A model generated the notes under the pieces. The model had not been told where the DNA came from, did no database searches, and was given only the letters and a program-made list of their open reading frames with translations. This document shows, piece by piece, positions 1 through 64,000 of a stretch of DNA of 64,000 nucleotides. The stretch's first letter is position 1. Each line of letters opens with the position of its first letter. This DNA comes from Dyella silvae (GTDB lineage: Bacteria; Pseudomonadota; Gammaproteobacteria; Xanthomonadales; Rhodanobacteraceae). The stretch spans positions 496,001 through 560,000 of the forward strand of contig NZ_JAPJBQ010000001.1 of NCBI RefSeq assembly GCF_026421305.1. Reading direction: 5' to 3'. The translations under genes and the position numbers were made by a program.

Positions 1-57
1 GTGCCTGCCACTGTGATCAACCAGCCATACCAGGCCTTTGTGAATCGTTGTGAACAC
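1..57 (-). CDS. Possible N-terminus of hopanoid transporter HpnN (MMPL/RND family), cut by window edge
   Basis: Reading leftward on the minus strand, a GTG at 57 opens 19 codons without a stop up to the window edge. AGGAG lies about ten bases upstream. The peptide begins MFTTIHKGLVWLVDHSGRH. This resembles the start of MMPL-type hopanoid transporters (HpnN), which begin with a short amphipathic stretch and a basic HxxR/H turn before the first membrane helix. The position just downstream of hpnG fits a hopanoid operon. Only 19 residues are visible, so this is a suggestion, not an identification. Confidence 0.3.
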   Translation of the reverse strand, partial: MFTTIHKGLVWLVDHSGRH

Positions 58-133
58 GCCGCCGGGTCTCCTGGCTTTGATAGGGCCGGCCGCACGTCGA
101 GGCCATGCCTGACATTCAAACGATGGGTAGAGG

Positions 134-871
134 TTAGCAGGGGAGTACGGGGTTGCGTCCCAGTCCGCGACCCGCCGCTGCAGCAGCCGCCTGCAGCGCG
201 TGCGTGGCCTTGTTCATGCGTGAGGCCAGTTTGGGCAACTGCGAAAGCAGGGATGGGTGGCGCAGAAGAGTGGCCGCCATGCGCCAGAGTAACGGGCGCC
301 CCCACGCGTCGACGCCTGCCTGCAGTTCGGTGGGGATATCATCATTGCGCTCATCAACGATGGCGCGCAGCACCACAAACGGCATCCGATGTTCGCTGGC
401 GACGGCAGCGACGGCGGCGCTTTCCATATCCACCGCAGCGGCCAGATGGTGTTCGCGCATGGCGGCCTTGTCGCCGGCGCAGAGCAGCGGTGATGGAAGG
501 CTTAGCAGATGACCCTCCGTCAACATCGGTAAAGCTGTCGCGCGCAGGTGCTGGATCAGGGCCATACGCCACGCGGGTGTCGGCACATAGTCGTGCCCTC
601 GCTCGTCGATGATGCACGAGGGACAAAACAGCGTGCCGCTACGAAGTCCGGGCGCCAGTGCGCCTGCGACGCCAAATGCGGCCAGCGCCGTGGCGCCTGC
701 GGAAATCAATCCTTCTGCCGCTTGCCGCGCCGCTTGCTGGCCCATGCCGCTCAGCCAGGCAAGGTCGCCGTTGTCGAGCGCGATGGCCTGGCCCGCAGGC
801 AACGATTTGCGGGCCAGCGCCTTTGCCTCGGCGGCAAGGGCGACCACGATGCCCACGGGGTGATGACTCAC
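134..871 (-). CDS. hpnG: Hopanoid-associated nucleoside phosphorylase HpnG
   Basis: The family removes adenine from adenosylhopane to give (phospho)ribosylhopane, the precursor of bacteriohopanetetrol side chains. The 245-residue protein begins VSHHPVGIVVALAAEAKAL and carries the purine-phosphorylase signature AAVDMESAAVA in its second half. I chose the GTG at 871 because it overlaps the shc stop (GTGA), matching the 4-bp coupling upstream in the same operon. The reading frame is open to 1027, and an ATG at 928 would add 19 residues that do not look conserved. It is third in the order squalene synthase, shc, hpnG. The protein is expected to be cytoplasmic. Confidence 0.85.
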   Translation of the reverse strand: MSHHPVGIVVALAAEAKALARKSLPAGQAIALDNGDLAWLSGMGQQAARQAAEGLISAGATALAAFGVAGALAPGLRSGTLFCPSCIIDERGHDYVPTPAWRMALIQHLRATALPMLTEGHLLSLPSPLLCAGDKAAMREHHLAAAVDMESAAVAAVASEHRMPFVVLRAIVDERNDDIPTELQAGVDAWGRPLLWRMAATLLRHPSLLSQLPKLASRMNKATHALQAAAAAAGRGLGRNPVLPC

Positions 872-2874
872 TGCGTTGTCCGTGGCGATGTGGCGGAGGT
901 CAGCTGTCGATAGCGCGTCAGTGCCCATAACGGAAAATACGCGGTGTAGCCGTGGTACTTGAGAAAAAAGACGCGTGGAAAGCCCGGCGCATTGAAGCTC
1001 GGGTGATACCAGAGTCCCTCTTCGCATTCGCCATCATCCTGCTGGTCGTCCAGTAACCATTGCACGCCGCGCCGCACCGCGCCGGACGCATGCTCGCCGG
1101 CGGCAAGCAGCCCCAGCAGCGCCCATGCCGTGCTATGCGCCGTACTGACGCCTCGATTCGTGCCGCGTAATGACGGGTCGTAATAGCTGTCGTTGGTTTC
1201 GCCCCAGCCGCCGTCGGCGTGCTGCATCGCAAGCAGCCAGTCCACCGACTTGCGTATCCAGGGCTGGCGCATGTCTTCACCGGCCAATGCGAGGCCAGCA
1301 AGCACGGACCACGTGCCATATATGTAGTTGGTGCCCCAGCGCCCCCAGTAGGCGCCATCGGGCGTCTGTGCCTGCCTGAGGTAGGCCACGCAGCGCCTGA
1401 TAGCTTCGCCATCCTGTGGACGCTGGAGTACGCCGAGACAGGCCAGTACGCGACCGGATACATCCTCGGTAGGCGGATCGAGCATGGCGCCGTGGTCGGC
1501 GAAGGGAATCTCATTGATGTGATAGTGCGTGTTGTTGCGGTCAAACGCCGCAAAGCCACCGTTGTCCGACTGCATGCCCACCAGCCAGTCGGCGGCGCGT
1601 TCGATGCGTTCGCGATAGGTGGCCGCCTGCGGTGTGCCGCGCACGGCGACATGCAGCAAGCCAGCAATGACCGCGGTGTCGTCGAGGTCGGGGTAATACG
1701 CATTGGCATACTGGAAAGCCCAGCCGCCCGGTGCCAAATCTGGCGCCTGGACTGCCCAGTCACCCTGAAGATCCTGTTCCTGCAGCGGTGCCAGCCAGTC
1801 CATGGCGCGCGTTACTGCGGATTGGGTGACGTCATCGGGCGAGGCTCGCAGCAACGCCATGGCTGCCCAGCCGGTATCCCACACGGGAGACACGCAAGGT
1901 TGGCAGTACGCCGTGCCATCGTCGCGATACACGATGAGCTTTTGCAGCGACTTCAGACAGGTCGCGCGGGCATCGTGATCCTTGGGATAGCCAAGCAGGT
2001 CCATCGCTTCCAGCGCGTTGATCATGGGCGGAAAAATCGCGCCGAGGCCATCCTCGCCATTGAGTCGCGCCAGAAACCACCGCTCTGCCTTGTGCACCGC
2101 CTTGCGCCGCAGCCAGCCGGGAATCAGTGGGTCGCAGGCGCGGCCGATCTTGTCCAGCACCAGAAACAGCCGGCTGATGGCATTGCGGGTCGTGAAGTAA
2201 TGACGCTCTTCGTCCGGTGGCGTCACGAACAACTCGGGTATGGCAACGCGGCGGGGATTCCGCGCGCGCGCTTTGAGCGAGCAGAGAATGAATAACGGCA
2301 CCATCGTGCTGCGCGCCCAGTACGACACCTTGTCGAGATGAAACGGCGCCCAGCGCGGAAACAGCATGATCTCCACTGGCACATAAGGTGCGGCACGCCA
2401 CGGCACCTGCTCGAACATGGCCAGGAGTATGCGTGTGAAAACGTTGCTCTTTGCCGCGCCGCCCAAGGCAAGAATTGCCTCGCGGGCGCGGCGCATGTGC
2501 GGGGCATCGGCCGCGTCACCGGCCGCCTTCAGCGCGTAATAAGCCTTCACCGAGCACGAGATGTCGATGGTGCCGCCTTCATACAACGGCCAGCCACCGT
2601 GCGTGTCCAGGCATTGCTTGAGGCGGATATAGCGGGCAAGTTTTTCCTGCAGCACATCATCGATCTCGTCGAGGAAGTGCATCATCAGGATGTATTCGGA
2701 GGAGATGGTGCAGTCAGTTTCGAACTCAAAACTCCAGTGGCCGTCAGGCCGCTGCCGCGCAAGCAGGGCTTTGCGCGCGCGATCGATGGCCCGATCCAGC
2801 CGGTGGCGCTCTGGCTGCGGATGACGCGTGTCTGGATGAGGTGTTTCAGTGATCGTGGCGGGTGTATCCGTCAT
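868..2874 (-). CDS. shc: Squalene-hopene cyclase
   Basis: Cyclises squalene to hopene and hopanol at the membrane, the committed step of hopanoid synthesis. At 668 residues it has the usual family length. The catalytic DXDD acid motif is DLDD at residues 396-399, inside YYPDLDDTAVIAGLL. QW-type repeats are visible: GGWAFQYAN, DNGGFAAFD, PDGAYWGRWG and DGGWGETNDSYYD. The start ATG (2872-2874) overlaps the stop of the upstream squalene synthase gene by 4 bp (ATGA), which argues for translational coupling. The frame runs open further upstream to 3636, but that extension lies inside the synthase gene and is not protein-like. Confidence 0.96.
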   Translation of the reverse strand: MTDTPATITETPHPDTRHPQPERHRLDRAIDRARKALLARQRPDGHWSFEFETDCTISSEYILMMHFLDEIDDVLQEKLARYIRLKQCLDTHGGWPLYEGGTIDISCSVKAYYALKAAGDAADAPHMRRAREAILALGGAAKSNVFTRILLAMFEQVPWRAAPYVPVEIMLFPRWAPFHLDKVSYWARSTMVPLFILCSLKARARNPRRVAIPELFVTPPDEERHYFTTRNAISRLFLVLDKIGRACDPLIPGWLRRKAVHKAERWFLARLNGEDGLGAIFPPMINALEAMDLLGYPKDHDARATCLKSLQKLIVYRDDGTAYCQPCVSPVWDTGWAAMALLRASPDDVTQSAVTRAMDWLAPLQEQDLQGDWAVQAPDLAPGGWAFQYANAYYPDLDDTAVIAGLLHVAVRGTPQAATYRERIERAADWLVGMQSDNGGFAAFDRNNTHYHINEIPFADHGAMLDPPTEDVSGRVLACLGVLQRPQDGEAIRRCVAYLRQAQTPDGAYWGRWGTNYIYGTWSVLAGLALAGEDMRQPWIRKSVDWLLAMQHADGGWGETNDSYYDPSLRGTNRGVSTAHSTAWALLGLLAAGEHASGAVRRGVQWLLDDQQDDGECEEGLWYHPSFNAPGFPRVFFLKYHGYTAYFPLWALTRYRQLTSATSPRTTQ

Positions 2875-4037
2875 AGCGAGCGGGCGTCTTTGGGATCGCG
2901 CCGCGACACCATGCCGTTGAGGTAGGACGCCCGGCGCCACGGCCAGACCTGCGGCGAGACCTTGGCGTTGTCCCACTCTGACGCCAGCGTGGTCAGCGGC
3001 AATTTGCGGGCGGCCGCGGCGAACAGCCAGCGGACAGCGGGGTCGTACTTGTCGGTCAGCCGGGTCAGGCTGATGGTCTGCGCGACGGCAGCACGTGACA
3101 CCTTGATCTGCGCGCCCGATGAGAAATCGAGCCGGTCTTGCAGATTGCGCAAGGTGAGTACGGCAAGGCCAATGCTCCACAGGCAGAACCGGCGGAAACC
3201 GGCGTGGCGAGCAGGAACGATCAGTGTGTATTCCACGGCGTGGCAAAGGTGGGCATGCGCCACGCCGATCAGCTCGATCATGGCGGCGGCGTAGCGGGCA
3301 TCTTGTTTGCCAGGATGAAGATCGGCCAGCTTCACGCCATGACGCGCGAATACATCCTGCGGCAGCCAGCATACGCCGTGGCTGCGGTCTTCCCACTGGT
3401 CCTTCAGGATGTTGGTCATCTGCAGGCCCTGGCCGAACGAGATGGCCAGATGCATCAGCGTGGCGCGCTGCGATGCCATCTCCGGTTCGAAATCGATCAG
3501 CATGCGGGTGAGCATCTCGCCGACGACACCAGCTACGCAGTAGCAATAGCGATCCATGTCGCGCAGCGTATCCAGTCCCTGCAGCCCCACCACGCGCTGG
3601 AAGTCGTGCATGCCTTGCGACATCACCTTCAGGCAATCGACGATGGCGGCGTGCTGTGTTGCGTTGAACGTGCGCGTGATTTCCAGCACCAGCGGCAACT
3701 GGAACAGCAGGTCGCGTTCGCTTTCGGAGGTGGCGTTGGAAAACCGTGGAGCAAGCTCTGCGGCAAAGCGGCGGGCATCAGCGACGCCCATCACGGCATC
3801 GACAAAGGCCTTTTCATAAACACCTTTTTCATCAGGGGAGAATGCAGGTTCGTCTTCGATGGTGTCCGCGATGCGGCAAAGCAGATAAGCGTTTGCGACG
3901 ACATCACGCAGCGCAGGTGGCAGCTGCGGTATCGTCAATGCAAACGTTCGTGACACTTTAGGAAGAATGGCTTCCTGATAAGCGCTGGCGTTGCTCGGGG
4001 TGATCGCAGCGGCTTGTTTCGCTTCGAACATGGGCAT
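2871..4037 (-). CDS. Squalene/phytoene synthase family protein, squalene synthase type
   Basis: Condenses two farnesyl diphosphates to presqualene diphosphate and probably reduces it to squalene. The 388-residue protein has both Asp-rich metal/diphosphate motifs: DTIED (58-62) and DQWED (213-217) following FGQGLQMTNILK. The block YCYCVAGVVGEML is typical of squalene synthases with an NADPH-reductive second half (farnesyl-diphosphate farnesyltransferase), rather than of the shorter HpnC/HpnD proteins. No hpnC or hpnE (desaturase) gene is in the window, which fits a one-enzyme route. It is the first gene of the minus-strand operon with shc and hpnG. An alternative start is ATG at 4031. HpnD is the other possible name. 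Confidence 0.85.
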   Translation of the reverse strand: MPMFEAKQAAAITPSNASAYQEAILPKVSRTFALTIPQLPPALRDVVANAYLLCRIADTIEDEPAFSPDEKGVYEKAFVDAVMGVADARRFAAELAPRFSNATSESERDLLFQLPLVLEITRTFNATQHAAIVDCLKVMSQGMHDFQRVVGLQGLDTLRDMDRYCYCVAGVVGEMLTRMLIDFEPEMASQRATLMHLAISFGQGLQMTNILKDQWEDRSHGVCWLPQDVFARHGVKLADLHPGKQDARYAAAMIELIGVAHAHLCHAVEYTLIVPARHAGFRRFCLWSIGLAVLTLRNLQDRLDFSSGAQIKVSRAAVAQTISLTRLTDKYDPAVRWLFAAAARKLPLTTLASEWDNAKVSPQVWPWRRASYLNGMVSRRDPKDARSL

Positions 4038-4347
4038 GCCTCGGCCTTCTTATGTATTCACATACAGAGAGAAACGCGCGACGTTGGCATGGTAGCACCC
4101 TCGTTCCTCGCAGACCCAGCATCTGAACAGAGGAAATGTCGTTGAATCGTCTAGGCGTCCAGGGGGTGCCCGAGGGGTGTTCCATACCACTTAAGTGGGG
4201 TAGGCAAACCGATACCCGCGTGCGCTATGTCGCGCGTGATTCGTACATAATGAACCGCAACTCTTCCCCGGGTTCAGGGATTACCCCTCTTATGTGTCCA
4301 GGGCTCACGCTGGCGATGGTCGGGACTGCGCTGGCAGCAGCGCTGCC
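4038..4347. promoter_or_regulatory. Divergent promoter region between squalene synthase and hpnA
   Basis: This 310-bp non-coding stretch must hold promoters for both arms of the hopanoid locus. It contains a perfect 12-bp palindrome, CCACTTAAGTGG, at 4187-4198, and a small dyad TATGT-ATTC-ACATA near 4050-4065. A TACATAAT sequence at 4244-4251 could serve as a -10 box for hpnA, but I see no convincing -35. No open frame in it looks like a gene. Confidence 0.45.
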
Positions 4348-5325
4348 ATGAAGTCATTGGTCACTGGTGCTACCGGCTTCGTCGGGTCGGCGGTAGTTCG
4401 CCGCCTGTTGCGTGAAGATCACCGCGTTCGGGTGTTGGCACGCGCCGGCTCGGATCGCAGGAATCTGCAGGGCATCGATGTCGAGGTGATCGAGGGCGAC
4501 CTCACCGATGCGGCGTCTCTGGCAAAAGTCTGTGACGGCTGTGACGCCGTGTTTCACGTTGCTGCCGACTATCGCCTGTGGGCGCCGCAGCCAGAGCAGC
4601 TGTACCGGACCAATGTCGACGGTACGCGAGCCTTGCTTGAAGCTTCCAAAAAGGCAGGTGTGCCGCGCGTGGTCTACACCAGTAGCGTAGCGACGCTTGG
4701 CATTCCCGGAGACGGAAGTCCCGGCGACGAAATGACCGATGTGTCGCTGAGCGATATGGTGGGGCATTACAAACGCTCCAAGTTCCTCGCCGAAGCCGTG
4801 GTGCGCGATTACGCGGCACAGGGGTTGCCTGTGGTAATCGTCAATCCATCGACACCCATTGGCCCTCGTGACATCAAGCCCACGCCCACGGGGCGCATCG
4901 TGCGCGACGCGATGACGGGCCGCATGCCCGCGTATGTCGATACCGGCCTGAATGTCGTGCACGTGGACGATGTGGCCGATGGCCACTGGCTGGCGTTCCA
5001 GCGAGGCGTGATCGGCGAGCGCTATATCCTGGGCGGCGCCAACCTCAGTTTGCGCGAATTGCTGTTCGAGATCGCCGATATCGTTGGCCGTCCGCCACCA
5101 CGCTGGCGATTGCCGCATGCGGCGGTCATGCCGGTGGCCTTTGGGGCCGAGGCATGGGCACGCCTGACGGGCAGGCCGCCGATCGCCACCGTCGAAGAAG
5201 TGCGCATGTCAAAGAAGCGCATGTTCTTCACCAGCGCCAAGGCCGAACGCGAACTGGGCTATGCAGCGGGCCCCGTGCGGCTGGCACTGGAAGACGCCGT
5301 AGCCTGGTTCAGCCTGCACCACTGA
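4348..5325 (+). CDS. hpnA: Hopanoid-associated sugar epimerase HpnA
   Basis: An extended short-chain dehydrogenase/epimerase of 325 residues found in hopanoid clusters; its exact substrate is not settled. The N-terminus MKSLVTGATGFVGSAVVRRLL holds the Rossmann TGxxGxxG. The catalytic pair is visible in HYKRSKFLAE (Tyr-x3-Lys), followed by the NPSTPIGPRD block typical of HpnA. I used the ATG at 4348. The frame is open to 4294, but the extra 18 residues are unlike the family and precede the nucleotide-binding fold. There is no strong ribosome binding site. It diverges from the squalene synthase operon and ends 5 bp before the convergent ferritin-like gene. Confidence 0.9.
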   Translation: MKSLVTGATGFVGSAVVRRLLREDHRVRVLARAGSDRRNLQGIDVEVIEGDLTDAASLAKVCDGCDAVFHVAADYRLWAPQPEQLYRTNVDGTRALLEASKKAGVPRVVYTSSVATLGIPGDGSPGDEMTDVSLSDMVGHYKRSKFLAEAVVRDYAAQGLPVVIVNPSTPIGPRDIKPTPTGRIVRDAMTGRMPAYVDTGLNVVHVDDVADGHWLAFQRGVIGERYILGGANLSLRELLFEIADIVGRPPPRWRLPHAAVMPVAFGAEAWARLTGRPPIATVEEVRMSKKRMFFTSAKAERELGYAAGPVRLALEDAVAWFSLHH

Positions 5326-5330
5326 GCGGA

Positions 5331-6221
5331 TCAGCGTACGAAGCGGCGCACCAGTCTTGCCATGCGCGGTACGACGGTGGGACGAAGCAGGCGCTCGTCA
5401 TAGCCGTCCATGCGACAGGTGTCCTGGCTGAGGCAGAGGTCGAGCAACTCACCTAAGTTCAAGTCGAGGCCGATCTGCTCGTGTCCCGTCAGCGTGAAGT
5501 TGGCGTCCTGCATTTCGCCCTGGTCGTCCAGACCTTTGGCGATGCCTATGCGCTCCCAGATCAGAAACAACCACACGCGCAGCACCTTGAACTCGAACGA
5601 CGGTCGCCGCCACCAGGGTAGTTGGCGCCGGTACCAGGCCACCCAGTTGGCGAAAAACAGAATATGGCGCGCTTCTTCCTGCATGACGGGTTCGAACGTT
5701 TCAACCAATTCCGTCGGAAAATAGCCGGTGCGCCTCGCTGACTCGAACAGGCCGAAGGCAAAGAAACTGTCGATGCATTCGCTATAGCCGGTCACCAGCC
5801 AGCCCCATTCCGGATCTTTGGGAATCTCATAGACCGGCTCAGGCGCCAGCTCAATGCCGTAAGCCGCCACCATCTTGCTGAGCACCACCTTGTGGCGGGC
5901 CTCTTCGTCGCCGTCCATGGTCAGCGCTTCACGCAGGAGCGCGTCGCTCACTGTGTGGGTGTACGTGGCGACGCGAAGCTTGGCTTTGCCCTCGGTTTGT
6001 ACCGCGATATCCCATATGGGCAGCGAGGTAATGCGATGCAGCGCCTCTGCGTTCAGTGGCGGCCATTCGATGACCGCCGGTTTGTATGGGTTGTGCGTGT
6101 CCAGCAGCATGCGGCAGAACAGGCGTTTGTGCGCGTCCGAGCCGATCTTGATGTGGCCTGGCTCGGCGCCTGCCCAGTGGCGCATGGTGTGATCGGCGGC
6201 GGCTATGGCGTCATGCGACAT
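5331..6221 (-). CDS. Ferritin-like diiron protein linked to hopanoid genes
   Basis: A 296-residue soluble protein with two helical iron-ligand motifs, DGDEEARHKVVLSKM and MQEEARHILFFANW, each of the form E-E-x-R-H, as in ferritin-like four-helix diiron proteins. It is last in the minus-strand unit hpnI-hpnJ-hpnK-hpnL, 16 bp after the hpnL stop, so it is probably co-transcribed with the head-group genes. I do not recognise a characterised member. A diiron oxidase or hydroxylase acting on hopanoid lipids is an inference from its company and its motif pair; iron storage or peroxide defence is also possible. Confidence 0.7.
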   Translation of the reverse strand: MSHDAIAAADHTMRHWAGAEPGHIKIGSDAHKRLFCRMLLDTHNPYKPAVIEWPPLNAEALHRITSLPIWDIAVQTEGKAKLRVATYTHTVSDALLREALTMDGDEEARHKVVLSKMVAAYGIELAPEPVYEIPKDPEWGWLVTGYSECIDSFFAFGLFESARRTGYFPTELVETFEPVMQEEARHILFFANWVAWYRRQLPWWRRPSFEFKVLRVWLFLIWERIGIAKGLDDQGEMQDANFTLTGHEQIGLDLNLGELLDLCLSQDTCRMDGYDERLLRPTVVPRMARLVRRFVR

Positions 6222-6237
6222 CCTTCACCTCACTATG

Positions 6238-7272
6238 TCACGACAGTTTGCTGTTGGTTGGCTCAGACAGCGCGGCTGCCTGCTTCGCCAACCAGCGCCG
6301 ACGCAGCCGATGCGCTTCAGCCCATTGCCACGAAAGCAGCGCCGGCACGCCAAAACCTACTTCGCGCGCGCGCTTGACCAGTGATAGCGCGATGGCGGCA
6401 TCCGGTGGAAGCCCGATCATGCCGCCGAACAGCACTAGTCCACCTTCCTGCACGCCGAGTCCGGCGGGAACGAAGAAGATGATGTGACGCACGGCCTGGG
6501 TGGCGGCCTCGATGGCAATCGCGTCCCACACCGAAATGGGGTAGCCCAGCAACTGCAGCGCCAGCCAGCTTTCGAAGCTGCCTGCCAGGAAACCGAGGAT
6601 CTGCCACAGGCACGTCACCGTGAGCCTCAATGGCTGGCTGTAGAGCACGCGAACTTCGTGGTCGAGCCGCGATCCGTCGAGCAGTTCGGTAAGGCGTGAC
6701 GGGCCGTTGAGCAGCTTTATCGCAAAGGCTTCGAGCCGCGAAAACAGCTGGCCGTGGCGAAGCAGGTAAAGCAGCGCGATCGGCAAGGGCAGGCTGGCCG
6801 CGAGCGCGCCCAGCACCGAGTTGAGCGTGCCGATGTGCTGAGACATGCCCACCAGCAGGAGAATGCCCAGCGCGGCGAATACGTACTGGCTGATCAGCGT
6901 CAGCAGTACTTCCATCACCACGCTTGCGGCCACCGTGGCGCCATCGAGTCCGCGCCATTTGACCAGCCGGATGCCGACGATCTCACCACCGACGTTTGCA
7001 ACCGGAAGCAATCGGTTGCAAGCCTCGCGTATGGTGGCCACCCAAAACAGGAAAGGCACGTCGGCGCGTCGTTGTGGGTCGCTCGGCTTGAGGAGGGCGC
7101 GCCAGCCCATGACGTCGAGCAGCAGCGGAATGGCATGGAATGGCAGCAGCCACAACAGTGCCCAGCCGGCATGGTCAAACGCGCTGCGGATGGATGTCCA
7201 GTCCTGATGCACCACCAGCACGATGGCGACGGCAAGGCCGATCAGACCGGTGAGATAGACCAGGTATTTCAT
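6238..7272 (-). CDS. hpnL: Hopanoid-associated membrane protein HpnL (LPG synthase/UPF0104 fold)
   Basis: A 344-residue integral membrane protein with seven or eight hydrophobic segments, beginning MKYLVYLTGLIGLAVAIVLV. It shows the family hallmarks of the lysylphosphatidylglycerol synthetase transmembrane region: VGGEIVGIRLVKWRG around residues 90-105, and a later FFVPAGLGVQEGG block. Its role in hopanoid metabolism is unknown; lipid flipping or transfer is a common guess. The start ATG overlaps the hpnK stop by 4 bp, so the two are translationally coupled. Confidence 0.88.
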   Translation of the reverse strand: MKYLVYLTGLIGLAVAIVLVVHQDWTSIRSAFDHAGWALLWLLPFHAIPLLLDVMGWRALLKPSDPQRRADVPFLFWVATIREACNRLLPVANVGGEIVGIRLVKWRGLDGATVAASVVMEVLLTLISQYVFAALGILLLVGMSQHIGTLNSVLGALAASLPLPIALLYLLRHGQLFSRLEAFAIKLLNGPSRLTELLDGSRLDHEVRVLYSQPLRLTVTCLWQILGFLAGSFESWLALQLLGYPISVWDAIAIEAATQAVRHIIFFVPAGLGVQEGGLVLFGGMIGLPPDAAIALSLVKRAREVGFGVPALLSWQWAEAHRLRRRWLAKQAAALSEPTNSKLS

Positions 7273-8099
7273 GCGGCTGCCGGATCGCTAAAGCCACGGC
7301 AGAGCAGGCAGTGCTCGGCGATGGCCTGATGCACGCGTGGCGACAGCAGTGCTGCCAGTTCATCCGCGTGCCGGTAGTCGGCCATGGCGGGCGTGAGCTC
7401 GCCGTGCGTGGCCGGATGAAGGTACAGCTCGCTCAAGCCTTCGGGTAGCTGACGCACGACATCGAGCAGGATGGTTTCGTCCATGCCGCCGGTGTGCCGG
7501 ATGCCGAACACATGGTCGTTGCAGTGCACGCCTGCACGCCGCAGACGCCATCGCATCAGCGCCAGCCAGGGTTGCAGCCACGGTTCCATGCCGGGTTCGG
7601 CAGGAAGCCGTACGGCACGGAGACCGTATTCGCGGCCGATGGACAGCAGCAGCGAGAGCACGGTGGGATGCAAGTGAAAATGCTTGTGTGCGTTCACGTG
7701 ATCAAGGAGCAGGCCAGTGGCTGCAAAGGCATCGAACTGTGCGCGGATCTCTGCTGCAAGCTGGCGACGGACGTGGGGCAGAAAGAAGAAACGTACGCCG
7801 TCGCGCCCCATGTGGCTGCCGAATCGGCCCTGAGCGTCGACAAGGTCCGGAATCTGCGACGGAGGCAGTGCAGCGCTACCGTCCGCGAGCACCAGGTGCA
7901 AACCCACCGCCAGTCCGGGCAGGCGCCGCGCCCGTGCGACGGCGTCCTCCACGGCGGGGGCGGTCATCATCAGGCTCGCCGCACGCAGCACGCCGTGACG
8001 ATAACCGCGTTCGACCGCCTCGTTCACGGCCTCATGCAGACCAAAGTCATCGGCGGTGACGATCAGGCGCGGGCGCGAGGTTGCCAGTGATGCGTTCAT
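7269..8099 (-). CDS. hpnK: Hopanoid N-acetylglucosamine deacetylase HpnK (YdjC/ChbG family)
   Basis: A 276-residue YdjC-like carbohydrate deacetylase. In Burkholderia the family member removes the acetyl group from N-acetylglucosaminyl-bacteriohopanetetrol. The metal-site motif TADDFGLHEAVN lies near residue 15, and a His-rich block, DHVNAHKHFHLHP, near residue 135. It sits between hpnJ (22 bp upstream) and hpnL (4-bp overlap), the usual order for the cyclitol-ether pathway. It is cytoplasmic, with no signal peptide. Confidence 0.9.
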   Translation of the reverse strand: MNASLATSRPRLIVTADDFGLHEAVNEAVERGYRHGVLRAASLMMTAPAVEDAVARARRLPGLAVGLHLVLADGSAALPPSQIPDLVDAQGRFGSHMGRDGVRFFFLPHVRRQLAAEIRAQFDAFAATGLLLDHVNAHKHFHLHPTVLSLLLSIGREYGLRAVRLPAEPGMEPWLQPWLALMRWRLRRAGVHCNDHVFGIRHTGGMDETILLDVVRQLPEGLSELYLHPATHGELTPAMADYRHADELAALLSPRVHQAIAEHCLLCRGFSDPAAA

Positions 8100-8121
8100 A
8101 GGCTACGCGCCCGCGGCCCGT

Positions 8122-9549
8122 TTATGCCTCGTGCGCATGCAGGAAGCGGAAGAACTCCACGCCTTCGCGCAACCGGCGTTTGGTCATTTCCCAGCTACCG
8201 AGCATCTCTTTCACAATCTCCCATATCTTGGAGGGCCGGAAATAGAAGCTGCGATAGAACGTTTCCACGCCGTGGAAGATGTCTTCCTTCGACAAATGCG
8301 GGTAGCTGATCATCGCCAGTTGCACGCCCTTGTCGTTGACCAGATGAGTTGCTGTATTCGGCTCCAGCCAACCGTTTTCGATAGCTTGTTTGTACAGCGT
8401 GGTGCCGGGGTACGGTGCGGCCAGCGACACCTGGATGGTGTGCGGATTGATCTCTTTGGCGTACTGAATGGTGCGCGCAATGGTTTCTTTGGTTTCGCCC
8501 GGCAGACCGAGGATGAATGTGCCGTGCACGGTGATGCCCAACTTGCGGCAGTTCTCGGTGAAAGTACGCGCAATATCCGTGCGCAGGCCCTTTTTTATGT
8601 TGTGCAGAATCTGGTCGTCACCCGACTCATAACCCACCAGCAGCAGGCGCAGGCCGTTTTCCTTCATGATCTTCAGCGACGCGTAAGGCACGTTGGCCTT
8701 GGCATTGCAGCTCCAGGTCCAGCCCATGGCATGCAGGCCGCGGGCGATCTCGTGCACGCGCTCCATGTTTGAGCTGTCGGTGAAGGTGTCGTCGTCGAAC
8801 ATCAGCTCGCGGACTTCGGGCATGTTCTCCTTGATCCATTTCGCCTCGGCCAGCACATTGGCTGCCGAGCGAACGCGATAGCGATGGCCACCCACGGTTT
8901 GCGGCCACAGGCAAAACGTGCACTTTGAGCGGCAGCCGCGGCCGGTATAGATCGACACGTAAGGGTGCTTGAGGTAGCCGATGAAATAGCGGTCGATCTT
9001 CAGGTCGCGCTTGTAGATGGGGGCGACAAAGGGCAGGTCGTCCATGTTCTCAATGGTGGCGCGTGGCGGATTGTGCTGCACGCTGCCGTCGGCAAGCTTG
9101 TAGCTGAGGCCGGCGATATCGAGAATCGGGCGGCCCTCGGCTACTTCCTTGCAGGTGTAGTCGAACTCTTCGCGGCAGATGAAATCGATGGCGGGCGATG
9201 CCTGCAGCGATTCCGTGGGCTCGACGGCCACCTTGGCACCGACCATGCCGACAAGGATCTCGGGCCGGCGTGCCTTGAGCAGTTCGGCGAATTTCGCATC
9301 GGTGGGGAACGACGGCGTGCTGGTGTGAATGATCACCAGATCGTAAACGCTGGCGAGATTCAGAGTGTCTTCGACCGAAAGCTCTTCCACCGGTGCATCC
9401 AGCACGCGGGAGCCCGGTATCAGCGCCGCCGGCTGCGCCAGCCACGTGGGATACCAGAAGCTTTTGATCTCGCGCTTCGCCTGATAACGCGAGCCCGCGC
9501 CACCATCAAAACCGTCGAACGACGGCGCCTGCAGAAAAAGCGTCTTCAT
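8122..9549 (-). CDS. hpnJ: Hopanoid radical SAM protein HpnJ
   Basis: A cobalamin-binding-type radical SAM enzyme of 475 residues. The family converts the glucosamine head group of bacteriohopanetetrol to the cyclitol ether. The N-terminal domain begins MKTLFLQAPSFDGFDGGAGSR. The 4Fe-4S motif CxxxCxxC is at C206, C210 and C213 (GRGCRSKCTFCLW). A GLPGET motif follows around residue 350. It lies between hpnI and hpnK on the same strand, with 60 bp before it and 22 bp after it. Confidence 0.93.
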   Translation of the reverse strand: MKTLFLQAPSFDGFDGGAGSRYQAKREIKSFWYPTWLAQPAALIPGSRVLDAPVEELSVEDTLNLASVYDLVIIHTSTPSFPTDAKFAELLKARRPEILVGMVGAKVAVEPTESLQASPAIDFICREEFDYTCKEVAEGRPILDIAGLSYKLADGSVQHNPPRATIENMDDLPFVAPIYKRDLKIDRYFIGYLKHPYVSIYTGRGCRSKCTFCLWPQTVGGHRYRVRSAANVLAEAKWIKENMPEVRELMFDDDTFTDSSNMERVHEIARGLHAMGWTWSCNAKANVPYASLKIMKENGLRLLLVGYESGDDQILHNIKKGLRTDIARTFTENCRKLGITVHGTFILGLPGETKETIARTIQYAKEINPHTIQVSLAAPYPGTTLYKQAIENGWLEPNTATHLVNDKGVQLAMISYPHLSKEDIFHGVETFYRSFYFRPSKIWEIVKEMLGSWEMTKRRLREGVEFFRFLHAHEA

Positions 9550-9609
9550 GGGATTGCCAGGCTCCTGCGTACACGCAACGAGTGGTTCATCACATTTGCA
9601 ACGTTGTTC

Positions 9610-10776
9610 TCAAGGATAACGCGATGGCGCATGGTCGCGCGCATGAAGCACCTGACCCCGCCACTCGACCCGCCAGCGGATCAGTGCGCCCGCCCATTCC
9701 ACCAGCAACAGCGCGTCGCGGAAAGGGGTCAGCCAAATGTCGAGCCAAGGTGAAGACCTCGCGGTGCTTCGCCATGGCGCTCGGTAGCGCAGGATGCGGG
9801 CCGCGCCACCAAGCAGTGCAACGCAGAGGGTGGGCAGCGTAGGCGACAGGCATAGCGCCAGAAGCAGCATCGGCCAGGTGAAGCAGATGAAGCTCATGGC
9901 GAACCCGGCAGGCGAGATGGCGCGAATGGTGCGCAGCCAGCGTAGTTCGTGAATCCACAAGCTGCGCAAGTTGGCTTCGCTGACCTCCGTGCCTACCACC
10001 AGCGTCGACAACTCCGTGCGCAGCCCTAACTGGCGGCTGAATTCACCGAGCCAGAAATCATCGGCAAGCGTATTGCGCAGGGCGTCAAAGCCGCCAATGG
10101 CCTGGAGTGTGTCGCGGCGCAAGGCGATGGTCGAGCCGAACGCGAAACGGGTGGAGCCGAACGCATGCGCCAACCTGACGGAGGGGGCAAACCAGTCATC
10201 GATGAATAGCCGTCCCAGGCGCGAGCTAAAGGAGTTATGGGTCAGGCCGTGATAGAGGCAGGTGACAATACCCACATCGGCCGAGGCCAATGGCGCCGTA
10301 ACGCGCATCAGGTAGTCGGTGGGCACATGGATGTCACTGTCGGCCAGTACCAACCAGTCATAACGAGCATGCTCGAGCAGGTTGATCAGGTTGCTGACCT
10401 TGAGGTTGTCGCCGTGAACGCGTTGATCGATCACCAGGGTGATGGGCAGCTTCGGGAACTCCCGTTGCAGTCGCTGCACCACGGCAATGGCAGGGTCGTC
10501 CCGATCGCGCACGCCAAACAGCAATTCATGGCAGGCGTGTTGTTGCAGACAGAAGCTGCGAAGATTCTCGTAGAGGCGCGGTTCGGCACCATGGAGCGGC
10601 TTGAGTACGCTTACGGGCTGGTTTGCCGGGTCGTTCACATCGGGATCGGGATCCTTGCCGGAACGATCGCACCGAAACCACGCCCACAGGCTGAGGCAAG
10701 CGTACGCGGCGGCGGCAGAGCCGAGCGCAATGCCCAGCCATGACAGCAGCGTCGCGATGTCAGGATAAGTCGGCAT
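9610..10776 (-). CDS. hpnI: Hopanoid glycosyltransferase HpnI
   Basis: A family 2 glycosyltransferase of 388 residues that adds N-acetylglucosamine to bacteriohopanetetrol, the step before HpnK and HpnJ. An N-terminal membrane segment (SWLGIALGSAAAAYACLSLW) precedes the GT-A domain, with SVLKPLHGAEP, the DxD-like VLADSDIHVP and the acceptor-side HELRWLRT. C-terminal membrane helices follow. The ATG at 10776 gives the family start; the frame is open to 10884, but those 36 residues are not protein-like. It heads the minus-strand unit hpnI-J-K-L-ferritin-like and diverges from the DUF2147 gene across a very short gap. Confidence 0.92.
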   Translation of the reverse strand: MPTYPDIATLLSWLGIALGSAAAAYACLSLWAWFRCDRSGKDPDPDVNDPANQPVSVLKPLHGAEPRLYENLRSFCLQQHACHELLFGVRDRDDPAIAVVQRLQREFPKLPITLVIDQRVHGDNLKVSNLINLLEHARYDWLVLADSDIHVPTDYLMRVTAPLASADVGIVTCLYHGLTHNSFSSRLGRLFIDDWFAPSVRLAHAFGSTRFAFGSTIALRRDTLQAIGGFDALRNTLADDFWLGEFSRQLGLRTELSTLVVGTEVSEANLRSLWIHELRWLRTIRAISPAGFAMSFICFTWPMLLLALCLSPTLPTLCVALLGGAARILRYRAPWRSTARSSPWLDIWLTPFRDALLLVEWAGALIRWRVEWRGQVLHARDHAPSRYP

Positions 10777-10842
10777 GAACGGGGTTCGGTCGCATCCTTG
10801 TGACGACATTAACGCCAATTCACGTGCCGGGTGAATGCCCTG

Positions 10843-11418
10843 ATGGAAGCCAATGACGTTTGCGCCCATCGGCTGTTGCGACAATGCCGAAGCTTACGCA
10901 CGTTTTTCGCAAGCGTGTTCCTTCTGGGGCTGGCCTGCTGCGCGGCGGCGGTGCAGGCAGAAGGCCAGGATATGCCGGAGGCCGCGGCTATCGAGGGCGA
11001 CTGGCTGGTGCAGAGTCGTGACGCCATCATCCGTATTGAACGTCAGGGCGATCAGTACCAGGGGAGTATCGTCTGGCAATTGCACGATACCTATGGGCCC
11101 GAAGACGGGCCGGCGCTCAACGGCAAGATCGTGACCGATCGCAACAACCCCGATCCGGCGCTGCGCGCGCGGCATCTCACAGGTCTGCAATTGTTATGGG
11201 GTCTGCACTACGACCCCGATCGTCACATGTGGGTGGATGGCCAGGTCTACGATTCGGACAATGGCAAAACCTATCACTGTCAGATTCACCTTCAGGACAA
11301 CGATCACCTGATCCTTCGCGGCTTTATCGGCATCAGCCTGCTGGGTGGCAGCACCACGTGGACGCGCGCGAAGGTATCCGACTATACGTCTGGCAGTTCC
11401 ACAGGGGGCGCTCACTAA
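10843..11418 (+). CDS. Exported DUF2147 domain protein
   Basis: A roughly 191-residue protein with a basic n-region, a hydrophobic core (FFASVFLLGLACCAAAVQA) and a likely signal-peptidase site before EGQDMP. The mature part has the DUF2147 pattern: GDWLVQSRDAIIRIERQGDQYQGSIVW early, and GFIGISLLGGSTTWTR at the end. The function of the family is unknown. Start choice: ATG 10843 follows a weak GGTGA, and a GTG at 10831 is in frame. It opens the plus-strand run that continues with idi, hpnH and hpnB, so it may share a promoter with hopanoid genes. Confidence 0.78.
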   Translation: MEANDVCAHRLLRQCRSLRTFFASVFLLGLACCAAAVQAEGQDMPEAAAIEGDWLVQSRDAIIRIERQGDQYQGSIVWQLHDTYGPEDGPALNGKIVTDRNNPDPALRARHLTGLQLLWGLHYDPDRHMWVDGQVYDSDNGKTYHCQIHLQDNDHLILRGFIGISLLGGSTTWTRAKVSDYTSGSSTGGAH

Positions 11419-11578
11419 GCAGGTGGGAGCGCCATCGCAGACTGGGGGGTACACCGTCGCAACCATCCTTGCTAGGCTGGCAACGCTTACCTGTCATAGC
11501 TTGGCGTCTTCATCGCAAATGTGATGATGACGTGATGATGAGTCTTCATGTGCCGTCCGCCGGAAGAGAGGTTGAACC

Positions 11579-12187
11579 TTGGCTAGCCGCGAACTGGACT
11601 ACTACGAGGGTGCCTGGTCGAGGAGCGACGTCTCCTTTCAGGACGAACCCCTGGTGTTGGTGGACGAGCACGACCAGGAAACCGGTTTTCTCGATAAAGC
11701 CTCCGCGCATAGTGGGCACGGGATTTTGCACCGCGCTTTTTCATTGTTTGTCTTCAATGCGGCGGGTGAGTTGCTGTTGCAGCAGCGTGCCGGTGGCAAG
11801 CGTTTGTGGCCCGGGTACTGGTCCAACACCTGTTGCAGTCATCCGCGGCGCGGCGAATCCATGGAGAAGGCCATTCATCGCCGGCTCGGCGAAGAGCTGG
11901 GCATGCAATGCCAGTTCCAGTTCCGGTTCAAATTTCAGTATCAGGCGCAGTTCGATGCCGAAGGCGCCGAGAACGAACTTTGTTGGGTCTATACCGGCCG
12001 TAGCGATGCGGCGCCTGTCGCCAACAGGAATGAGATTGCCGCACTGCGTTACATCTCGCCTGATGGGCTCGATCACGAGATTGCGGCACATCCGGAGCAG
12101 TTCACGCCCTGGTTCAAGATCGAGTGGGACAGTCTTCGCAGGGAACACGCACACCTATTCCAGTCGTCTGCCGCGCTGCCGTCCTGA
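11579..12187 (+). CDS. idi: Isopentenyl-diphosphate delta-isomerase, type 1
   Basis: Interconverts IPP and DMAPP to balance isoprenoid precursors. At 202 residues it has a Nudix-like fold, with the catalytic Cys in YWSNTCCSHPRRGE and the catalytic Glu region AENELCWVY. The start is a TTG at 11579, preceded by GAGAGG with an eight-base spacing; no in-frame ATG gives the family N-terminus. It lies between the DUF2147 gene and hpnH on the same strand, so the precursor supply is placed with the hopanoid genes. It is the metal-dependent type 1 enzyme, not the flavin type 2. Confidence 0.93.
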   Translation: MASRELDYYEGAWSRSDVSFQDEPLVLVDEHDQETGFLDKASAHSGHGILHRAFSLFVFNAAGELLLQQRAGGKRLWPGYWSNTCCSHPRRGESMEKAIHRRLGEELGMQCQFQFRFKFQYQAQFDAEGAENELCWVYTGRSDAAPVANRNEIAALRYISPDGLDHEIAAHPEQFTPWFKIEWDSLRREHAHLFQSSAALPS

Positions 12188-12301
12188 ACACGATGGCGAG
12201 CTGCAGGTGGCTATACTCCGATCCACACCTTAGTCATGCGTCACCCTGAAGCCTGCACGGACCGGATCTGAACCATCGGTTGCGCCGGCGAGGAGAATCC
12301 T

Positions 12302-13444
12302 TTGGGCATTCCTCTTATTCAGCAGGTCAAGATCGCGCGCTACATCATCGGCAAAAAGATGATCGGCCAGACGCGTTATCCGCTGGCGATGATGTTGGAG
12401 CCGTTATTCCAGTGCAATCTGGCCTGTGCGGGTTGCGGCAAGATCGACCACCCGAAGGAAATTCTGCAGAAGCGCATGAGCGTGGAGGATGCGCTGCGCG
12501 CCGTGGACGAATGTGGCGCGCCGGTAGTGTCCATTCCTGGTGGTGAGCCGCTGATCCACAAGGATATGCCGCAGATCGTGCAGGGCCTCATCACCCGTGA
12601 AAAGTTCATCTATCTCTGCACCAATGCGATCCTGCTGACCAAGCATATCGATGAGTACACGCCGTCGCCGTATTTCACCTGGTCGGTGCATCTGGACGGT
12701 CTGCAAGAGCGGCATGACGCGTCAGTCTGCATGGAGGGTGTGTTCGATAAGGCCGTGGCTGCGATCACGTTGGCGCTGTCGCGGGGTTTTCGCGTCACCA
12801 TCAACTGCACGCTGTTCAACAACGAGGAGCCGGAGGAGATCGCCAGATTCTTCGACTTTGCCATGTCGCTGGGCATCGAGGGCATCACGGTATCGCCTGG
12901 CTACAGTTACCAGCATGCGCCGCGACAGGATGTTTTTCTGGGTCGCACGGAAAGCAAGCAATTGTTCCGCGATGTGTTCCGCATCGGCAAAGAGCGCAAG
13001 AGCAAGTGGGTGTTCAACCAGTCGTCGATGTTTCTCGACTTCATTGCGGGTAATCAGAGTTATCAGTGCACACCGTGGTCCAATCCCACGTACAACATCT
13101 TTGGTTGGCAGAAGCCGTGCTACTTGTTGGTCGATGAAGGCTACGCCAGTTCGTACAAGGAGCTGATGGAGGACACTGCCTGGGATAAGTACGGTGTCGG
13201 CATCAACCCGAAGTGCGATAACTGTATGGCGCATTGCGGCTTCGAAGGTACGGCGGTGGATGACACGTTTGCGCATCCGCTGCGGGCGGCTCGCATCGCA
13301 ACGTTCGGTCCGCGCACCGAAGGTGACATGGCGCCGGATTTGCCGGTGCTCTACGGCAATCGCGTTGACGCCACGGCCATCCATATCCCGGTCAGTGCCA
13401 TTCAGCGCCGTCAAGCGCCGACCGAGGTCGACGCGGGCCGCTGA
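12302..13444 (+). CDS. hpnH: Adenosylhopane synthase, radical SAM protein HpnH
   Basis: Couples the 5'-deoxyadenosyl radical to hopene to form adenosylhopane, the first C35 hopanoid. It has 380 residues with CxxxCxxC at C38, C42 and C45 (FQCNLACAGCGKID), then IPGGEPLIH, and a C-terminal cysteine cluster (NPKCDNCMAHCGFEG) that fits a SPASM-like end. The start is a TTG at 12302 with GAGGAG seven bases upstream, giving the conserved MGIPLIQQ N-terminus. It is followed after 4 bp by hpnB, so the two are almost certainly one transcript. Confidence 0.95.
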   Translation: MGIPLIQQVKIARYIIGKKMIGQTRYPLAMMLEPLFQCNLACAGCGKIDHPKEILQKRMSVEDALRAVDECGAPVVSIPGGEPLIHKDMPQIVQGLITREKFIYLCTNAILLTKHIDEYTPSPYFTWSVHLDGLQERHDASVCMEGVFDKAVAAITLALSRGFRVTINCTLFNNEEPEEIARFFDFAMSLGIEGITVSPGYSYQHAPRQDVFLGRTESKQLFRDVFRIGKERKSKWVFNQSSMFLDFIAGNQSYQCTPWSNPTYNIFGWQKPCYLLVDEGYASSYKELMEDTAWDKYGVGINPKCDNCMAHCGFEGTAVDDTFAHPLRAARIATFGPRTEGDMAPDLPVLYGNRVDATAIHIPVSAIQRRQAPTEVDAGR

Positions 13445-13448
13445 CCCG

Positions 13449-14555
13449 ATGCTCACGCTGGTGTTTGCGCTGGTGCCGGTCGTGATGTGGCTGGGCCTGT
13501 TGCTCGTGCCCTGGCGCCCGTGGAGCGTGCGCGAGCATCTAGAGGCTGATGTGTCATCGAGCGTGCGTCTCGACGAGATCACCGTGTTGATACCTGCACG
13601 CAACGAAGCCGAGATGATCCGTGCGACGCTGCGCGGCTTGCGCGCGCAAGGTGAGGACTTGCAGGTCATCGTGATCGATGATCAGTCGAGCGATGACACG
13701 GCCGCTATCGCGAGCGCCTTTCCGGGTGTTCGCGTGATCTCCGGTGCGCCATTGCCCGAAGGCTGGGCGGGGAAGCTGTGGGCGTTGGAGCAGGGCCGTC
13801 AGTACGTGAGTACACCGCTGACACTGCTGCTGGATGCGGATATCGAATTGCGCCCGGGCATGCTGGCGACCTTGCTGTTGCACAAGCGGCGCGAGCAGCG
13901 GCAGTTCGTGTCGATCATGGCGGATCTGCGTCGCACCAGTTTCTGGGATCGCCTGCTGCTGCCGGCCTTCGTCTACTACTTCAAGCTGCTCTATCCGTTT
14001 GCCATTTCCAATTCGCGCTCCACGTTGGTAGCGGCGGGTGCGGGTGGCTGCATTCTGGTAGACACAAACATGCTGGAACGCATCGGTGCATTCGCCAGCT
14101 TGCGCGATGCGTTGATCGACGATTGCACGCTCGCTCGCCAGGTGAAACGGGCCGGTGGCCGCACATGGATCGGGCTGAGCCGGGATGTGGTGAGCCTGCG
14201 CCCCTACGGAAGTTTCGATTCGATCCACCGCATGGTGGCGCGTTCGGCGTTCACCCAGCTTGGTTACTCGACTGCACTGTTGTTGGTGGTGACAGCGCTG
14301 TTCCTGCTGGCCTACGGGGCGCCGCTGGTGTTGCTGGGCGCACCTCATGTCTGGCCGTGGGCCTGGCTTGCGTTGGCCGCCATGATGCTGGGTTACCTGC
14401 CCATGCTCAGGTATTACCGGATGCCCTGGTGGTGGGCCTTGCTGCTGCCACTGAGTGCGGGCCTGTATCTCGGCATGACCTGGAGCTCGGCGATTCGGTA
14501 CTGGCGTGGCGTGCGTTCCCAGTGGAAGGGGCGTGTGTATGGAACGGGTGCTTGA
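13449..14555 (+). CDS. hpnB: Hopene-associated glycosyltransferase HpnB
   Basis: A 368-residue family 2 glycosyltransferase with an N-terminal membrane anchor (LTLVFALVPVVMWLGLLLV) and several C-terminal membrane helices. The catalytic domain shows ITVLIPARNEAEMI, VIVIDDQSSDDT, the DxD-type LLLDADIEL and IDDCTLARQVK. The substrate of HpnB is not established. The start ATG is 4 bp after hpnH. The frame is open far upstream inside hpnH, but only the part from 13,449 is protein-like. Confidence 0.9.
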   Translation: MLTLVFALVPVVMWLGLLLVPWRPWSVREHLEADVSSSVRLDEITVLIPARNEAEMIRATLRGLRAQGEDLQVIVIDDQSSDDTAAIASAFPGVRVISGAPLPEGWAGKLWALEQGRQYVSTPLTLLLDADIELRPGMLATLLLHKRREQRQFVSIMADLRRTSFWDRLLLPAFVYYFKLLYPFAISNSRSTLVAAGAGGCILVDTNMLERIGAFASLRDALIDDCTLARQVKRAGGRTWIGLSRDVVSLRPYGSFDSIHRMVARSAFTQLGYSTALLLVVTALFLLAYGAPLVLLGAPHVWPWAWLALAAMMLGYLPMLRYYRMPWWWALLLPLSAGLYLGMTWSSAIRYWRGVRSQWKGRVYGTGA

Positions 14556-14571
14556 TTCGCTTGATCAAGCA
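14549..14571 (+). terminator. Inverted repeat at the end of hpnB
   Basis: TGCTTGAT (14549-14556) and ATCAAGCA (14564-14571) are perfect 8-bp arms with a 7-base loop spanning the hpnB stop codon. A 12-bp palindrome, GCTTGATCAAGC, at 14559-14570 overlaps the same site. There is no U-rich tail, so a Rho-independent terminator is only a possibility. Confidence 0.35.
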
Positions 14572-14850
14572 GTCATCCGAACGAAAAGAGTCGGACGGTA
14601 ACGCGCTCTGCGACCCATCCGCGTGTTTTGGCCAAGGCGTCTTCACCCATTGGCTTCTCGGCCTGCGGTCTGGCCGTGAGGGTATGTACTCGCCTCGCTG
14701 CTCGAGGATATGACCCATAGACACCTGCTCCTGAAGGGTGCCGGAGCTTCAAATTTTTAGAATCCATCGCGTTGTCAGATCAACGCTGTGGTGATGCGGT
14801 TTTTCTAGCCTGCTCCGAGTTTGATTGACGACACGCTTGGAGAGCGGGCT

Positions 14851-16050
14851 ATGACCAAAGCAAGCAAGGCAATGCGGAACTCTCTGTTGGCGCTGTGTAT
14901 AGCCTGCGCGCTGTATCCGCCATCACCAGCAAGTGCACAAGGCGTACCTGCCGATAACCATGGAAGTACTCCGCGGGAACGACAGCTCAACGATAGAGTC
15001 ACCCACCTGGAGCAGGAGCTGGCTGAGCTGAAGGCCATGCTCCAGGATCAGAAGGCTGCGACTACGCAGGCCACCCAGGCTGCTCAACAGGCGCAGGCAA
15101 CCGCTGCGCAGGCGCAATCCACCGCGCAGGCGACGTCCACCAAAGTGGAGGCGGCGCCCAAGCCGCAGTTCACCACCGCGCCCGGCCTCAGTGTGGCGTT
15201 GCATGGCTTCATCAGTGCCTCCGGTTTCGCTCAAGACAAGACCTTCATCAATTATGGCAACGGCCAGAGCGCGTTAATTCCCGCGCCGCCCACTGTTTCC
15301 AATAAGGCCAATGGTTACGATGGCTCGCTCAGTGGCTTTGACGTTCGGAATACGCGCTTCTGGCTTGATGTCACCGGCGCCAGGCTGAACGACAACTGGG
15401 GTGGTGGCGGCCGCATCGAGATGGACTTCTTTGGCGGCAACAATGGCACTGGCGCCTTTGCGCAGCAGCAACCCGTTCCGCGCCTGCGCCAGGCTTACAT
15501 GGATATCACCAATCCCAATATCGGTAGCACGATTCGCATCGGTCAGCAGTGGGACCTGATGTTCCCATTGGACAACGTTCCTACGTCGTTGACCCACATC
15601 GGCTTTCCGTTGGGCTACGGCACCGGCATCGTGGGCTGGCGTTATCCGGGCGTGGTGTGGATGCAGGATCTGAATCACGGTTCGGACGGTATCAAGTGGC
15701 GACTGGACATGGGTGTTTTCGAGGGCAACTGGAATGGCCCGCAGAATTCGGCCGGCACATCGAACGTCAATTACCTCAATGCGGGCTCCGCCAATTTCCG
15801 GCCACAGGTTGAAGCGCGCCTGCGCGCCCAGGGTGGCAACTGGCTGGCTTACTTTGCCGCTCACTACTCGCAGGTTAAGCTCAGCGGAGTAGGTGATATC
15901 AACCCGAAGCTGTGCAGGCGTGGGCGTTGGGCAGTTGACAAGGGAGTACGGCCGACCGAGCTCGGCCCACTTGTGCATGCCAAGCTGATGGAAGGGCAGC
16001 AACTCGACTCGCTCGACCAAAGGGCCCAGGCCGGCGATCAGGTCGCCTAG
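14851..16050 (+). pseudogene. DcaP-like porin, 3' end lost and fused to antisense of pflA
   Basis: The start (ATG 14851, with GGAGAG upstream) gives a signal peptide ending PSPASAQG. A coiled-coil segment (RERQLNDRVTHLEQELAELK plus an Ala/Gln-rich stretch) follows, then beta-barrel sequence with LDVTGARLNDNWGGGGRIEMDFFGG and RQAYMDITNPNIGSTIRIGQQWD. This is the layout of DcaP-type trimeric porins. Barrel sequence stops around 15,900; the last 46 or so codons to the stop at 16,050 are the exact antisense of pflA. The C-terminal strands and the aromatic last residue needed for outer-membrane assembly are therefore missing, and the product is unlikely to work. Confidence 0.75.
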
Positions 16051-16665
16051 GCGGGCTACGTCGCCCGGGTCGTCTGTCAACCCGGGAACAAGCACGTAAC
16101 GGATCCACAGGGGTTTGCCCAGGCGCACCATGCGCTTGGCAAATTCGAGTGTGGGCGCCAGTGGTCGGCGGGTAATGGCGTGATGCTTGGCTGCATCGGC
16201 ATGCTTGATGTCCAACAGCACCAGGTCAACCGCGTCGAACCAGGAGTCGCTGACCTTTCGACCAAGCGAACCTTGCGTATCGAGCGCCGTGTGCAAATTG
16301 AACTCGCCATGCAGCCGGTGTAGCAGGGCGCCAACAAATGCTGCTTGCAGCAAGGGCTCTCCGCCCGACACGGTGACGCCGCCGGCAACCCTGAGAAACG
16401 GGACATATGGCCGGACTTCGTCTACAGCCTGCTCAAGCGTCACCTGTTGCCCCGAGGAGAGCCTCCACGTATCGGGGTTGTGGCAATAGAGGCACCTGAA
16501 TTGGCACCCTGACATGAAATAGACGAAGCGGACACCGGGGCCATCGGCAGCGGCGCCACTTTCCACAGAATGCAGTCGACCCCACAGCAGAGGAGGTGGC
16601 GTTACACCTCCTCCGTGCGAGAGCTGAGCAGGGTAGGCTGGAGTCGATCTTCCTTGATGGGTCAT
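15274..16665 (-). CDS. pflA: Pyruvate formate-lyase activating enzyme, C-terminus lost and read-through into antisense porin
   Basis: A radical SAM activase that places the glycyl radical on PflB. GRLHSVESGAAADGPGVRF leads into the CxxxCxxC motif in SGCQFRCLYCHNP, then GGVTVSGGEPLLQ and PFHQLGMHKWAELGRPY. True sequence ends at about 15,900 (PTPTPAQLR), roughly 15 residues short of E. coli PflA. With the native stop lost, the frame continues about 210 codons through the antisense of the porin to 15,274. I chose the ATG at 16665 (59 bp after pflB); the frame is open to 16758. The enzyme core is intact, but activity of the chimera is uncertain. Confidence 0.8.
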   Translation of the reverse strand: MTHQGRSTPAYPAQLSHGGGVTPPPLLWGRLHSVESGAAADGPGVRFVYFMSGCQFRCLYCHNPDTWRLSSGQQVTLEQAVDEVRPYVPFLRVAGGVTVSGGEPLLQAAFVGALLHRLHGEFNLHTALDTQGSLGRKVSDSWFDAVDLVLLDIKHADAAKHHAITRRPLAPTLEFAKRMVRLGKPLWIRYVLVPGLTDDPGDVARLGDLIAGLGPLVERVELLPFHQLGMHKWAELGRPYSLVNCPTPTPAQLRVDITYSAELNLRVVSGKVSQPVATLGAQARFNLWPEIGGARIEVIDVRCAGRILRAIPVALENTHVQSPLDTVRTVIQILHPHHARITPAHDAGAVAQRKADVGQRRRNVVQWEHQVPLLTDANRATDIGIGDIHVSLAQARNGLLLRKGASAIVAAKEVHLDAAATTPVVVQPGAGDIKPEARIPNVKATERAIVTIGLIGNSGRRGN

Positions 16666-16723
16666 GGCGAAGGGGCAAGTCGCACCTCGACGGCCCTCAT
16701 GGCCGGCGAGGTGCGAAAGCGCG

Positions 16724-18979
16724 TCAGATGCAGGAGTGGAAGGTGCGTGAAATGACATCCAGCTGCTGTTCGCGCGTCAACTTGATGAAGTTGACGGCAT
16801 AGCCGGAGACGCGAACAGTGAGCTGCGGGTACTGCTCAGGGTGGTTCATCGCATCCAGAAGTGTGTCGCGGTTGAAGACGTTGACATTGACGTGATGACC
16901 TGTGGCAATGGCGTACCCATCCAGGCAATTGGCCAGATTGCGCCTGCGCTCGGTGGCGGTGCGACCCAATGCGTCCGGCGTGACCGATGCCGTCCAGGAA
17001 ATACCATCTAAAGCGCAGTCGTACGGTAATTTGGCGACTGATGCACCCGCGGCAACAAAACCCTTCTTGTCGCGGCCATTCATCGGATTGGCGCCCGGCG
17101 CGAAGGGTTCGCCCGCACGGCGGCCATCCGGCGTGTTGCCTGTCTTTTTTCCATACACCACGTTGGACGTGATGGTCAGCACGGATTGCGTAGGTTTGGC
17201 GTCGCGATAGAAATGTGGCTGTGCGGCCACCTTCTTCATGAACGTGTCGGTGAGCCACACGGCGATATCGTCTGCCCGTTGATCGTTGTTGCCATAGGCT
17301 GGGTATTCGCCTTCGATCTGGTAGTCGATGGCAAGGCCAACTTCGTTGCGAACCACGCGTACCTTGGCATGGCGGATCGCCGACAGGCTGTCGGTCACCA
17401 CCGAGAGACCAGCAATGCCGCAAGCCATGGTGCGAAGGATGTCGCGATCGTGCAGTGCCATCTCGATCCGCTCATAGGCGTACTTGTCATGCATGTAGTG
17501 AATGGCGTTGAGCGCATTCACATAGGTCGTGGCCAACCAATCCATCATTTTGTCGAGCCGGATCATGACTTCGTCGTAATCAAGCACGTCGCTGGTGATC
17601 GGCGCAAAACCCTTGGCCACCACTTCGCCGGTCTTTTCGTCGGCGCCGCCGTTGATCGCGTAAAGCAGGGCTTTCGCAAGGTTGGCGCGGGCCCCAAAAA
17701 ACTGCATCTGCTTACCGATGCGCATGGCGGAAACGCAGCAGGCGATGCCGTAATCGTCCCCCCAGTGTGAGCGCATGATGTCGTCATTCTCGTACTGGAT
17801 CGCCGATGTCTGGATGGACACTTCAGCGCAGTAGTCCTTGAAACCTTGCGGCAGGTCTTTAGACCACAGCACGGTCAAATTGGGCTCGGGGGCAGGGCCC
17901 AGATTGAACAGGGTTTGCAGGATGCGGAAGCTGGAGCGGGTAACCAGGGTCCTCCCATCTTCCCCCATGCCGCCAATGGTCTCGGTCACCCAGGTGGGGT
18001 CCCCCGAGAACAACTGGTCATACTCCGGGGTGCGGAGAAAGCGCACGATGCGGAGCTTGATGACGAGATCATCGAACAGTTCCTGTGCATCCATCTCGGT
18101 CATCAGGCCGCGCTCGATGTCACGCTGCATGTAGATGTCGAGGAAAGTCGAAATACGGCCGATGGACATGGCGGCCCCATTCTGTTCCTTGACGGCAGCA
18201 AGATAAGCGAAGTAGGTCCATTGCACTGCTTCGCGAGCGGTGCTGGCCGGCCTGGAAATATCGAAGCCGTAACAGGCGGCCATGTCCTTGAGTTCGCCGA
18301 GGGCTCGGTGCTGCTCCGATAGCTCCTCGCGCAGACGCAGCACATTGTCATCAAATATGCTGTCGTCCAGCTCGTGGAATGCCTGTTCGCGTTCTCGCTT
18401 CAGGTGATCGATGCCATACAGGGCAACGCGACGATAGTCGCCGATGATACGTCCGCGGCCATAGGCGTCGGGAAGGCCGGTGACAATGCCGGACTTTCGG
18501 GCCGCAAGGACGTCGGGCGGATAAACGTCAAATATGCCTTGATTGTGGCTCTTGCGATATTTGCTCCAGATTTCCTTCACGAGCGGATCAAGCTGAAAGC
18601 CATAGGCCGCCAGCCCGGCTTCCACCATGCGAAGTCCACCATTGGGCATGATGGCGCGCTTGAGTGGCGCGTCGGTTTGCAAGCCGACGATCAGCTCTGC
18701 GTGCTTGTCTATATAGCCAGGCTCGTGCGCAAGAATGCTTGACGCGCGGTCGGCCGATACATCGAGGACGCCCCTGGCACGTTCGGCCTTGAGCAGTTCG
18801 GCAAGCTTTTTCCATAGTTCCGAAGTACGAGGCGTCGCTTCCGATAGAAAGGTGGCGTCACCGGCGTAAGGTGTGTAGTTGGTCTGAATGAAGTTGCGAA
18901 CATCAATGGCATCCTGCCAGGGGCCTGCAACGAATCCTGTCCAGGGTCCTTCGGTATGGGGGCGAAGCATTGCGCTCAT
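16724..18979 (-). CDS. pflB: Formate acetyltransferase (pyruvate formate-lyase)
   Basis: Converts pyruvate and CoA to acetyl-CoA and formate under anoxic conditions by glycyl-radical chemistry. The protein is full length at 751 residues. The catalytic Cys pair is C414-C415 (GIACCVSAM), and the radical glycine is G726 in [12 protein letters not shown] close to the C-terminus. The activase gene follows 59 bp downstream on the same strand, and a truncated cstA-type gene lies upstream. Fermentative genes like this are unusual in obligately aerobic relatives, and the flanking gene damage makes its present expression doubtful. Confidence 0.95.
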
Positions 18980-19036
18980 GTCTGAAACTCCACAAATGGG
19001 TAGTGAAATTGATTTCGAAATAGGTGTGCTTTTCGC

Positions 19037-19477
19037 TCAGTGCGAACTCAGCGGCTGATGGGCGGGTATCGCCAGGGAAAGGGGGCGTTGCATAAGCACC
19101 TTCCAACGCATGATGGCAGTGACCATGATCACGACGCTTAGCACCAGCATCACGATGGAGAGCACGCCATTGAATGGGTTGTAGCCCTTGGCGGCGCTGT
19201 TGAAATACACGCGAGTGATCATCCAGTAACCCGCATAGTTGACGGTTACGTAGAGATAGAGCAGTGGAATGAGGCAGGTGAGTGCGTAAATGCGCTTGGC
19301 TGACAGTCGCAAAATGATGGTGGCGCCGATAGCCAGGCCGATGGATGCCATCATCTGGTTTGATACGCCGAAGAGCGCCCAAACCGAGTTGATGTCACCG
19401 GACATCAGCAGATATCCCCATGCCACACAGGCAACCAGGCTTGCAGCTATGGAGGCGCCACACCCACTGGCGGCCAA
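19037..19477 (-). pseudogene. C-terminal fragment of a CstA-family (carbon starvation/peptide or pyruvate) transporter
   Basis: About 140 residues with four hydrophobic helices match the end of CstA/BtsT transporters. The family's GDINSVWALFGVSNQM signature is intact, followed by a run of helices and a hydrophilic tail. Full proteins are 480-700 residues, so about two thirds are missing from the N-terminal side. CstA-like sequence begins near 19,460, and the upstream DNA has no continuation in any minus frame. There is no start codon with a binding site; the TTG at 19477 is arbitrary. It precedes pflB on the same strand. It is probably a remnant. Confidence 0.7.
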
Positions 19478-19528
19478 GGCGCAGCATCAACGGTCATGGA
19501 CAGCCGAGGTGCCCCTGTTGCCGCGGCC

Positions 19529-19549
19529 GCGCCCAAGGGCGCTCCTACA
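19529..19549. repeat. GTAGGAGC-type extragenic repeat
   Basis: A GCGCCC-AA-GGGCGC hairpin followed by TCCTACA reads on the minus strand as TGTAGGAGCGCCCTTGGGCGC. Short repeats of this form are common between genes in Xanthomonadaceae, Rhodanobacteraceae and pseudomonads. Only this copy was noticed in the window. It lies about 70 bp from where the cstA remnant breaks off. Confidence 0.5.
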
Positions 19550-19601
19550 GGAAGCGGCGAAGTAGGTGGCTGCAAGAGCGACGAGCACCTGGCCTCGCCC
19601 T

Positions 19602-19621
19602 ATGATTATCTTTTTAATCAT
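19602..19621. promoter_or_regulatory. AT-rich dyad upstream of the mutagenesis cassette
   Basis: ATGATTA (19602-19608) and TAATCAT (19615-19621) are perfect 7-bp arms around TCTTTT, in a distinctly AT-rich patch about 95 bp before the UmuD-like gene. It could be an operator or part of the promoter. No regulator can be named from the sequence. Confidence 0.4.
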
Positions 19622-19680
19622 TAACTTACGCTAATTGCCGAAAGGCGCTGAATCTCGATCCGTGAGAATGCAATCGTGCT

Positions 19681-19709
19681 ATCTTGATTGTCGTCCCGCC
19701 AATCAAGAT
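19681..19709 (+). promoter_or_regulatory. Perfect 10-bp inverted repeat just before the SOS cassette start codon
   Basis: ATCTTGATTG (19681-19690) and CAATCAAGAT (19700-19709) are perfect arms around a nine-base loop. They end five bases before the ATG at 19715. As DNA it could bind a dimeric repressor such as LexA, although it is not the CTGT-N8-ACAG box. As RNA, the hairpin would cover the ribosome binding region. Either reading would let it control the whole UmuD-imuA-imuB-dnaE2 unit. Confidence 0.55.
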
Positions 19710-19714
19710 GACCC

Positions 19715-20284
19715 ATGCCTCCTTCAGATCACGGTGGACGTCGCCCGGGTGCCGGCCGGCCAGCTGGTGAGCCCAGTCAGCGCCTCCGTGTGCCCGAAAG
19801 CCAGGTGCCGACCGTGCTGGCCTACCTGGAGGCGTACCGCAGCAATACCACACTGGAAGCGCCACGCCCCATGTCGCTGACGCCCTCGACAGTGGCGCTT
19901 ACTGCGTTTCTCAGTCGCGTGCCCGCCGGCGTGCCTTCGATGGCGGAAGATGACGTCGACGAGGTGGTCGACCTCAACGAACACCTGGTGTTGCCCGGGC
20001 ACGAGCCGAGCACCTTCATCATTCGCGTGTCGGGCTGGTCGATGATCGGTGCCGGCATCTTCGATGGCGATGAGGTGCTGGTGGATCGCGCGTTGGCGCC
20101 GCGGCAGGGCGACATTGTGGTGGCTGTGGTCAACAACGAGCTGACCATCAAGCGCCTGGGCAAGGTGGATGGTCACATCGCGCTGTTGCCGGAAAATGCG
20201 CACTTCAAGCCCATCGTGTTCCGCGAAGGCGAGACGCTCAGTGTCTGGGGCGTCGTTACGCGTTGCCTGCGCACCTTGCGCTGA
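19715..20284 (+). CDS. UmuD/LexA-like S24 peptidase of the ImuA-ImuB-DnaE2 cassette
   Basis: A 189-residue self-cleaving S24 protein. The N-terminus (GRRPGAGRPAGEPSQRLRVP) is not a LexA helix-turn-helix and resembles UmuD-type proteins. A likely autocleavage Ala-Gly is in SRVPAGVPSM. The catalytic Ser is in VSGWSMIGAGIFDGDEVLVD, and the Lys in NNELTIKRLGK. It starts at ATG 19715, directly behind the perfect dyad, and ends 13 bp before imuA. It may act as a RecA-activated switch or accessory factor for the downstream error-prone synthesis genes. Because the DNA-binding domain seems absent, repressor function is doubtful. Confidence 0.85.
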   Translation: MPPSDHGGRRPGAGRPAGEPSQRLRVPESQVPTVLAYLEAYRSNTTLEAPRPMSLTPSTVALTAFLSRVPAGVPSMAEDDVDEVVDLNEHLVLPGHEPSTFIIRVSGWSMIGAGIFDGDEVLVDRALAPRQGDIVVAVVNNELTIKRLGKVDGHIALLPENAHFKPIVFREGETLSVWGVVTRCLRTLR

Positions 20285-20297
20285 CGGGGCATGCGTC

Positions 20298-20921
20298 ATG
20301 GGCCAGGTCGTCGCGCTCGATTCACTCTTTCACAGCCGCCAGGTCTGGCAAGGGCGTGCTGCTCCACAGCCGCCGAGCAGTCAGCCTACGGGCTGGCCAA
20401 CGCTGGACGCGGTTCTGCCAACCGGCGGTTGGCCCGAGCATGCGATGACTGAAATTCTGCTACCCGCCGATGGCGTTGGCGAGCTGCAACTGGTGCTGCC
20501 TACATTGGCACGACTGACGCGCGAGGCGCGTACGGTGATGGTCATCGCGCCGCCGTACGTGCCTTATGTGGCGGGTTGGGAAGCGCGTGGCGTAGTGATG
20601 TCGTGCGTAGATATCGTGCATGCAGACGAACGCGACGTGCTGTGGGCCGCCGAGCAGTGCCTGCGCTCGGCCAGCTGCGCTGCAGTGTTGGCGTGGCCTG
20701 TGAAGGCGGACGACCGCTCCCTGCGCCGCCTGCAGGTGGCGGCCGATACCGGCAAGGCGCTGGCTTTCGTATTTCGTGATCGGCGCCATGCCGTGCAGGC
20801 TTCGCCGGCCGCCTTGCGGCTGGAGTTGGAAGGCACGCCTGCATGGCAGGTGCGCGTGCGCAAATGCCGTGGTGGCAACCCGCCGGTAAGCGCGGTGCCA
20901 CTCGCCTCCGGCTGGTCGTGA
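20298..20921 (+). CDS. imuA: ImuA, RecA-like mutasome protein
   Basis: A 207-residue RecA/SulA-type protein needed with ImuB and DnaE2 for damage-induced mutagenesis. The family pattern GWPTLDAVLPTGGWPEHAMTEIL is near residues 33-55, followed by LLPADGVGELQLVLPTLARL. No standard Walker A GxxxxGKT is present, as is usual in ImuA. It begins 13 bp after the S24 peptidase gene. Its stop is followed within 5 bp by the 268-bp palindromic element that separates it from imuB; in related cassettes these genes normally adjoin. Confidence 0.88.
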   Translation: MGQVVALDSLFHSRQVWQGRAAPQPPSSQPTGWPTLDAVLPTGGWPEHAMTEILLPADGVGELQLVLPTLARLTREARTVMVIAPPYVPYVAGWEARGVVMSCVDIVHADERDVLWAAEQCLRSASCAAVLAWPVKADDRSLRRLQVAADTGKALAFVFRDRRHAVQASPAALRLELEGTPAWQVRVRKCRGGNPPVSAVPLASGWS

Positions 20922-20925
20922 CGAG

Positions 20926-21193
20926 AGAGCCTGTTCCATGTCTCCACGTAGCCCGCGTTGCCCGCTTGCGCCCGCCAGAGTGTGGGGCGTGGCGCAGTGC
21001 CTGACTGGCCGTCAGGTCAAGCCGCGGACCGCGCTCTGGTGGGCGCAAGCGGGCAACCCTTCGGGCCGGGTCTGTTTGCCCGCAGCCCTGCGTCATCACT
21101 CAGTCGTGTACCGACGTACACTCCTTCGTTCTTCCTTGGTCTGCGTGCAAACAGCTCCCGGCGCGGGCCACGTGGAGACATGGAACAGGCTCT
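20926..21193. repeat. 268-bp multi-stem palindromic element between imuA and imuB
   Basis: The outer arms are 20926-20949 and 21170-21193: 24 bp, perfect, beginning AGAGCCTGTTCC. After one mismatch they extend 7 bp more (GCCCGCG at 20951-20957 with CGCGGGC at 21162-21168). Inside are two further stems. Stem two is 20957-20980 with 21034-21057 (24 bp, one G-T pair), with CCTGAC-TGGCC-GTCAGG in its loop. Stem three is 21072-21085 with 21141-21154 (14 bp, one mismatch), with GTGTAC-CGAC-GTACAC in its loop. The fold is a three-way junction filling the gap. It ends five bases before the imuB ATG. It has no protein-like frame. It could be a small non-autonomous mobile element, or a structured RNA controlling imuB-dnaE2. 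Confidence 0.8.
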
Positions 21194-21198
21194 AGCCC

Positions 21199-22611
21199 AT
21201 GCTGTGGGCCTGCATTTTGCTGCCGCAACTGGCGCTGGACGGTGTCCTCCGGCGACGACCGCCCTCGGACGAACCGCTGGTGCTGGTGAGTGGCCCCGCG
21301 CAGGCGCGTATCGTGCACGCTGCCAATGCGACGGCGCGTGCGGCCGGCATTTATCGCGGGCAGCGGCTCACTGCGGCGCAAGCCTTGCTGCAGCAATTCG
21401 TGATGATCGAACACGATGCGGAAGACGAAGCACGCTGGCATCGGCTGCTTGCCGCCTGGGCGTATCGCTACAGCGCCGAGGTGGGGCTGTACGCGCACGC
21501 GGTGGTGCTGGAGGTCAGTCGTAGCCTCAACCTGTTCGGGCCGTGGCCGCGCTTCGAATCGATGCTGCGGGACGATCTGCAGGAGCTTGGCTTCCGTCAT
21601 CGCATTGCGCTTGCGCCGACGCCGCACGCCGCCTATGTGTTGGCCGGCGTGCACGATGGCATCGCGGTAACCTCGCCGGACATCCTTCGCGATGCACTAT
21701 CACCGGTGCCCATTGCGCGCGCACGCTTGCCGATCGAGGCCACGCAGGGGCTGCCGTCGATGGGTATACGTACGCTGGGGCAAGTGTTTGGCCTGCCGCG
21801 TGCCGGTTTGCAGCGTCGTTTCGGCACGGAGCTGGTGGCGCAACTTGATCGCCTGACGGGCGATGAGCCCACACCGATAGACAGCTACCGTCCGCCCGAT
21901 GCGTTCGAGCAGCGCATGGAGTGGACCCATGAGATCGAGCACGTCGAGGCGCTGGTATTTCCATTGCGCCGTCTTACCGGCGATCTGGCGGCGTACCTTG
22001 CCGGTCGCGATGGCGGTGTGCAGCGCTTTGAGTTGGAACTGGAACATCGCAGCGGTCCACCCACTCGCGTAACGGTCGGCATGCTTGCCGCTGCGCGCGA
22101 CGCCACCTTGCTGTTCGATTGCGCCCGTGGACGCCTTGAACGCCTGGAACTATCGCAGCCGGTGTTGGCGATGAGACTGGTGGCACGCGAGCTGCCGCCG
22201 TTCGTACCGGCTGGCCGCGATCTGTTCGATACGCGCCCGGTGCATGCCATTCCACTGGAGCAATTGCGCGAACGTTTGCGCGCGCGGCTGGGCGAGCAAG
22301 CCATCCAGCATCTGCATCGCACGGTTGATCCCCGGCCCGAGAAGGCGCAATCCGATGTAGCCCATGTGAAGGCGGCCACCTTGCCCGAAACCTTGCCGCG
22401 CCCGACCTGGCTGCTGGCGTCACCACATCCCTTGCGCGGCCCTCCGCCTGAAGTGCTTGCCGGCCCCGAGCGCATCGAAACCGGCTGGTGGGATGGTGGC
22501 GACATACGCCGCGACTACTACGTGGTGCGCACGTCACAGGGGCAGTGCGCGTGGGTGTTCTGCGCGCCGGGCGAGCAGGGTGCATGGATGTTGCACGGGT
22601 GGTTTGCATGA
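21199..22611 (+). CDS. imuB: ImuB, catalytically inactive Y-family polymerase-like protein
   Basis: A 470-residue DinB/UmuC-like protein that bridges DnaE2 to the beta clamp. The little-finger and palm layout is recognisable ([35 protein letters not shown]). The acidic catalytic residues of active Y-family enzymes are absent: the N-terminus is [15 protein letters not shown], and the usual SxDE position reads [15 protein letters not shown] possible clamp-binding peptide is RDLF in [17 protein letters not shown]. The ATG at 21199 is 5 bp after the palindromic element and has no clear Shine-Dalgarno outside it. The gene overlaps dnaE2 by 4 bp. Confidence 0.9.
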
Positions 22612-25600
22612 ACGACTACGCCGAACTGCATTGCCTGTCGAATTTCTCGTTCCAGCGTGGCGCATCGAGTGCGCGTGAGCTGTTCGATCGGGCGAAGGCC
22701 TGTGGCTACCGTGCGCTGGCGATCACCGACGAATGTTCGCTGGCCGGCATCGTGCGCGCCTACGAGGCATCACGTGACACCGGGCTTCCCCTGATCGTCG
22801 GCGCCGAGTTCCAGATCGAAGACGGCCCGAAGCTGGTGCTGCTGTGCGAGAACCTCGAAGGCTATACGGCCTTGTGCGCACTCATCACGCGTGGCCGGCG
22901 CGTCGCCGAAAAAGGCGCGTACCGGGTGGTGCGCGAAGATTTTTCCGATGGTTTGCCCGGCACGCTGGCCTTGTGGCTGCCGCAGGCTGAGCCGCAACAG
23001 GCGCATGGTGCGTGGCTGAAGACGTTGTTCGATGGGCGGCTGTGGCTTGCGGTCGAATTGCATCATGGTTCCGACGATGCGCGCCGGCTCACGGGCCTGC
23101 AGGCGTTAGCCGAATCGCTGGATCTGCCCATGGTGGCGGCGGGTGATGTGCATATGCATGTACGCCGCCGCCGGGCGCTGCAGGATGTGATGACGGCCAT
23201 CCGTCATCACCGCACCGTGGTCGACGCTGGCGATCTTCTGTTTCCCAATGGCGAGCGGCATCTTCGCAAGCGTGAGGCTTTGTCGGCCATTTATCCCGCG
23301 GAACTCATGGCTGAAAGCGTGCGCATTGCCGAACGCTGCCACTTCGTCATGACCGACCTGCAGTACCGCTATCCCGCCGAACTGGTGCCGGAGGGCTATA
23401 CGCCGACCACATGGTTGCGGCAGTTGACGGAGGAGGGGTTGCGTTGGCGCTGGCCGCAGGGTGAGCCGCCCAAGGTAAGAAAGCAGGTCGAGCACGAGCT
23501 GGCGCTGATCGAGCAGCTCAAATACGAGTCGTACTTCCTCACCGTGCACGAGATCGTGGCGTTTGCGCGCGGCGTGGGCATTCTCTGCCAGGGGCGCGGT
23601 TCGGCGGCGAATTCAGCGGTCTGTTATGCGCTGGGCGTCACGGCGGTAGACCCGGATACGACCACCTTGCTGGTCGAGCGCTTCATCTCCGCCGAACGCG
23701 ACGAGCCGCCGGATATCGATATCGACTTCGAGCATGAGCGGCGCGAAGAGGTTATCCAGCACATCTACGAGAAGTACAGCCGTGAGCGTGCTGCCCTGGC
23801 TGCCACGGTGATCAGTTATCGCGGCCGTAGCGCTGTGCGCGACGTGGCGCGTGTGCTTGGCATGCCGCCGGACCAGATCGATCTCTTGTCACGCACATTC
23901 TCCTGGCAGGATGGCGACGATCCGCTGGATGGCCGCCTGCGCGAGCGCGGCTTCGATCCGGATAGCCCGTTACTGCATCGCGTCATCGCCTTGACGTCGG
24001 AACTGATCGGTTTTCCGCGCCACCTGTCGCAGCACGTCGGCGGTTTTGTCATTTCCGACCAGCCACTGTCGCATCTGGTGCCGGTGGAAAACGCCTCGAT
24101 GCCCGATCGCACCATCATCCAGTGGGACAAGGATGACCTGGACACCATGCGGCTGCTCAAGGTCGATTGCCTTGCGCTGGGCATGCTTACCTGTATCCGC
24201 AAATGCCTCACGTTGCTTGAGGTGCATCACGGTCGGGTGGAAACGCTGGCCTCGATGCCGAAGGAAGACCCGAAAACGTATGAGCTGATCCAGGCCGCCG
24301 ACACCATTGGCGTGTTTCAGATCGAATCGCGCGCGCAAATGGCGATGCTGCCGCGGCATCGGCCGGAGAATTTCTATGACCTGGTGATTCAGGTGGCCAT
24401 CGTGCGGCCCGGGCCCATCCAGGGCGACATGGTGCACCCTTATTTGCGCCGCAAGCGTGGCGAGGAGGAGGTTACTTATCCCTCGGAGAAGCTTCGCGGT
24501 GTTTTTGAGCGAACCCTGGGCGTGCCGCTGTTCCAGGAGCAGGTGATGAAGTTGGCCATTGAGGCCGCCGAGTACACGCCGGGTGAGGCAGATCAGCTGC
24601 GCCGATCCATGGCGGCGTGGCGGCGCAACGGTGATATGGAAATTCATCGCCAGCGATTGATGGCTGGCATGCTGAAGAACGGCTTCACGCCCGAGTTCGC
24701 GGCGCGTCTGTTCGAGCAGATCAAGGGCTTCGGCTCTTACGGGTTTCCCGAGAGTCATGCGGCAAGTTTCGCCTTGCTGGTCTATGCCAGCTGTTGGCTC
24801 AAGTGCCATTACCGCGCCGCCTTCATATGTGCGCTGCTCAACGCGCAACCGATGGGGTTCTACGGACCCAGCCAGATCGTGCAGGACACGCAGCGTTACG
24901 GCATAAAGGTTCGGCCGGTGGATGTGCGTCACAGCGACTGGGACAACACGCTCGAGCCCGACCCGTCATCACGTGGCGGCTTCGCGTTGCGGCTGGGGTT
25001 CCGGCAGGTGCGCGGTTGCCGTCAGGAGGTGATGGAGCAACTGATGGCCGCGCGATCTCGCCGTTCTTTCGAAGACGTCGCCGATTTGTGCGCACGTGCA
25101 GGGCTCAATCGCCATCAGCAGGAAGCGTTGGCCGAAGCCGATGCCTTGCGAGGCCTGGCCGGTCATCGCCATCGCGCGCGTTGGGCCATGGCGGGCATCG
25201 AGGCGCAACTGCCGCTGTTTGGAAACACCAGTCCAAAGGAAGACGACGTGGCCCTGCCACCGCCTTCGCAAGGCGAAAGCACGTTGGCCGATTACGCGCG
25301 CACCGGGCTCAGTCTGGGGCCGCATCCGCTGCAGCAGATCCGTGCGCGATTAAGGGCGGCGCGGTGCATGGATTCGCGCAGCCTGCACAGCCGGCCACAT
25401 GCCAGTCTGGTACGCGCTGCCGGGTTGGTGACGCAGCGGCAGCGTCCGCAAACCGCCAGTGGCGTGACCTTCATTACCCTGGAAGATGAGTTCGGGCCCA
25501 TCAATGTCGTGGTGTGGAGCCATGTTGCCGAACGCCAGCGCCGCATCTTTCTGGAATCCAGTCTGCTGGGCGTGGATGGACGTTGGGAGCAGGTGGATGG

Positions 25601-25685
25601 TGTAAGCCACCTGATTGCGCATCGATTGCACGATCTGAGTGAGCTGCTTGGCTCGCTTGATGTCCGCTCGCGGGATTTCCATTAA
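22608..25685 (+). CDS. dnaE2: Error-prone DNA polymerase DnaE2
   Basis: A C-family polymerase of 1025 residues used in damage tolerance. The N-terminal PHP domain begins [20 protein letters not shown]. The polymerase acidic triad region [15 protein letters not shown] has aspartates at 369, 371 and 373. A helix-hairpin region and a C-terminal OB fold ([28 protein letters not shown]) follow. The ATG overlaps the imuB stop (ATGA), so the frame upstream of 22,608 is not used. It lacks the long tau-binding tail of replicative DnaE1. Confidence 0.96.
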
Positions 25686-25777
25686 GACGCCATCGGTGCC
25701 CTTGCAGGGATGACTTCATGCACGGGTGAGCTGGCCGGAACGGATGCATGCTCGAGCCTTTCCTCGAGGGTATTGTC

Positions 25778-26521
25778 ATGCGCCTATCGCCGCTTGCCTG
25801 CTGCCTGATCGGGGCCTTGCTGTTCGCCCCTGTGCTGCCGACCCACGCTGCCGAGGCTTCGGACGCACTGCGTGACCAACTACTGAAGACAACGCAGGCA
25901 TTGGTCGATGCCTTGCCAACAGGCAACAAAGCTGCGTGGGAAAACGCACTGACGGAAGACGCCGTGGTTATCGATGAATTCGGCAGAGTCGCCGGCAAAG
26001 CCGAGTCAGTGTCGTCACTGCATCCCTTTCCATCAGGTTTCTCGGGAAGCATCGAACTACGCCATGCTCATGCCTGGCAGTACGGCGACACCGCATTGCT
26101 CCAGGTGGAGGAGTACGAGCGGGAGACCGTGTTCGGTCAAAACCTTGTGGTCAGGTACTTGTCGCTACTCACATTCGTCAAGCAGTCGGGCGAGTGGAAA
26201 GTGGCTGGCTACGAAGACGTGACCATACCCACGCCGCCACCGAAACTCGATGTGCCGAATCTCGTGCTGAGCGATTACGCCGGCACATTTCGCTACGGCC
26301 CAGGCCGCGCATGGACCATCACCAGCGATCATGGCGCATTGCATTACGTCACACACCCTGGCAGTCCCTCCAGCGTGCTGGAGCCCATCGCCAAAGACGT
26401 GTTCATGAGCGGCGATGACGAACACAATCTGCTGATCTTTCGCCGCGACGACCATGGCAAGGTGATCGCGCTGATCGAGCGGCGGAAGTTCAACGATTTG
26501 CGGCTGGATAAGGAGCGCTGA
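25778..26521 (+). CDS. Exported NTF2-like (SnoaL/DUF4440-type) protein
   Basis: A 247-residue protein with a signal peptide (MRLSPLACCLIGALLFAPVLPTHAAEA). An NTF2-like domain follows (LLKTTQALVDALPTGNKAAWENALTEDAVVIDEFGRVAGKAE), then a second half beginning LVLSDYAGTFRYGPGRAW that looks like a small beta domain. The start ATG 25778 has GAGGG seven bases upstream; the frame is open from 25,748. It follows dnaE2 after 92 bp and is probably a separate transcript. Function is unknown. Confidence 0.75.
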   Translation: MRLSPLACCLIGALLFAPVLPTHAAEASDALRDQLLKTTQALVDALPTGNKAAWENALTEDAVVIDEFGRVAGKAESVSSLHPFPSGFSGSIELRHAHAWQYGDTALLQVEEYERETVFGQNLVVRYLSLLTFVKQSGEWKVAGYEDVTIPTPPPKLDVPNLVLSDYAGTFRYGPGRAWTITSDHGALHYVTHPGSPSSVLEPIAKDVFMSGDDEHNLLIFRRDDHGKVIALIERRKFNDLRLDKER

Positions 26522-26615
26522 GTCGGCGTGACGCCATGTCGCAGTGCCGGCTGGGTATCCGCGCCGCGCTCGTCATGCGATCATCTCTGGAGCCTACTCA
26601 AGGGTTGGGGCAGCG

Positions 26616-26990
26616 TTGATCCGGCGAGGGACATCACAGCGTTTTGTTGCATGGCTGGCCATTGCCGCCATGTGGCTGCTTGTGGCCGCACCTACGGTAT
26701 CCAGGGTGCTCCCGGCATGGATGGCGCCGGACCTTGGGGCCTGGTGTACGGGGCATGGATTCGATGACGAGCGCCCCTCGACACCTGCCGATCCCGCCCT
26801 GCATATCGACAAGTGCGGCTACTGCGCCTTGTTGGGTCACACCCCGCTGGCGGCCGGCGGTGCAGTGGCACTTGTGCTGGCCACATTGCTACCCGATGCC
26901 GTGCCGCTCGTTCGTGCACGTGGGCCATGGCATGCGCAGCCACTGCTGAGTGCGAATCCACGGGGGCCACCGTCACGCCGCAACGGCTGA
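26616..26990 (+). CDS. DUF2946 family protein
   Basis: About 124 residues: a hydrophobic N-terminal helix (FVAWLAIAAMWLLVAAPTVSRVLP), then the DUF2946 signature HIDKCGYCALLGHTP with its Cys-x2-Cys and His, then a second hydrophobic segment. Members usually sit beside copper-linked TonB receptors or cop genes, and here a TonB receptor follows. The start is uncertain: TTG 26616 with AGGG upstream gives the family-like N-terminus, while the frame is open from 26,544. The Cys/His cluster suggests metal binding; this is inferred. Confidence 0.65.
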   Translation: MIRRGTSQRFVAWLAIAAMWLLVAAPTVSRVLPAWMAPDLGAWCTGHGFDDERPSTPADPALHIDKCGYCALLGHTPLAAGGAVALVLATLLPDAVPLVRARGPWHAQPLLSANPRGPPSRRNG

Positions 26991-26998
26991 CGGTTGAA

Positions 26999-27033
26999 CG
27001 GGCGGGCTTTTCGCGCTGAGCGCAGGCCGCCCG
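26999..27033 (+). terminator. Stem-loop after the DUF2946 gene
   Basis: CGGGCGG (26999-27005) pairs with CCGCCCG (27027-27033). A smaller GCGCT/GCGC pairing sits in the loop, which also contains TTTT. It is plausible as a terminator or an attenuator ahead of the TonB receptor gene, but has no U-tract after the stem. Confidence 0.35.
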
Positions 27034-27118
27034 ATATCGAGGCAAATCTGAGGGCAGGGCGATGATGCGCGCGATGCGCCGTCACGTTGTGCCGTCACGG
27101 GCTTGCCGATGCTCCCCA

Positions 27119-27137
27119 CGCATCGCCCGGCGATGCG
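27119..27137. promoter_or_regulatory. 19-bp palindrome in the TonB receptor promoter
   Basis: CGCATCGCC and GGCGATGCG are perfect 9-bp arms around a single C. The centre is about 32 bp before the receptor start at 27,160. This is the size and placement of a repressor operator. No cognate regulator is adjacent. Confidence 0.45.
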
Positions 27138-27159
27138 GACTATTCATGGATTCATAGTC

Positions 27160-29457
27160 ATGCGTTCTTCTTTCCTGCGTCGCGCGGCACTGGGTTTGCC
27201 GCTGACGCTGCTTGCCTCCTCCATTGCGCTTGCCCAGTCGGGGCCAGGTGCGGATCAGCCGGGCCCGGGCATTTCCGATGAAGGGGCGACCGAACTTGAA
27301 GCGGTCAAGGTCACTGCTGCCACTCCTGCGCTGCCGGCTCCAGGGTTTCCTGCCACGTTGACCAGTGTGCCGGCCGAGCGCGTCGAGGCCACCATCAACG
27401 CGGTAGATGTGGAAGACGCCGCCAAATATCTGCCCAGCGTTTTCATTCGCAAGCGCAACTACGGCGATACCCAGCCCGTGCTGGCAACGCGCACCTGGGG
27501 CGTCAACTCCAGTGCGCGTACGCTGGTTTATATCGATGACATCCCGATCTCGGCGCTGATCGCCAACAACAACACCATCGGTGCGCCGCGATGGGGGGTG
27601 ACCTCGCCAGAAGCCATCGATCACATTGACATGCTCTATGGCCCCTTCTCGGCCGCGTATGCAGGCAACGCCATGGGTGGCGTGATGCGCACCGTGACGC
27701 GCACGCCGGAAAAAACCGAAGTCACCATCAAGCAGACAGAGGCGGTGCAGTCGTTTGATCTGTACGGTACGCACGGCAACTACAGCACCAGCCAGACCAA
27801 CCTCGCAGCGGGTGGCCGCAGCGGCAATCTGGGCTGGTTCTTTGGCGCCAATGCCGCCAACAGCTTCAGTCAGCCGCTATCCATCATTACGGGCAGCGCC
27901 ACGCCGGCGGGCACCCAGGGCACCATCCTGGCATTGAACAAGCTGGGCCAGGTAGCCAACGTGTATGGCGCCGGTGGCCTGCTGCACACCAGCATGCTGG
28001 ATCTCAACGGCAAGCTGACCTATGACATCACGCCTCAATGGCACGCTACGTATCTGTTCGGTTATTGGCATAACCACGGACAGTCGCGTACCGACACGTA
28101 TCTCACCGATGCGGCGGGCAACCCGACCTATGGCAAGGTCGCGGGGTTTGCCAGCAACACCTATCAGGTCAGTGCCGATCATCTTATGCAGGCGCTGGCC
28201 CTCAAGTCGGATACCAAGGGCGACTACGACGCGTCATTCGTCATCACTCACTACGACTTCCTCAAGGACAACCAGTGGTCACCCGCAGGCGTCACTCAGG
28301 GCACCGGGCTTACCACCAACGGGCGGCTGGCCAGCTACGACGGCACGCAATGGACGACGCTGGATGCCACCGGCATCTGGCGTCCGCAGGGTTACGGTGG
28401 TGCGCATGAAGTGTCGCTGGGCGCACATGGCGATCGCTACGAATTGAACAATCCGACCCGCAATCTTGCCAGTTGGCAAGACCCCTCCAGCGTGACCACG
28501 CTGTACTCGTCAGGCAAGGGCGAGACGCAGACCCAGGCGCTCTGGGTGCAGGATGCATGGCGGCTTGCGCCGGCGTGGCTGTTGACGCTGGGTGGCCGTT
28601 ACGAATGGTGGAAGGCCAGTGATGGCTACAACTTCAGCGGCAAGACCTCCGCGCAGCAACCCGTGGAAAGGGCGGACGGCTTTTCGCCCAAGGCGACCCT
28701 GCAGTGGAACCTGGCAGCCGACTGGCGTGTGACGGGTTCGTTGGCCAAGGCCATACGCTTTCCTACCGTGGGCGAGCTCTATCAGCTGGTGTCCACCGGG
28801 TCGACCTACAGCGTACCCAATCCCAACCTGAAACCGGAGACGGCACGCAGCGGTGAGCTGGCCATCGAGCATGCCATCCAGCAGGGCATGTTGCGCCTGT
28901 CGTTGTTTCAGGAGAACACCAGCCAGGCCCTGATTTCGCAAACCTCGACGCTGCCCAACGTGGCCGTGCCAGTGACGTTTGTGATGAACGCGGGAAAGAT
29001 CCGCAATCGCGGCATGGAGCTGGTGGCGCAGAAGGATAACGTGCTGGTGCAGGGGCTGGAGTTATCCGGCAGCGTCACGTTCGTAGACTCCACCATTCTC
29101 TCGAACGATGGATTTGTCAGCCCGACGGGTACTACGTCCGTGGGCAAGCACGCACCCTATGTGCCGCGTTGGCGCGCCACGGCGGTGGCGACTTACCGGC
29201 CCAATGCGGCGTGGTCGTTCACGCTGGCGGGCCGCTACAGCGGGCGCCAGTACTCCACGCTCGACAACACCGATAACACACCGCATGTGTTCGGGGCATT
29301 CGATAGCTTCAAGGTGTTTGACGCGCGCGCCCACTATCAGATCAACGACCATCTCGCGGCATCGGTTGGCGTGGATAACTTCACCAATCAGAAGTACTAC
29401 CTGTACCACCCGTTTCCGCAACGTACGTACGTTGCGGATCTGAAGCTCAGTCTTTGA
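27160..29457 (+). CDS. TonB-dependent outer-membrane receptor
   Basis: A 765-residue receptor. The signal peptide is MRSSFLRRAALGLPLTLLASSIALAQS. A plug domain runs from about residue 50 to 170 (AKYLPSVFIRKRNYGD; VYIDDIPIS; IDMLYGPFSAAYAGNAMGG). A beta-barrel follows, ending with NFTNQKYYLYHPFPQRTYVADLKLSL. The ATG 27160 is chosen because it gives the signal peptide; the frame is open from 27,103. It follows a DUF2946 gene, a neighbour often seen with copper receptors, so metal uptake is a reasonable guess. I see no Cys-x-Trp-Met motif of NosA/OprC, and the ligand remains unknown. Confidence 0.88.
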   Translation: MRSSFLRRAALGLPLTLLASSIALAQSGPGADQPGPGISDEGATELEAVKVTAATPALPAPGFPATLTSVPAERVEATINAVDVEDAAKYLPSVFIRKRNYGDTQPVLATRTWGVNSSARTLVYIDDIPISALIANNNTIGAPRWGVTSPEAIDHIDMLYGPFSAAYAGNAMGGVMRTVTRTPEKTEVTIKQTEAVQSFDLYGTHGNYSTSQTNLAAGGRSGNLGWFFGANAANSFSQPLSIITGSATPAGTQGTILALNKLGQVANVYGAGGLLHTSMLDLNGKLTYDITPQWHATYLFGYWHNHGQSRTDTYLTDAAGNPTYGKVAGFASNTYQVSADHLMQALALKSDTKGDYDASFVITHYDFLKDNQWSPAGVTQGTGLTTNGRLASYDGTQWTTLDATGIWRPQGYGGAHEVSLGAHGDRYELNNPTRNLASWQDPSSVTTLYSSGKGETQTQALWVQDAWRLAPAWLLTLGGRYEWWKASDGYNFSGKTSAQQPVERADGFSPKATLQWNLAADWRVTGSLAKAIRFPTVGELYQLVSTGSTYSVPNPNLKPETARSGELAIEHAIQQGMLRLSLFQENTSQALISQTSTLPNVAVPVTFVMNAGKIRNRGMELVAQKDNVLVQGLELSGSVTFVDSTILSNDGFVSPTGTTSVGKHAPYVPRWRATAVATYRPNAAWSFTLAGRYSGRQYSTLDNTDNTPHVFGAFDSFKVFDARAHYQINDHLAASVGVDNFTNQKYYLYHPFPQRTYVADLKLSL

Positions 29458-29465
29458 GACGAAAC

Positions 29466-29486
29466 GGGCGGCACCGCGTGCCGCCC
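29466..29486. terminator. Bidirectional terminator between TonB receptor and beta-CASP nuclease
   Basis: GGGCGGCA (29466-29473) and TGCCGCCC (29479-29486) are perfect 8-bp arms around CCGCG, in the 42-bp gap between two convergent genes. Confidence 0.65.
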
Positions 29487-29499
29487 ATTCCCCTGAGCA

Positions 29500-30903
29500 T
29501 CAATCCAGAAGTATCGGCTCACCCAGGCCTGGTATGCGAACGGGCATGGCTTTTGAGCTCATGTATTCCTCCAGCGATCGCATGCCGCGCTCATATTCGC
29601 CATGAACAAGAAAGACACCGCGCCGCGGCTGGCTGCCCAGCCAGTCCAGTAATTCGGCACGGCCGGCGTGAGCGGAAAACCCGTTGATGGTCCAGATGCG
29701 CGCGTTGACCGCGATGTCTTCGCCAAAGATCTGTACGCGTTTGGCGCCACTGATGATGCGGCGGGCCAGCGTGCCTTCGGCGGCATAGCCGACGAAGACG
29801 ATGCTGCTCTTCTCGCGCCAGAGGTTATGGCGCAGGTGGTGACGTATGCGCCCACCGTTGCACATGCCCGACCCGGCCATGATGATGGCGCCGCCCTCGA
29901 TGCGGTTGATCGCCATCGAGTCGGTGCTCTCGCGGGAAAAGCGCAAATTGGGAGTGGAGAAAGGGTCTTCGTGACGAAGGACTTCGGTGAACTCGTCGTC
30001 GAAACATTCCGGATGCCGCCGGAATATGTCGGTCACGGATATCGCCATGGGCGAATCGAGAAACACTGGCGTACCAGGCGGAATGCGTTGCTGGCGAATG
30101 CCCTGATGCAGGTAATAAAGCACCTCCTGCGTGCGTTCCATGGCAAAGGTGGGGATCACTACGTTGCCGCCGCGGCGCAGGGTGTCGCTCACCGCTTCGT
30201 ACAGTTCGTCGACCGAATCGGGCAGGGCACGATGATCGCGGTCGCCATACGTACTTTCCATCACCACGAAGTCTGCGGGCGGAGCGGGCGTGGGGTCTCG
30301 CAAGATGGGTCGGCCCGGGCTGCCCAGGTCGCCTGAGAACACGATGCGACGCGTTTGCTCTCCATCGTTCAGGGTGAGCAGGATGCTGGCTGAGCCAAGA
30401 ATGTGTCCGGCATCGAGAAACTGAGCGTCGATCCCAGGAGTCACATTGATGGTTTCGCCATAGGCGACGGGATCAGTAAATCGTTCGAGCGCGCTGAAGG
30501 CGTCGTCGAGGGTGTATAGCGGCTGTGGTGTGGTTTCGCCGCGCCGCCGTCCACTGCGCTCTGCGCGCGCCGCATCCTCTTCCTGCAAGCGCGCTGCGTC
30601 GAGCATGACGATGCGAGCCAGGTCACGCGTCGCCGCGGTAGCCAGAATGCGGCCGCGAAAGCCTTGCCGCACCAGGCGAGGAATACGGCCACAGTGATCC
30701 AGGTGTGCGTGCGTCAGCAGCAAGGCATCGATATGTGCTGGATCGAAACCAAAGGGTTCGCTGTTAGCTTGCTCTTCTTCGCGGGTTCCCTGAAACATGC
30801 CGCAGTCGATCAGTACTTGGCGCTCGCCACAACGAACAAGGTGGCACGACCCCGTGACTTGCTTAGCCGCTCCGTGACAGCTGTAGAACATCGTTGGATG
30901 CAT
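29500..30903 (-). CDS. Metallo-beta-lactamase/beta-CASP RNA-processing exonuclease
   Basis: A 467-residue CPSF/Ysh1-like protein. The zinc-binding motif THAHLDHCGRIP is at about residues 64-75, with further ligands in DAGHILGSAS and VFSGDLGSPG. The beta-CASP region contains IPTFAMERTQEVLYYL and MAGSGMCNGGRIRHHL, and a late ligand is NGFSAHAGR. Cytoplasmic RNA processing is the usual role. It is followed on the same strand by two universal stress proteins, a linkage seen in several proteobacteria with redox-stress gene sets, which suggests stress-related expression. Confidence 0.9.
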   Translation of the reverse strand: MHPTMFYSCHGAAKQVTGSCHLVRCGERQVLIDCGMFQGTREEEQANSEPFGFDPAHIDALLLTHAHLDHCGRIPRLVRQGFRGRILATAATRDLARIVMLDAARLQEEDAARAERSGRRRGETTPQPLYTLDDAFSALERFTDPVAYGETINVTPGIDAQFLDAGHILGSASILLTLNDGEQTRRIVFSGDLGSPGRPILRDPTPAPPADFVVMESTYGDRDHRALPDSVDELYEAVSDTLRRGGNVVIPTFAMERTQEVLYYLHQGIRQQRIPPGTPVFLDSPMAISVTDIFRRHPECFDDEFTEVLRHEDPFSTPNLRFSRESTDSMAINRIEGGAIIMAGSGMCNGGRIRHHLRHNLWREKSSIVFVGYAAEGTLARRIISGAKRVQIFGEDIAVNARIWTINGFSAHAGRAELLDWLGSQPRRGVFLVHGEYERGMRSLEEYMSSKAMPVRIPGLGEPILLD

Positions 30904-30966
30904 GGGAAAACCTTGTCGTGACGTGCGTGATGGTTGCCATCGTGGGTGAATGCCCAGTCAGGCTGG

Positions 30967-31824
30967 CTAGTGCCGCATGAGTACCGGCACGCCGGCGTGT
31001 TGAAGGACGTGCCGGGTGGCACCGCCAAGTACGCGCTCCCGCACGCGTGAGCGGCCATAGGCGCCCATGACGAGCAGGTCGGCTTTCAGTTCGGCAATCT
31101 CCCGCAGCAGTGCGGCACCAGCGTCATGCGGTGTCGTGTGGATACGGCGGGGTCGTGCATGGATGCCGTGATGGGCAAGGTAGGTCAGCGGGTCGATATG
31201 AGGTGCGCGTTCCTGATCGTCTTCGTACGCAGGCGTTTCACCGTCGAACAGCCAGACTTCTTCCGCCAGGCGAGCGAACGGTAGCGCGGCATGGATGGCG
31301 CGCGCCGATTCAATGCTGCCGTTCCATGCGATAGCCAGCCGGGTAAATCGCGAACGAACGTGCCCGGACGGCGGAAGTATCAGGCAGGTGGTGCGGCAGG
31401 TAAGCAGTGCTTCGCTAAGGATCCCGAAGGAGTCCCCTTCGCACGCTATTTCGCGCTCAATGACAGCGAGGTCGTGCCATGCCCCCAGTTGCCTCAGCGT
31501 GGGCGCAATACCTGTGCGCGTGGCTGTCCAGAGTGCGTGAGATACGCCAGCATGCCGCGCCAGTTCGTGAAAAGCCTCGCGCTCGCGGGAGTTCTCGTGC
31601 GGAAGGTCCATCAGCAGCGCAAGCACGGAGGGCTCGCTCTCGCCTCCGTGCTGTACGCGCAGCGCAGGGTCCACATAGCAACCGGTCACGCGCGCGCCGA
31701 AGTCCGCTGCCAGTGCAACAGCTACATGGGCGGCAGGACTCCAGGGCGAGCATGCAGTGACCAGTGCCAACACATCGGTAGGGGCGCCAGCGGGTGGCGA
31801 GATGACGGCGGAGGAAGCGTTCAT
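30967..31824 (-). CDS. Universal stress protein, tandem-domain type
   Basis: A 285-residue protein with two USP folds. The N-terminal half (VLALVTACSPWSPAAHVAVALAADFGARVTGCYVDP) lacks the nucleotide-binding glycines. The C-terminal half keeps MGAYGRSRVRERVLGGATRHVL, close to G-x2-G-x9-G. The start ATG 31824 is preferred over the open frame to 31935. It lies between the beta-CASP gene and a second, single-domain USP on the same strand. UspE-like proteins of this layout bind ligands rather than hydrolyse ATP. Confidence 0.85.
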   Translation of the reverse strand: MNASSAVISPPAGAPTDVLALVTACSPWSPAAHVAVALAADFGARVTGCYVDPALRVQHGGESEPSVLALLMDLPHENSREREAFHELARHAGVSHALWTATRTGIAPTLRQLGAWHDLAVIEREIACEGDSFGILSEALLTCRTTCLILPPSGHVRSRFTRLAIAWNGSIESARAIHAALPFARLAEEVWLFDGETPAYEDDQERAPHIDPLTYLAHHGIHARPRRIHTTPHDAGAALLREIAELKADLLVMGAYGRSRVRERVLGGATRHVLQHAGVPVLMRH

Positions 31825-31873
31825 GGTGGCTTGACCTATCGCTCGAACGTGCGGAGTCGTCGAGGGCAGTGAA

Positions 31874-32311
31874 TTAGTGACACACCAGTACAGGCACGTC
31901 GCTACGCAGCAGTACTTTGTGCGTTTCGCTGCCAAGCAGCAGTCGCGTCATGCCGCGCCGGCCATTGGATCCCATCACCACCAGATCGCACTGCTTGCTG
32001 GCAACGCTGTTGACGATGGCCTCAAACGGTTGCTGGTTGGTGATGACTTCGCACTCGAGCGCGACGCCTTCTGTTTCAGCCATGGCACGCACCTCACCAA
32101 GGTAGTGCTCGGCCTGGGACTGGGCTTCCTGGTTGTAGGCGTACTCGGTGGCTGCGAGCAGGGCGCCCATATAGGCAATGGTCTGGTAAGGGGCGATGAC
32201 ATGAATGGCCGTTACCTTTGCCTTACATAGCTTGGCCAGGTCGATGGCGTTTCTGGCTGCGCGCATGGAAAGGTCGGAGCCATCGGTGGGGATGAGAATG
32301 TGCTTGTACAT
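31874..32311 (-). CDS. Universal stress protein, single domain
   Basis: A 145-residue UspA-type protein beginning MYKHILIPTDGSDLSMRAAR. The ATP-binding signature GSNGRRGMTRLLLGSETHKVL (G-x2-G-x9-G-S) and the terminal VPVLVCH are complete. It starts at ATG 32311; the longer frame to 32404 runs through the divergent promoter region. A third USP gene diverges 269 bp away. Confidence 0.92.
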   Translation of the reverse strand: MYKHILIPTDGSDLSMRAARNAIDLAKLCKAKVTAIHVIAPYQTIAYMGALLAATEYAYNQEAQSQAEHYLGEVRAMAETEGVALECEVITNQQPFEAIVNSVASKQCDLVVMGSNGRRGMTRLLLGSETHKVLLRSDVPVLVCH

Positions 32312-32580
32312 GAGGTCCTCGCTGAAGGCCGCTGGGCAGAGAGATCGGGCGGGGCATCGATGCCGGTTGCTAGCGTTACGCAGGTTCTGTGCATGACCTG
32401 TCACGGATGTGCCGCCGTTTCAGAGTAGAAGCTCTGCGGCAACGGGAGGCGTTGCCGGTGGCAATGTGCCGCGCGGCGGGCTGTCCCAGGCCGATCGTCA
32501 TGCAAGGGTGCGCGGCCCCTGTACCTCACGCTGACGCGGCAGGATTACACTGTGATCAGGAAGCCAAGGGAGGCAAAGAA
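32312..32580. promoter_or_regulatory. Divergent intergenic region between two universal stress protein genes
   Basis: This 269-bp stretch must hold promoters for both stress genes. GGGAGG about ten bases before 32,581 is the ribosome binding site for the rightward gene. I found no clear FNR-type TTGAT-N4-ATCAA box and no convincing -35/-10 pair. Confidence 0.3.
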
Positions 32581-33015
32581 ATGTTCAAGAACATTCTTCT
32601 GCCCGTTGATGGATCCGAGCATACGTTAAGGGCGGTGGATGCCGGCATCCAGTTGGCGGGTCAATTGCACGCCAGGGTCTATGGCGTTCACGTTCTGCCA
32701 CCACTGCCTGCCGTGACCTACGTGGCGGAGCTACTTCAGACGCGCGGCTGTTACACGGACGTCTCCAAAAAGCGCGCCCTGGAATATCTCGAAGAAGTGA
32801 CCAAGCGCGCTGCCGCCGCCGGCGTCGCCTGCGAGACGGAGTTTATATTCGACCTTCGTCCTTACGTGGCTATCGTGGCAGCGGCTGCCAAGCACCATTG
32901 CGACCTGATCGTCATGGGCTCGCGCGGATTCCAGGGCCTGGAGCGCATATTGCTTGGCAGCGTGACGCACAAGGTGATGTTGAGCTGCGACATCCCTGTG
33001 CTGGTCTGGCACTGA
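32581..33015 (+). CDS. Universal stress protein, single domain
   Basis: A 144-residue UspA-type protein beginning MFKNILLPVDGSEHTLRAVD. It has the intact nucleotide motif GSRGFQGLERILLGSVTHKVM and ends with CDIPVLVWH. The ATG 32581 is preceded by GGGAGG at good spacing. It diverges from the USP pair on its left and is followed by a strong stem-loop. It is similar in length and motif to the stress proteins at 31,874 and 57,721. Confidence 0.92.
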   Translation: MFKNILLPVDGSEHTLRAVDAGIQLAGQLHARVYGVHVLPPLPAVTYVAELLQTRGCYTDVSKKRALEYLEEVTKRAAAAGVACETEFIFDLRPYVAIVAAAAKHHCDLIVMGSRGFQGLERILLGSVTHKVMLSCDIPVLVWH

Positions 33016-33031
33016 ATTCAGGTGGCTGGAC

Positions 33032-33054
33032 GCCGGGGCATCGCCAGCCCCGGC
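33032..33054. terminator. Terminator between stress protein and convergent small gene
   Basis: GCCGGGGC (33032-33039) and GCCCCGGC (33047-33054) are perfect 8-bp arms with a seven-base loop in the 41-bp gap between convergent genes. Confidence 0.6.
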
Positions 33055-33056
33055 GG

Positions 33057-33284
33057 TCAGATCTGGTCCGGCGGCGGCATCAGGTGATGTTTCACCTGGA
33101 TGGCATCCAGGCGGTCACAAACCCAGCCCTGGTCGTTCGGGCCGGCACGGCTCTGGATGGCGTTGGCCATGCTCATGAAGCTGGCCCAGAAGTCGTCTGC
33201 CCGGGGTTTGTTTTCCACTAGCCGCGGGATGGACGCGTCCAGGGCATCCAGCATCTGGTCGAGTTCGACGTGCGATTTGACCAT
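33057..33284 (-). CDS. Small hypothetical protein
   Basis: A 75-residue acidic, helical protein starting MVKSHVELDQMLDALDASIPRLVE and ending MPPPDQI; no membrane segment or known motif. The start at 33,284 removes 20 upstream residues that read less like protein. Position between convergent terminators supports a real gene. Function unknown. Confidence 0.5.
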   Translation of the reverse strand: MVKSHVELDQMLDALDASIPRLVENKPRADDFWASFMSMANAIQSRAGPNDQGWVCDRLDAIQVKHHLMPPPDQI

Positions 33285-33405
33285 GGCCAAAGCGTACACC
33301 GGACAAACATCAAGAAGGCGCGAAAGTCTTAGCCAAAGGGTCACACTGGCTTAACGGTGCTGGAGGCAGCTTGGATGCCCCGCGGGCAACAAAGCGGTGC
33401 CTGGT

Positions 33406-33636
33406 ATGGAATGGGATAGAGAAAACGATCTGTTGGCGCGCGCCTGCGATGAGCTGTTGGAGCAGAATGCGCTGCTGCAACAGGAGATCGAGCTGCTGCG
33501 CGCGCAGTTGCGCCGGCACCCCGCTGGCGAAATGCAGATCAGGGAGGCCCACCGCCAGATGGAAGAACTGGTGGAGACCACCCGGGGATGCGGGCCGGCG
33601 CCATCGGCGCAGCATCTTGAGGCGGCGATCTACTGA
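33406..33636 (+). CDS. Small coiled-coil hypothetical protein
   Basis: A 76-residue peptide with heptad-like Leu/Glu spacing (NDLLARACDELLEQNALLQQEIELLRAQLRR split over two helices), suggesting a short coiled coil. GTG 33397 is an alternative start, and neither start has a good ribosome binding site. It is convergent with the quinone oxidoreductase gene. Function unknown. Confidence 0.45.
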   Translation: MEWDRENDLLARACDELLEQNALLQQEIELLRAQLRRHPAGEMQIREAHRQMEELVETTRGCGPAPSAQHLEAAIY

Positions 33637-33687
33637 GCAGACCGGCCAACGTCTGCCGCGGCCGTCCATGGCTGCTCGCGGACGGAT

Positions 33688-34704
33688 TCATGCGTGGCTG
33701 ACCTCGAGCACAATTTTCCCGATGTGCTTGCCTGATTCCATGGCGCGGTGCGCATCGGCCGCGCGCTCCAGTGGATAGACCGCGTGGATGATGGGCACGC
33801 AGCGCCCTTCCGCCAACACCGGCCACACATGCTGGCGCAACGATTCCGCGATAGCGGCCTTTTCGCGGCTGGTACGGCTGCGCAGCGTGGAGCCGGTCAC
33901 CACGGCACGCTTGGCCGCGATGGCCTGCAGATTGACCTGCTGGGCCACTGAGCCTCCCAGAAAGCCGATCATCAGCAGCCGTCCATCGCGGGCCAGCGCC
34001 GTCAGGTTGTCGTCGAAATAGTTGGCGCCCATGATGTCGAGAATGACATCGGCACCATGCCGGTCGGTTCTGGCGAGCACGACTTCGGCGAAGGCTTCGT
34101 GCCGGTAATGGATGGGTTCGCCGCCAAGCTCTCTGATCGCTTCGCACTTCTCCGCACCACCGGCAGTGGCGAAAGTGCGAATGCCAAATTCGCGGCATAG
34201 CATCAGCGCGGTGGTACCGATGCCACTGGTGCCGCCATGGATCAGTGCGATATCACCCCGGCGGGCTCGCCCCATCTCAAATACGTTCACCCATACGGTG
34301 AAAAACGTTTCGGGAATGGCCGCCGCTTGCACGACGCTCAATCCCCTGGGGATGGGGAGCACTTGTCCGGCGGGAACCGCGCAGTACTGAGCGTAACCGC
34401 CGCCATTGGCCAGAGCGCACACGGCATCGCCCAGCGCGAAACCGGTGGTGCCTTCGCCCAGTGCCGCCACCGTGCCCGCTACCTCCAGGCCGGGAATGGG
34501 ATTGGCGCCCGAAGGAGGCGGGTAGTTCCCTGCGCGTTGCAATACGTCGGGCCGATTGACCCCGGCGGCGGCAACGCGCACCAGCAGCTCTCCTGGAGCG
34601 GGCTGGGGCATGGCCGCGGTGAACGGCTGCAGGGCTTCCGGTCCGCCGGGCGCGGCGATCCGAATCTCGGTCATCGTGGTGGGGAGGTTGGGCTGGCTCG
34701 ACAT
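33688..34704 (-). CDS. NAD(P)H:quinone oxidoreductase, zinc-independent MDR family (PIG3 type)
   Basis: A 338-residue medium-chain dehydrogenase/reductase without zinc ligands. It contains AAGVNRPDVLQRAGNYPPP and GLEVAGTVAALGEG, the nucleotide-fold signature IHGGTSGIGTTALML, and MIGFLGGSVAQQVNL. Such enzymes reduce quinones with NADPH and help in oxidative stress. ATG 34704 and ATG 34674 (MTEIRIAAPGG) are both possible starts; the second matches the family more tightly. Confidence 0.9.
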   Translation of the reverse strand: MSSQPNLPTTMTEIRIAAPGGPEALQPFTAAMPQPAPGELLVRVAAAGVNRPDVLQRAGNYPPPSGANPIPGLEVAGTVAALGEGTTGFALGDAVCALANGGGYAQYCAVPAGQVLPIPRGLSVVQAAAIPETFFTVWVNVFEMGRARRGDIALIHGGTSGIGTTALMLCREFGIRTFATAGGAEKCEAIRELGGEPIHYRHEAFAEVVLARTDRHGADVILDIMGANYFDDNLTALARDGRLLMIGFLGGSVAQQVNLQAIAAKRAVVTGSTLRSRTSREKAAIAESLRQHVWPVLAEGRCVPIIHAVYPLERAADAHRAMESGKHIGKIVLEVSHA

Positions 34705-34951
34705 ATGGGGGAGGGTGGCTGGGCGATAGCGGTTTTCGGTGTAAGGGGCTTGAAGCCTTCGCCATGATGGCCCCAGTGGGCGTGGTCCCTGCGTGATTCG
34801 CCATGGCGCGGGCACTTACGTCGGGTGCACGGAATGGGGCACATTCGGCGAGCCGTTGGCCCGATGTGGCAATGGGCTGGCGTTGTTGCAATCAACCGTG
34901 CGGATGCTCGAAGGCATCCTTGGACAGACGATCAGCTAGGGAGGGAAACGC

Positions 34952-35419
34952 ATGCAGCATGCATCGAATCGGCGGTTTAGGTGGCTCGCAGCACTGGGCT
35001 TATGGACGATGGCTCTGGCGTCCGCCAGTGCGCTCGCTGCTGATGGCCTGCCATCCACCGGACTGGGACAGTCATGGCCCAACGCCACCGATGTGAGCGC
35101 CAGTCCGCACTGGCATGTTTACGTGTTTGAGCGCAACGGCATCCGCTATGTGCAGATCAACGATCTGGGCGGCAAGGTGCGAGCCGCCTTTGCGGCGTCC
35201 AACGGCAATTTCCTGGTCTTGCCCGTGGGTGCGGACGCGGCACATGTCGCCACGCCGCAGGAGCCGCAGACCAGCACCGCCCGCGCCAAAGGCGAAGTCG
35301 TTTATCACGACGCCTCGGTGAACGTGCTGGTGGCGCCACTGGCCAATGGCGCGACAGGGGTGTATGTCGCCAATGGCGACTGCAAAGACCCGATCGAGTG
35401 CAGCTCCCGCTTCAACTGA
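34952..35419 (+). CDS. Exported hypothetical protein
   Basis: A 155-residue protein with a clear signal peptide (RRFRWLAALGLWTMALASASALAADG). The mature part contains WHVYVFERNGIRYVQINDLGG and ends with a two-cysteine tail (NGDCKDPIECSSRFN), likely a disulfide. GGGAGGG eight or nine bases upstream supports ATG 34952. No family recognised. A strong terminator follows. Confidence 0.7.
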   Translation: MQHASNRRFRWLAALGLWTMALASASALAADGLPSTGLGQSWPNATDVSASPHWHVYVFERNGIRYVQINDLGGKVRAAFAASNGNFLVLPVGADAAHVATPQEPQTSTARAKGEVVYHDASVNVLVAPLANGATGVYVANGDCKDPIECSSRFN

Positions 35420-35432
35420 TCGTAGCGGAAGG

Positions 35433-35462
35433 GCGAGGCGCTTCTACCTGGAAGCGCCTCGC
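35433..35462. terminator. Bidirectional terminator
   Basis: GCGAGGCGCTTC (35433-35444) and GAAGCGCCTCGC (35451-35462) are perfect 12-bp arms with a six-base loop. It serves the exported protein gene and overlaps the last codons of the convergent MASE1 gene. Confidence 0.75.
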
Positions 35463-37096
35463 TGAAGCGCTGCCGTGCGCAGCGAGTCGTGCAATAGCAG
35501 CGTGACGCTGACGCCGCGCGCGAGATCGCGCAGATGCACGTCGCCACCGTAAATGTGCGTGCGGTCGCGAATGCTGGAAATACCCAGGCCGCTGGCCCCA
35601 AGCAGGGTCATGGCTTGTTTCCAAGGCTCCCCGTCGGACGCGAACGGACCTTCGGGATCGTGCATCGCTCCCTTGGTCGTGGCGAACTCGCCGGTCAGCC
35701 GCATGACTACCCAGCGCCGTCCATGAGTCAGGCCGCCGCGCAACTGCAGATGCACGTGCTGTACGGGACCTCGGGAAAGCACGTGCACCAGCACCTCGGA
35801 CGCAAGGCGATAGAGCGCCATATGCACGTCGGGTGCGAGCTGACTCAATCCGCGCCCCGACAGATCGCACTGGTAAGTAGCCCCCGCCATGTGGATGGAT
35901 TGGGCGAACGGGCCTTCGCGTAAGGTCGCCGGCACGCCGCGTTCGCGCCAGCCGCGCGGGTAGAGAGCATTGGCGAGGCGATGCATTTCGTGTTGTGCCT
36001 GTGCTACCTGCTTGGAATAAGTGCGCTCTTCGTTCGACGGTAAGACATGTCGAAGACGGTCCAGCAGCCGGTTGTGATTCTCGCGGATAGTGTGCCCGAT
36101 GTGTTCAAGTGCGTCCGCTGCCTGACGCATGCGCAGCTCTTCCAGGTAGAGCCCTTGCTGGGCCAGTTGAAACCCGCGCAGAACGTCCATGCGGCTCGAT
36201 TGGTCGTTATGCGATTGGTGCGCGATGCGCGAACCCAGCATCAGTAGCGTCGAAATGGCGAAAGCGATCAATGCCTGGGCCTGCATGATGGCCGGGTCGC
36301 GCACGATCGACGAGGTCAGCGTCACCGCAAAGCTTGCCAGCGTTCCACCCCATGCGGCGCCCTGCCAGCCATGCCGCGCCGTCAGCCACACTACAGGCAG
36401 GAACATGGCGATGCGGAACACCTGCAAGCTATCCCCTTGGCTACTGAACGCCAAACCCATGAGAACAAGCAGGGGAGTGAGCACGCCGACCAGGCAATCG
36501 CGCATGAGCCGGCTACGCCAAAGAGGCTCCTGCAGCGCTTTATCGGCGTTACCACTCAACCGGACGTACACGGCCACGGCGGCCGGCGCGATCGCCAGCG
36601 CACCAAGATAGTTGCCCAGGAAATAACCAAAGATGACATGTGCGTTGATCGCTGGCAGCGCTTCGCCGGAAGGCATTTGCACCGCTGACAGCACGATGGC
36701 GTTATCGGCGGCGGTAATCGCGGCACCGGCAAGAATGACGCCGAGCAGCATGGTCATGTTGACCTGTTGCGCGCCGAGCAGAAGGCGTGCGTGATGGCGA
36801 GCCCAGGCCACGACGGCGGCAAGTGGCCAGATCGGCGGTACGGCGGCGGCCAGCGCCCAGCGCCCACCGAAATCGTCCTGGCAGTGCCAGGCGTGGTAAC
36901 CGACCGGGATAAATTCGCCCACCAGCAAGGCGGGCCAGTAGCGATAGGGTGCCAGCAGCAGACACGCTACACGCAGGCCCGCGGGCAGGTTCCAGTGCGA
37001 TACAGACACCTCGCGAAGCAGCGCGTAGCAGAGCGCATAGGCGGCACCGATGGCCAGATGGCTGACCCAGGCGCGCCTCGCCTTAGCTTCCCCCAT
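35444..37096 (-). CDS. MASE1-domain membrane sensor with degenerate histidine-kinase region
   Basis: A 550-residue protein. The first 300 residues form about eight membrane helices of MASE1 type (LREVSVSHWNLPAGLRVACLLL; LLVGEFIP). A helical linker follows (ALEHIGHTIRENHNRLLDRLRHVLPSNEER), then an ATPase-like end with SGLGISSIRDRTHIYGGDVHL, resembling a G box. The expected N box reads RLASEVLVHVLSRG and lacks the catalytic Asn-x3-His/Asn pattern, and no standard H box is evident. It may sense without phosphorylating. No response regulator is adjacent. ATG 37096 is chosen over the open frame to 37,138. Confidence 0.75.
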   Translation of the reverse strand: MGEAKARRAWVSHLAIGAAYALCYALLREVSVSHWNLPAGLRVACLLLAPYRYWPALLVGEFIPVGYHAWHCQDDFGGRWALAAAVPPIWPLAAVVAWARHHARLLLGAQQVNMTMLLGVILAGAAITAADNAIVLSAVQMPSGEALPAINAHVIFGYFLGNYLGALAIAPAAVAVYVRLSGNADKALQEPLWRSRLMRDCLVGVLTPLLVLMGLAFSSQGDSLQVFRIAMFLPVVWLTARHGWQGAAWGGTLASFAVTLTSSIVRDPAIMQAQALIAFAISTLLMLGSRIAHQSHNDQSSRMDVLRGFQLAQQGLYLEELRMRQAADALEHIGHTIRENHNRLLDRLRHVLPSNEERTYSKQVAQAQHEMHRLANALYPRGWRERGVPATLREGPFAQSIHMAGATYQCDLSGRGLSQLAPDVHMALYRLASEVLVHVLSRGPVQHVHLQLRGGLTHGRRWVVMRLTGEFATTKGAMHDPEGPFASDGEPWKQAMTLLGASGLGISSIRDRTHIYGGDVHLRDLARGVSVTLLLHDSLRTAALQRGASR

Positions 37097-37473
37097 GGTG
37101 TACTTCCCCTGTGATTGTCGTGACGTCCTCGGGCTCACTCATGCCGGAGTGCTTGCGAAGGAACGAAACACATGTGTCGCGTTCCTTTGCCAGGCGTGCG
37201 GGCCAATTCGCGGACTCATCAGCACACGCGCCAACACTCCATGTTGCTGTTGTGTCTTTGCGACAAAGAGTGCGCTCTGCATCAGATGCAACCATCGGAC
37301 GCGACCTCGTATCACCACAGGCCACTGTCTCATGAAAAGCAGTGACGTTCCGGTGAAAGAAGTCGCATTGTAGGTGTGGCAAGTACTTGCGATACTTTCA
37401 GGTTGGTCCGCAGGAAAAGTGCGGGCGCGGACGTTCTTTGTGCCATGCGCGCCACGCGCTCACCGGGGCAGGG
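37097..37473. other. Non-coding stretch with a long dyad
   Basis: These 377 bases lie between the MASE1 gene start and the OsmC gene end. They contain a long imperfect palindrome at 37158-37187 (AAGGAACG and CGTTCCTT arms around the self-complementary core ACACATGTGT) and a hairpin TCTTTG-CGA-CAAAGA at 37255-37269. No convincing gene was seen. Confidence 0.5.
37158..37187. promoter_or_regulatory. 30-bp near-palindrome upstream of the MASE1 sensor gene
   Basis: AAGGAACG (37158-37165) mirrors CGTTCCTT (37180-37187), and the centre ACACATGTGT (37168-37177) is itself a perfect palindrome; only two central pairs fail. About 60 bp upstream of the MASE1 start, it is well placed as an operator. A terminator for an unseen transcript is less likely because there is no U-tract. 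Confidence 0.45.
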
Positions 37474-37872
37474 TTAGCCACGCTGACTGGTGATCTCTAC
37501 ACCTTCTCGCATGGCTTTGGTCACCGGCGTGTTGGCGACGATTTCAAGCAGGCGTCGCCACTGCTCTTCGGTGAGCGGCTGGTCCGAGTGGAGCGTGCGA
37601 TGCACGTGCAAGCGACCCTCGTCGTCGCGCTCCAGCTCCAACTCGGCGCGAAACTCTCCGAGATCCCAGCCTTTGTGCTGCGCATACATGCGCAGCGTGA
37701 TGGCCGTGCAAGCCGCCAGCGATGCCAGGTAATAGTCGAACGGTGCCGGGCCGGCTCCCTGGCCGCCCAGCTTGGCGGGCTCGTCGGTATCCAGCGGGAA
37801 ATGCCCCGCATGAATGTGATGGAGGTAGTTGCTATCGGTGGAGACGACGGTGGCGAACGAAACGCGGGACAT
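37474..37872 (-). CDS. OsmC family protein
   Basis: A 132-residue OsmC-like protein, usually a thiol peroxidase acting on organic hydroperoxides. The first Cys lies in ASLAACTAITLRMYAQHKGW. The second catalytic Cys of classical OsmC is replaced: the region reads EIVANTPVTKAMREGV. Proteins of this subgroup are of uncertain activity. The start ATG 37872 follows AGGAGTG; the longer open frame to 37,995 is unlikely. Confidence 0.88.
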   Translation of the reverse strand: MSRVSFATVVSTDSNYLHHIHAGHFPLDTDEPAKLGGQGAGPAPFDYYLASLAACTAITLRMYAQHKGWDLGEFRAELELERDDEGRLHVHRTLHSDQPLTEEQWRRLLEIVANTPVTKAMREGVEITSQRG

Positions 37873-38197
37873 CAGGCACTCCTGCAGGTGATCTTTCGAA
37901 TGAGCGGCCACCTGTGGGTGGTAGCCACCAGTGCAGCCTAGGACCAAGGACGGGACTCGCCAAGCGCACGGGGCGCATTCACATAACGCATGCAATTGGA
38001 CCTAAGTCGTGGCAGACGGATGGGTGCTTCGGCTGCTTTTGCGGTGCGTCATCACCGGTGCGACGATATAATCACGTCACGGGTGCATTCTTGTGCCAGG
38101 TGCGCGCGACTCTGTTCGCCTGCCTGTTGCCAGCACGGTGATTCACTGATTGCGTGCCGTTTGCACCGGGTCTTTTTTCTTCTGGACACCTTCTGTC
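37873..38197 (+). promoter_or_regulatory. Promoter region of the outer-membrane efflux gene
   Basis: In this 325-bp stretch TATAAT at 38067-38072 is an exact sigma-70 -10 box, with TGCGTC at 38045-38050 as a weak -35 at 16-bp spacing. The leader would be about 120 bases. A GGCCACC/GGTGGC pairing near 37,905-37,930 lies on the OsmC side. No gene seen. Confidence 0.45.
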
Positions 38198-39691
38198 ATG
38201 CGTTCTTCCGCACTTTCCGCAGCCCTCGCGCTTTCTCTGATTCTGACGGGCTGCGTCACCAGTCGCGGCTTGCACACGACGGGCAGTGTGACCGACCCCG
38301 GTAGTCTGACATCCGATCGCAGCCTGGCGGACGTGCAGCTCAGTCCCACCGCATGGCCTTCGCAGGATTGGTGGGTGAGCTATGGCGACCCTCAGCTCAC
38401 CGCGCTGATCGAAGAAGCGCTGAAAACCAACCCAAGTCTGGACCAGGCGCAGGCCCGTGCGCGGCAGGCGCAGGCCGTCGCCGAGGGCTTCAATGCGGGC
38501 CGTCAGCCGCAGGCTCAGTTCGATGCATCGATGATTGGTGCACGCCTCTCCGAGAAGGATCCCATTTACCCGATCTATGCGCTGGGCACCTTCGCATGGA
38601 GCAAGTCGATCACCGCAGGTTTTTCGTGGGATATCGACCTGTGGGGTGGCAAGCGCGCCGCGTGGGAAGCCGCGCTGGGGCGCAGCCGTTCCGCTGAAAT
38701 TGATGCTTATGCAGCGCGCATCGAACTCTCAGTGAACGTGGCGCGTGCCTACGTGCGCTTGAGCTACGCCTTTGCACTGCAGGACGTTGCCGTTGCCGAA
38801 CTGGATCGCTCCACCAAGACACTTGAAGTGACGCGCAAGCGCGTAGCCGGTGGTCTCGATACGCCGCAACAGGAGCACTTCGCCGATTCGCAACTCGCCG
38901 GCGCCCAGCAGCAGAAGGTGGCCGCGGATCGCGCCATCGACGCCGCGCGCAGCAGTTTGTCGGTGTTGCTGGGGCAGGGGCCGGATCGTGGCCTTGCCAT
39001 CGAACGGCCTCACCTGACGGACCGCGGTGCGGCGGTGCTGCCCGACAAGTTGCCGGTTGACCTGATCGGCCGCCGCGCCGACCTGGTGGCAGCGCGATGG
39101 GAGATCGAAGCGGCCAACAAAGACATCAAGGCTGCCAAGACCGAATTTCTGCCAAACGTGAGTCTGTCGGCGATGGCAGGTTTCGTCGCGGTGGGCGCCA
39201 AAACAAACGTGTTGCAGCTGCCGGCGCGCACCTATGCGTTTGGTCCGGCGTTGAGCTTGCCCATTTTTGATGGCGGCCTCCGTCGCGCCCATCTGGCTAT
39301 TGCAGACGCCGACTATGACGCCTTGGTGGCGCGCTACAACGGGCTCCTGGTTGGCGCGATCAATGACGTGTCTGACCAGGTATCCGCGCTGACGTCGATC
39401 CGCGAGCAAATCGTCCTGGAACAGCGCTCGGTGGACGATGCTCAGAAGAGCTGGGACGACGCTCTGAAAGCCTACAAGGGTGGCCTGAAAGGCCCGCTCA
39501 CGCCGCTCACCAGCCGCCAGCAGCTGCTCGCGGCCCAGCAGCGTCTTGCCTTGCTCGAGAGTCAGCAGGCTGATATTTCCATCCGCCTGATCGAGGCGCT
39601 GGGCGGCGGTTTCGACGGTGCCGCTGATGTGGCTCAGATGGGGCCATTGCCTCCGGCCCAGGCATCGACGGCTAAGGACGGTTCGCGCTGA
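38198..39691 (+). CDS. Outer-membrane efflux lipoprotein, NodT/OprM family
   Basis: A 497-residue TolC-like channel. The lipoprotein signal ends at the lipobox LILTGC, so Cys is residue 19. The conserved N-terminal block DWWVSYGDPQLTALIEEALKTNPSLDQAQARARQAQA and a C-terminal repeat with LPIFDGGLRRAHL are typical. ATG 38198 gives the signal peptide. No membrane-fusion or RND/MFS partner gene is adjacent, so it is an orphan channel that must pair with a pump encoded elsewhere. Confidence 0.92.
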   Translation: MRSSALSAALALSLILTGCVTSRGLHTTGSVTDPGSLTSDRSLADVQLSPTAWPSQDWWVSYGDPQLTALIEEALKTNPSLDQAQARARQAQAVAEGFNAGRQPQAQFDASMIGARLSEKDPIYPIYALGTFAWSKSITAGFSWDIDLWGGKRAAWEAALGRSRSAEIDAYAARIELSVNVARAYVRLSYAFALQDVAVAELDRSTKTLEVTRKRVAGGLDTPQQEHFADSQLAGAQQQKVAADRAIDAARSSLSVLLGQGPDRGLAIERPHLTDRGAAVLPDKLPVDLIGRRADLVAARWEIEAANKDIKAAKTEFLPNVSLSAMAGFVAVGAKTNVLQLPARTYAFGPALSLPIFDGGLRRAHLAIADADYDALVARYNGLLVGAINDVSDQVSALTSIREQIVLEQRSVDDAQKSWDDALKAYKGGLKGPLTPLTSRQQLLAAQQRLALLESQQADISIRLIEALGGGFDGAADVAQMGPLPPAQASTAKDGSR

Positions 39692-39784
39692 CGCGAGTCC
39701 CCGGTCTGGCAACCATGCCAGTGGTTGGCTGGCGTCACCATGGCGCCCGGGTACACTGCCGGGCCCTGCTATGGAACGCGCGTC

Positions 39785-40204
39785 ATGGACTATCGACTGC
39801 AGAGCATCGAAGAGCCGACGGGCGCCGACCGGAAAGCCATCGCGGCACCGCTACTGGCCTATAACCTCAGCAAGGTACCCAGCCTCGACATTCGCCCGCT
39901 CGTCATAGCGCTGCAGGATGAAAGTGGCCAGACCGTGGGCGGCTTGTGGGGCGAAACAGCGCTGGACTGGCTCCACGTCGACCTGCTCGTGGTGCCTGCA
40001 TCCATGCGCGGCAACAACGTCGGGAGCGCACTGCTGCGCCGCGCAGAAGACATTGCACGCGAGCGTGGCTGTACCGGCGCCTGGCTCGACACCTTTGCTT
40101 TTCAGGCTCGCGGGTTCTACGAAAAGCAAGGATATGCGGTATTCGGCGAAATTCCCGATCATCCGGCGGGTGGCGCGCGCTACTTTCTGAGTAAGCGCTT
40201 CTAG
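39785..40204 (+). CDS. GNAT family N-acetyltransferase
   Basis: A 139-residue acetyltransferase. The acetyl-CoA loop is VVPASMRGNNVGSALLRRAE near residue 76, and a late motif is FQARGFYEKQGYAVFGEI. ATG 39785 gives a family-length protein. It lies between the efflux channel and the DksA-type gene on the same strand. The substrate is unknown. Confidence 0.85.
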   Translation: MDYRLQSIEEPTGADRKAIAAPLLAYNLSKVPSLDIRPLVIALQDESGQTVGGLWGETALDWLHVDLLVVPASMRGNNVGSALLRRAEDIARERGCTGAWLDTFAFQARGFYEKQGYAVFGEIPDHPAGGARYFLSKRF

Positions 40205-40333
40205 CTGAACGCAGGGTCCGCCGCGGGGTATGAAAATGACGCCCCTGCCTCCATAGTGAAGCTATCGTGCTCCCGTCGGGAGCATCTCTTCGGCGCCACA
40301 CCGGCGCATCGCCACTGCATTTGGGAGGCGACC

Positions 40334-40597
40334 ATGGCAACGGGCTGGGCCGGCGACGGCGCCGTACAAGATCAGATCGACGCGACCGTGGAAGACGCGG
40401 TCAAGCGCGCGCGCAATCAGCTTAAGAAGGGACCCGGGCTGACGCACTGCGAGGAGTGCGATGCACCTATTCCTGCCGCGCGACGCGAAGCAGTTCCCGG
40501 CGTGCGCCTGTGCGTGGCCTGCCAGTCAGCGCATGACGAAGAGGCGGCTTTCAGCGGCTACAACCGCCGCGGCAGCAAGGACAGCCAGTTGCGCTGA
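40334..40597 (+). CDS. DksA/TraR-type C4 zinc finger protein
   Basis: An 87-residue protein. The zinc finger HCEECDAPIPAARREAVPGVRLCVACQ has four cysteines (C-x2-C and C-x2-C), after an N-terminal helix that lacks the long coiled coil and acidic tip of DksA. It resembles YbiI/TraR-size members. GGGAGG lies upstream of ATG 40334. It ends 68 bp before pgm. Confidence 0.88.
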   Translation: MATGWAGDGAVQDQIDATVEDAVKRARNQLKKGPGLTHCEECDAPIPAARREAVPGVRLCVACQSAHDEEAAFSGYNRRGSKDSQLR

Positions 40598-40665
40598 GCT
40601 TGACAGCGCCGCGCGAGGCGTCCGTCAATACACCGTTTCCCACCCTTCATTAAACAAGTGATTGC

Positions 40666-42318
40666 ATGAGCAACCGACTCAGCCCGCTGGCCGGAAAGCC
40701 GGCCCCCGAATCGATGCTGGTAGACGTCGCCCGTTTGCGCGATGCCTACGTTGATCTGAAGCCCGATCCGGGTGTTGCCAGTCAGCGTGTGGCCTTTGGC
40801 ACGTCGGGACATCGTGGCATCTCGTTCGAGCGCAGCTTCAACGAATGGCATGTGCTGGCGATTACGCAGGCCATCTGCGAGTACCGGGCGGAGCAGGGTA
40901 TCGATGGCCCGCTATATATCGGCATCGATACGCATGCGCTATCGCAACCCGCGTTTGAGAGCGCGCTGGAAGTGCTGGCGGCCCATGGCGTGCAGACCAT
41001 GGTTTCGAAGGGTGGCGAGTACACGCCCACGCCGGCGATTTCCCATGCCATTCTCACTTACAACCGGGGCCGCACCAGCGGCCTTGCCGACGGCATCGTG
41101 GTGACCCCGTCGCACAACCCGCCGGATGGCGGTGGTTTCAAGTACAACCCGCCCAACGGTGGGCCTGCGGATACCGATGTCACAGGCTGGATCCAGAAGC
41201 GCGCCAACGCCTTGATCGAAGGCGGGTTGCGCGAGGTGCGCCGTATACCGTTCGCTCAGGCGCTGCGTGCATCGACCACGCACGAGCACGATTACGTGGC
41301 GGCCTATGTGGGTGACCTGGGCAACGTGGTCGATTTCGATGCGATTCGCGGTAGCGGTGTGCATCTGGGCGTTGATCCTTTGGGCGGTTCCGGCGTGCAC
41401 TACTGGGCGCCGATCGCCGAGCGCTACGGTATCGACCTGACCGTGGTCAGTGACACCGTGGATTTCACCTTCCGCTTCATGAGCGTGGACTGGGACGGCA
41501 AGATCCGCATGGATCCTTCGTCGTCTCACGCCATGCAGCGCTTGATCGGCCTCAAGGATAGCTACGACGTAGCGTTCGCCTGCGATACCGATCATGACCG
41601 CCACGGTATCGTGACGCGCAGCACCGGCCTGTTGCTGCCCAACCATTATTTGTCGGTGTTGATCGATTATCTGTACCAGCATCGCCCGCATTGGCGCAGC
41701 GACGCTGCTGTCGGCAAGACGCTGGTGAGCACGGCGCTGATCGATCGCGTGGCCAAGCGCCTTGGGCGCCGCCTGCATGAGGTGCCAGTGGGTTTCAAAT
41801 GGTTCGTCGAAGGCCTGTTCGACGGCTCACTGGGTTTTGGCGGCGAGGAAAGTGCGGGCGCTTCGTTCCTGCGCAAGGATGGAACCGTGTGGAGCACCGA
41901 CAAGGACGGCATCGCTGCCGCCCTGATGGCGGCGGAGATTACGGCGCGTACCGATCGTGATCCGGGCGAGCTGTATCGGCAGTTGGCCGGTGCGTTAGGC
42001 AGCCCGCTGTCCGAGCGCGTCGATGCGCCCGCCAACGTGGAGCAGAAGGCGCGGCTTTCCAAGCTGTCGCCACTGCAGGTGAAGAGCACCCAACTCGCCG
42101 GCGAAAAAATTGAAAGCGTGCTCGACCGTGCGCCAGGCAACAACGCCTCGATCGGCGGCATCAAGGTGGCGTCTGCCAATGGCTGGTTTGCCGCGCGCCC
42201 GTCGGGTACCGAAGACATCTACAAGATCTACGCGGAAAGCTTCAAGGATGAAGCGCATCTGCAACAGCTGCTCGAAGAAGCGCAGGCCATGGTGGATCAG
42301 GCGCTCAACGCGGCCTGA
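40666..42318 (+). CDS. pgm: Phosphoglucomutase (alpha-D-glucose phosphate-specific)
   Basis: Interconverts glucose 1- and 6-phosphate. It is full length at 550 residues. FGTSGHRG is at about residue 45, and the phosphoserine motif VVTPSHNPPDGGG has Ser149. The metal loop is CDTDHDRHG, the sugar loop GGEESAGASF, and the phosphate-binding end ARPSGTEDIYKIYAES. It is a single gene ending at a strong terminator. Confidence 0.96.
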   Translation: MSNRLSPLAGKPAPESMLVDVARLRDAYVDLKPDPGVASQRVAFGTSGHRGISFERSFNEWHVLAITQAICEYRAEQGIDGPLYIGIDTHALSQPAFESALEVLAAHGVQTMVSKGGEYTPTPAISHAILTYNRGRTSGLADGIVVTPSHNPPDGGGFKYNPPNGGPADTDVTGWIQKRANALIEGGLREVRRIPFAQALRASTTHEHDYVAAYVGDLGNVVDFDAIRGSGVHLGVDPLGGSGVHYWAPIAERYGIDLTVVSDTVDFTFRFMSVDWDGKIRMDPSSSHAMQRLIGLKDSYDVAFACDTDHDRHGIVTRSTGLLLPNHYLSVLIDYLYQHRPHWRSDAAVGKTLVSTALIDRVAKRLGRRLHEVPVGFKWFVEGLFDGSLGFGGEESAGASFLRKDGTVWSTDKDGIAAALMAAEITARTDRDPGELYRQLAGALGSPLSERVDAPANVEQKARLSKLSPLQVKSTQLAGEKIESVLDRAPGNNASIGGIKVASANGWFAARPSGTEDIYKIYAESFKDEAHLQQLLEEAQAMVDQALNAA

Positions 42319-42328
42319 TTCCGCGGCA

Positions 42329-42368
42329 GCGGGCCCGGTACCTGCCTTGCGCAGCGTGCCGGGCCCGC
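42329..42368. terminator. Terminator between pgm and aldo/keto reductase
   Basis: GCGGGCCCGGTAC (42329-42341) pairs with GTGCCGGGCCCGC (42356-42368), 12 of 13 matched, with a 14-base loop, between convergent genes. Confidence 0.7.
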
Positions 42369-42384
42369 GATCTCAAGCGACAAC

Positions 42385-43410
42385 TTACACCGGCGGTGGG
42401 TTGCGCTCCCCAAACCCGCGTTGATGCCAATACGGATACGCAGGTGTCAGGTTGCTGGCGGCATCGAGCTTGGCGATGTGCTCGTTGCTTAGTGTCCAGC
42501 CTACCGCGCCAAGGTTCTGCCGTAGTTGTTCCTCGTTGCGTGCACCAATCACCACCGTGGAAACGGTGGGGCGCTGCAGTAACCAGTTCAGCGCGATCTG
42601 AGGCACGCTCTTGCCGGTTTCGGCGGCCACTTCGTCGAGTGCGTCAATCACGCCATAGAGATATTCCTCAGCAACGGGCGGCCCGATATCGGCGGTCTTG
42701 TGCAAGCGGCTTTGGGCGGGCAGGGGAGCGCCGCGGCGCAATTTGCCGGTGAGCCGACCCCAGCCAAGCGGGCTCCACACCACCGCGCCGACCCCCTGGT
42801 CGATGCCCAGCGGCATCAGTTCCCACTCGTAGTCGCGGCCGATGAGCGAGTAGTAGGTCTGGTTGGCGATATAACGCGGATAGCCGTAGCGTTCGGCCAC
42901 GGCAAGTGATTTCATCAGATGCCAACCAGAGAAGTTGGAGACGCCCACATAACGGATCTTGCCTGCGCGCACCAGGTCGTCGAGCGTGGAGAGTGTTTCC
43001 TCCACGGGTGTCATGGCGTCGAAGCCATGCAGCTGAAAGAGGTCGATATAGTCGGTGCCCAGGCGCTTTAGCGCCGCATCGCAGGCATTGATCAGGTGAT
43101 AGCGCGACGAGCCGACGTCGTTAGGATCCTGGCCCGAGCGGAAGGTGGCCTTGGTGGAGATCAGTACGCGGTCGCGACGCCCCTTGATGGCTTCGCCAAG
43201 CACCGATTCCGCGGCGCCATCGGAGTAGATGTCGGCGCTGTCGAACATGGTGAGGCCTGCATCAAGGCAGATGTCGACGAGTCGCTTTGCCTCCGCTACG
43301 TCGGTATTACCCCATGCACTGAAAAGTTCACCCTTGCCGCCAAACGTACCCGTGCCGAAGCTCAATACGGGGACCCTGAACCCTGATGCGCCCAATTGCC
43401 GATATTCCAT
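42385..43410 (-). CDS. Aldo/keto reductase
   Basis: A 341-residue NADPH-dependent reductase of the YajO/general stress (AKR11-13-like) type. The catalytic Asp-Tyr region is FDSADIYSDGAAES, the Lys is in ISTKATFRSGQ, and the His in LFQLHGFD. The cofactor end is STVVIGARNEEQLRQNL. ATG 43410 gives MEYRQLGASGFRVP, the family N-terminus; the open frame continues to 43,554. The physiological substrate is unknown. Confidence 0.92.
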   Translation of the reverse strand: MEYRQLGASGFRVPVLSFGTGTFGGKGELFSAWGNTDVAEAKRLVDICLDAGLTMFDSADIYSDGAAESVLGEAIKGRRDRVLISTKATFRSGQDPNDVGSSRYHLINACDAALKRLGTDYIDLFQLHGFDAMTPVEETLSTLDDLVRAGKIRYVGVSNFSGWHLMKSLAVAERYGYPRYIANQTYYSLIGRDYEWELMPLGIDQGVGAVVWSPLGWGRLTGKLRRGAPLPAQSRLHKTADIGPPVAEEYLYGVIDALDEVAAETGKSVPQIALNWLLQRPTVSTVVIGARNEEQLRQNLGAVGWTLSNEHIAKLDAASNLTPAYPYWHQRGFGERNPPPV

Positions 43411-43805
43411 GAAAATCCTCGATGCGTGAAAGAGACAACGTGAGGCGCTTAGTGTCGGCGATTCCGCGTGTCGATGAGGTTTACTTCGTGGATAAGCTGC
43501 TTTTACTTCTCGTTGAAGTTGCGCGAAAAGTTGCGGACAAATAGCGACTTGCACTTGCCGGCCGGGCGCCGGTCATTTCCGGGCGGCACCGTCCGGCAAG
43601 GATGCGCGTGGCGTCGCGAGATCATGCGATCGCGAGCAAGGGCGTGTTCGCAGAGAAAGCTGAATCGTTTCATGGCGCGTGCGCGAGTTTCCACTCGGAG
43701 TAACACGGACGCCACCTGAGGGTCACATTGCCGGGCGAGGCTGATGCCTGACTCATCGGCAACCCGCGCGGTCGCACGTACCATCAAGCTTCAGGAGGAC
43801 TGACT
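43411..43805. other. Non-coding stretch with inverted repeats
   Basis: These 395 bases lie between the start of the aldo/keto reductase and a small membrane peptide. CTTGCCGG (43554-43561) and CCGGCAAG (43593-43600) are 8-bp arms around a GC-rich, itself foldable loop. A minus-strand open frame at 43503-43787 looks random. A promoter for each side is presumably here, but I cannot point to one. Confidence 0.4.
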
Positions 43806-43919
43806 ATGTCTCCCATGTTCATCGGCTTACTGGCGGCAGTCGCCATCGCCATAGAGATCGCCATTGCGTATCACCTGGAACGCCATTGGGTGCATGCCTT
43901 AGCCGCTCAATCGGCTTAG
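43806..43919 (+). CDS. 37-residue single-helix membrane peptide
   Basis: The ATG 43806 is preceded by AGGAGG, a perfect Shine-Dalgarno, at seven to eight bases. The product is MSPMFIGLLAAVAIAIEIAI followed by a short basic/polar tail (AYHLERHWVHALAAQSA). One transmembrane helix with an internal Glu is obvious. Size and layout recall accessory peptides of membrane complexes such as CydX, but no cyd genes are near and the sequence is not clearly CydX. It stands alone between the aldo/keto reductase and the amidohydrolase. Confidence 0.6.
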   Translation: MSPMFIGLLAAVAIAIEIAIAYHLERHWVHALAAQSA

Positions 43920-44059
43920 AGATGGGACAGGGCAGCCATAGCCGCTGATGTCAGGGCGCAATCCGTTGGCGCGGCAAGCTTGATGGTGGGGCGATGCTTT
44001 GCGCAGAGGGGATCACCTCTCCCGGTATCGCGAAACCTGAGAGCGCTGAGCGGATGCGC

Positions 44060-45511
44060 TTATGACGCGCTCTCGCGATTCCAGGCAGTGACCTGGTTTC
44101 GGGTCTTATCAAGCATCGCATCCAATGCTTTGCGGTCGTAGACGTGGCCTCGCATGATTACCGTGTCAATGTCTCGGGTGGCCTGGATGTCTTCCAGCGG
44201 ATTGCGCTTGAGCAGCACAAGGTCTGCCGCCTTGCCTTGGGAAACCGCGCCGTAGCGATCGAGTTTGCCGAACCAGGCAGGGCCTGAGCGTGTCGCCGAT
44301 GCCAGGGCCTGTGCTGGCGTCAGGCCGTTCTGCACGAAGAGGCTCAGCTCGTCATGAAGCCCGATGCCCGGGTAGTTGAATGAATTCAGGAAGCCCGCAT
44401 CGGTGCCCGCCATGATGGTCACGCCTGCCTGTTGCAGCATGGGCAGTACGGCCGCCAGGTGTTGGTAATGCGCGTGCCTTGCTGCCATCTGCTCCGGTGT
44501 CGCCTTGCTCGCGCGCTCGATGCGCCAGTCGTAGGTCTTGCGCAACCTGGGGCCGATGTACGCCAGGTACGCGTCGTTGGTGTGCGGATCGGTGTCCAGG
44601 AAATCGAGAATCCGGCCGCCGTTGAGGGTGGGCGTGACAAAGACACCCTTTTCGGCAAAGTGCCGATAAGCCGCCATGGCCGTCGTCTTGTCGAACCCTT
44701 CGTCGAGGCGATGATTGGCTTCGGCGCGATTGATGCGTCCCGCTGCAAAGTCCGCCACGATGGACGCCTCATTTTTCACGCCGGCTTTGTACGCGTAGTC
44801 GATGTGTTCGATGGAGCTGATGCCGGCGTCTACCGCTTGTTCCACCGTGATGGCCATCGGGATGTGGCCGGACGAACGGACACCGAGTCGCTTCGCTTCG
44901 GCAACGGCGTAGAGAAACAGTTTCGGTTCGAGCGTGCTGTCAGTGATCTTGACGAAGTCGACCCGGTCCTTCTGAAGCTTGCTAAAGGCCGCATCCACGT
45001 CGGCCTCGCTGCCAACTTCGATAGTGCCCTTCCAGACGGGGTGGAGGCCCTCGATCTTCGCGCCGGACGTGAATAGCTGGGGGCCAAACAGCGTGCCCTT
45101 GGCGATTTCACTTCGCCACGCGAGCACATCGTTGGGTAAGTCGCCCGAGCAGTCGCGTATCGTGGTGATGCCGTGGGCGACGTACAGAGGCAGCAGCGCC
45201 TTGTTCTCCTCGACCAGATCTGGCCCGCCGCCGAAATGCACGTGCATGTCCCAAAGGCCGGGAATCAGGTAGTGATCCTTACCCTCGACGGTCAGCCCCG
45301 CCTTCCATGCCTTCGCCATCTCGGCATCCGGGCCAACCGCGACGATGTCGTCGCCACGAAGTACCACCGCCTGATCTGCCATGGTCCGGGCGTGCTCGAC
45401 GTCCACCACGGTGGTGTGCCGGATGATCACATCTCCCTGGGATGGGGCGGCAAACGCGGGAGCTGCCACGGCAAACAGCACGGCGATGGCGAAGGAAAGA
45501 GGCTTCTGCAT
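44060..45511 (-). CDS. Exported amidohydrolase family protein
   Basis: A 483-residue metal-dependent hydrolase with a signal peptide (MQKPLSFAIAVLFAVAAPAFAAPS). Metal ligands are MHVHFGGG, a bridging Lys in DFVKITDS, His in SSGHIPMAI and IEHIDYAY, and Asp in AGTDAGF. This arrangement suits Xaa-Pro/imidazolonepropionase-like amidohydrolases of the periplasm. It diverges from the LysR gene by 132 bp and may be its target. The substrate is unknown. Confidence 0.88.
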   Translation of the reverse strand: MQKPLSFAIAVLFAVAAPAFAAPSQGDVIIRHTTVVDVEHARTMADQAVVLRGDDIVAVGPDAEMAKAWKAGLTVEGKDHYLIPGLWDMHVHFGGGPDLVEENKALLPLYVAHGITTIRDCSGDLPNDVLAWRSEIAKGTLFGPQLFTSGAKIEGLHPVWKGTIEVGSEADVDAAFSKLQKDRVDFVKITDSTLEPKLFLYAVAEAKRLGVRSSGHIPMAITVEQAVDAGISSIEHIDYAYKAGVKNEASIVADFAAGRINRAEANHRLDEGFDKTTAMAAYRHFAEKGVFVTPTLNGGRILDFLDTDPHTNDAYLAYIGPRLRKTYDWRIERASKATPEQMAARHAHYQHLAAVLPMLQQAGVTIMAGTDAGFLNSFNYPGIGLHDELSLFVQNGLTPAQALASATRSGPAWFGKLDRYGAVSQGKAADLVLLKRNPLEDIQATRDIDTVIMRGHVYDRKALDAMLDKTRNQVTAWNRESAS

Positions 45512-45604
45512 GGATCAGGGATTCCTCAGGCGTTGCGAGGCGCTGCGGCCAAGATCAGGAGCGAGCCTCGGCGCATCAAGCGTTGTTCGGGACGTTACGG
45601 CATG

Positions 45605-45632
45605 TTAGAAGCGACATGACACATTTAGAAGC
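45605..45632. promoter_or_regulatory. Direct repeats in the LysR/amidohydrolase intergenic region
   Basis: TTAGAAGC occurs at 45605-45612 and 45625-45632, exactly 20 bp apart, that is two helical turns on one face. It lies 12-40 bp before the LysR start, in the divergent promoter. It could be an operator for autoregulation. Confidence 0.4.
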
Positions 45633-45643
45633 CAAATATTCAA

Positions 45644-46525
45644 ATGGCTACCAGTGCAAAATCGAATAGATTGCTCTTCGATCTGGACCTGTTGCGAACG
45701 CTGATGACGGTTGCCGATTGCGGTAGCTTCACTACCGCCTCGGCGCGTCTGCACTCGACGCAATCGACAGTGAGCCAAAAGGTGCGCCGCCTGGAGGAGA
45801 TGGCGGGCCACCAGTTGCTCGTGCGTGGTGGCCGCGAGGTGCGGCCTACGGATCACGGCGAAAAATTGCTTGCCTATGCGCGGCGCATGCTGTCGCTCAA
45901 TCATGAAATGCAGGACGCGCTATCAGGCGCCGCCGAAGCGATTACCCTGCGCCTTGGCGTACCGGAAGACTTTGTGGCGGGACGCACCACCCAGCTTCTG
46001 GCTCGCTTCAACCGCAAGCATCCCCACGTCAAGCTGGAGGTCACCACCGGCCTGAGCCGCGACCTTGCCCATGGTTACGATCACGGCGAGCTGGATCTGA
46101 TCATCATCAAGCAACGCCGCAATAGCCGCGAAGCGGTGGCACGGTGGCCGGAGACGCTCGTGTGGGTCGATAGCGCAAAGCATCCATCTATTTCGCAGGA
46201 CCCTCTGCCCCTGGTGACATTCCCTCCGCGCGGCCTTTACCGGGAGGAGATGATCAAGGCGGTGGAGAGTCAGGGGCGCGACTGGCGCATCAGCTTCACC
46301 AGCTCCAGTCTGTTCGGTGTGCAAGCCGCCGTTGCGGGCGGCCTCGGCATCAGCCTTATTCCGGCGCGCGCCGTAACCGCGGACCACGCGGCTCTGACGC
46401 GAAAGCATGGCTTGCCTGCCATCCATGCGATGGACATTGCCCTTCTTTATCGGCCAGCGGCCGACCCGGTGGTGAAGGAGCTTGGTGGTGAGCTGTCACG
46501 AATGCTGGATCGCTTTCGCGATTGA
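45644..46525 (+). CDS. LysR family transcriptional regulator
   Basis: A 293-residue regulator. The winged helix is at residues 14-75 (LDLLRTLMTVADCGSFTTAS; STQSTVSQKVRRLEE), followed by a substrate-binding domain (LRLGVPEDFVAGRTTQLLARF; GELDLIIIKQ). It diverges from one amidohydrolase gene and converges with a second, so control of either or both is plausible. The ATG 45644 sits in an AT-rich leader. Confidence 0.93.
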   Translation: MATSAKSNRLLFDLDLLRTLMTVADCGSFTTASARLHSTQSTVSQKVRRLEEMAGHQLLVRGGREVRPTDHGEKLLAYARRMLSLNHEMQDALSGAAEAITLRLGVPEDFVAGRTTQLLARFNRKHPHVKLEVTTGLSRDLAHGYDHGELDLIIIKQRRNSREAVARWPETLVWVDSAKHPSISQDPLPLVTFPPRGLYREEMIKAVESQGRDWRISFTSSSLFGVQAAVAGGLGISLIPARAVTADHAALTRKHGLPAIHAMDIALLYRPAADPVVKELGGELSRMLDRFRD

Positions 46526-46572
46526 CGGCAATGCGGCCTGCGCACCGTTGCCGCTGATCTCCCGCCATCAGT

Positions 46573-47781
46573 TCAGGGGCTCCAGAACTCACCCCGCCGT
46601 ACGATGGTGCGTTCGGTGGAAGCGCCCGCCACGGCAGCAGCGCCATTGGGCGCATTCACCACCAGAAAATTGGCTTCGCAACCCACGGTCAGTCCGTAGT
46701 CCGTCTTGCCAATCACCGCCGCGCCGGCGTGGGTTGCCATGTCCAGCGCCACCCGCAGTTCTTCATCGGTGTAAAACCCGGAGCGGTAACCGATCATCAT
46801 GGCGCGTTGAAGCATGTCGCCGTTGCCGTAGGGCCACCATGCATCGCGGATATTGTCGTTGCCCGCAAATACGCGCACGCCCGCCGCGCGAAGCCGCAGA
46901 ACAGGAGGGAAGGGGCGATCGCCGGGCGCATTGGTCATGATGGAAACGCCGGCTGTCGACAATACGTGTGCCGTGCGTTCTACGACATCGGTGGGTACTT
47001 CGCCAAGTGCGTAGGCGTGACTGACGGCGACGCGGCCCTGCATGCCCAACGCGCGCGTGCGTTCCGCTATGCGAAGAAGCTGTTCGATGCCTTGTTCGGC
47101 CGGTTCGTGCAGGTGGATATCGATCTTGACGCCGCGATGCTCGGCGATGCCGAAAACGATGTCGAGCTGGGTGTCCGCATCGCCATCGAACGTTGTGGGG
47201 TCGATACCACCGATAACGCTGGCGCCTGCCTCCATCGCTGCGTCGAGGATCGCTGCGGTTCCCATACACGAGACCACGCCACCCTGCGGAAACGCGACGA
47301 GTTCGATGTCGACCACGTCCCGCCACTTTTCGCGGGCGGTCATGACGGCATGGAGATGGGAGAGGCCTGTGGTGGCGTCTACATCGACGTGGCAGCGCAT
47401 GGCCATGGTGCCAAAAGACACCGCCTGGGCGATCAGTGCGTCGGCGCGCTCCGCCATGGGGCGCGCGTTGGCAAGCGCTTGCTTCTCGGCGGCAAGTCGC
47501 TCGCGCAGCGTCGTCGCAGGCACGTGAGAACGCCAACGATCGCCCACAAAACTTTTGTCCAGATGGATATGCCCGTCGACAAGTCCGGGCAAAACCAGGT
47601 GTCCCTTCAGGTCGATGACTTCGGCGGCGAGAGAGGACTCACAATGGGCAGCGATCTCGACAAAGCGCCCGTTCTGCACGGCAAGGCACAGCGGGTTGCC
47701 GTGCACGTCCACGGCGTTCTCAAAGAGTTGGTCAAACACGCTACGTATCCAGTCAGGGCGATGGCCAGGCGAGTAACGCAA
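46573..47781 (-). CDS. Cytosine deaminase-like amidohydrolase
   Basis: A 402-residue cytoplasmic amidohydrolase. Metal ligands are in LVDGHIHLDKSF, DIHLHEPAEQG, VSHAYALGEVP and AGNDNIRDAWWPYG, an arrangement like CodA and related deaminases. There is no signal peptide. A downstream start at the codon for VFDQLFENAV (near 47,739) is possible. It is convergent with the LysR gene. The true substrate cannot be read from the sequence. Confidence 0.85.
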   Translation of the reverse strand: MRYSPGHRPDWIRSVFDQLFENAVDVHGNPLCLAVQNGRFVEIAAHCESSLAAEVIDLKGHLVLPGLVDGHIHLDKSFVGDRWRSHVPATTLRERLAAEKQALANARPMAERADALIAQAVSFGTMAMRCHVDVDATTGLSHLHAVMTAREKWRDVVDIELVAFPQGGVVSCMGTAAILDAAMEAGASVIGGIDPTTFDGDADTQLDIVFGIAEHRGVKIDIHLHEPAEQGIEQLLRIAERTRALGMQGRVAVSHAYALGEVPTDVVERTAHVLSTAGVSIMTNAPGDRPFPPVLRLRAAGVRVFAGNDNIRDAWWPYGNGDMLQRAMMIGYRSGFYTDEELRVALDMATHAGAAVIGKTDYGLTVGCEANFLVVNAPNGAAAVAGASTERTIVRRGEFWSP

Positions 47782-48027
47782 CGCTGGCCGGTTGCTGGCA
47801 CCGCATGGCGTGGTACAGCCAATGCTTCACCCTAGACGACGGATCGCTCATTCACCAATTAAATGATCCGATGGACTCTATTCGGCAAATGAATGGACGG
47901 TGCAGCGCGGGATTATTCACGCGCTCTGAACGAGCGAAAGCAGCTACTAGAAATGTTGCCTGCAGCGGGATCGACCGGGTGAAGAGGCACCTGAGCTGCG
48001 GCTGGTCATGAGCCAGAGGGGGCTGTG
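47782..48027. other. Divergent intergenic region before the sulfite dehydrogenase pair
   Basis: These 246 bases separate the deaminase-like gene start from the molybdoenzyme gene. It is more AT-rich in the middle (47,850-47,900: ATTAAATGATCC and nearby). AGAGGGGG lies about ten bases before 48,028 as the ribosome binding site. No other feature is clear. Confidence 0.3.
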
Positions 48028-49269
48028 ATGTTGCAGAAGTGGAACAGCAACGATATATCCCGGCGTCGATTCCTGCAGATCGCCGGCCTGGCAGGTTCGA
48101 TTGGCGCGCTGGGCGGTGCCCGGGCCTTTGGCGCGGAGCCTTCGACCTTCCGCTTACCCTTCGCAAACGGGGAGCGCGAGCTCAGTCGGGCGTTCCCTCA
48201 AAAGGGTGAAATGATTCTGCTTAGAACGCGCCCGCCATTGCTGGAGACGCCGTTCGATGTCTTTGATCAGGGTGTATTTACCCCCAATAATCGGTTCTTT
48301 GTGCGTTGGCATCTCGCCTACATTCCCACCCAGATTGATGCAGCAAGTTTCCGTCTCGTGGTGCGCGGCAAGGTCGGCAAGACGTTGTCGCTCAGCGTCG
48401 AGCAGTTGATGAAGGAGTTCGAGCCGGTGGAGCTCGCCGCTGTTAACCAGTGCTCCGGCAACTCCAGAGGTCTTTTCAATCCGCGGGTCGCTGGTGGGCA
48501 GTGGGCGAATGGCGCCATGGGGTGCGCACGATGGACCGGCGTGCGCCTGAAAGACATTCTGGATCGGGCGGGCGTGGATGCTGGCGCCGTGCAGGTGCGC
48601 TTCAACGGTCTCGACAGTGGCGTCGTTCCGGCTACGCCCGATTTCATCAAGTCGTTGGATATCGATCACGCGAGAGATGGCGAGGTCATGGTGGCCTATG
48701 GCATGAACGGTGAGCAGCTTCCCTTGCTCAACGGCTTTCCGTTGCGGCTGGTGGTACCCGGTTGGTACTCCACGTACTGGGTGAAGATGCTTAGCGACAT
48801 CGAGGTGCTGGACAAGCCCGACGATAACTTCTGGATGGCTAAGGCCTACCTCATTCCAGATACGCCGCATGCGAATGTTGTGCCGGGGCAAACCGGATAC
48901 AAAGGTGTGCCCATCAACCGCATGGTGCCCCGCTCGTTCTTTACCAACCTGCGGGACGGCGATGCGGTGCTGTCTGGCCATGCGGTGCAGATGCGCGGCA
49001 TCGCCTTTGGCGGCGATACGGGCGTGGCGAAAGTGCTCTGGTCAAACGATGGTGGCAGTCACTGGAAAGAAGCCGAGCTTGAAAAAGACTATGGCAAGTA
49101 CAGCTTCCGTCGCTGGCATGCCCATTACACGCCAAAAGCCCGGGGCGAAGACACGCTCATGGTCAAAGCGATCAATAGCAACGGTGTTGAGCAGCCCGCC
49201 GCCGCCAACTGGAATCCCGGCGGCTTCATGCGCAACGAGATCGAATCGGTCAAGGTACGGGTTGGCTGA
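48028..49269 (+). CDS. Periplasmic molybdopterin sulfite dehydrogenase, SorA-like
   Basis: A 413-residue sulfite oxidase-family protein exported by the Tat pathway: NDISRRRFLQIAGLAG at residues 9-24. The molybdenum-ligand Cys is C142 in AAVNQCSGNSRG. The dimerisation domain follows (RGIAFGGDTGVAKVLWSNDGG). A c-type cytochrome gene begins 1 bp after the stop, the SorAB arrangement in which electrons from sulfite pass to the heme. ATG 48028 is used; GTG 48025 is in frame. Other sulfite-oxidase-fold substrates cannot be excluded. Confidence 0.87.
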   Translation: MLQKWNSNDISRRRFLQIAGLAGSIGALGGARAFGAEPSTFRLPFANGERELSRAFPQKGEMILLRTRPPLLETPFDVFDQGVFTPNNRFFVRWHLAYIPTQIDAASFRLVVRGKVGKTLSLSVEQLMKEFEPVELAAVNQCSGNSRGLFNPRVAGGQWANGAMGCARWTGVRLKDILDRAGVDAGAVQVRFNGLDSGVVPATPDFIKSLDIDHARDGEVMVAYGMNGEQLPLLNGFPLRLVVPGWYSTYWVKMLSDIEVLDKPDDNFWMAKAYLIPDTPHANVVPGQTGYKGVPINRMVPRSFFTNLRDGDAVLSGHAVQMRGIAFGGDTGVAKVLWSNDGGSHWKEAELEKDYGKYSFRRWHAHYTPKARGEDTLMVKAINSNGVEQPAAANWNPGGFMRNEIESVKVRVG

Positions 49270-49270
49270 T

Positions 49271-49621
49271 ATGAACCGCACACAGACATGTTGCGCTTTA
49301 GTGGTCCTGACCTCGATGGGGCTTGGCCTGGTCTGGGCACAGTCGCCTCACACCACCGCCATCGCGATTCACTCAGTTTCCGTTGATATGCCCGCCAGCG
49401 ATACGGTGTTTCCACCGGGACCCGGCTCGGATCTGGCTGGTAAATGCCTCATCTGTCATTCGGCAGGCATGGTTCTGAAGCAACCCGCGCTTACCCAGGC
49501 GGAGTGGAAGGCGGAGATCAACAAGATGAGAACCGTGTACGGGGCGCCCATTGAAGACAGTGACGTCGATGCGCTGAGCGTCTACATGAGCAAGGTGAAC
49601 GCGGATCAGCAAGCCAAATGA
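49271..49621 (+). CDS. Periplasmic c-type cytochrome, SorB-like subunit
   Basis: A 116-residue protein with a signal peptide (TCCALVVLTSMGLGLVWAQS). A single heme-binding motif CLICHSAG (C-x2-C-H) is at about residue 59. Helical sequence follows, with the distal Met perhaps in NKMRTVYG or YMSKV. It follows the SorA-like gene by 1 bp, so the two probably form a heterodimeric sulfite dehydrogenase. Confidence 0.88.
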   Translation: MNRTQTCCALVVLTSMGLGLVWAQSPHTTAIAIHSVSVDMPASDTVFPPGPGSDLAGKCLICHSAGMVLKQPALTQAEWKAEINKMRTVYGAPIEDSDVDALSVYMSKVNADQQAK

Positions 49622-49695
49622 GGGATGCGCGGCACTGATCCGGCTGGTTTCATTGCGAAAACCGGTTTTCCCCACGCTACCCCGAGGTGCGCTTG

Positions 49696-51075
49696 ATGAC
49701 CCTGCGTTTTGATGCCGTAGTCGTAGGAGCGGGGCAGGCGGGCCCGTCTTTAGCTGATCGGCTGGGACGATCCGGTCGCAAGGTGGCCGTCATCGAGCGA
49801 AAGCAAGTGGGTGGCACTTGCGTCAATACAGGGTGTATCCCCACCAAGTCCATGGTGGCGAGTGCCTACGTTGCTCATATGGCACGCCGCGCCGCAGAGT
49901 ATGGCGTGCAGGCGGAAGGCTCCATCCAGGTCAATATGGAGCACGTGTGGGAACGCACGCGAGGCATTTCCGAGCGCTCGCGAACCGGTGTGGAGAAGTG
50001 GCTGGAAGGCATGCCAAACGTCAGCCTGTTGCGTGGCCATGCTTCGTTTGAGTCGCCGCGCCATCTGCGCGTGGGTGATGCGCTGATCGAAACGAACGAG
50101 GTTTTTCTCAATGTGGGAGGTCGTGCGGCGGCGCCTGATTTCCCGGGTGCGGACGCCGTGCCCTATCTCACCAACGTGGGCGTCATGGACCTGCGTGAAC
50201 TTCCTCGTCATCTCGTGATCGTCGGTGGCAGTTATATCGGGCTGGAATTTGGTCAGATGTTTCGCCGGTACGGTGCAGAGGTGACCATTGTCGAGCGCAG
50301 TCCGCGCCTGCTCCCTCGCGAAGATCCTGAGGTGTCGGCTGCCGTGGTCGATATCCTGCAGAGAGAAGGTATCGGGCTTCACCTTGGGGCCGAGTGCATT
50401 GAGCTGCAGGGCAGGGCGGGCGACGTTGGCGTTATTGCCAAATGCGCCAAGCCGCGCATGGAGGTGAGGGGTACACACCTTCTGATGGCGATTGGTCGTC
50501 GGCCTAACACCGATACGCTGGGCCTGGACAAGGCCGGCGTGCTAACGGATGAGCGTGGCTATATCGTCGTCGACGATCAGTGCCGTACCAACGTCAAGGG
50601 CATCTGGGCGATGGGTGACTGCAATGGCAAGGGCGCATTCACTCACACCTCCTACAACGATTTCGAAATCGTTGCCGCCAACGTAATCGATAACGAGCCG
50701 CGGCGTATCTCGGATCGCATTCCGGCCTACGCGCTGTTCGTTGATCCGCCATTGGCGCGTGTCGGGCTTACCGAGCAGGAAGCCGTACGAGAGGGGCGCG
50801 ATATTCTGGTCGGCGTCCGGCCGATGACTCGCGTAGGGCGTGCGGTGGAGCGCGGAGAGTCGCTTGGCTTTATCAAGGTCATCGTAGAGAAAGGCAGTGG
50901 ACAACTACTTGGCGCCGCGATTCTTGGCGTCAATGGCGACGAAGCCATTCATAGTCTGCTCGACACCATGTACGCCAAGGCACCGTTTTCCACCGTAACG
51001 CACGCCGTGCACATCCATCCCACAGTGTCAGAACTGTTGCCCACGGTGCTGCAAGATTTGAAAGCCCCGGGATAG
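49696..51075 (+). CDS. FAD-dependent pyridine nucleotide-disulfide oxidoreductase, mercuric reductase-like
   Basis: A 459-residue class I flavoprotein disulfide reductase. It has FAD fold VVVGAGQAGPSLADRLG, redox-active disulfide GGTCVNTGCIPTKS, NAD(P)H fold IVGGSYIGLEFGQMFRR, and dimer-interface HAVHIHPTVSELLP. It lacks the heavy-metal domain and C-terminal Cys pair of true MerA, and no mer genes are near. It follows SorAB by 75 bp on the same strand. ATG 49696 with GAGG upstream is preferred over GTG 49687. Confidence 0.87.
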   Translation: MTLRFDAVVVGAGQAGPSLADRLGRSGRKVAVIERKQVGGTCVNTGCIPTKSMVASAYVAHMARRAAEYGVQAEGSIQVNMEHVWERTRGISERSRTGVEKWLEGMPNVSLLRGHASFESPRHLRVGDALIETNEVFLNVGGRAAAPDFPGADAVPYLTNVGVMDLRELPRHLVIVGGSYIGLEFGQMFRRYGAEVTIVERSPRLLPREDPEVSAAVVDILQREGIGLHLGAECIELQGRAGDVGVIAKCAKPRMEVRGTHLLMAIGRRPNTDTLGLDKAGVLTDERGYIVVDDQCRTNVKGIWAMGDCNGKGAFTHTSYNDFEIVAANVIDNEPRRISDRIPAYALFVDPPLARVGLTEQEAVREGRDILVGVRPMTRVGRAVERGESLGFIKVIVEKGSGQLLGAAILGVNGDEAIHSLLDTMYAKAPFSTVTHAVHIHPTVSELLPTVLQDLKAPG

Positions 51076-51096
51076 TTGCCCTCCAGCTCAATGGAA

Positions 51097-51115
51097 GGGC
51101 TTCCGCCGAAAGCCC
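51097..51115. terminator. Stem-loop between flavoprotein and hydrolase genes
   Basis: GGGCTT (51097-51102) and AAGCCC (51110-51115) form a 6-bp stem with a seven-base loop in the gap between convergent genes. Confidence 0.4.
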
Positions 51116-51174
51116 GCGTAAGGGCGTACATCGCCCGTATTTCATGGCGCAGTGGGTTGCGGCGCTAGCCTTGA

Positions 51175-52212
51175 TCAACGTCGGCCATGGCTGCGCGAGC
51201 CGTATGAAATGAATGCCTCGTAGGCAGCATCCAGCTCGGTAGGGCCATTGATTTTCGGGTAGGCCGCATGGTTCGTAGCGATGGCTGTCGGCCGTTCGCA
51301 GAAGAAAGCGAGCGCCTGATCCACGACCGACGATTCGCGCAGTATGCGTCTGTGCCCAAGGCCTTGCGTCACCACAAGGGTTGCCGAAGGCCAAGAGTTC
51401 GCCAGTGCAGACGACTGCGCCATGGGCACGTCGTTGTCTTGCTCGTCATGGATGATGAGCAAGCGCCGCCATTTATGCTCATCTTCAAGCGTGGTGATGT
51501 CCAGGTAGGACCAGGGGTGACCCAGCCAGCGCTCCACTCCTTGCCGGAATATCTCCGTAACCTCGCTCGTGGTGCCGATCATGCGCGCAAAGTCGTCAAC
51601 CGCGTTGAGCGGTTGCGCGAATGGCGCGACGAACACCATATGCCCGGGCGCCTTCCACCCGGCACGCATGGCGAGTGACACCGCGGTGCAACCGCCCGAA
51701 TGGGCGATGATGCCGGCGAGAGTCGATTCGCGCTCGGCCACTGCTTGAAGTGCATCGGCAAATTCAAAGAACGTCACGCGCCGGCCGCCATGACGGCCGG
51801 CGGCAGACGCGCCATGTGCGGGAGCGTCGAAGGCAACCACGCGAAAGCCAGCCTGGCGCAGGGGTGCAACGAAAGCGCTCATCTGGCCAGCGTGACCACC
51901 CCAGCCATGTAGCAGCACGACCGTGGGCCCTCCATCACCCCAGGACCAGCTGACCACGCGCCGCCCGTGTACTTCGAATGACGTACGCACGCCACTGCTC
52001 AGTATGGCTTGCTCTGCCGCGCGGGGTTTTCGTCGCGGCGCTGCGAACCAGAGGCGGTCCATCAACAGGGCCGCATAGGAGGGCTTGGTGGCTCCGAGCA
52101 GTCGCATGCCTACACGCAACAAGCGCAGCTTATGGCTGGGCATGATCCAGGCGGGCGTTCCGGATTGGCCCGCGGCTACGCCTGACGGACGGGACGAAAT
52201 CAATGCGTTCAT
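51175..52212 (-). CDS. Alpha/beta hydrolase
   Basis: A 345-residue hydrolase. It has oxyanion segment VVLLHGWGGHAGQM, nucleophile elbow IIAHSGGCTAVS (G-x-S-x-G-like, here H-S-G-G), acid in IIHDEQDNDVP, and the catalytic His in GLGHRRIL. There is no signal peptide. It stands alone between a convergent flavoprotein gene and the GlxA-type regulator. The substrate is unknown. Confidence 0.88.
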   Translation of the reverse strand: MNALISSRPSGVAAGQSGTPAWIMPSHKLRLLRVGMRLLGATKPSYAALLMDRLWFAAPRRKPRAAEQAILSSGVRTSFEVHGRRVVSWSWGDGGPTVVLLHGWGGHAGQMSAFVAPLRQAGFRVVAFDAPAHGASAAGRHGGRRVTFFEFADALQAVAERESTLAGIIAHSGGCTAVSLAMRAGWKAPGHMVFVAPFAQPLNAVDDFARMIGTTSEVTEIFRQGVERWLGHPWSYLDITTLEDEHKWRRLLIIHDEQDNDVPMAQSSALANSWPSATLVVTQGLGHRRILRESSVVDQALAFFCERPTAIATNHAAYPKINGPTELDAAYEAFISYGSRSHGRR

Positions 52213-52415
52213 CGTGCTCTTCAGAGAAGTTCAGGCAGTCCTCGGATGCGCGGCCCATGGCATGGGCACGCGCATGGCGCAGAACAACCTTTCGGTCATT
52301 CATGGCGTGGGATGCTAACAATCCGCGCCGATGGCTTGACCGGGCGCGATGGCCAGAATGATGTGCGAGTCCGCCAACGGATGAAGACCTGGATGGCTCC
52401 GGATCGCTGATGGCA

Positions 52416-53399
52416 TCAAAACACTGCGATGTCGGCAACCTTAAAGCGCTTGCGAAATGCGGCCGGGGTCAGATGCGTTCGACGTGTAAACAGTCGCGAG
52501 AACGTAGCTACATCGATATAGCCCACTTCGGCTGCCACCTGAGCAACGCTGAGCGTGGTTGTTTCCAATAGCAGCTTGGCCTTCTCCACGCGTAAGTCGT
52601 GGAGAAGCTCAAGTGGAGAGCATCCGGTCTCCGCGCGAACCTTGCGTAACAGCGTGCGGCTGGAGAGGTTGAAGGCGTCCGCGAGATCCTTCAGCCGGTA
52701 ACGCTCAGCGATGCGCTGCTCCAGCCATGCACTGACGGCGCGCGCCAGTGACTCGCGGCGCCTGTGACTCAGGCGGTGATCCAGATAGTGCGCCTGACTG
52801 CGGGGGTTGTGATCGATAAGGCTGAACCGGCCAACGGCACGAGCCAGGCTGGTGCCTGCGCAGTCACGAATGAGTTGAAGGGCAAGGTCGCCATAGGCGG
52901 TGAATGCACCGGAGGTGATGATCTCGTCGGCGCGGACCAGCACGGCGTCAGGTATCACCTCTACGTTTGGATAGCGACGCGCCATCTCTCCCGCGAGTGC
53001 CCATGCGGTAGTCGCCTGGCGCCCGTCCAGGACGCCCGAGTCGGCCAATAGCAGGCTTCCCCCGCAAATAGAGGCCACTTTGCGTTGTTCGGCTGCGCGA
53101 CGAATGAGAGCCTTCTCGTCTTCAAGGCCGGCAAGCGCCGTCGTAATGTCGTCGCCGCTGTTGAAATCAAACGCTGGCACCACCAGCAGATCGAACGCCG
53201 TGGGTGCGCCGACGGACAAGTAAGCGCCACCCGCGAGGCGAACCTGGCCGGCACGTGTGCCGATGATCGATACCGAGAAGGGCGCCGGTGCATCCGGTGC
53301 GCGAAGCGCGCTGATGCGGTTGGCCACAAGCAGGACGTCCGACAAGCCAAGGACCTCGGCACCCATGCACCCGTCATAGGCAAGAATGGCGACGCGCAC
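52416..53399 (-). CDS. GlxA-type transcriptional regulator (DJ-1/PfpI plus AraC domains)
   Basis: A 327-residue protein. The N-terminal DJ-1/PfpI-like domain runs to about residue 180 (MRVAILAYDGCMGAEVLGLSD; nucleophile-elbow-like Cys in VASICGGSLLLADSG). A C-terminal AraC DNA-binding domain follows, with two helix-turn-helix units (LKDLADAFNLSSRTLLRKVRAE; SVAQVAAEVGYIDVATFSRLF). It precedes the hydrolase gene on the same strand, 203 bp away, and may regulate it. The ligand is unknown. Confidence 0.92.
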   Translation of the reverse strand: MRVAILAYDGCMGAEVLGLSDVLLVANRISALRAPDAPAPFSVSIIGTRAGQVRLAGGAYLSVGAPTAFDLLVVPAFDFNSGDDITTALAGLEDEKALIRRAAEQRKVASICGGSLLLADSGVLDGRQATTAWALAGEMARRYPNVEVIPDAVLVRADEIITSGAFTAYGDLALQLIRDCAGTSLARAVGRFSLIDHNPRSQAHYLDHRLSHRRRESLARAVSAWLEQRIAERYRLKDLADAFNLSSRTLLRKVRAETGCSPLELLHDLRVEKAKLLLETTTLSVAQVAAEVGYIDVATFSRLFTRRTHLTPAAFRKRFKVADIAVF

Positions 53400-53806
53400 G
53401 ATGGCCTTCCTCGATGGTCAGATGTGTCAAGCGTGGCGAATTCGCCCTGTACGTCAAGCGCCTCGCTAGTGCGAGCGCGTCATGGCGATGCGCTCCGTGC
53501 GGGAATTTACCAATCAATTCAGTCCACTGTGATTGGCCGGGACGATAGGGCGGACGGGCTGCTGGCGTTACAGGCAGCAAGATTGGCGGGATTGCACACG
53601 TGATGCGCCTCCGCCTGGCGGGATTACCCCCTCGTTCTGTCGCTATGGGCAAGTGACGGGGGTGCATGGCCAACCTACGCTGTGGCGCCATCGGGTCGAC
53701 GTTTGATTCGGCCCTTTTGTTCTCGCGCCTGGAGCGCTGCTTGCGGCTCTTGCCCTGAAACAAGCCGAAAGGGCGCCAGACACAGTCCAGCCATGAGGAA
53801 ACCACC
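53400..53806. other. Divergent intergenic region without a recognisable gene
   Basis: These 407 bases separate the GlxA-type regulator from the NTF2-like gene. Open frames here are random-looking. GAGGA eight bases before 53,807 is the ribosome binding site of the rightward gene. I see no repeat or strong promoter. Confidence 0.4.
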
Positions 53807-54217
53807 ATGCCCGATCGTCGTGTCGTTAGTGATTTCGTCGCTTTAGTGGAAAGCGGGGAATACGTCGAAGCCATACAGCGCTTCTACCATCCCGAAGCGG
53901 TTGTCTGGGAAAACCAGCGGCAATCGCGAGTCGGCCTCGATGCGCTGATCGAGAACGAGCAGCGCGTATTGAGTGCGTTCACCACCGTCACCGGACGTGC
54001 TGCGTCGGTGATCGTTGAAGGTGACGATGTGGTCATTAGCTGGCAATTCGATTTCTTCAGGGGCGGCGCCCATGTGTTGCTCGAAGAGGTGGCCATGCAG
54101 CAGTGGGTCGGCGGAAAGATCATGCACGAGCGCTTCTACTATGACCCCAGCCAGATGCAACCCGCTTCCGGCCAGGCTATCGACCAAGGCAGTACGCAGA
54201 AGGTAGCCGTGCCATGA
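53807..54217 (+). CDS. NTF2-like (SnoaL) domain protein
   Basis: A 136-residue cytoplasmic protein with the SnoaL pattern FVALVESGEYVEAIQRFYHPEAVVWENQ, then VIVEGDDVVISWQFDF and MQQWVGGKIMHERFYYDPSQ. Family members are isomerases, hydrolases or non-catalytic binders. Its stop overlaps the LysE-type gene start by 4 bp (ATGA), so the two are co-translated. Confidence 0.85.
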   Translation: MPDRRVVSDFVALVESGEYVEAIQRFYHPEAVVWENQRQSRVGLDALIENEQRVLSAFTTVTGRAASVIVEGDDVVISWQFDFFRGGAHVLLEEVAMQQWVGGKIMHERFYYDPSQMQPASGQAIDQGSTQKVAVP

Positions 54218-54828
54218 GTATCGTTTTTCTGCTTACGTCACTGTTGGTCGTCGCATCACCCGGGACGGGCGCCATTTTCACCATCTCCGCCGGTCTTTCG
54301 CGTGGCGCACGCGCTGGGCTTGTCGCAGCAACGGGTTGCACCCTGGGCATAATCCCGCACATGTTGGCCGCAACACTCGGCCTCGCGACGGTGTTTCGTA
54401 CGAGCGCCATTGCCTTTGCTGCGCTCAAGATTCTTGGCGCCGCCTACCTGCTGTACATGGCCTGGCAAACATTCCGGGATGTTCGTGCTCTGGAGGTAAG
54501 CGACTCCGGGCAGGCACCGGGTGCGGCCAGAATCATTACGTCTGCGGTGTTGATGAACCTCCTCAATCCGAAGCTTCCGATCTTCTTCTTAGCCTTTCTC
54601 CCCCAGTTCATTCCACTTGGCGACCCATCACCGGTGATGACGACCTTGGAGCTGAGTGCTGTCTTCATGGCGATGACCTGGGTGGTGTTTGTGCTTTATG
54701 GCTGCTTTGCGGCATCCATGCGGGCACACGTACTGTCGCGCCCTGCGGTACTGACATGGATGCGCCGGAGCTTCGCCGCATGTTTTGCGCTGCTCGGATT
54801 GCGGCTTCTTGTTAGTCAGCAGCGGTAG
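54214..54828 (+). CDS. LysE/RhtB family amino acid exporter
   Basis: A 204-residue inner-membrane protein with about six helices. The family N-terminus is SIVFLLTSLLVVASPGTGAIFTISAGLSRGARAGL, with the conserved Pro-Gly-Pro-like SPGTG. A later NPKLPIFFLAFLPQF block is diagnostic. It is coupled to the SnoaL gene upstream and overlaps the convergent membrane-protein gene by 17 bp at the 3' end. Confidence 0.92.
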   Translation: MSIVFLLTSLLVVASPGTGAIFTISAGLSRGARAGLVAATGCTLGIIPHMLAATLGLATVFRTSAIAFAALKILGAAYLLYMAWQTFRDVRALEVSDSGQAPGAARIITSAVLMNLLNPKLPIFFLAFLPQFIPLGDPSPVMTTLELSAVFMAMTWVVFVLYGCFAASMRAHVLSRPAVLTWMRRSFAACFALLGLRLLVSQQR

Positions 54829-55309
54829 TCCCTGCAGCGTCGCCGAGAATTTGAATCGAGCGGCTTGTCATCCATGCCAGCGGCACGCCGACGAGCACGA
54901 CGTGACTGAAAATCTGCTCGGCGAAGGTGGTGGCCGTGAAGTGTGGAAAGAGTGCCGGCCAGCGCAGGGGAAGCACGATCAGGTTCATCACTGCCCAGAG
55001 AACCAGTCCATAGAGCACGCCCGAGGTGATGGGACGTGCGGTGAGCCATGCGGTTCGTCTGGCGGCCGCAACATACACGGCCACCATCACGAACATGATG
55101 GCGAAATGAAGCAGCAAACCAACGATCAGCGCCGCTGGGCCGGCTTTCAGAGCGCCGGGCCAGGCCGCCGACGCAATACCTACGGGCACGGCAAGAGGGT
55201 TCTTGCCCGCGACAAGCGCATAGGTTGCTGCCGACAGCATGTCGAGCGTGCCCGCGATCAACGTTGCCCGGATAGCGAGGCTCCAGGGCTTTTCAAGTGT
55301 ACGTTCCAT
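54812..55309 (-). CDS. Small integral membrane protein
   Basis: A 165-residue protein with four hydrophobic helices, starting MERTLEKPWSLAIRATLIAGTLDML. The motif WPGALKAGPAALIVGLLLHFAIMFVMVAVYV and a late FAEQIFSHVVLVGVPLAW resemble a widespread uncharacterised membrane family. It diverges from the LytS-type kinase gene. Confidence 0.75.
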   Translation of the reverse strand: MERTLEKPWSLAIRATLIAGTLDMLSAATYALVAGKNPLAVPVGIASAAWPGALKAGPAALIVGLLLHFAIMFVMVAVYVAAARRTAWLTARPITSGVLYGLVLWAVMNLIVLPLRWPALFPHFTATTFAEQIFSHVVLVGVPLAWMTSRSIQILGDAAGTTAAD

Positions 55310-55494
55310 GGTGTCGTTCTCTTTGCTATCAGGCTTATGGCGTTCTCCCAGGCAGTCGTTGCTTCTGGGGCTGCCATGAGGTTAGGCAAGCGGGTGTTAC
55401 GGGCAAACCGGTTTTCGACAAGCGGACCGCTTTCGCCAGTCGAGTGGTTTTGGTGCGCCCTCCCTGAGTGCGTCAGCGCGAAGCAAATAACGCT

Positions 55495-56559
55495 ATGACG
55501 ATGAGCAGCGTCGAAGACGAACGTCCGCCGTTCTGGCCGATCCAGGTGGCCGGGTGGGTGGCCTATGGATTGGTGAGTACCTTGGGGGCGCTGCCCTATC
55601 GTCGCGCCTATCCTGTGGTCCTTTATTTCACAGGAACGACGATCGCGGCGTTTCTGGCCAGCTTTGTGATGTGGCTACTGTGCCGCTGCCTGATGGCGAG
55701 GCGTTGGTCGTGGTCGGGGGCCGTGGCAGCGATCCTCGCCTGTTCCTATGCACTTGGCGTCATCAGTTCCATGTGTGGCGCGAGCCTGGAGTTGCTCGCC
55801 GGTCATTCGGCGGTCGCCCGTGATTGGCGTGCCGCGGCCATCGCGGGCCTGGCCAATGCCTTCAGTCCAGCCATCATGTTGGTGGCATGGGGAGCGTTCT
55901 ACTGGTCAACACAGCATTGGCAAGAAGTGAGATTGCGCGAGCAGCAGCTCATGCTGGCCAAGTCGTCTGCACGGGACGCGGAGCTGAAAGCGCTTCGCTA
56001 CCAGATCACGCCGCACTTTCTCTTCAATACGCTCAACGGCATTTCTACGCTGGTGGGGGAGGGCGACACGCGATCCGCACGCCGCATGATTGCCCTGCTG
56101 GCGAACTTCCTTCGCTCAACCTTGGAGCCCGCTGCGCAAGGCGACGTGCGTGTGGCCGACGAGCTGACTCAGGTGCGGCAATACCTGGAGATCGAACAGG
56201 TTCGTTTAGGCCGGCGTATGGTGGCGTCCATCAGCTGTGATGACGCATCAAAAGATGCATTGGTGCCGCACCTGCTTCTGCAACCGCTTATCGAAAACGC
56301 TGTGCGTCACGGTATAGCGCCAAGCATGCAGGAGGGAAGGCTGTCGCTTGAGGTGCGCAGCCTCCATGGCAATGTGATCATATCGGTCTACAACAGCCTG
56401 CATGCGCAACAGCATGCCATTCGGGAATCCGCGGGGCTGGGTCTTGCGATGACCAGGGCCCGCCTCTCGGCGCGCTACCGCGACTTTCACTTTGCGGCAT
56501 CCGCTGACGCGCCTGGCGGGTGGCTTGCCGTGATCCAGATTCCCCTGGTGACCGGGTAG
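55495..56559 (+). CDS. LytS/YehU-type sensor histidine kinase
   Basis: A 354-residue kinase with four or five N-terminal membrane helices. A His_kinase domain has the phospho-acceptor His in LRYQITPHFLFNTLNGISTL. The ATPase region has N box LLLQPLIENAVRHGIAPS and G box ESAGLGLAMTRARLSARY. It is followed after 12 bp by its LytTR response regulator. ATG 55495 and ATG 55501 are both possible starts. Confidence 0.93.
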   Translation: MTMSSVEDERPPFWPIQVAGWVAYGLVSTLGALPYRRAYPVVLYFTGTTIAAFLASFVMWLLCRCLMARRWSWSGAVAAILACSYALGVISSMCGASLELLAGHSAVARDWRAAAIAGLANAFSPAIMLVAWGAFYWSTQHWQEVRLREQQLMLAKSSARDAELKALRYQITPHFLFNTLNGISTLVGEGDTRSARRMIALLANFLRSTLEPAAQGDVRVADELTQVRQYLEIEQVRLGRRMVASISCDDASKDALVPHLLLQPLIENAVRHGIAPSMQEGRLSLEVRSLHGNVIISVYNSLHAQQHAIRESAGLGLAMTRARLSARYRDFHFAASADAPGGWLAVIQIPLVTG

Positions 56560-56571
56560 AGGCTGGTGAAC

Positions 56572-57336
56572 ATGATCCGCGCCATGATCGTCGACGACGA
56601 GCCGCTGGCGCGTCGCGGCGTTCGCGTCTGTCTTGGTCGAGCTGCGGATGTCGCCGTCGTGGGTGAGGCCGACTCTGGCATGAAGGCGCTGAAGATGATT
56701 CAGTTGCTTCGTCCCGACGTGGTATTTCTCGATGTGCAAATGCCCGGTATGAACGGATTCGAGATGTTGTCGATGATCGAAGGCAGCGAGCGTCCCTTCA
56801 TCGTCTTTCTCACTGCTTACGATGACTATGCCGTGAGCGCATTTGGCGTCCGTGCCGTGGACTACGTAATGAAGCCACTGGACGACGAGCGCTTCGACGA
56901 TGCCCTTCGAACGGTGCGCCAGCGCTTGATGGATAGAAGGGCGCGAAATCAATGGAACCCTGCCGTCGCCGGTAAGGACGCTGGGGCGAAGTGGGAGGCG
57001 CGTCTAAAGAGCAGAAGCGGCGGAAAGACCATCTGGATAGACGTCGACGAGATCGACTGGATCGAGGCTAGTGGCGATTACGTTACCCTGCACGTGGGGC
57101 CGAGGCTTCATATGATTCATGCAAGTATGGACAGCATCGAGAGGCGTCTCGACCCTTGCCGCTTCGTACGCATACATCGATCCAGCATGGTCCCTCTGAA
57201 CCGTGTTCATGGGCTTAGCCTGCTGCCTACGCGCGATGCGTTGATGACCTTGCGTGATGGCACGGAGCTCCGCGTCAGTCGCCGCTTCCGTCATCGGATA
57301 AGCCTTGATGGCTTTCGACCGATGTCATCGCCGTGA
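56572..57336 (+). CDS. LytR/AlgR-type response regulator
   Basis: A 254-residue regulator. The receiver domain has the acidic pair VDDEPLA, phospho-acceptor D54 in VVFLDVQMPGMNG and Lys in YVMKPLDDE. The C-terminal LytTR DNA-binding domain begins around residue 150 (IWIDVDEIDWIEASGDYVTLH; RFVRIHRSSMVPLNRV). ATG 56572 is preferred over GTG 56566 because AGAGG then has a normal spacing. Partner of the kinase immediately upstream. Confidence 0.93.
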   Translation: MIRAMIVDDEPLARRGVRVCLGRAADVAVVGEADSGMKALKMIQLLRPDVVFLDVQMPGMNGFEMLSMIEGSERPFIVFLTAYDDYAVSAFGVRAVDYVMKPLDDERFDDALRTVRQRLMDRRARNQWNPAVAGKDAGAKWEARLKSRSGGKTIWIDVDEIDWIEASGDYVTLHVGPRLHMIHASMDSIERRLDPCRFVRIHRSSMVPLNRVHGLSLLPTRDALMTLRDGTELRVSRRFRHRISLDGFRPMSSP

Positions 57337-57720
57337 CTCGTCTCTCCGCCGGAGGGGCTCTTTATCTGCATGACGGAGGATGGCGCCGACGTCCTCGATC
57401 AGATGCTACGGGCGGTCCGCGCCTGGCGGGTTAGTCCGGCACATCAACGGGCTTCTGTGGCCGTGTCAGGCAAGCGGGAGGCGCCCCAGGCGCACCGCTC
57501 GGATGCCGTGACCTTATGCATACCCTTCGCAAATGAACTGGCATGATGCCGCGCGCGTTGTGCCTTGTGGGTTCGTTCTTGGCGGGTGGAGCAGGGGCGG
57601 CACGCACGATCGCAACTCAGCGATGTCTTGCCTGGTGGCTGTCCAAGTGGCGATTTCGCTATGAAAGCCTGGCGAGCCAGTGTTTGAAGACCAATGTCTT
57701 GCTGACCTACGGTGAGTGAC
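57337..57720. other. Intergenic stretch without a recognisable gene
   Basis: In these 384 bases between the response regulator and a stress protein gene I see no protein-like frame, no strong dyad and no FNR-type box. GGTGAG at 57709-57714 is the likely ribosome binding site of the next gene. Confidence 0.35.
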
Positions 57721-58158
57721 ATGTTCAAGCATATTTTGCTGCCTACGGATGGCTCCGAACTCTCGCTCCGGGCCATCGACATAGGAATCGACGTCGCGGT
57801 CAAGTATGGCGCCCGCATTCTCGCGCTCCATGTCATCAAGCCGTCGCCGGCCGTCCAGCATCTTTCGGACACACTCGTGCTGCAGGAGGACGAAAGAGCT
57901 CTGAAGATCACGCGCAGAGCTTCCGCCTACCTTGACGAGGTTCGCCGGCGTGCGGAGGTGGCACATGTGGAGTGCCACGGTGCCTACGAATGTGACAAGC
58001 GCCCCTACATGGCCATTGTGACGGTGGCCCGAAGGCAGCAGTGCGATCTCATCGTCATGGGGTCGCACGTGCAAACGGGGACGGACCGGCTGCGGCGGGG
58101 AAGTCAGACCGCCAAGCTATTGGTGAGCACCAGCATTCCCGTACTCGTCTGCCGCTGA
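57721..58158 (+). CDS. Universal stress protein with an altered nucleotide motif
   Basis: A 145-residue UspA-type protein beginning MFKHILLPTDGSELSLRAID, similar to the one at 32,581. The nucleotide loop reads GSHVQTGTDRLRRGSQTAKLL: the second glycine of G-x2-G-x9-G-S is Val, so ATP binding may be impaired. GTG 57712 is an alternative start. A strong stem-loop follows the stop. Confidence 0.9.
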   Translation: MFKHILLPTDGSELSLRAIDIGIDVAVKYGARILALHVIKPSPAVQHLSDTLVLQEDERALKITRRASAYLDEVRRRAEVAHVECHGAYECDKRPYMAIVTVARRQQCDLIVMGSHVQTGTDRLRRGSQTAKLLVSTSIPVLVCR

Positions 58159-58167
58159 GGGCAGGGG

Positions 58168-58198
58168 GAAGCTTGCGTCATTTCCAATGACGCGCTTC
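58168..58198 (+). terminator. Terminator after the stress protein gene
   Basis: GAAGC, a two-base bulge and GCGTCATT (to 58182) pair with AATGACGC and GCTTC (58186-58198) around a TCC loop: 13 bp in all, starting ten bases after the stop. The following TGTCTCTGTG is only partly U-rich. Confidence 0.65.
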
Positions 58199-58642
58199 TG
58201 TCTCTGTGAGGCAATGAAAGCGCCAGCCGATGGCAAAGCGTTTCAAAGCGCCAGAGCATGGTCTGAATCACTCGATCCGGTGCGCCATGGGGATGTGCGG
58301 CGTCAGCAAGACTGTGCTTATGTCGATCAGCGAAGCGCAACGATTACTTAAGTACATTTCACAAAACCTTCCGTTGAACAGGCGATAGTCCGCCGAAATA
58401 AGCGTGGAAGTATGAGCGGAAGGCGCCGTCGTTGCGTGCAGATGACACCCACGTCCTGGCGCGCACTTTACACATAATTTCACGCCGCTTTGAGCGGATC
58501 GCTTCTAGTCTCTGGCGAGGGTGTGACACCCGTGGGGTGGGGCTGCAGTTCGCAATGCTACGTGTCAGTCGTTTGATCGGCTGGTTGCGCATACCCGCGT
58601 AACCGATCACTTGAGCTCCGGATCTACGCACTGGAGGCACTG
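58199..58642 (+). promoter_or_regulatory. Long upstream region of the antiporter-decarboxylase cluster
   Basis: These 444 non-coding bases precede a four-gene set. They hold the palindrome TACTTAAGTA at 58345-58354 in an AT-rich patch, and GGAGG five or six bases before the antiporter ATG. Length and AT patch suggest a regulated promoter. No riboswitch fold was recognised. Confidence 0.35.
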
Positions 58643-59971
58643 ATGGACGGCTCGAAGAAGATGAGCATGATGCAGTTGACCGTGTTGGTAGCGGTCAACA
58701 TGATGGGGTCGGGCATCATCATGCTGCCAGCCAACATGGCACAGGTCGGTGCGATCTCCTTGCTTTCATGGGTGGTCACCGCTTTCGGATCGATGGCTAT
58801 CGCTTACGGTTTCGCCCAGGCGGGCCTGCTCAATCAGCGAGCGGGCGGTATGGCGGCGTACGCCGAGGATGCCTACGGCAAGGGCGGTTATTTCCTGACG
58901 TTCTTTCTGTACTTCCTGTCGTTGGCAATCGGTAACGTTGCCATCGCCATTTCTGCGGTGGGATATCTCGCAGCGTTCTTTCCCTGGCTGTCGTCCTCGC
59001 CGACATCCACATGCATTGGTGTGATTGGCCTGGTCTGGCTCACCACGGTCGCCAACTTCGGTGGCCCGCGCATTACGGGGCGCATCGGTTCAATCACCGT
59101 GTGGGGCGTGATTGTGCCTGTGGCAGGCCTGTCCATCATCGGCTGGTTCTGGTTCAAGAGCTCCACCTTCTCCGAGGCGTGGAACCCGCAGGGTCTGAGC
59201 CTCATGAAAGGCGTCGACTCCAGTATCTCTCTCACGCTGTGGGCATTCCTTGGCATGGAGTCTGCGGCGCAGAACTCCGATGCCGTGGAGAATCCCAAGC
59301 GGGATGTGCCCATGGCGTGCATGCTCGGTACGCTCGGCGCCGCCGTGGTCTACGTACTATCCACCACGGTGATTCAAGGAATCGTGCCTAATAAAGAACT
59401 GGCCGAATCCACCGGCCCGTTTGCACTGGCTTATTCGCAGATGTTCAGTCCCGCTGTCGGGTCAGTGATTCGAGCGCTGGCCATTCTCGCCTGCCTTGGT
59501 TCGTTGCTTGGCTGGCAGTTCACCATCGCCCAGACCGCTAAGACTGCTGCCGAAGATCGCCTGTTTCCGCGCTTCTTTGCCAAGGTCAACAAGGTGGCGG
59601 CGCCGATCATGGGCATGATCGTCATGGGCGTGGTGCAGACGCTGCTGGCGTTCTCTACGGCATCGCCAAGCCTGAGCAAGCAGTTCGCGGTGCTGGTTAA
59701 TCTGGCGGTGGTGACCAACGTTATTCCTTACATCATCTCCCTGTCCGCGCTGATGTTCATGATGCGCAAGGCACAGGTGAGTGACCACACCTTCAAGCTC
59801 AATACGTTTGTAGTGACGGTGGCGATGCTGTACAGCACCTACGCCATCTACGCATCGGGCATGGAGGCCGTGTTGGGCGGAACCATCGTTCTGGCTCTCA
59901 CCTTCGTGATCTACGGTTTCCTGGCTCCGCGGTTCCTTTCGCCGGCGGCGGCTGAACCGGTGCGCGGTTAG
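58643..59971 (+). CDS. potE: PotE-like basic amino acid/polyamine antiporter (APC superfamily)
   Basis: A 442-residue transporter with about 12 helices. The start MSMMQLTVLVAVNMMGSGIIMLPANMAQVGAIS carries the APC substrate-binding GSGI loop, and ALWAFLGMESAAQNSDAVENPKRDVP is the helix 6 region typical of PotE/CadB/AdiC. It likely exchanges an amino acid for the amine made by the decarboxylase encoded three genes downstream. Putrescine-ornithine is the closest-looking pair by sequence, but lysine-cadaverine or arginine-agmatine remain open. Confidence 0.85.
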   Translation: MDGSKKMSMMQLTVLVAVNMMGSGIIMLPANMAQVGAISLLSWVVTAFGSMAIAYGFAQAGLLNQRAGGMAAYAEDAYGKGGYFLTFFLYFLSLAIGNVAIAISAVGYLAAFFPWLSSSPTSTCIGVIGLVWLTTVANFGGPRITGRIGSITVWGVIVPVAGLSIIGWFWFKSSTFSEAWNPQGLSLMKGVDSSISLTLWAFLGMESAAQNSDAVENPKRDVPMACMLGTLGAAVVYVLSTTVIQGIVPNKELAESTGPFALAYSQMFSPAVGSVIRALAILACLGSLLGWQFTIAQTAKTAAEDRLFPRFFAKVNKVAAPIMGMIVMGVVQTLLAFSTASPSLSKQFAVLVNLAVVTNVIPYIISLSALMFMMRKAQVSDHTFKLNTFVVTVAMLYSTYAIYASGMEAVLGGTIVLALTFVIYGFLAPRFLSPAAAEPVRG

Positions 59972-60008
59972 GGTACTCAGGCGACGCCTTGGCCTCAGGA
60001 GAGAAAAC

Positions 60009-60947
60009 ATGTCACGCATGAATGGTGTCGCAGTGCGCAAACATCTGCTTCGCTGGATGCTCTTGGCGGTGTTCCTGGTGCCTATGCAGGCTGCATGGGC
60101 ACAGAGCGCATCGAGCACGATTGAACACATACGCGCGAGCGGCAAGATAACCTTGGGTTTCTACAACGAAGCGAAACCGTTTACCTACCAAACCTCATCC
60201 GGAACGCCGGATGGTTATGCCATCGCACTCTGTCGCGCCGTCGCAAGCGCCATCCAGAGCGAGTTGAGGCTGCCAACCCTGTCGACGCAGTTTGTCGCCG
60301 TCGACGCGGCCGAGCGCTTCAATGCCGTCAAGGAAGGGCGCGTCGATCTGCTGTGCGGCCCCTCTGTGCCTACATTGACTAACCGAGCCGACGTCAGCTT
60401 TTCCATTCCTATCCTCGGTAGCGGCACTGGCGTGATGGTGAGGAAGGATGCACCAGCCGCGTTCCGCGAACTGCTTGAAACGGGACAGACCGCGGGCCGC
60501 CCTGTTTGGCGTGGCTCCCCCATGTTGGCTGCCTTGCAGCAGCGGACGTTTTCGGTGATATCCGGATCGCTGCAAGAGCAGCTGCTGAAGACTCGTCGCG
60601 AGGAACTGAACGTCAATAGCGTTATATCGCTGGTTCCCGACCTGGCGACGGGCCTCAAGCAGCTGCAGGATGGCAAGTCCGATGCATTCGTGTCTGACCG
60701 TAACGTGTTGCTGAATCTCGCCAAGCAAGACACCAGCGGCGAACTTGTCGTGCTTAGCCGCGTTTTTGACTATGAGCCGCTGGCTCTGGCGATGAATCGC
60801 AACGACGCGGAGTTCCGTCTATTGGTGGACACGACCCTGAGCCAACTGTATCGCTCGGGCAAGATCAATGCGATTTACGAGCAGTACCTGGGTAAACCCG
60901 ACAAGGCGACGCAGGACTGGTTCCGCAAGGCGGCTGTACCCGAGTAG
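60009..60947 (+). CDS. Periplasmic solute-binding protein, amino acid (SBP_bac_3) type
   Basis: A 312-residue protein with a signal peptide ending in PMQAAWAQS. The SBP family 3 fold is seen in IRASGKITLGFYNEAKPFTYQTSSGTPDGYAIALC and FNAVKEGRVDLLCGPS. GGAGAG lies before ATG 60009, 37 bp after the antiporter gene. No ABC permease or ATPase gene is near. Its place between an antiporter and a porin suggests it captures the amino acid substrate of this cluster in the periplasm. Confidence 0.85.
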   Translation: MSRMNGVAVRKHLLRWMLLAVFLVPMQAAWAQSASSTIEHIRASGKITLGFYNEAKPFTYQTSSGTPDGYAIALCRAVASAIQSELRLPTLSTQFVAVDAAERFNAVKEGRVDLLCGPSVPTLTNRADVSFSIPILGSGTGVMVRKDAPAAFRELLETGQTAGRPVWRGSPMLAALQQRTFSVISGSLQEQLLKTRREELNVNSVISLVPDLATGLKQLQDGKSDAFVSDRNVLLNLAKQDTSGELVVLSRVFDYEPLALAMNRNDAEFRLLVDTTLSQLYRSGKINAIYEQYLGKPDKATQDWFRKAAVPE

Positions 60948-61140
60948 CGAGCCAGGCATGGAAGCCCGCCTGCCCATGGGTTGCTGTTACTACGCACAGG
61001 TGATGAGTCCTTGAACGAGCTCTCGGGAAAGATCATCGATCGAAGGCTCGTCTGACCGGCAAATCCGGGGCAAGGGGTCCGAAAGTCAGCGAATTCGATC
61101 ACGCGAAACCTCCTGTCAGCCCAATTCGAGGAGTGTTGTC

Positions 61141-62619
61141 ATGTACGGAAAGAATTCCGGTTCCAAGCCGAGGAAAGCTCGCACGCTCGCGCCACTCCTG
61201 ATATGTGGCCTTGCTGCGGCTAGTACGGGTCTGCATGCACAATCCTCTGAGACGACCGAGCTCAAGGCGCAACTTGAGCAGGTGAAGGCGCAGATGCAGG
61301 CGCAACAACAGGTGATGCAGAAGATGCAGTCGCGCCTGGAAGAGCTGGAAGCCAAGGAACGCGCGCAAGCCGCAGCAAAACCCGAGACCGCGCAGGCCGC
61401 ACCGCTGATCAGTCCGGCCTCGGCGCCTGCGCCTTCGGGTCCCCCGGCATACCGACCGCCTTCTGCATTGGCGGGGGCGTCCGAGCCATTGCCCGAGGGG
61501 TATGTGCGGCTGGGGGATACGGGCAATCTGCTCAAGGTTGACCTCGTCGCACAGCTAGATGCGATGGTCGACAGCACCTACATGGGGGCGCCCGACTTGT
61601 TCGTGCCATCTTCCATTCCGGTGCGTGGCCAGCCGTTCTATGACAGCGGACGGCGTTCCGAAATGAGCGCCAAGCAGAGCATCTTCCGTATGGATTTCCG
61701 GCGCGAGACGGACTACGGCACGCTGAAGGTTGTCTACAAGAACAACTTCTTCGGCAGCGGTACCGGCGACATGCCCTACAACCTGCAAGCGTTCTATGGC
61801 GAGCTGGATAACGATCGCTACACGCTTCTTGCTGGCTACAACATTTCGGCATTCACCGACATCGACGTGTTCCCAAATACACTCGATTACGAGGGCCCGA
61901 ACTCGTTCACCTTCAAGTACGGCCCGCAGATCCGCTTCTCGCCTGTGCTCTATCGCAGTGGCGAAAGCACGCTGACGCTGCCGATGTCGCTGGAGAAGCC
62001 GAACGCGGACATCACGGTTCCTGGCGTTCCGGTGCTCGAGCAGTACCAGACCTATTCGCGTCGCCCAGACATTACGCTCGGCCTGCGTTGGCAGGCGCCG
62101 GACTGGCACATTCAATGGGCCAACCTGTTCCGCGATCTGCGGGTGGAGAATGCCGAGGCGCGCACGCGCAGCACGTCGGGGTATGCGACGCAGCTCACCG
62201 GTACGACGAAGCTGTTCGAGCGCGACAGCGTCCAAGGTTGGGCCAGCTACGGCAAGGGCTACGCGAATTTCCTGCAGGACATCTCCGGGCTCGGACTGGA
62301 TGCTGCCTTTAATACCAATGGCGACCTTCGCGCGATCCGCGCACGTGGCTACGGCGCGGGCTACACGCACGCATGGCTCGAGAACCTGACGTCCAGTCTC
62401 GCCTACGGCTACCTGCGCATCAGTCCGAAGTCCAATATGCTGATTGATTCGACGATGCCCAAGAGCACCAAGTTCGCCTCGCTCAACCTTGCCTGGCAGT
62501 TCAGTGAGCGCGCCATGTTCGGTGTGGAATATCTGTGGGGTCAAAACATCGATCTGACCGATGCGCGCGGTCAGGGGCAGCGCATTCAGACCACCCTGAG
62601 ATATGACCTCAACCCCTGA
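61141..62619 (+). CDS. DcaP-like outer-membrane porin
   Basis: A 492-residue protein. The signal region ends near STGLHAQSS. A coiled coil follows (ETTELKAQLEQVKAQMQAQQ; KMQSRLEELEAKE), then a Pro/Ala linker and a beta-barrel (LKVDLVAQLDAMVDSTYMG; FRMDFRRETDYGTLKVVYKNNFFGS; TLLAGYNISAFTDIDVFPNTLDYEG) ending RIQTTLRYDLNP. The layout matches DcaP trimeric porins for organic anions or small solutes. GAGGAG precedes ATG 61141. It is an intact relative of the broken porin at 14,851. Confidence 0.87.
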   Translation: MYGKNSGSKPRKARTLAPLLICGLAAASTGLHAQSSETTELKAQLEQVKAQMQAQQQVMQKMQSRLEELEAKERAQAAAKPETAQAAPLISPASAPAPSGPPAYRPPSALAGASEPLPEGYVRLGDTGNLLKVDLVAQLDAMVDSTYMGAPDLFVPSSIPVRGQPFYDSGRRSEMSAKQSIFRMDFRRETDYGTLKVVYKNNFFGSGTGDMPYNLQAFYGELDNDRYTLLAGYNISAFTDIDVFPNTLDYEGPNSFTFKYGPQIRFSPVLYRSGESTLTLPMSLEKPNADITVPGVPVLEQYQTYSRRPDITLGLRWQAPDWHIQWANLFRDLRVENAEARTRSTSGYATQLTGTTKLFERDSVQGWASYGKGYANFLQDISGLGLDAAFNTNGDLRAIRARGYGAGYTHAWLENLTSSLAYGYLRISPKSNMLIDSTMPKSTKFASLNLAWQFSERAMFGVEYLWGQNIDLTDARGQGQRIQTTLRYDLNP

Positions 62620-62676
62620 TGCCTGAGCGCCACCTGCGCTGACCGGATGGGTTGGCGTCTACACGAGGACTTTCTC

Positions 62677-64000
62677 ATGTCGATGAACCGCCCGTGGATT
62701 CTGTACATCACCAGCGACTTGCCTAACGAAGGGACGGGACTTCGTCTGGCACTGGCAAGACTCGGCAAGGCGGTTCAGGACCATGGCATCGAGGTCGTGC
62801 AGGCGCAGAGTTGCGAGGACGGCGTAGCGATTGCCCGCGGCAAGCCTTCGTATTCAGCGGTGGTGATCGACTGGAATCTGGGCGAGACCGCCGCCATGGC
62901 GGAGAAGCCGGTCATGTCGATTATTCGCGCAGTGAGGGAGAAGTCGTTGCGCGTGCCGATCTTCCTCATGACACGCAGCATCGAGGCGCCCGACGTTCCG
63001 CTTAGTCTGCTTCGCGAAGTACGCGAGTACGTAAATGTCGGCAGCGAGACGCCGGAATTTTTCGCCAGGCGCTTGCAGTTCGCCATCGACGATTACCACA
63101 GTGGTTTGCTGCCGCCTTACTTCAAGGCGCTCAAGAAGCTCACGGAAGAGGGCGCTTATCAGTGGGATGCGCCGGGCCATATGGGCGGTGCTGCGTATCT
63201 CAAGCATCCTGCCGGCGCGGAGTTTCACGAGTTCTTCGGTGAAAACATCATGCGTGCGGACATCGGCATCTCCAATGCCGAATTGGGTTCGTGGCTGGAC
63301 ATCGAAGGTCCGCCGGCGGAGTCGCAGCGCATGGCGGCGCGCGTGTTCGGCGCAGACTGGACGTTCTACGTGCTGGCTGGTTCCTCAGCATCCAATCGCA
63401 TTGTGGCTCAGGCTGCCATTGGCCGTGACGAGATGGTGGTGGCGGATCGCAATTGCCACAAATCGCTCAATCACGCGATGACGCTGTGCGGTGCACGTCC
63501 GGTGTACTTCCAACCCAGCCGCAACGGCTACGGCATGATTGGCCTGATTCCACCCAAGCGTTTTTCCAAGGCACATATCCAGAGCTTGGTCACCGGTTCG
63601 CCGCTGACTGCTGGAGCAAAATCCAAAGAGCCGGTGTATGCCGTGGTTACCAACCCAACGTACGACGGCCTGCTCTATAACGTTGACAAGGTGACCGAGC
63701 TACTGTCGTCCAGTGTGGATCGCGTGCATTTCGATGAGGCCTGGTACGCCTACGGAAAATTCCACCCCATCTACAAGCAGCGGTTCGCCATGGGTGTGCC
63801 GCGCGACATGAAGCATCGGCCCACGGTGGTCGCGGTGCAGTCGACGCACAAGATGTTGCCCGCGTTCTCGATGGCGTCGTACATCCATGTCAGCAACAGC
63901 AAGCGGGGCGAGATTGCGTGGTCGCCGATCAAAGAGGCCTTCATGATGCACGGCACGACATCGCCGTACTATCCGTTGATCGCCTCGCTGGATATCGCCA
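62677..64000 (+). CDS. Orn/Lys/Arg decarboxylase, class I PLP type, cut by window edge
   Basis: The first 441 residues of a large inducible-type decarboxylase. The N-terminal wing domain begins MNRPWILYITSDLPNEGTG. The PLP domain has QWDAPGHMGGAAYLKHPAG, VLAGSSASNRIV, HFDEAWYAYGKFHP and the Schiff-base Lys K392 in QSTHKMLPAFSMASYIHV. The Ser-Thr-His-Lys form favours the AdiA/LdcC group over SpeC. ATG 62677 has GAGGA upstream. With the antiporter it would consume protons by decarboxylation and export the amine. The 3' end lies outside the window. Confidence 0.9.
   Translation, partial: MSMNRPWILYITSDLPNEGTGLRLALARLGKAVQDHGIEVVQAQSCEDGVAIARGKPSYSAVVIDWNLGETAAMAEKPVMSIIRAVREKSLRVPIFLMTRSIEAPDVPLSLLREVREYVNVGSETPEFFARRLQFAIDDYHSGLLPPYFKALKKLTEEGAYQWDAPGHMGGAAYLKHPAGAEFHEFFGENIMRADIGISNAELGSWLDIEGPPAESQRMAARVFGADWTFYVLAGSSASNRIVAQAAIGRDEMVVADRNCHKSLNHAMTLCGARPVYFQPSRNGYGMIGLIPPKRFSKAHIQSLVTGSPLTAGAKSKEPVYAVVTNPTYDGLLYNVDKVTELLSSSVDRVHFDEAWYAYGKFHPIYKQRFAMGVPRDMKHRPTVVAVQSTHKMLPAFSMASYIHVSNSKRGEIAWSPIKEAFMMHGTTSPYYPLIASLDIA

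Follow-up and report, generated by a model that had tools for sequence, protein, structure and literature searches.

A three-armed foldback between imuA and imuB of Dyella silvae is very probably one copy of a dispersed MITE-like family, likely mobilised by IS5-family transposases, with an interior that appears to be under selection

A 268-bp three-armed foldback occupies positions 20926–21193 of the window, the 64,000-nucleotide stretch of the Dyella silvae genome that was analysed and to which all coordinates refer. It is very probably one copy of a dispersed, non-autonomous, MITE-like family, most likely mobilised by IS5-family transposases. As judged from sequence comparison, our best reading is that this foldback MITE family is new, is probably IS5-mobilised, and carries an interior that would be under selection. 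Dispersal, a target preference, recent copies both in a relative and in the own genome, empty sites, and a three-armed fold kept by paired changes were observed. No published description of the family was found in the accessible part of the open-access literature, and no open-access paper containing both 'Rhodanobacteraceae' and 'miniature inverted-repeat' was found.

The element, read on the forward strand in the orientation of the family consensus, matched the family profile over its full length (model positions 1–268, 266.4 bits). Its outer stem, P1, is formed by 32-nt terminal inverted repeats that are 97% complementary, the left one at 20926–20957 with the tip AGAGCCTG and the right one at 21162–21193 with the tip CAGGCTCT. 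P1 encloses arm P2 (20957–21057), whose 37-nt stem halves (20957–20993 and 21021–21057) are 84% complementary, variable in sequence, and rich in G.T pairs in the upper part, and whose tip hairpin CCTGAC-TGGCC-GTCAGG (21000–21016) is common to the sister families described below. A junction mini-hairpin, CCC-TTC-GGG (21057–21065), is followed by arm P3 (21066–21161; stem halves 21066–21085 and 21141–21161). The loop of P3 contains a conserved core of 49 nt (21090–21138), within which lies hairpin P4 (21106–21121); its family pattern is GTGTAY-SGAC-RTACAC, and the window copy reads GTGTAC-CGAC-GTACAC. All of these parts were annotated on the forward strand. RNA folding of positions 20915–21205 gave −202.1 kcal/mol, compared with −123.9 ± 5.0 kcal/mol for 200 dinucleotide shuffles (z = −15.7), none of which was equally stable; the stability is far past chance. 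An earlier note made from the sequence alone had placed a three-stem palindromic element here, with a further small hairpin in the loops of two stems, and both the position and the arms proved correct, the small hairpins being those of the second (21000–21016) and third (21106–21121) stems. The arm lengths that it gave (24+7, 24, and 14 bp) belonged to real arms but were underestimates, as the outer stem measures 32 nt and the second 37 nt.

At E ≤ 7e-19, BLAST with the window copy returned 20 places in the own genome (G000, 4.45 Mb); identity to the query was 74–89% at the remaining 19. The number of repeats is thus about 20. Two of these places, at the ends of contigs C6 and C22, appear to be halves of a single element that was broken in the assembly. 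In the first BLAST search, copies were present in 21 of 41 genomes: 17 of the 20 Dyella genomes including the own one (none in G001, G007, and G012), four of five non-Dyella genomes of the same family, and none of the 16 from the rest of the order. This BLASTN comparison with the own genome and its relatives was a check proposed in the earlier note, and its outcome favoured the mobile-element reading. The pattern of the third-arm core matched at least 112 stretches in named genomes, including those of Dyella, Rhodanobacter, Pseudoxanthomonas, Luteimonas, and Lysobacter, among others. A covariance search, also proposed earlier, was performed with a model of the third arm; 24 of the 150 genomes searched from this order gave matches, representing 17 of 64 genera. 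When the 16 loci from this search (L369–L384) were checked, 14 were whole elements of 265–268 bp with 25–31 of the 32 outer pairs, most of them tipped with AGGGCCTG or a near variant, and no arms were found at L370 and L383. Size and plan have therefore been kept across several families of the order. Carriage by plasmids or phages was rejected, as blastn found no match in either collection.

The 191 elements that could be delimited were 150–322 bp long, mostly 267–268 bp. The full-length set comprised 120 distinct copies retrieved with nhmmer (including L157–L188), and partial copies without a detected left arm were left out. As is typical of a MITE, the element is short and dispersed, has no internal transposase, and is bounded by terminal inverted repeats, which measure 32 bp in the 120 full-length copies. 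The second arm is replaced by a short plain hairpin in L104, L165, L044, L143, and L110 and is missing in L052, L081, L100, and L186, with P1 and P3 remaining in all of them. L060 and L065 look like deletion derivatives, consisting of little beyond the outer stem and of a short stub.

The gene context of the 120 copies was determined using a simple codon-usage gene caller. The copies lay between two forward genes (44), two reverse genes (33), divergent genes (31), or convergent genes (9), and three had no neighbour on one side. The orientation bias in co-directional pairs was not significant (44 vs. 33, p = 0.25), on which ground an orientation-bound operon element was rejected. None of the 120 copies was inside a called gene, which is weak information, as the caller would report an interrupted gene as two genes. 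The 3′ end of a gene was 15 nt or less away in 54 of the 120 copies (overlaps of up to 30 nt counted), and in 30 of the 120 a stop codon overlapped the element tip by 1–2 nt; we read the CTNAG targets at stop codons as the tolerated ones.

The termini of the 120 full-length copies were mostly AGAGCCTG or AGGGCCTG. For the duplication test, the element bounds were set as GAGCC..GGCTC, and 119 of the 120 copies were used (89 of the GAG type and 30 others). An exact 3-bp duplication was found in 20 of the 89 GAG-type copies and was absent in 69; shuffled sets gave 8.7 ± 2.5, and none of 5000 reached the observed number. Duplications of 2, 4, and 5 bp (9, 1, and 0 vs. 10.1, 0.4, and 0.1 expected) showed no excess over shuffles. 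TA was present on both sides in 22 of the other 30 copies, where the shuffle expects 21.5; this comparison is uninformative because nearly all 30 share TA flanks. The insertion targets are TNA or TA/CTAG. A target-site duplication is thus seen at the level of the family and is not visible at the window copy, in agreement with the earlier description of no obvious duplication there.

A recent burst was found in G023, where 19 copies showed 0–6 differences from their commonest sequence and were flanked by CT|AG at 18 of the 19 left ends and at all 19 right ends. A twentieth copy in this genome (L369 and L391, which are one place) had CT|AG at either end. Three copies in the own genome (L045, L047, and L048) differed from each other at 3, 7, and 8 of 267 sites, and this near-identity argues for recent movement there too. 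Variants at positions 60, 61, 188, 214, and 216 occurred in many combinations among the G023 copies L391–L410, as if copies were recombining.

A candidate for the kind of enzyme involved was found in G080, where an insertion sequence of 845 bp carries two overlapping ORFs and has the tip GAGC(C/A)TGT. TA was present on both sides in all 11 delimited copies (12 loci examined, L449–L460), and both ORFs matched the NCBI IS5-family model NF033580. For this genome, 24 DDE_Tnp_1 matches of the same kind were listed. IS427-group elements of Paracoccus are 832–865 bp long, have two overlapping ORFs, and make mostly 2-bp duplications (PMC3281130), and the G080 element, with its length of about 0.85 kb, two overlapping ORFs, and 2-bp duplication, agrees with this description of the group. 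Because it shares the tip and the TA duplication with the foldback and fits the IS427 group, the mover is probably an IS5-family, IS427-group-like transposase acting in trans, which would insert copies at CTNAG or CTAG-like sites. The foldback resembles IS5-family/IS427-group-like insertion sequences and the MITEs derived from them in the tip GAGC(C/A)TGT and in the TA duplication at CTAG-like targets; unlike these insertion sequences, it has no transposase and an interior consisting of a conserved three-arm fold, and it has only about the first eight terminal bases in common with the G080 element.

The earlier suggestion of a non-autonomous mobile element was supported by the approximately 20 dispersed copies, the target duplications, the absence of the insertion from relatives, and the occurrence of the same tip on an IS5-family insertion sequence in another genome. 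Against this explanation, no IS5-type (PF01609, PF05598, and PF13340), IS630-type (PF13358), or Y1 (PF01797) transposase was found in G000 despite its three recent copies, and in G023, the site of the burst, there were two DDE_Tnp_1 matches, neither with the tip of the element. Furthermore, ordinary MITEs decay, whereas resident copies common to species keep their arms and core, which pure relic status does not predict. An IS630-type partner was rejected, as DDE_3 was found in none of the 16 Dyella genomes searched.

The arms were examined for covariation in 59 full-length sequences. Pairing was found in 97.4% of the cells and both-sided changes in 77 of the 99 pairs (0 of 500 shuffles as high), and shifting the partner by 1–3 columns lowered the pairing to 33–42%. 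Covariation of this strength is what a structured RNA gene would show, although template switching can produce the same picture. Selection on RNA pairing would be expected to leave many more G.T than A.C mismatches on the transcribed strand. Across the 120 copies, P1 had 69 G.T and 135 A.C, of which column 25 alone contributed 10 and 76, leaving 59:59 without it, whereas P2 showed 204 G.T vs. 27 A.C (26 columns, 114 of the 120 copies), with a column switching among U.G, G.U, G.C, and C.G. These column-by-column counts are free of the bias of the RNAalifold pair list, from which the A.C column 25 of P1 is missing and in which the U.G-majority columns of P2 remain. On the pair list, the G.T:A.C counts were 39:10, 160:2, and 48:3 in the lower part, upper part, and tip of P2, 27:31 in P1, and 10:17 in P3 and P4 together. 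The preference for G.U over A.C was seen in P2 only, and therefore P2 alone has the behaviour of RNA, or of a single DNA strand; P1 and P3 behave as DNA palindromes, their arms kept alike regardless of the strand. The hint of selection for RNA structure that the earlier note took from a compensating G-T pair is thus neither established nor discounted: pairing is strongly kept, but the second arm is the only one with the G-U signature. As to whether the fold works as RNA, one arm would say yes and two would say no. Column 25 of P1 (window position 20950 with 21169) is a conserved A.C mismatch (76 of the 120 copies) in an otherwise paired stem, and it reads as a G.T wobble on the complementary strand.

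Because P1 and P3 contain A.C and G.T mismatches in equal measure, we infer that the arms may stay complementary partly through replication template switching that corrects imperfect palindromes. Template switching at imperfect palindromes has been published as an arm-correction route in bacteria and RNA genes (PMC8794818), and it may act on this family. The P2 arm and the 49-nt core of P3 would, in turn, be under real selection: P2 because, on one strand, it tolerates G.T much more than A.C, and the core because it diverges about one-third as fast as its flanks in shared insertions.

The latter was determined from pairs of copies occupying the same site. Homologous flanks were found for 30 pairs at 14 sites, some of which were separate insertions into one gap when their junctions were read. 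Fifteen pairs, some of them sharing sequences, were taken as shared insertions and compared with 300-nt flanks that are largely coding; L127/L168, which may be separate insertions, was kept among them, and L029/L140, L118/L311, L176/L315, and L015/L083 were too unlike and were excluded from the constraint counts. Low-identity pairs in the same gap were also considered as fast co-evolving orthologues, and this was rejected for L020/L023 and L329/L348, whose insertion points differ and which are separate insertions. In the 15 pairs, differences were found at 905 of 8971 sites in the flanks (10.1%), 56 of 960 in the outer arms (5.8%), and 181 of 1739 in the part between (10.4%), and in the 14 pairs in which the core could be excised, at 22 of its 686 sites (3.2%). 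The core diverged less than both flanks in all 14 pairs, while the whole element was not uniformly below the flanks (L125/L360 differs more than its flanks). L077–L188 had been found by the core pattern itself, and the constraint was recomputed on six pairs from the whole-element BLAST, with 11 of 294 sites differing in the core (3.7%) vs. 363 of 3588 in the flanks (10.1%). Apart from the recent trio, 14 copies in the own genome showed a median difference of 24% over 91 pairs, and therefore the similarity of most orthologous copies is not due to conversion between copies. The loop of the core hairpin was CGAC or GGAC in 108 of 109 copies (109 of 117 used for this count). A real constraint on the 49-nt core is the favoured interpretation of these comparisons, which involve few pairs, some sharing sequences, and largely coding flanks. 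A hidden protein in the core was rejected, as changes in the core hairpin look, by eye, compensatory rather than codon-like.

The own genome also contains other foldbacks, which gave weak BLAST hits (L057–L059 and L061–L064) and have tips such as GGATGCTCTGAT or GGAAGCTCTGAT. Four of them were delimited at 217–286 bp (L058, 2350–2617; L059, 2437–2653; L063, 2412–2629; L064, 2318–2603). When folded, L058, L059, and L063 showed the same plan, consisting of an outer stem, a long arm with a tip motif, and a third arm. The tip motif of the long arm is GTGGCGCAG..CTGGC..CAAGCCGCG, and in L058 and L064 a similar tip is repeated, as judged by eye, on the opposite strand of the other long arm. In their termini, the sister families are similar to another IS5-type element, about 1.2 kb long (L198, L431, and L432), the protein of which matches NF033581 in L431. 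The occurrence of one interior with different termini points to its being kept for its own sake. The unusually well-kept shape and core suggest that the element may do something of its own, and our guess is that the core could be a folded strand recognised by a protein, either as a transcript or as single-stranded DNA.

Of the rival explanations, the one that survives best, although we hold it to be appreciably less likely than not, is that the family is a mobile structured RNA gene, whose predicted top-strand transcript folds and has a function, the transposon ends merely spreading it. It would account for the strong both-sided covariation, the G.T excess and column switching of P2, the conserved core loop and slow core, the size near 267 bp in distant families, and the P2 tip motif retained by sister families with a different terminus. 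It is opposed by the lack of a G.U excess in P1 or P3, the inconsistent orientation relative to genes, the lack of an Rfam family at the gathering score, and the tip motif that L058 and L064 also carry in the other arm on the opposite strand. A broader proposal, to which we give about as little credence, is an order-wide superfamily of mobile three-arm nucleic acids, in which a module of near-constant size rides on at least two IS5-type termini and is kept by selection at its landing sites, as the slow 49-nt core and the one-strand wobbles in P2 might indicate; it would be a portable non-coding regulator or an RNA that binds proteins, as opposed to transposon junk.

That the covariation is purely mutational, with arms homogenised by template switching and the structure unselected, is rather unlikely. 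The equality of G.T and A.C in P1 and P3 is what it predicts, and its mechanism is the published one cited above, but it leaves both the one-strand G.T excess of P2 and the slow, largely unpaired core unexplained. P1 and P3 look corrected and P2 looks selected within the same molecules; strong covariation alone is no proof of an RNA. Even if the interior has no function, the family is a natural experiment on covariation arising from arm correction in DNA palindromes versus RNA selection. If the interior is functional, a transposon is spreading a structured non-coding module between genes, and the many natural covarying copies make its structure, binding, and effect testable.

It is improbable that the foldback is a substrate for single-strand DNA recombination, similar to integron attC sites or REP/RAYT hairpins, with a strand-specific recombinase as the mover. 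The strand-asymmetric G.T in P2 also fits one-strand DNA, and the long foldback, the conserved A.C at column 25 of P1, and the failure to find, in a genome with recent copies (G000), any DDE transposase from the families searched are in line with it; however, inverted termini together with a TA/TNA duplication are as expected for a DDE transposase, and Y1 transposases (PF01797) are absent from G000 and present in the element-free G001 and G007. A REP/RAYT system was rejected on the same distribution of Y1_Tnp matches and on the 268-bp length of the element.

At the window locus, the preferred reading of a mobilised MITE-like copy makes the connection with the imu genes incidental. The cassette is headed by an S24 peptidase/LexA-like gene (19715–20284), followed by a 250-aa ORF in the imuA position (20169–20921, counted from the first ATG as predicted start), which overlaps the S24-like ORF and ends 4 nt before the element, an imuB-like gene with an IMS domain (21199–22611), which starts 5 nt after it, and a gene for a DnaE2-type polymerase (22488–25685; longest ORF, predicted start), all on the forward strand. 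Pfam supported the S24-like gene, the Y-family polymerase-like ImuB, and the downstream DnaE2-type polymerase; the 250-aa ORF had no Pfam match, so the name imuA rests on position. The gap from the upstream stop (ending at 20921) to the imuB ATG (21199) is 277 nt, of which the element takes 268 bp, so that it fills the space between the two genes as had been noted earlier. An imuB search returned 23 of 25 genomes, in which 17 junctions were measured by eye (the own, 15 from other Dyella, and one other from the order). The element was absent from all 16 other junctions, where the gap was 6–16 nt, and the insertion is therefore specific to the lineage of the window among those examined; such empty sites, looked for at the imu junction alone, are as expected of a MITE. 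The copy would have landed between imuA and imuB after the split from the other Dyella lineages examined, or would have been lost from those. The earlier suggestion of an RNA switch private to the cassette, gating imuB-dnaE2 translation, is very improbable and, as a conserved imu regulator, is already refuted: the 277-nt spacing, a right arm ending 5 nt before the imuB ATG, and a predicted ribosome-binding region in or beside P1 would suit it, but about 20 unrelated genomic places, no significant orientation bias, and 15 of 15 empty junctions in other Dyella rule out a cassette-specific regulator. From its position, a local effect of the element on imuB translation in this strain is possible. 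In G011 (L249), the last 20 nt of the imuA–imuB gap before the imuB start read TGACAGGAGAGCCTGCACC-ATG and contain the tip 8-mer AGAGCCTG, which is possibly a remnant of a lost copy or possibly there by chance.

The foldback was also compared with other known systems. IS200/IS605, IscB-HEARO, and similar systems with transposon-encoded RNAs likewise combine a mobile element with an RNA-like fold; the foldback differs in its inverted termini, its target duplication, and the lack of an Rfam match at the gathering score in the copies scanned. A known Rfam RNA was rejected for the window copy, as the sole hit at E ≤ 1 within 20500–21600 was a eukaryotic microRNA model (24.9 bits vs. a gathering score of 268), and none of 14 further loci scanned reached the gathering score. 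Correia/NEMIS, ERIC, and QMITE2-type MITEs are described as small, non-coding, and intergenic elements with stably folded transcripts, those of Correia elements being cleaved by RNase III (PMC10969869). The foldback is similarly small, non-coding, and intergenic, and is set apart from them by description through its three separate arms, the both-sided changes in 77 of 99 pairs, and a second arm that is exchanged or lost as a module. REP/BIME elements with RAYT are, like the foldback, intergenic palindromes close to gene ends; REP palindromes are given as 20–40 bp (PMC3733652), unlike the foldback of about 267 bp, which also has a target duplication.

Several contigs end within the element. In Dyella sp. 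ASV24, the public contigs L085, L108, L116, and L187 end within the hairpin in poly-C and in sequence that resembles a sequencing adapter, and contigs C6 and C22 of the own genome end inside copies. The foldback seems to break short-read assemblies.
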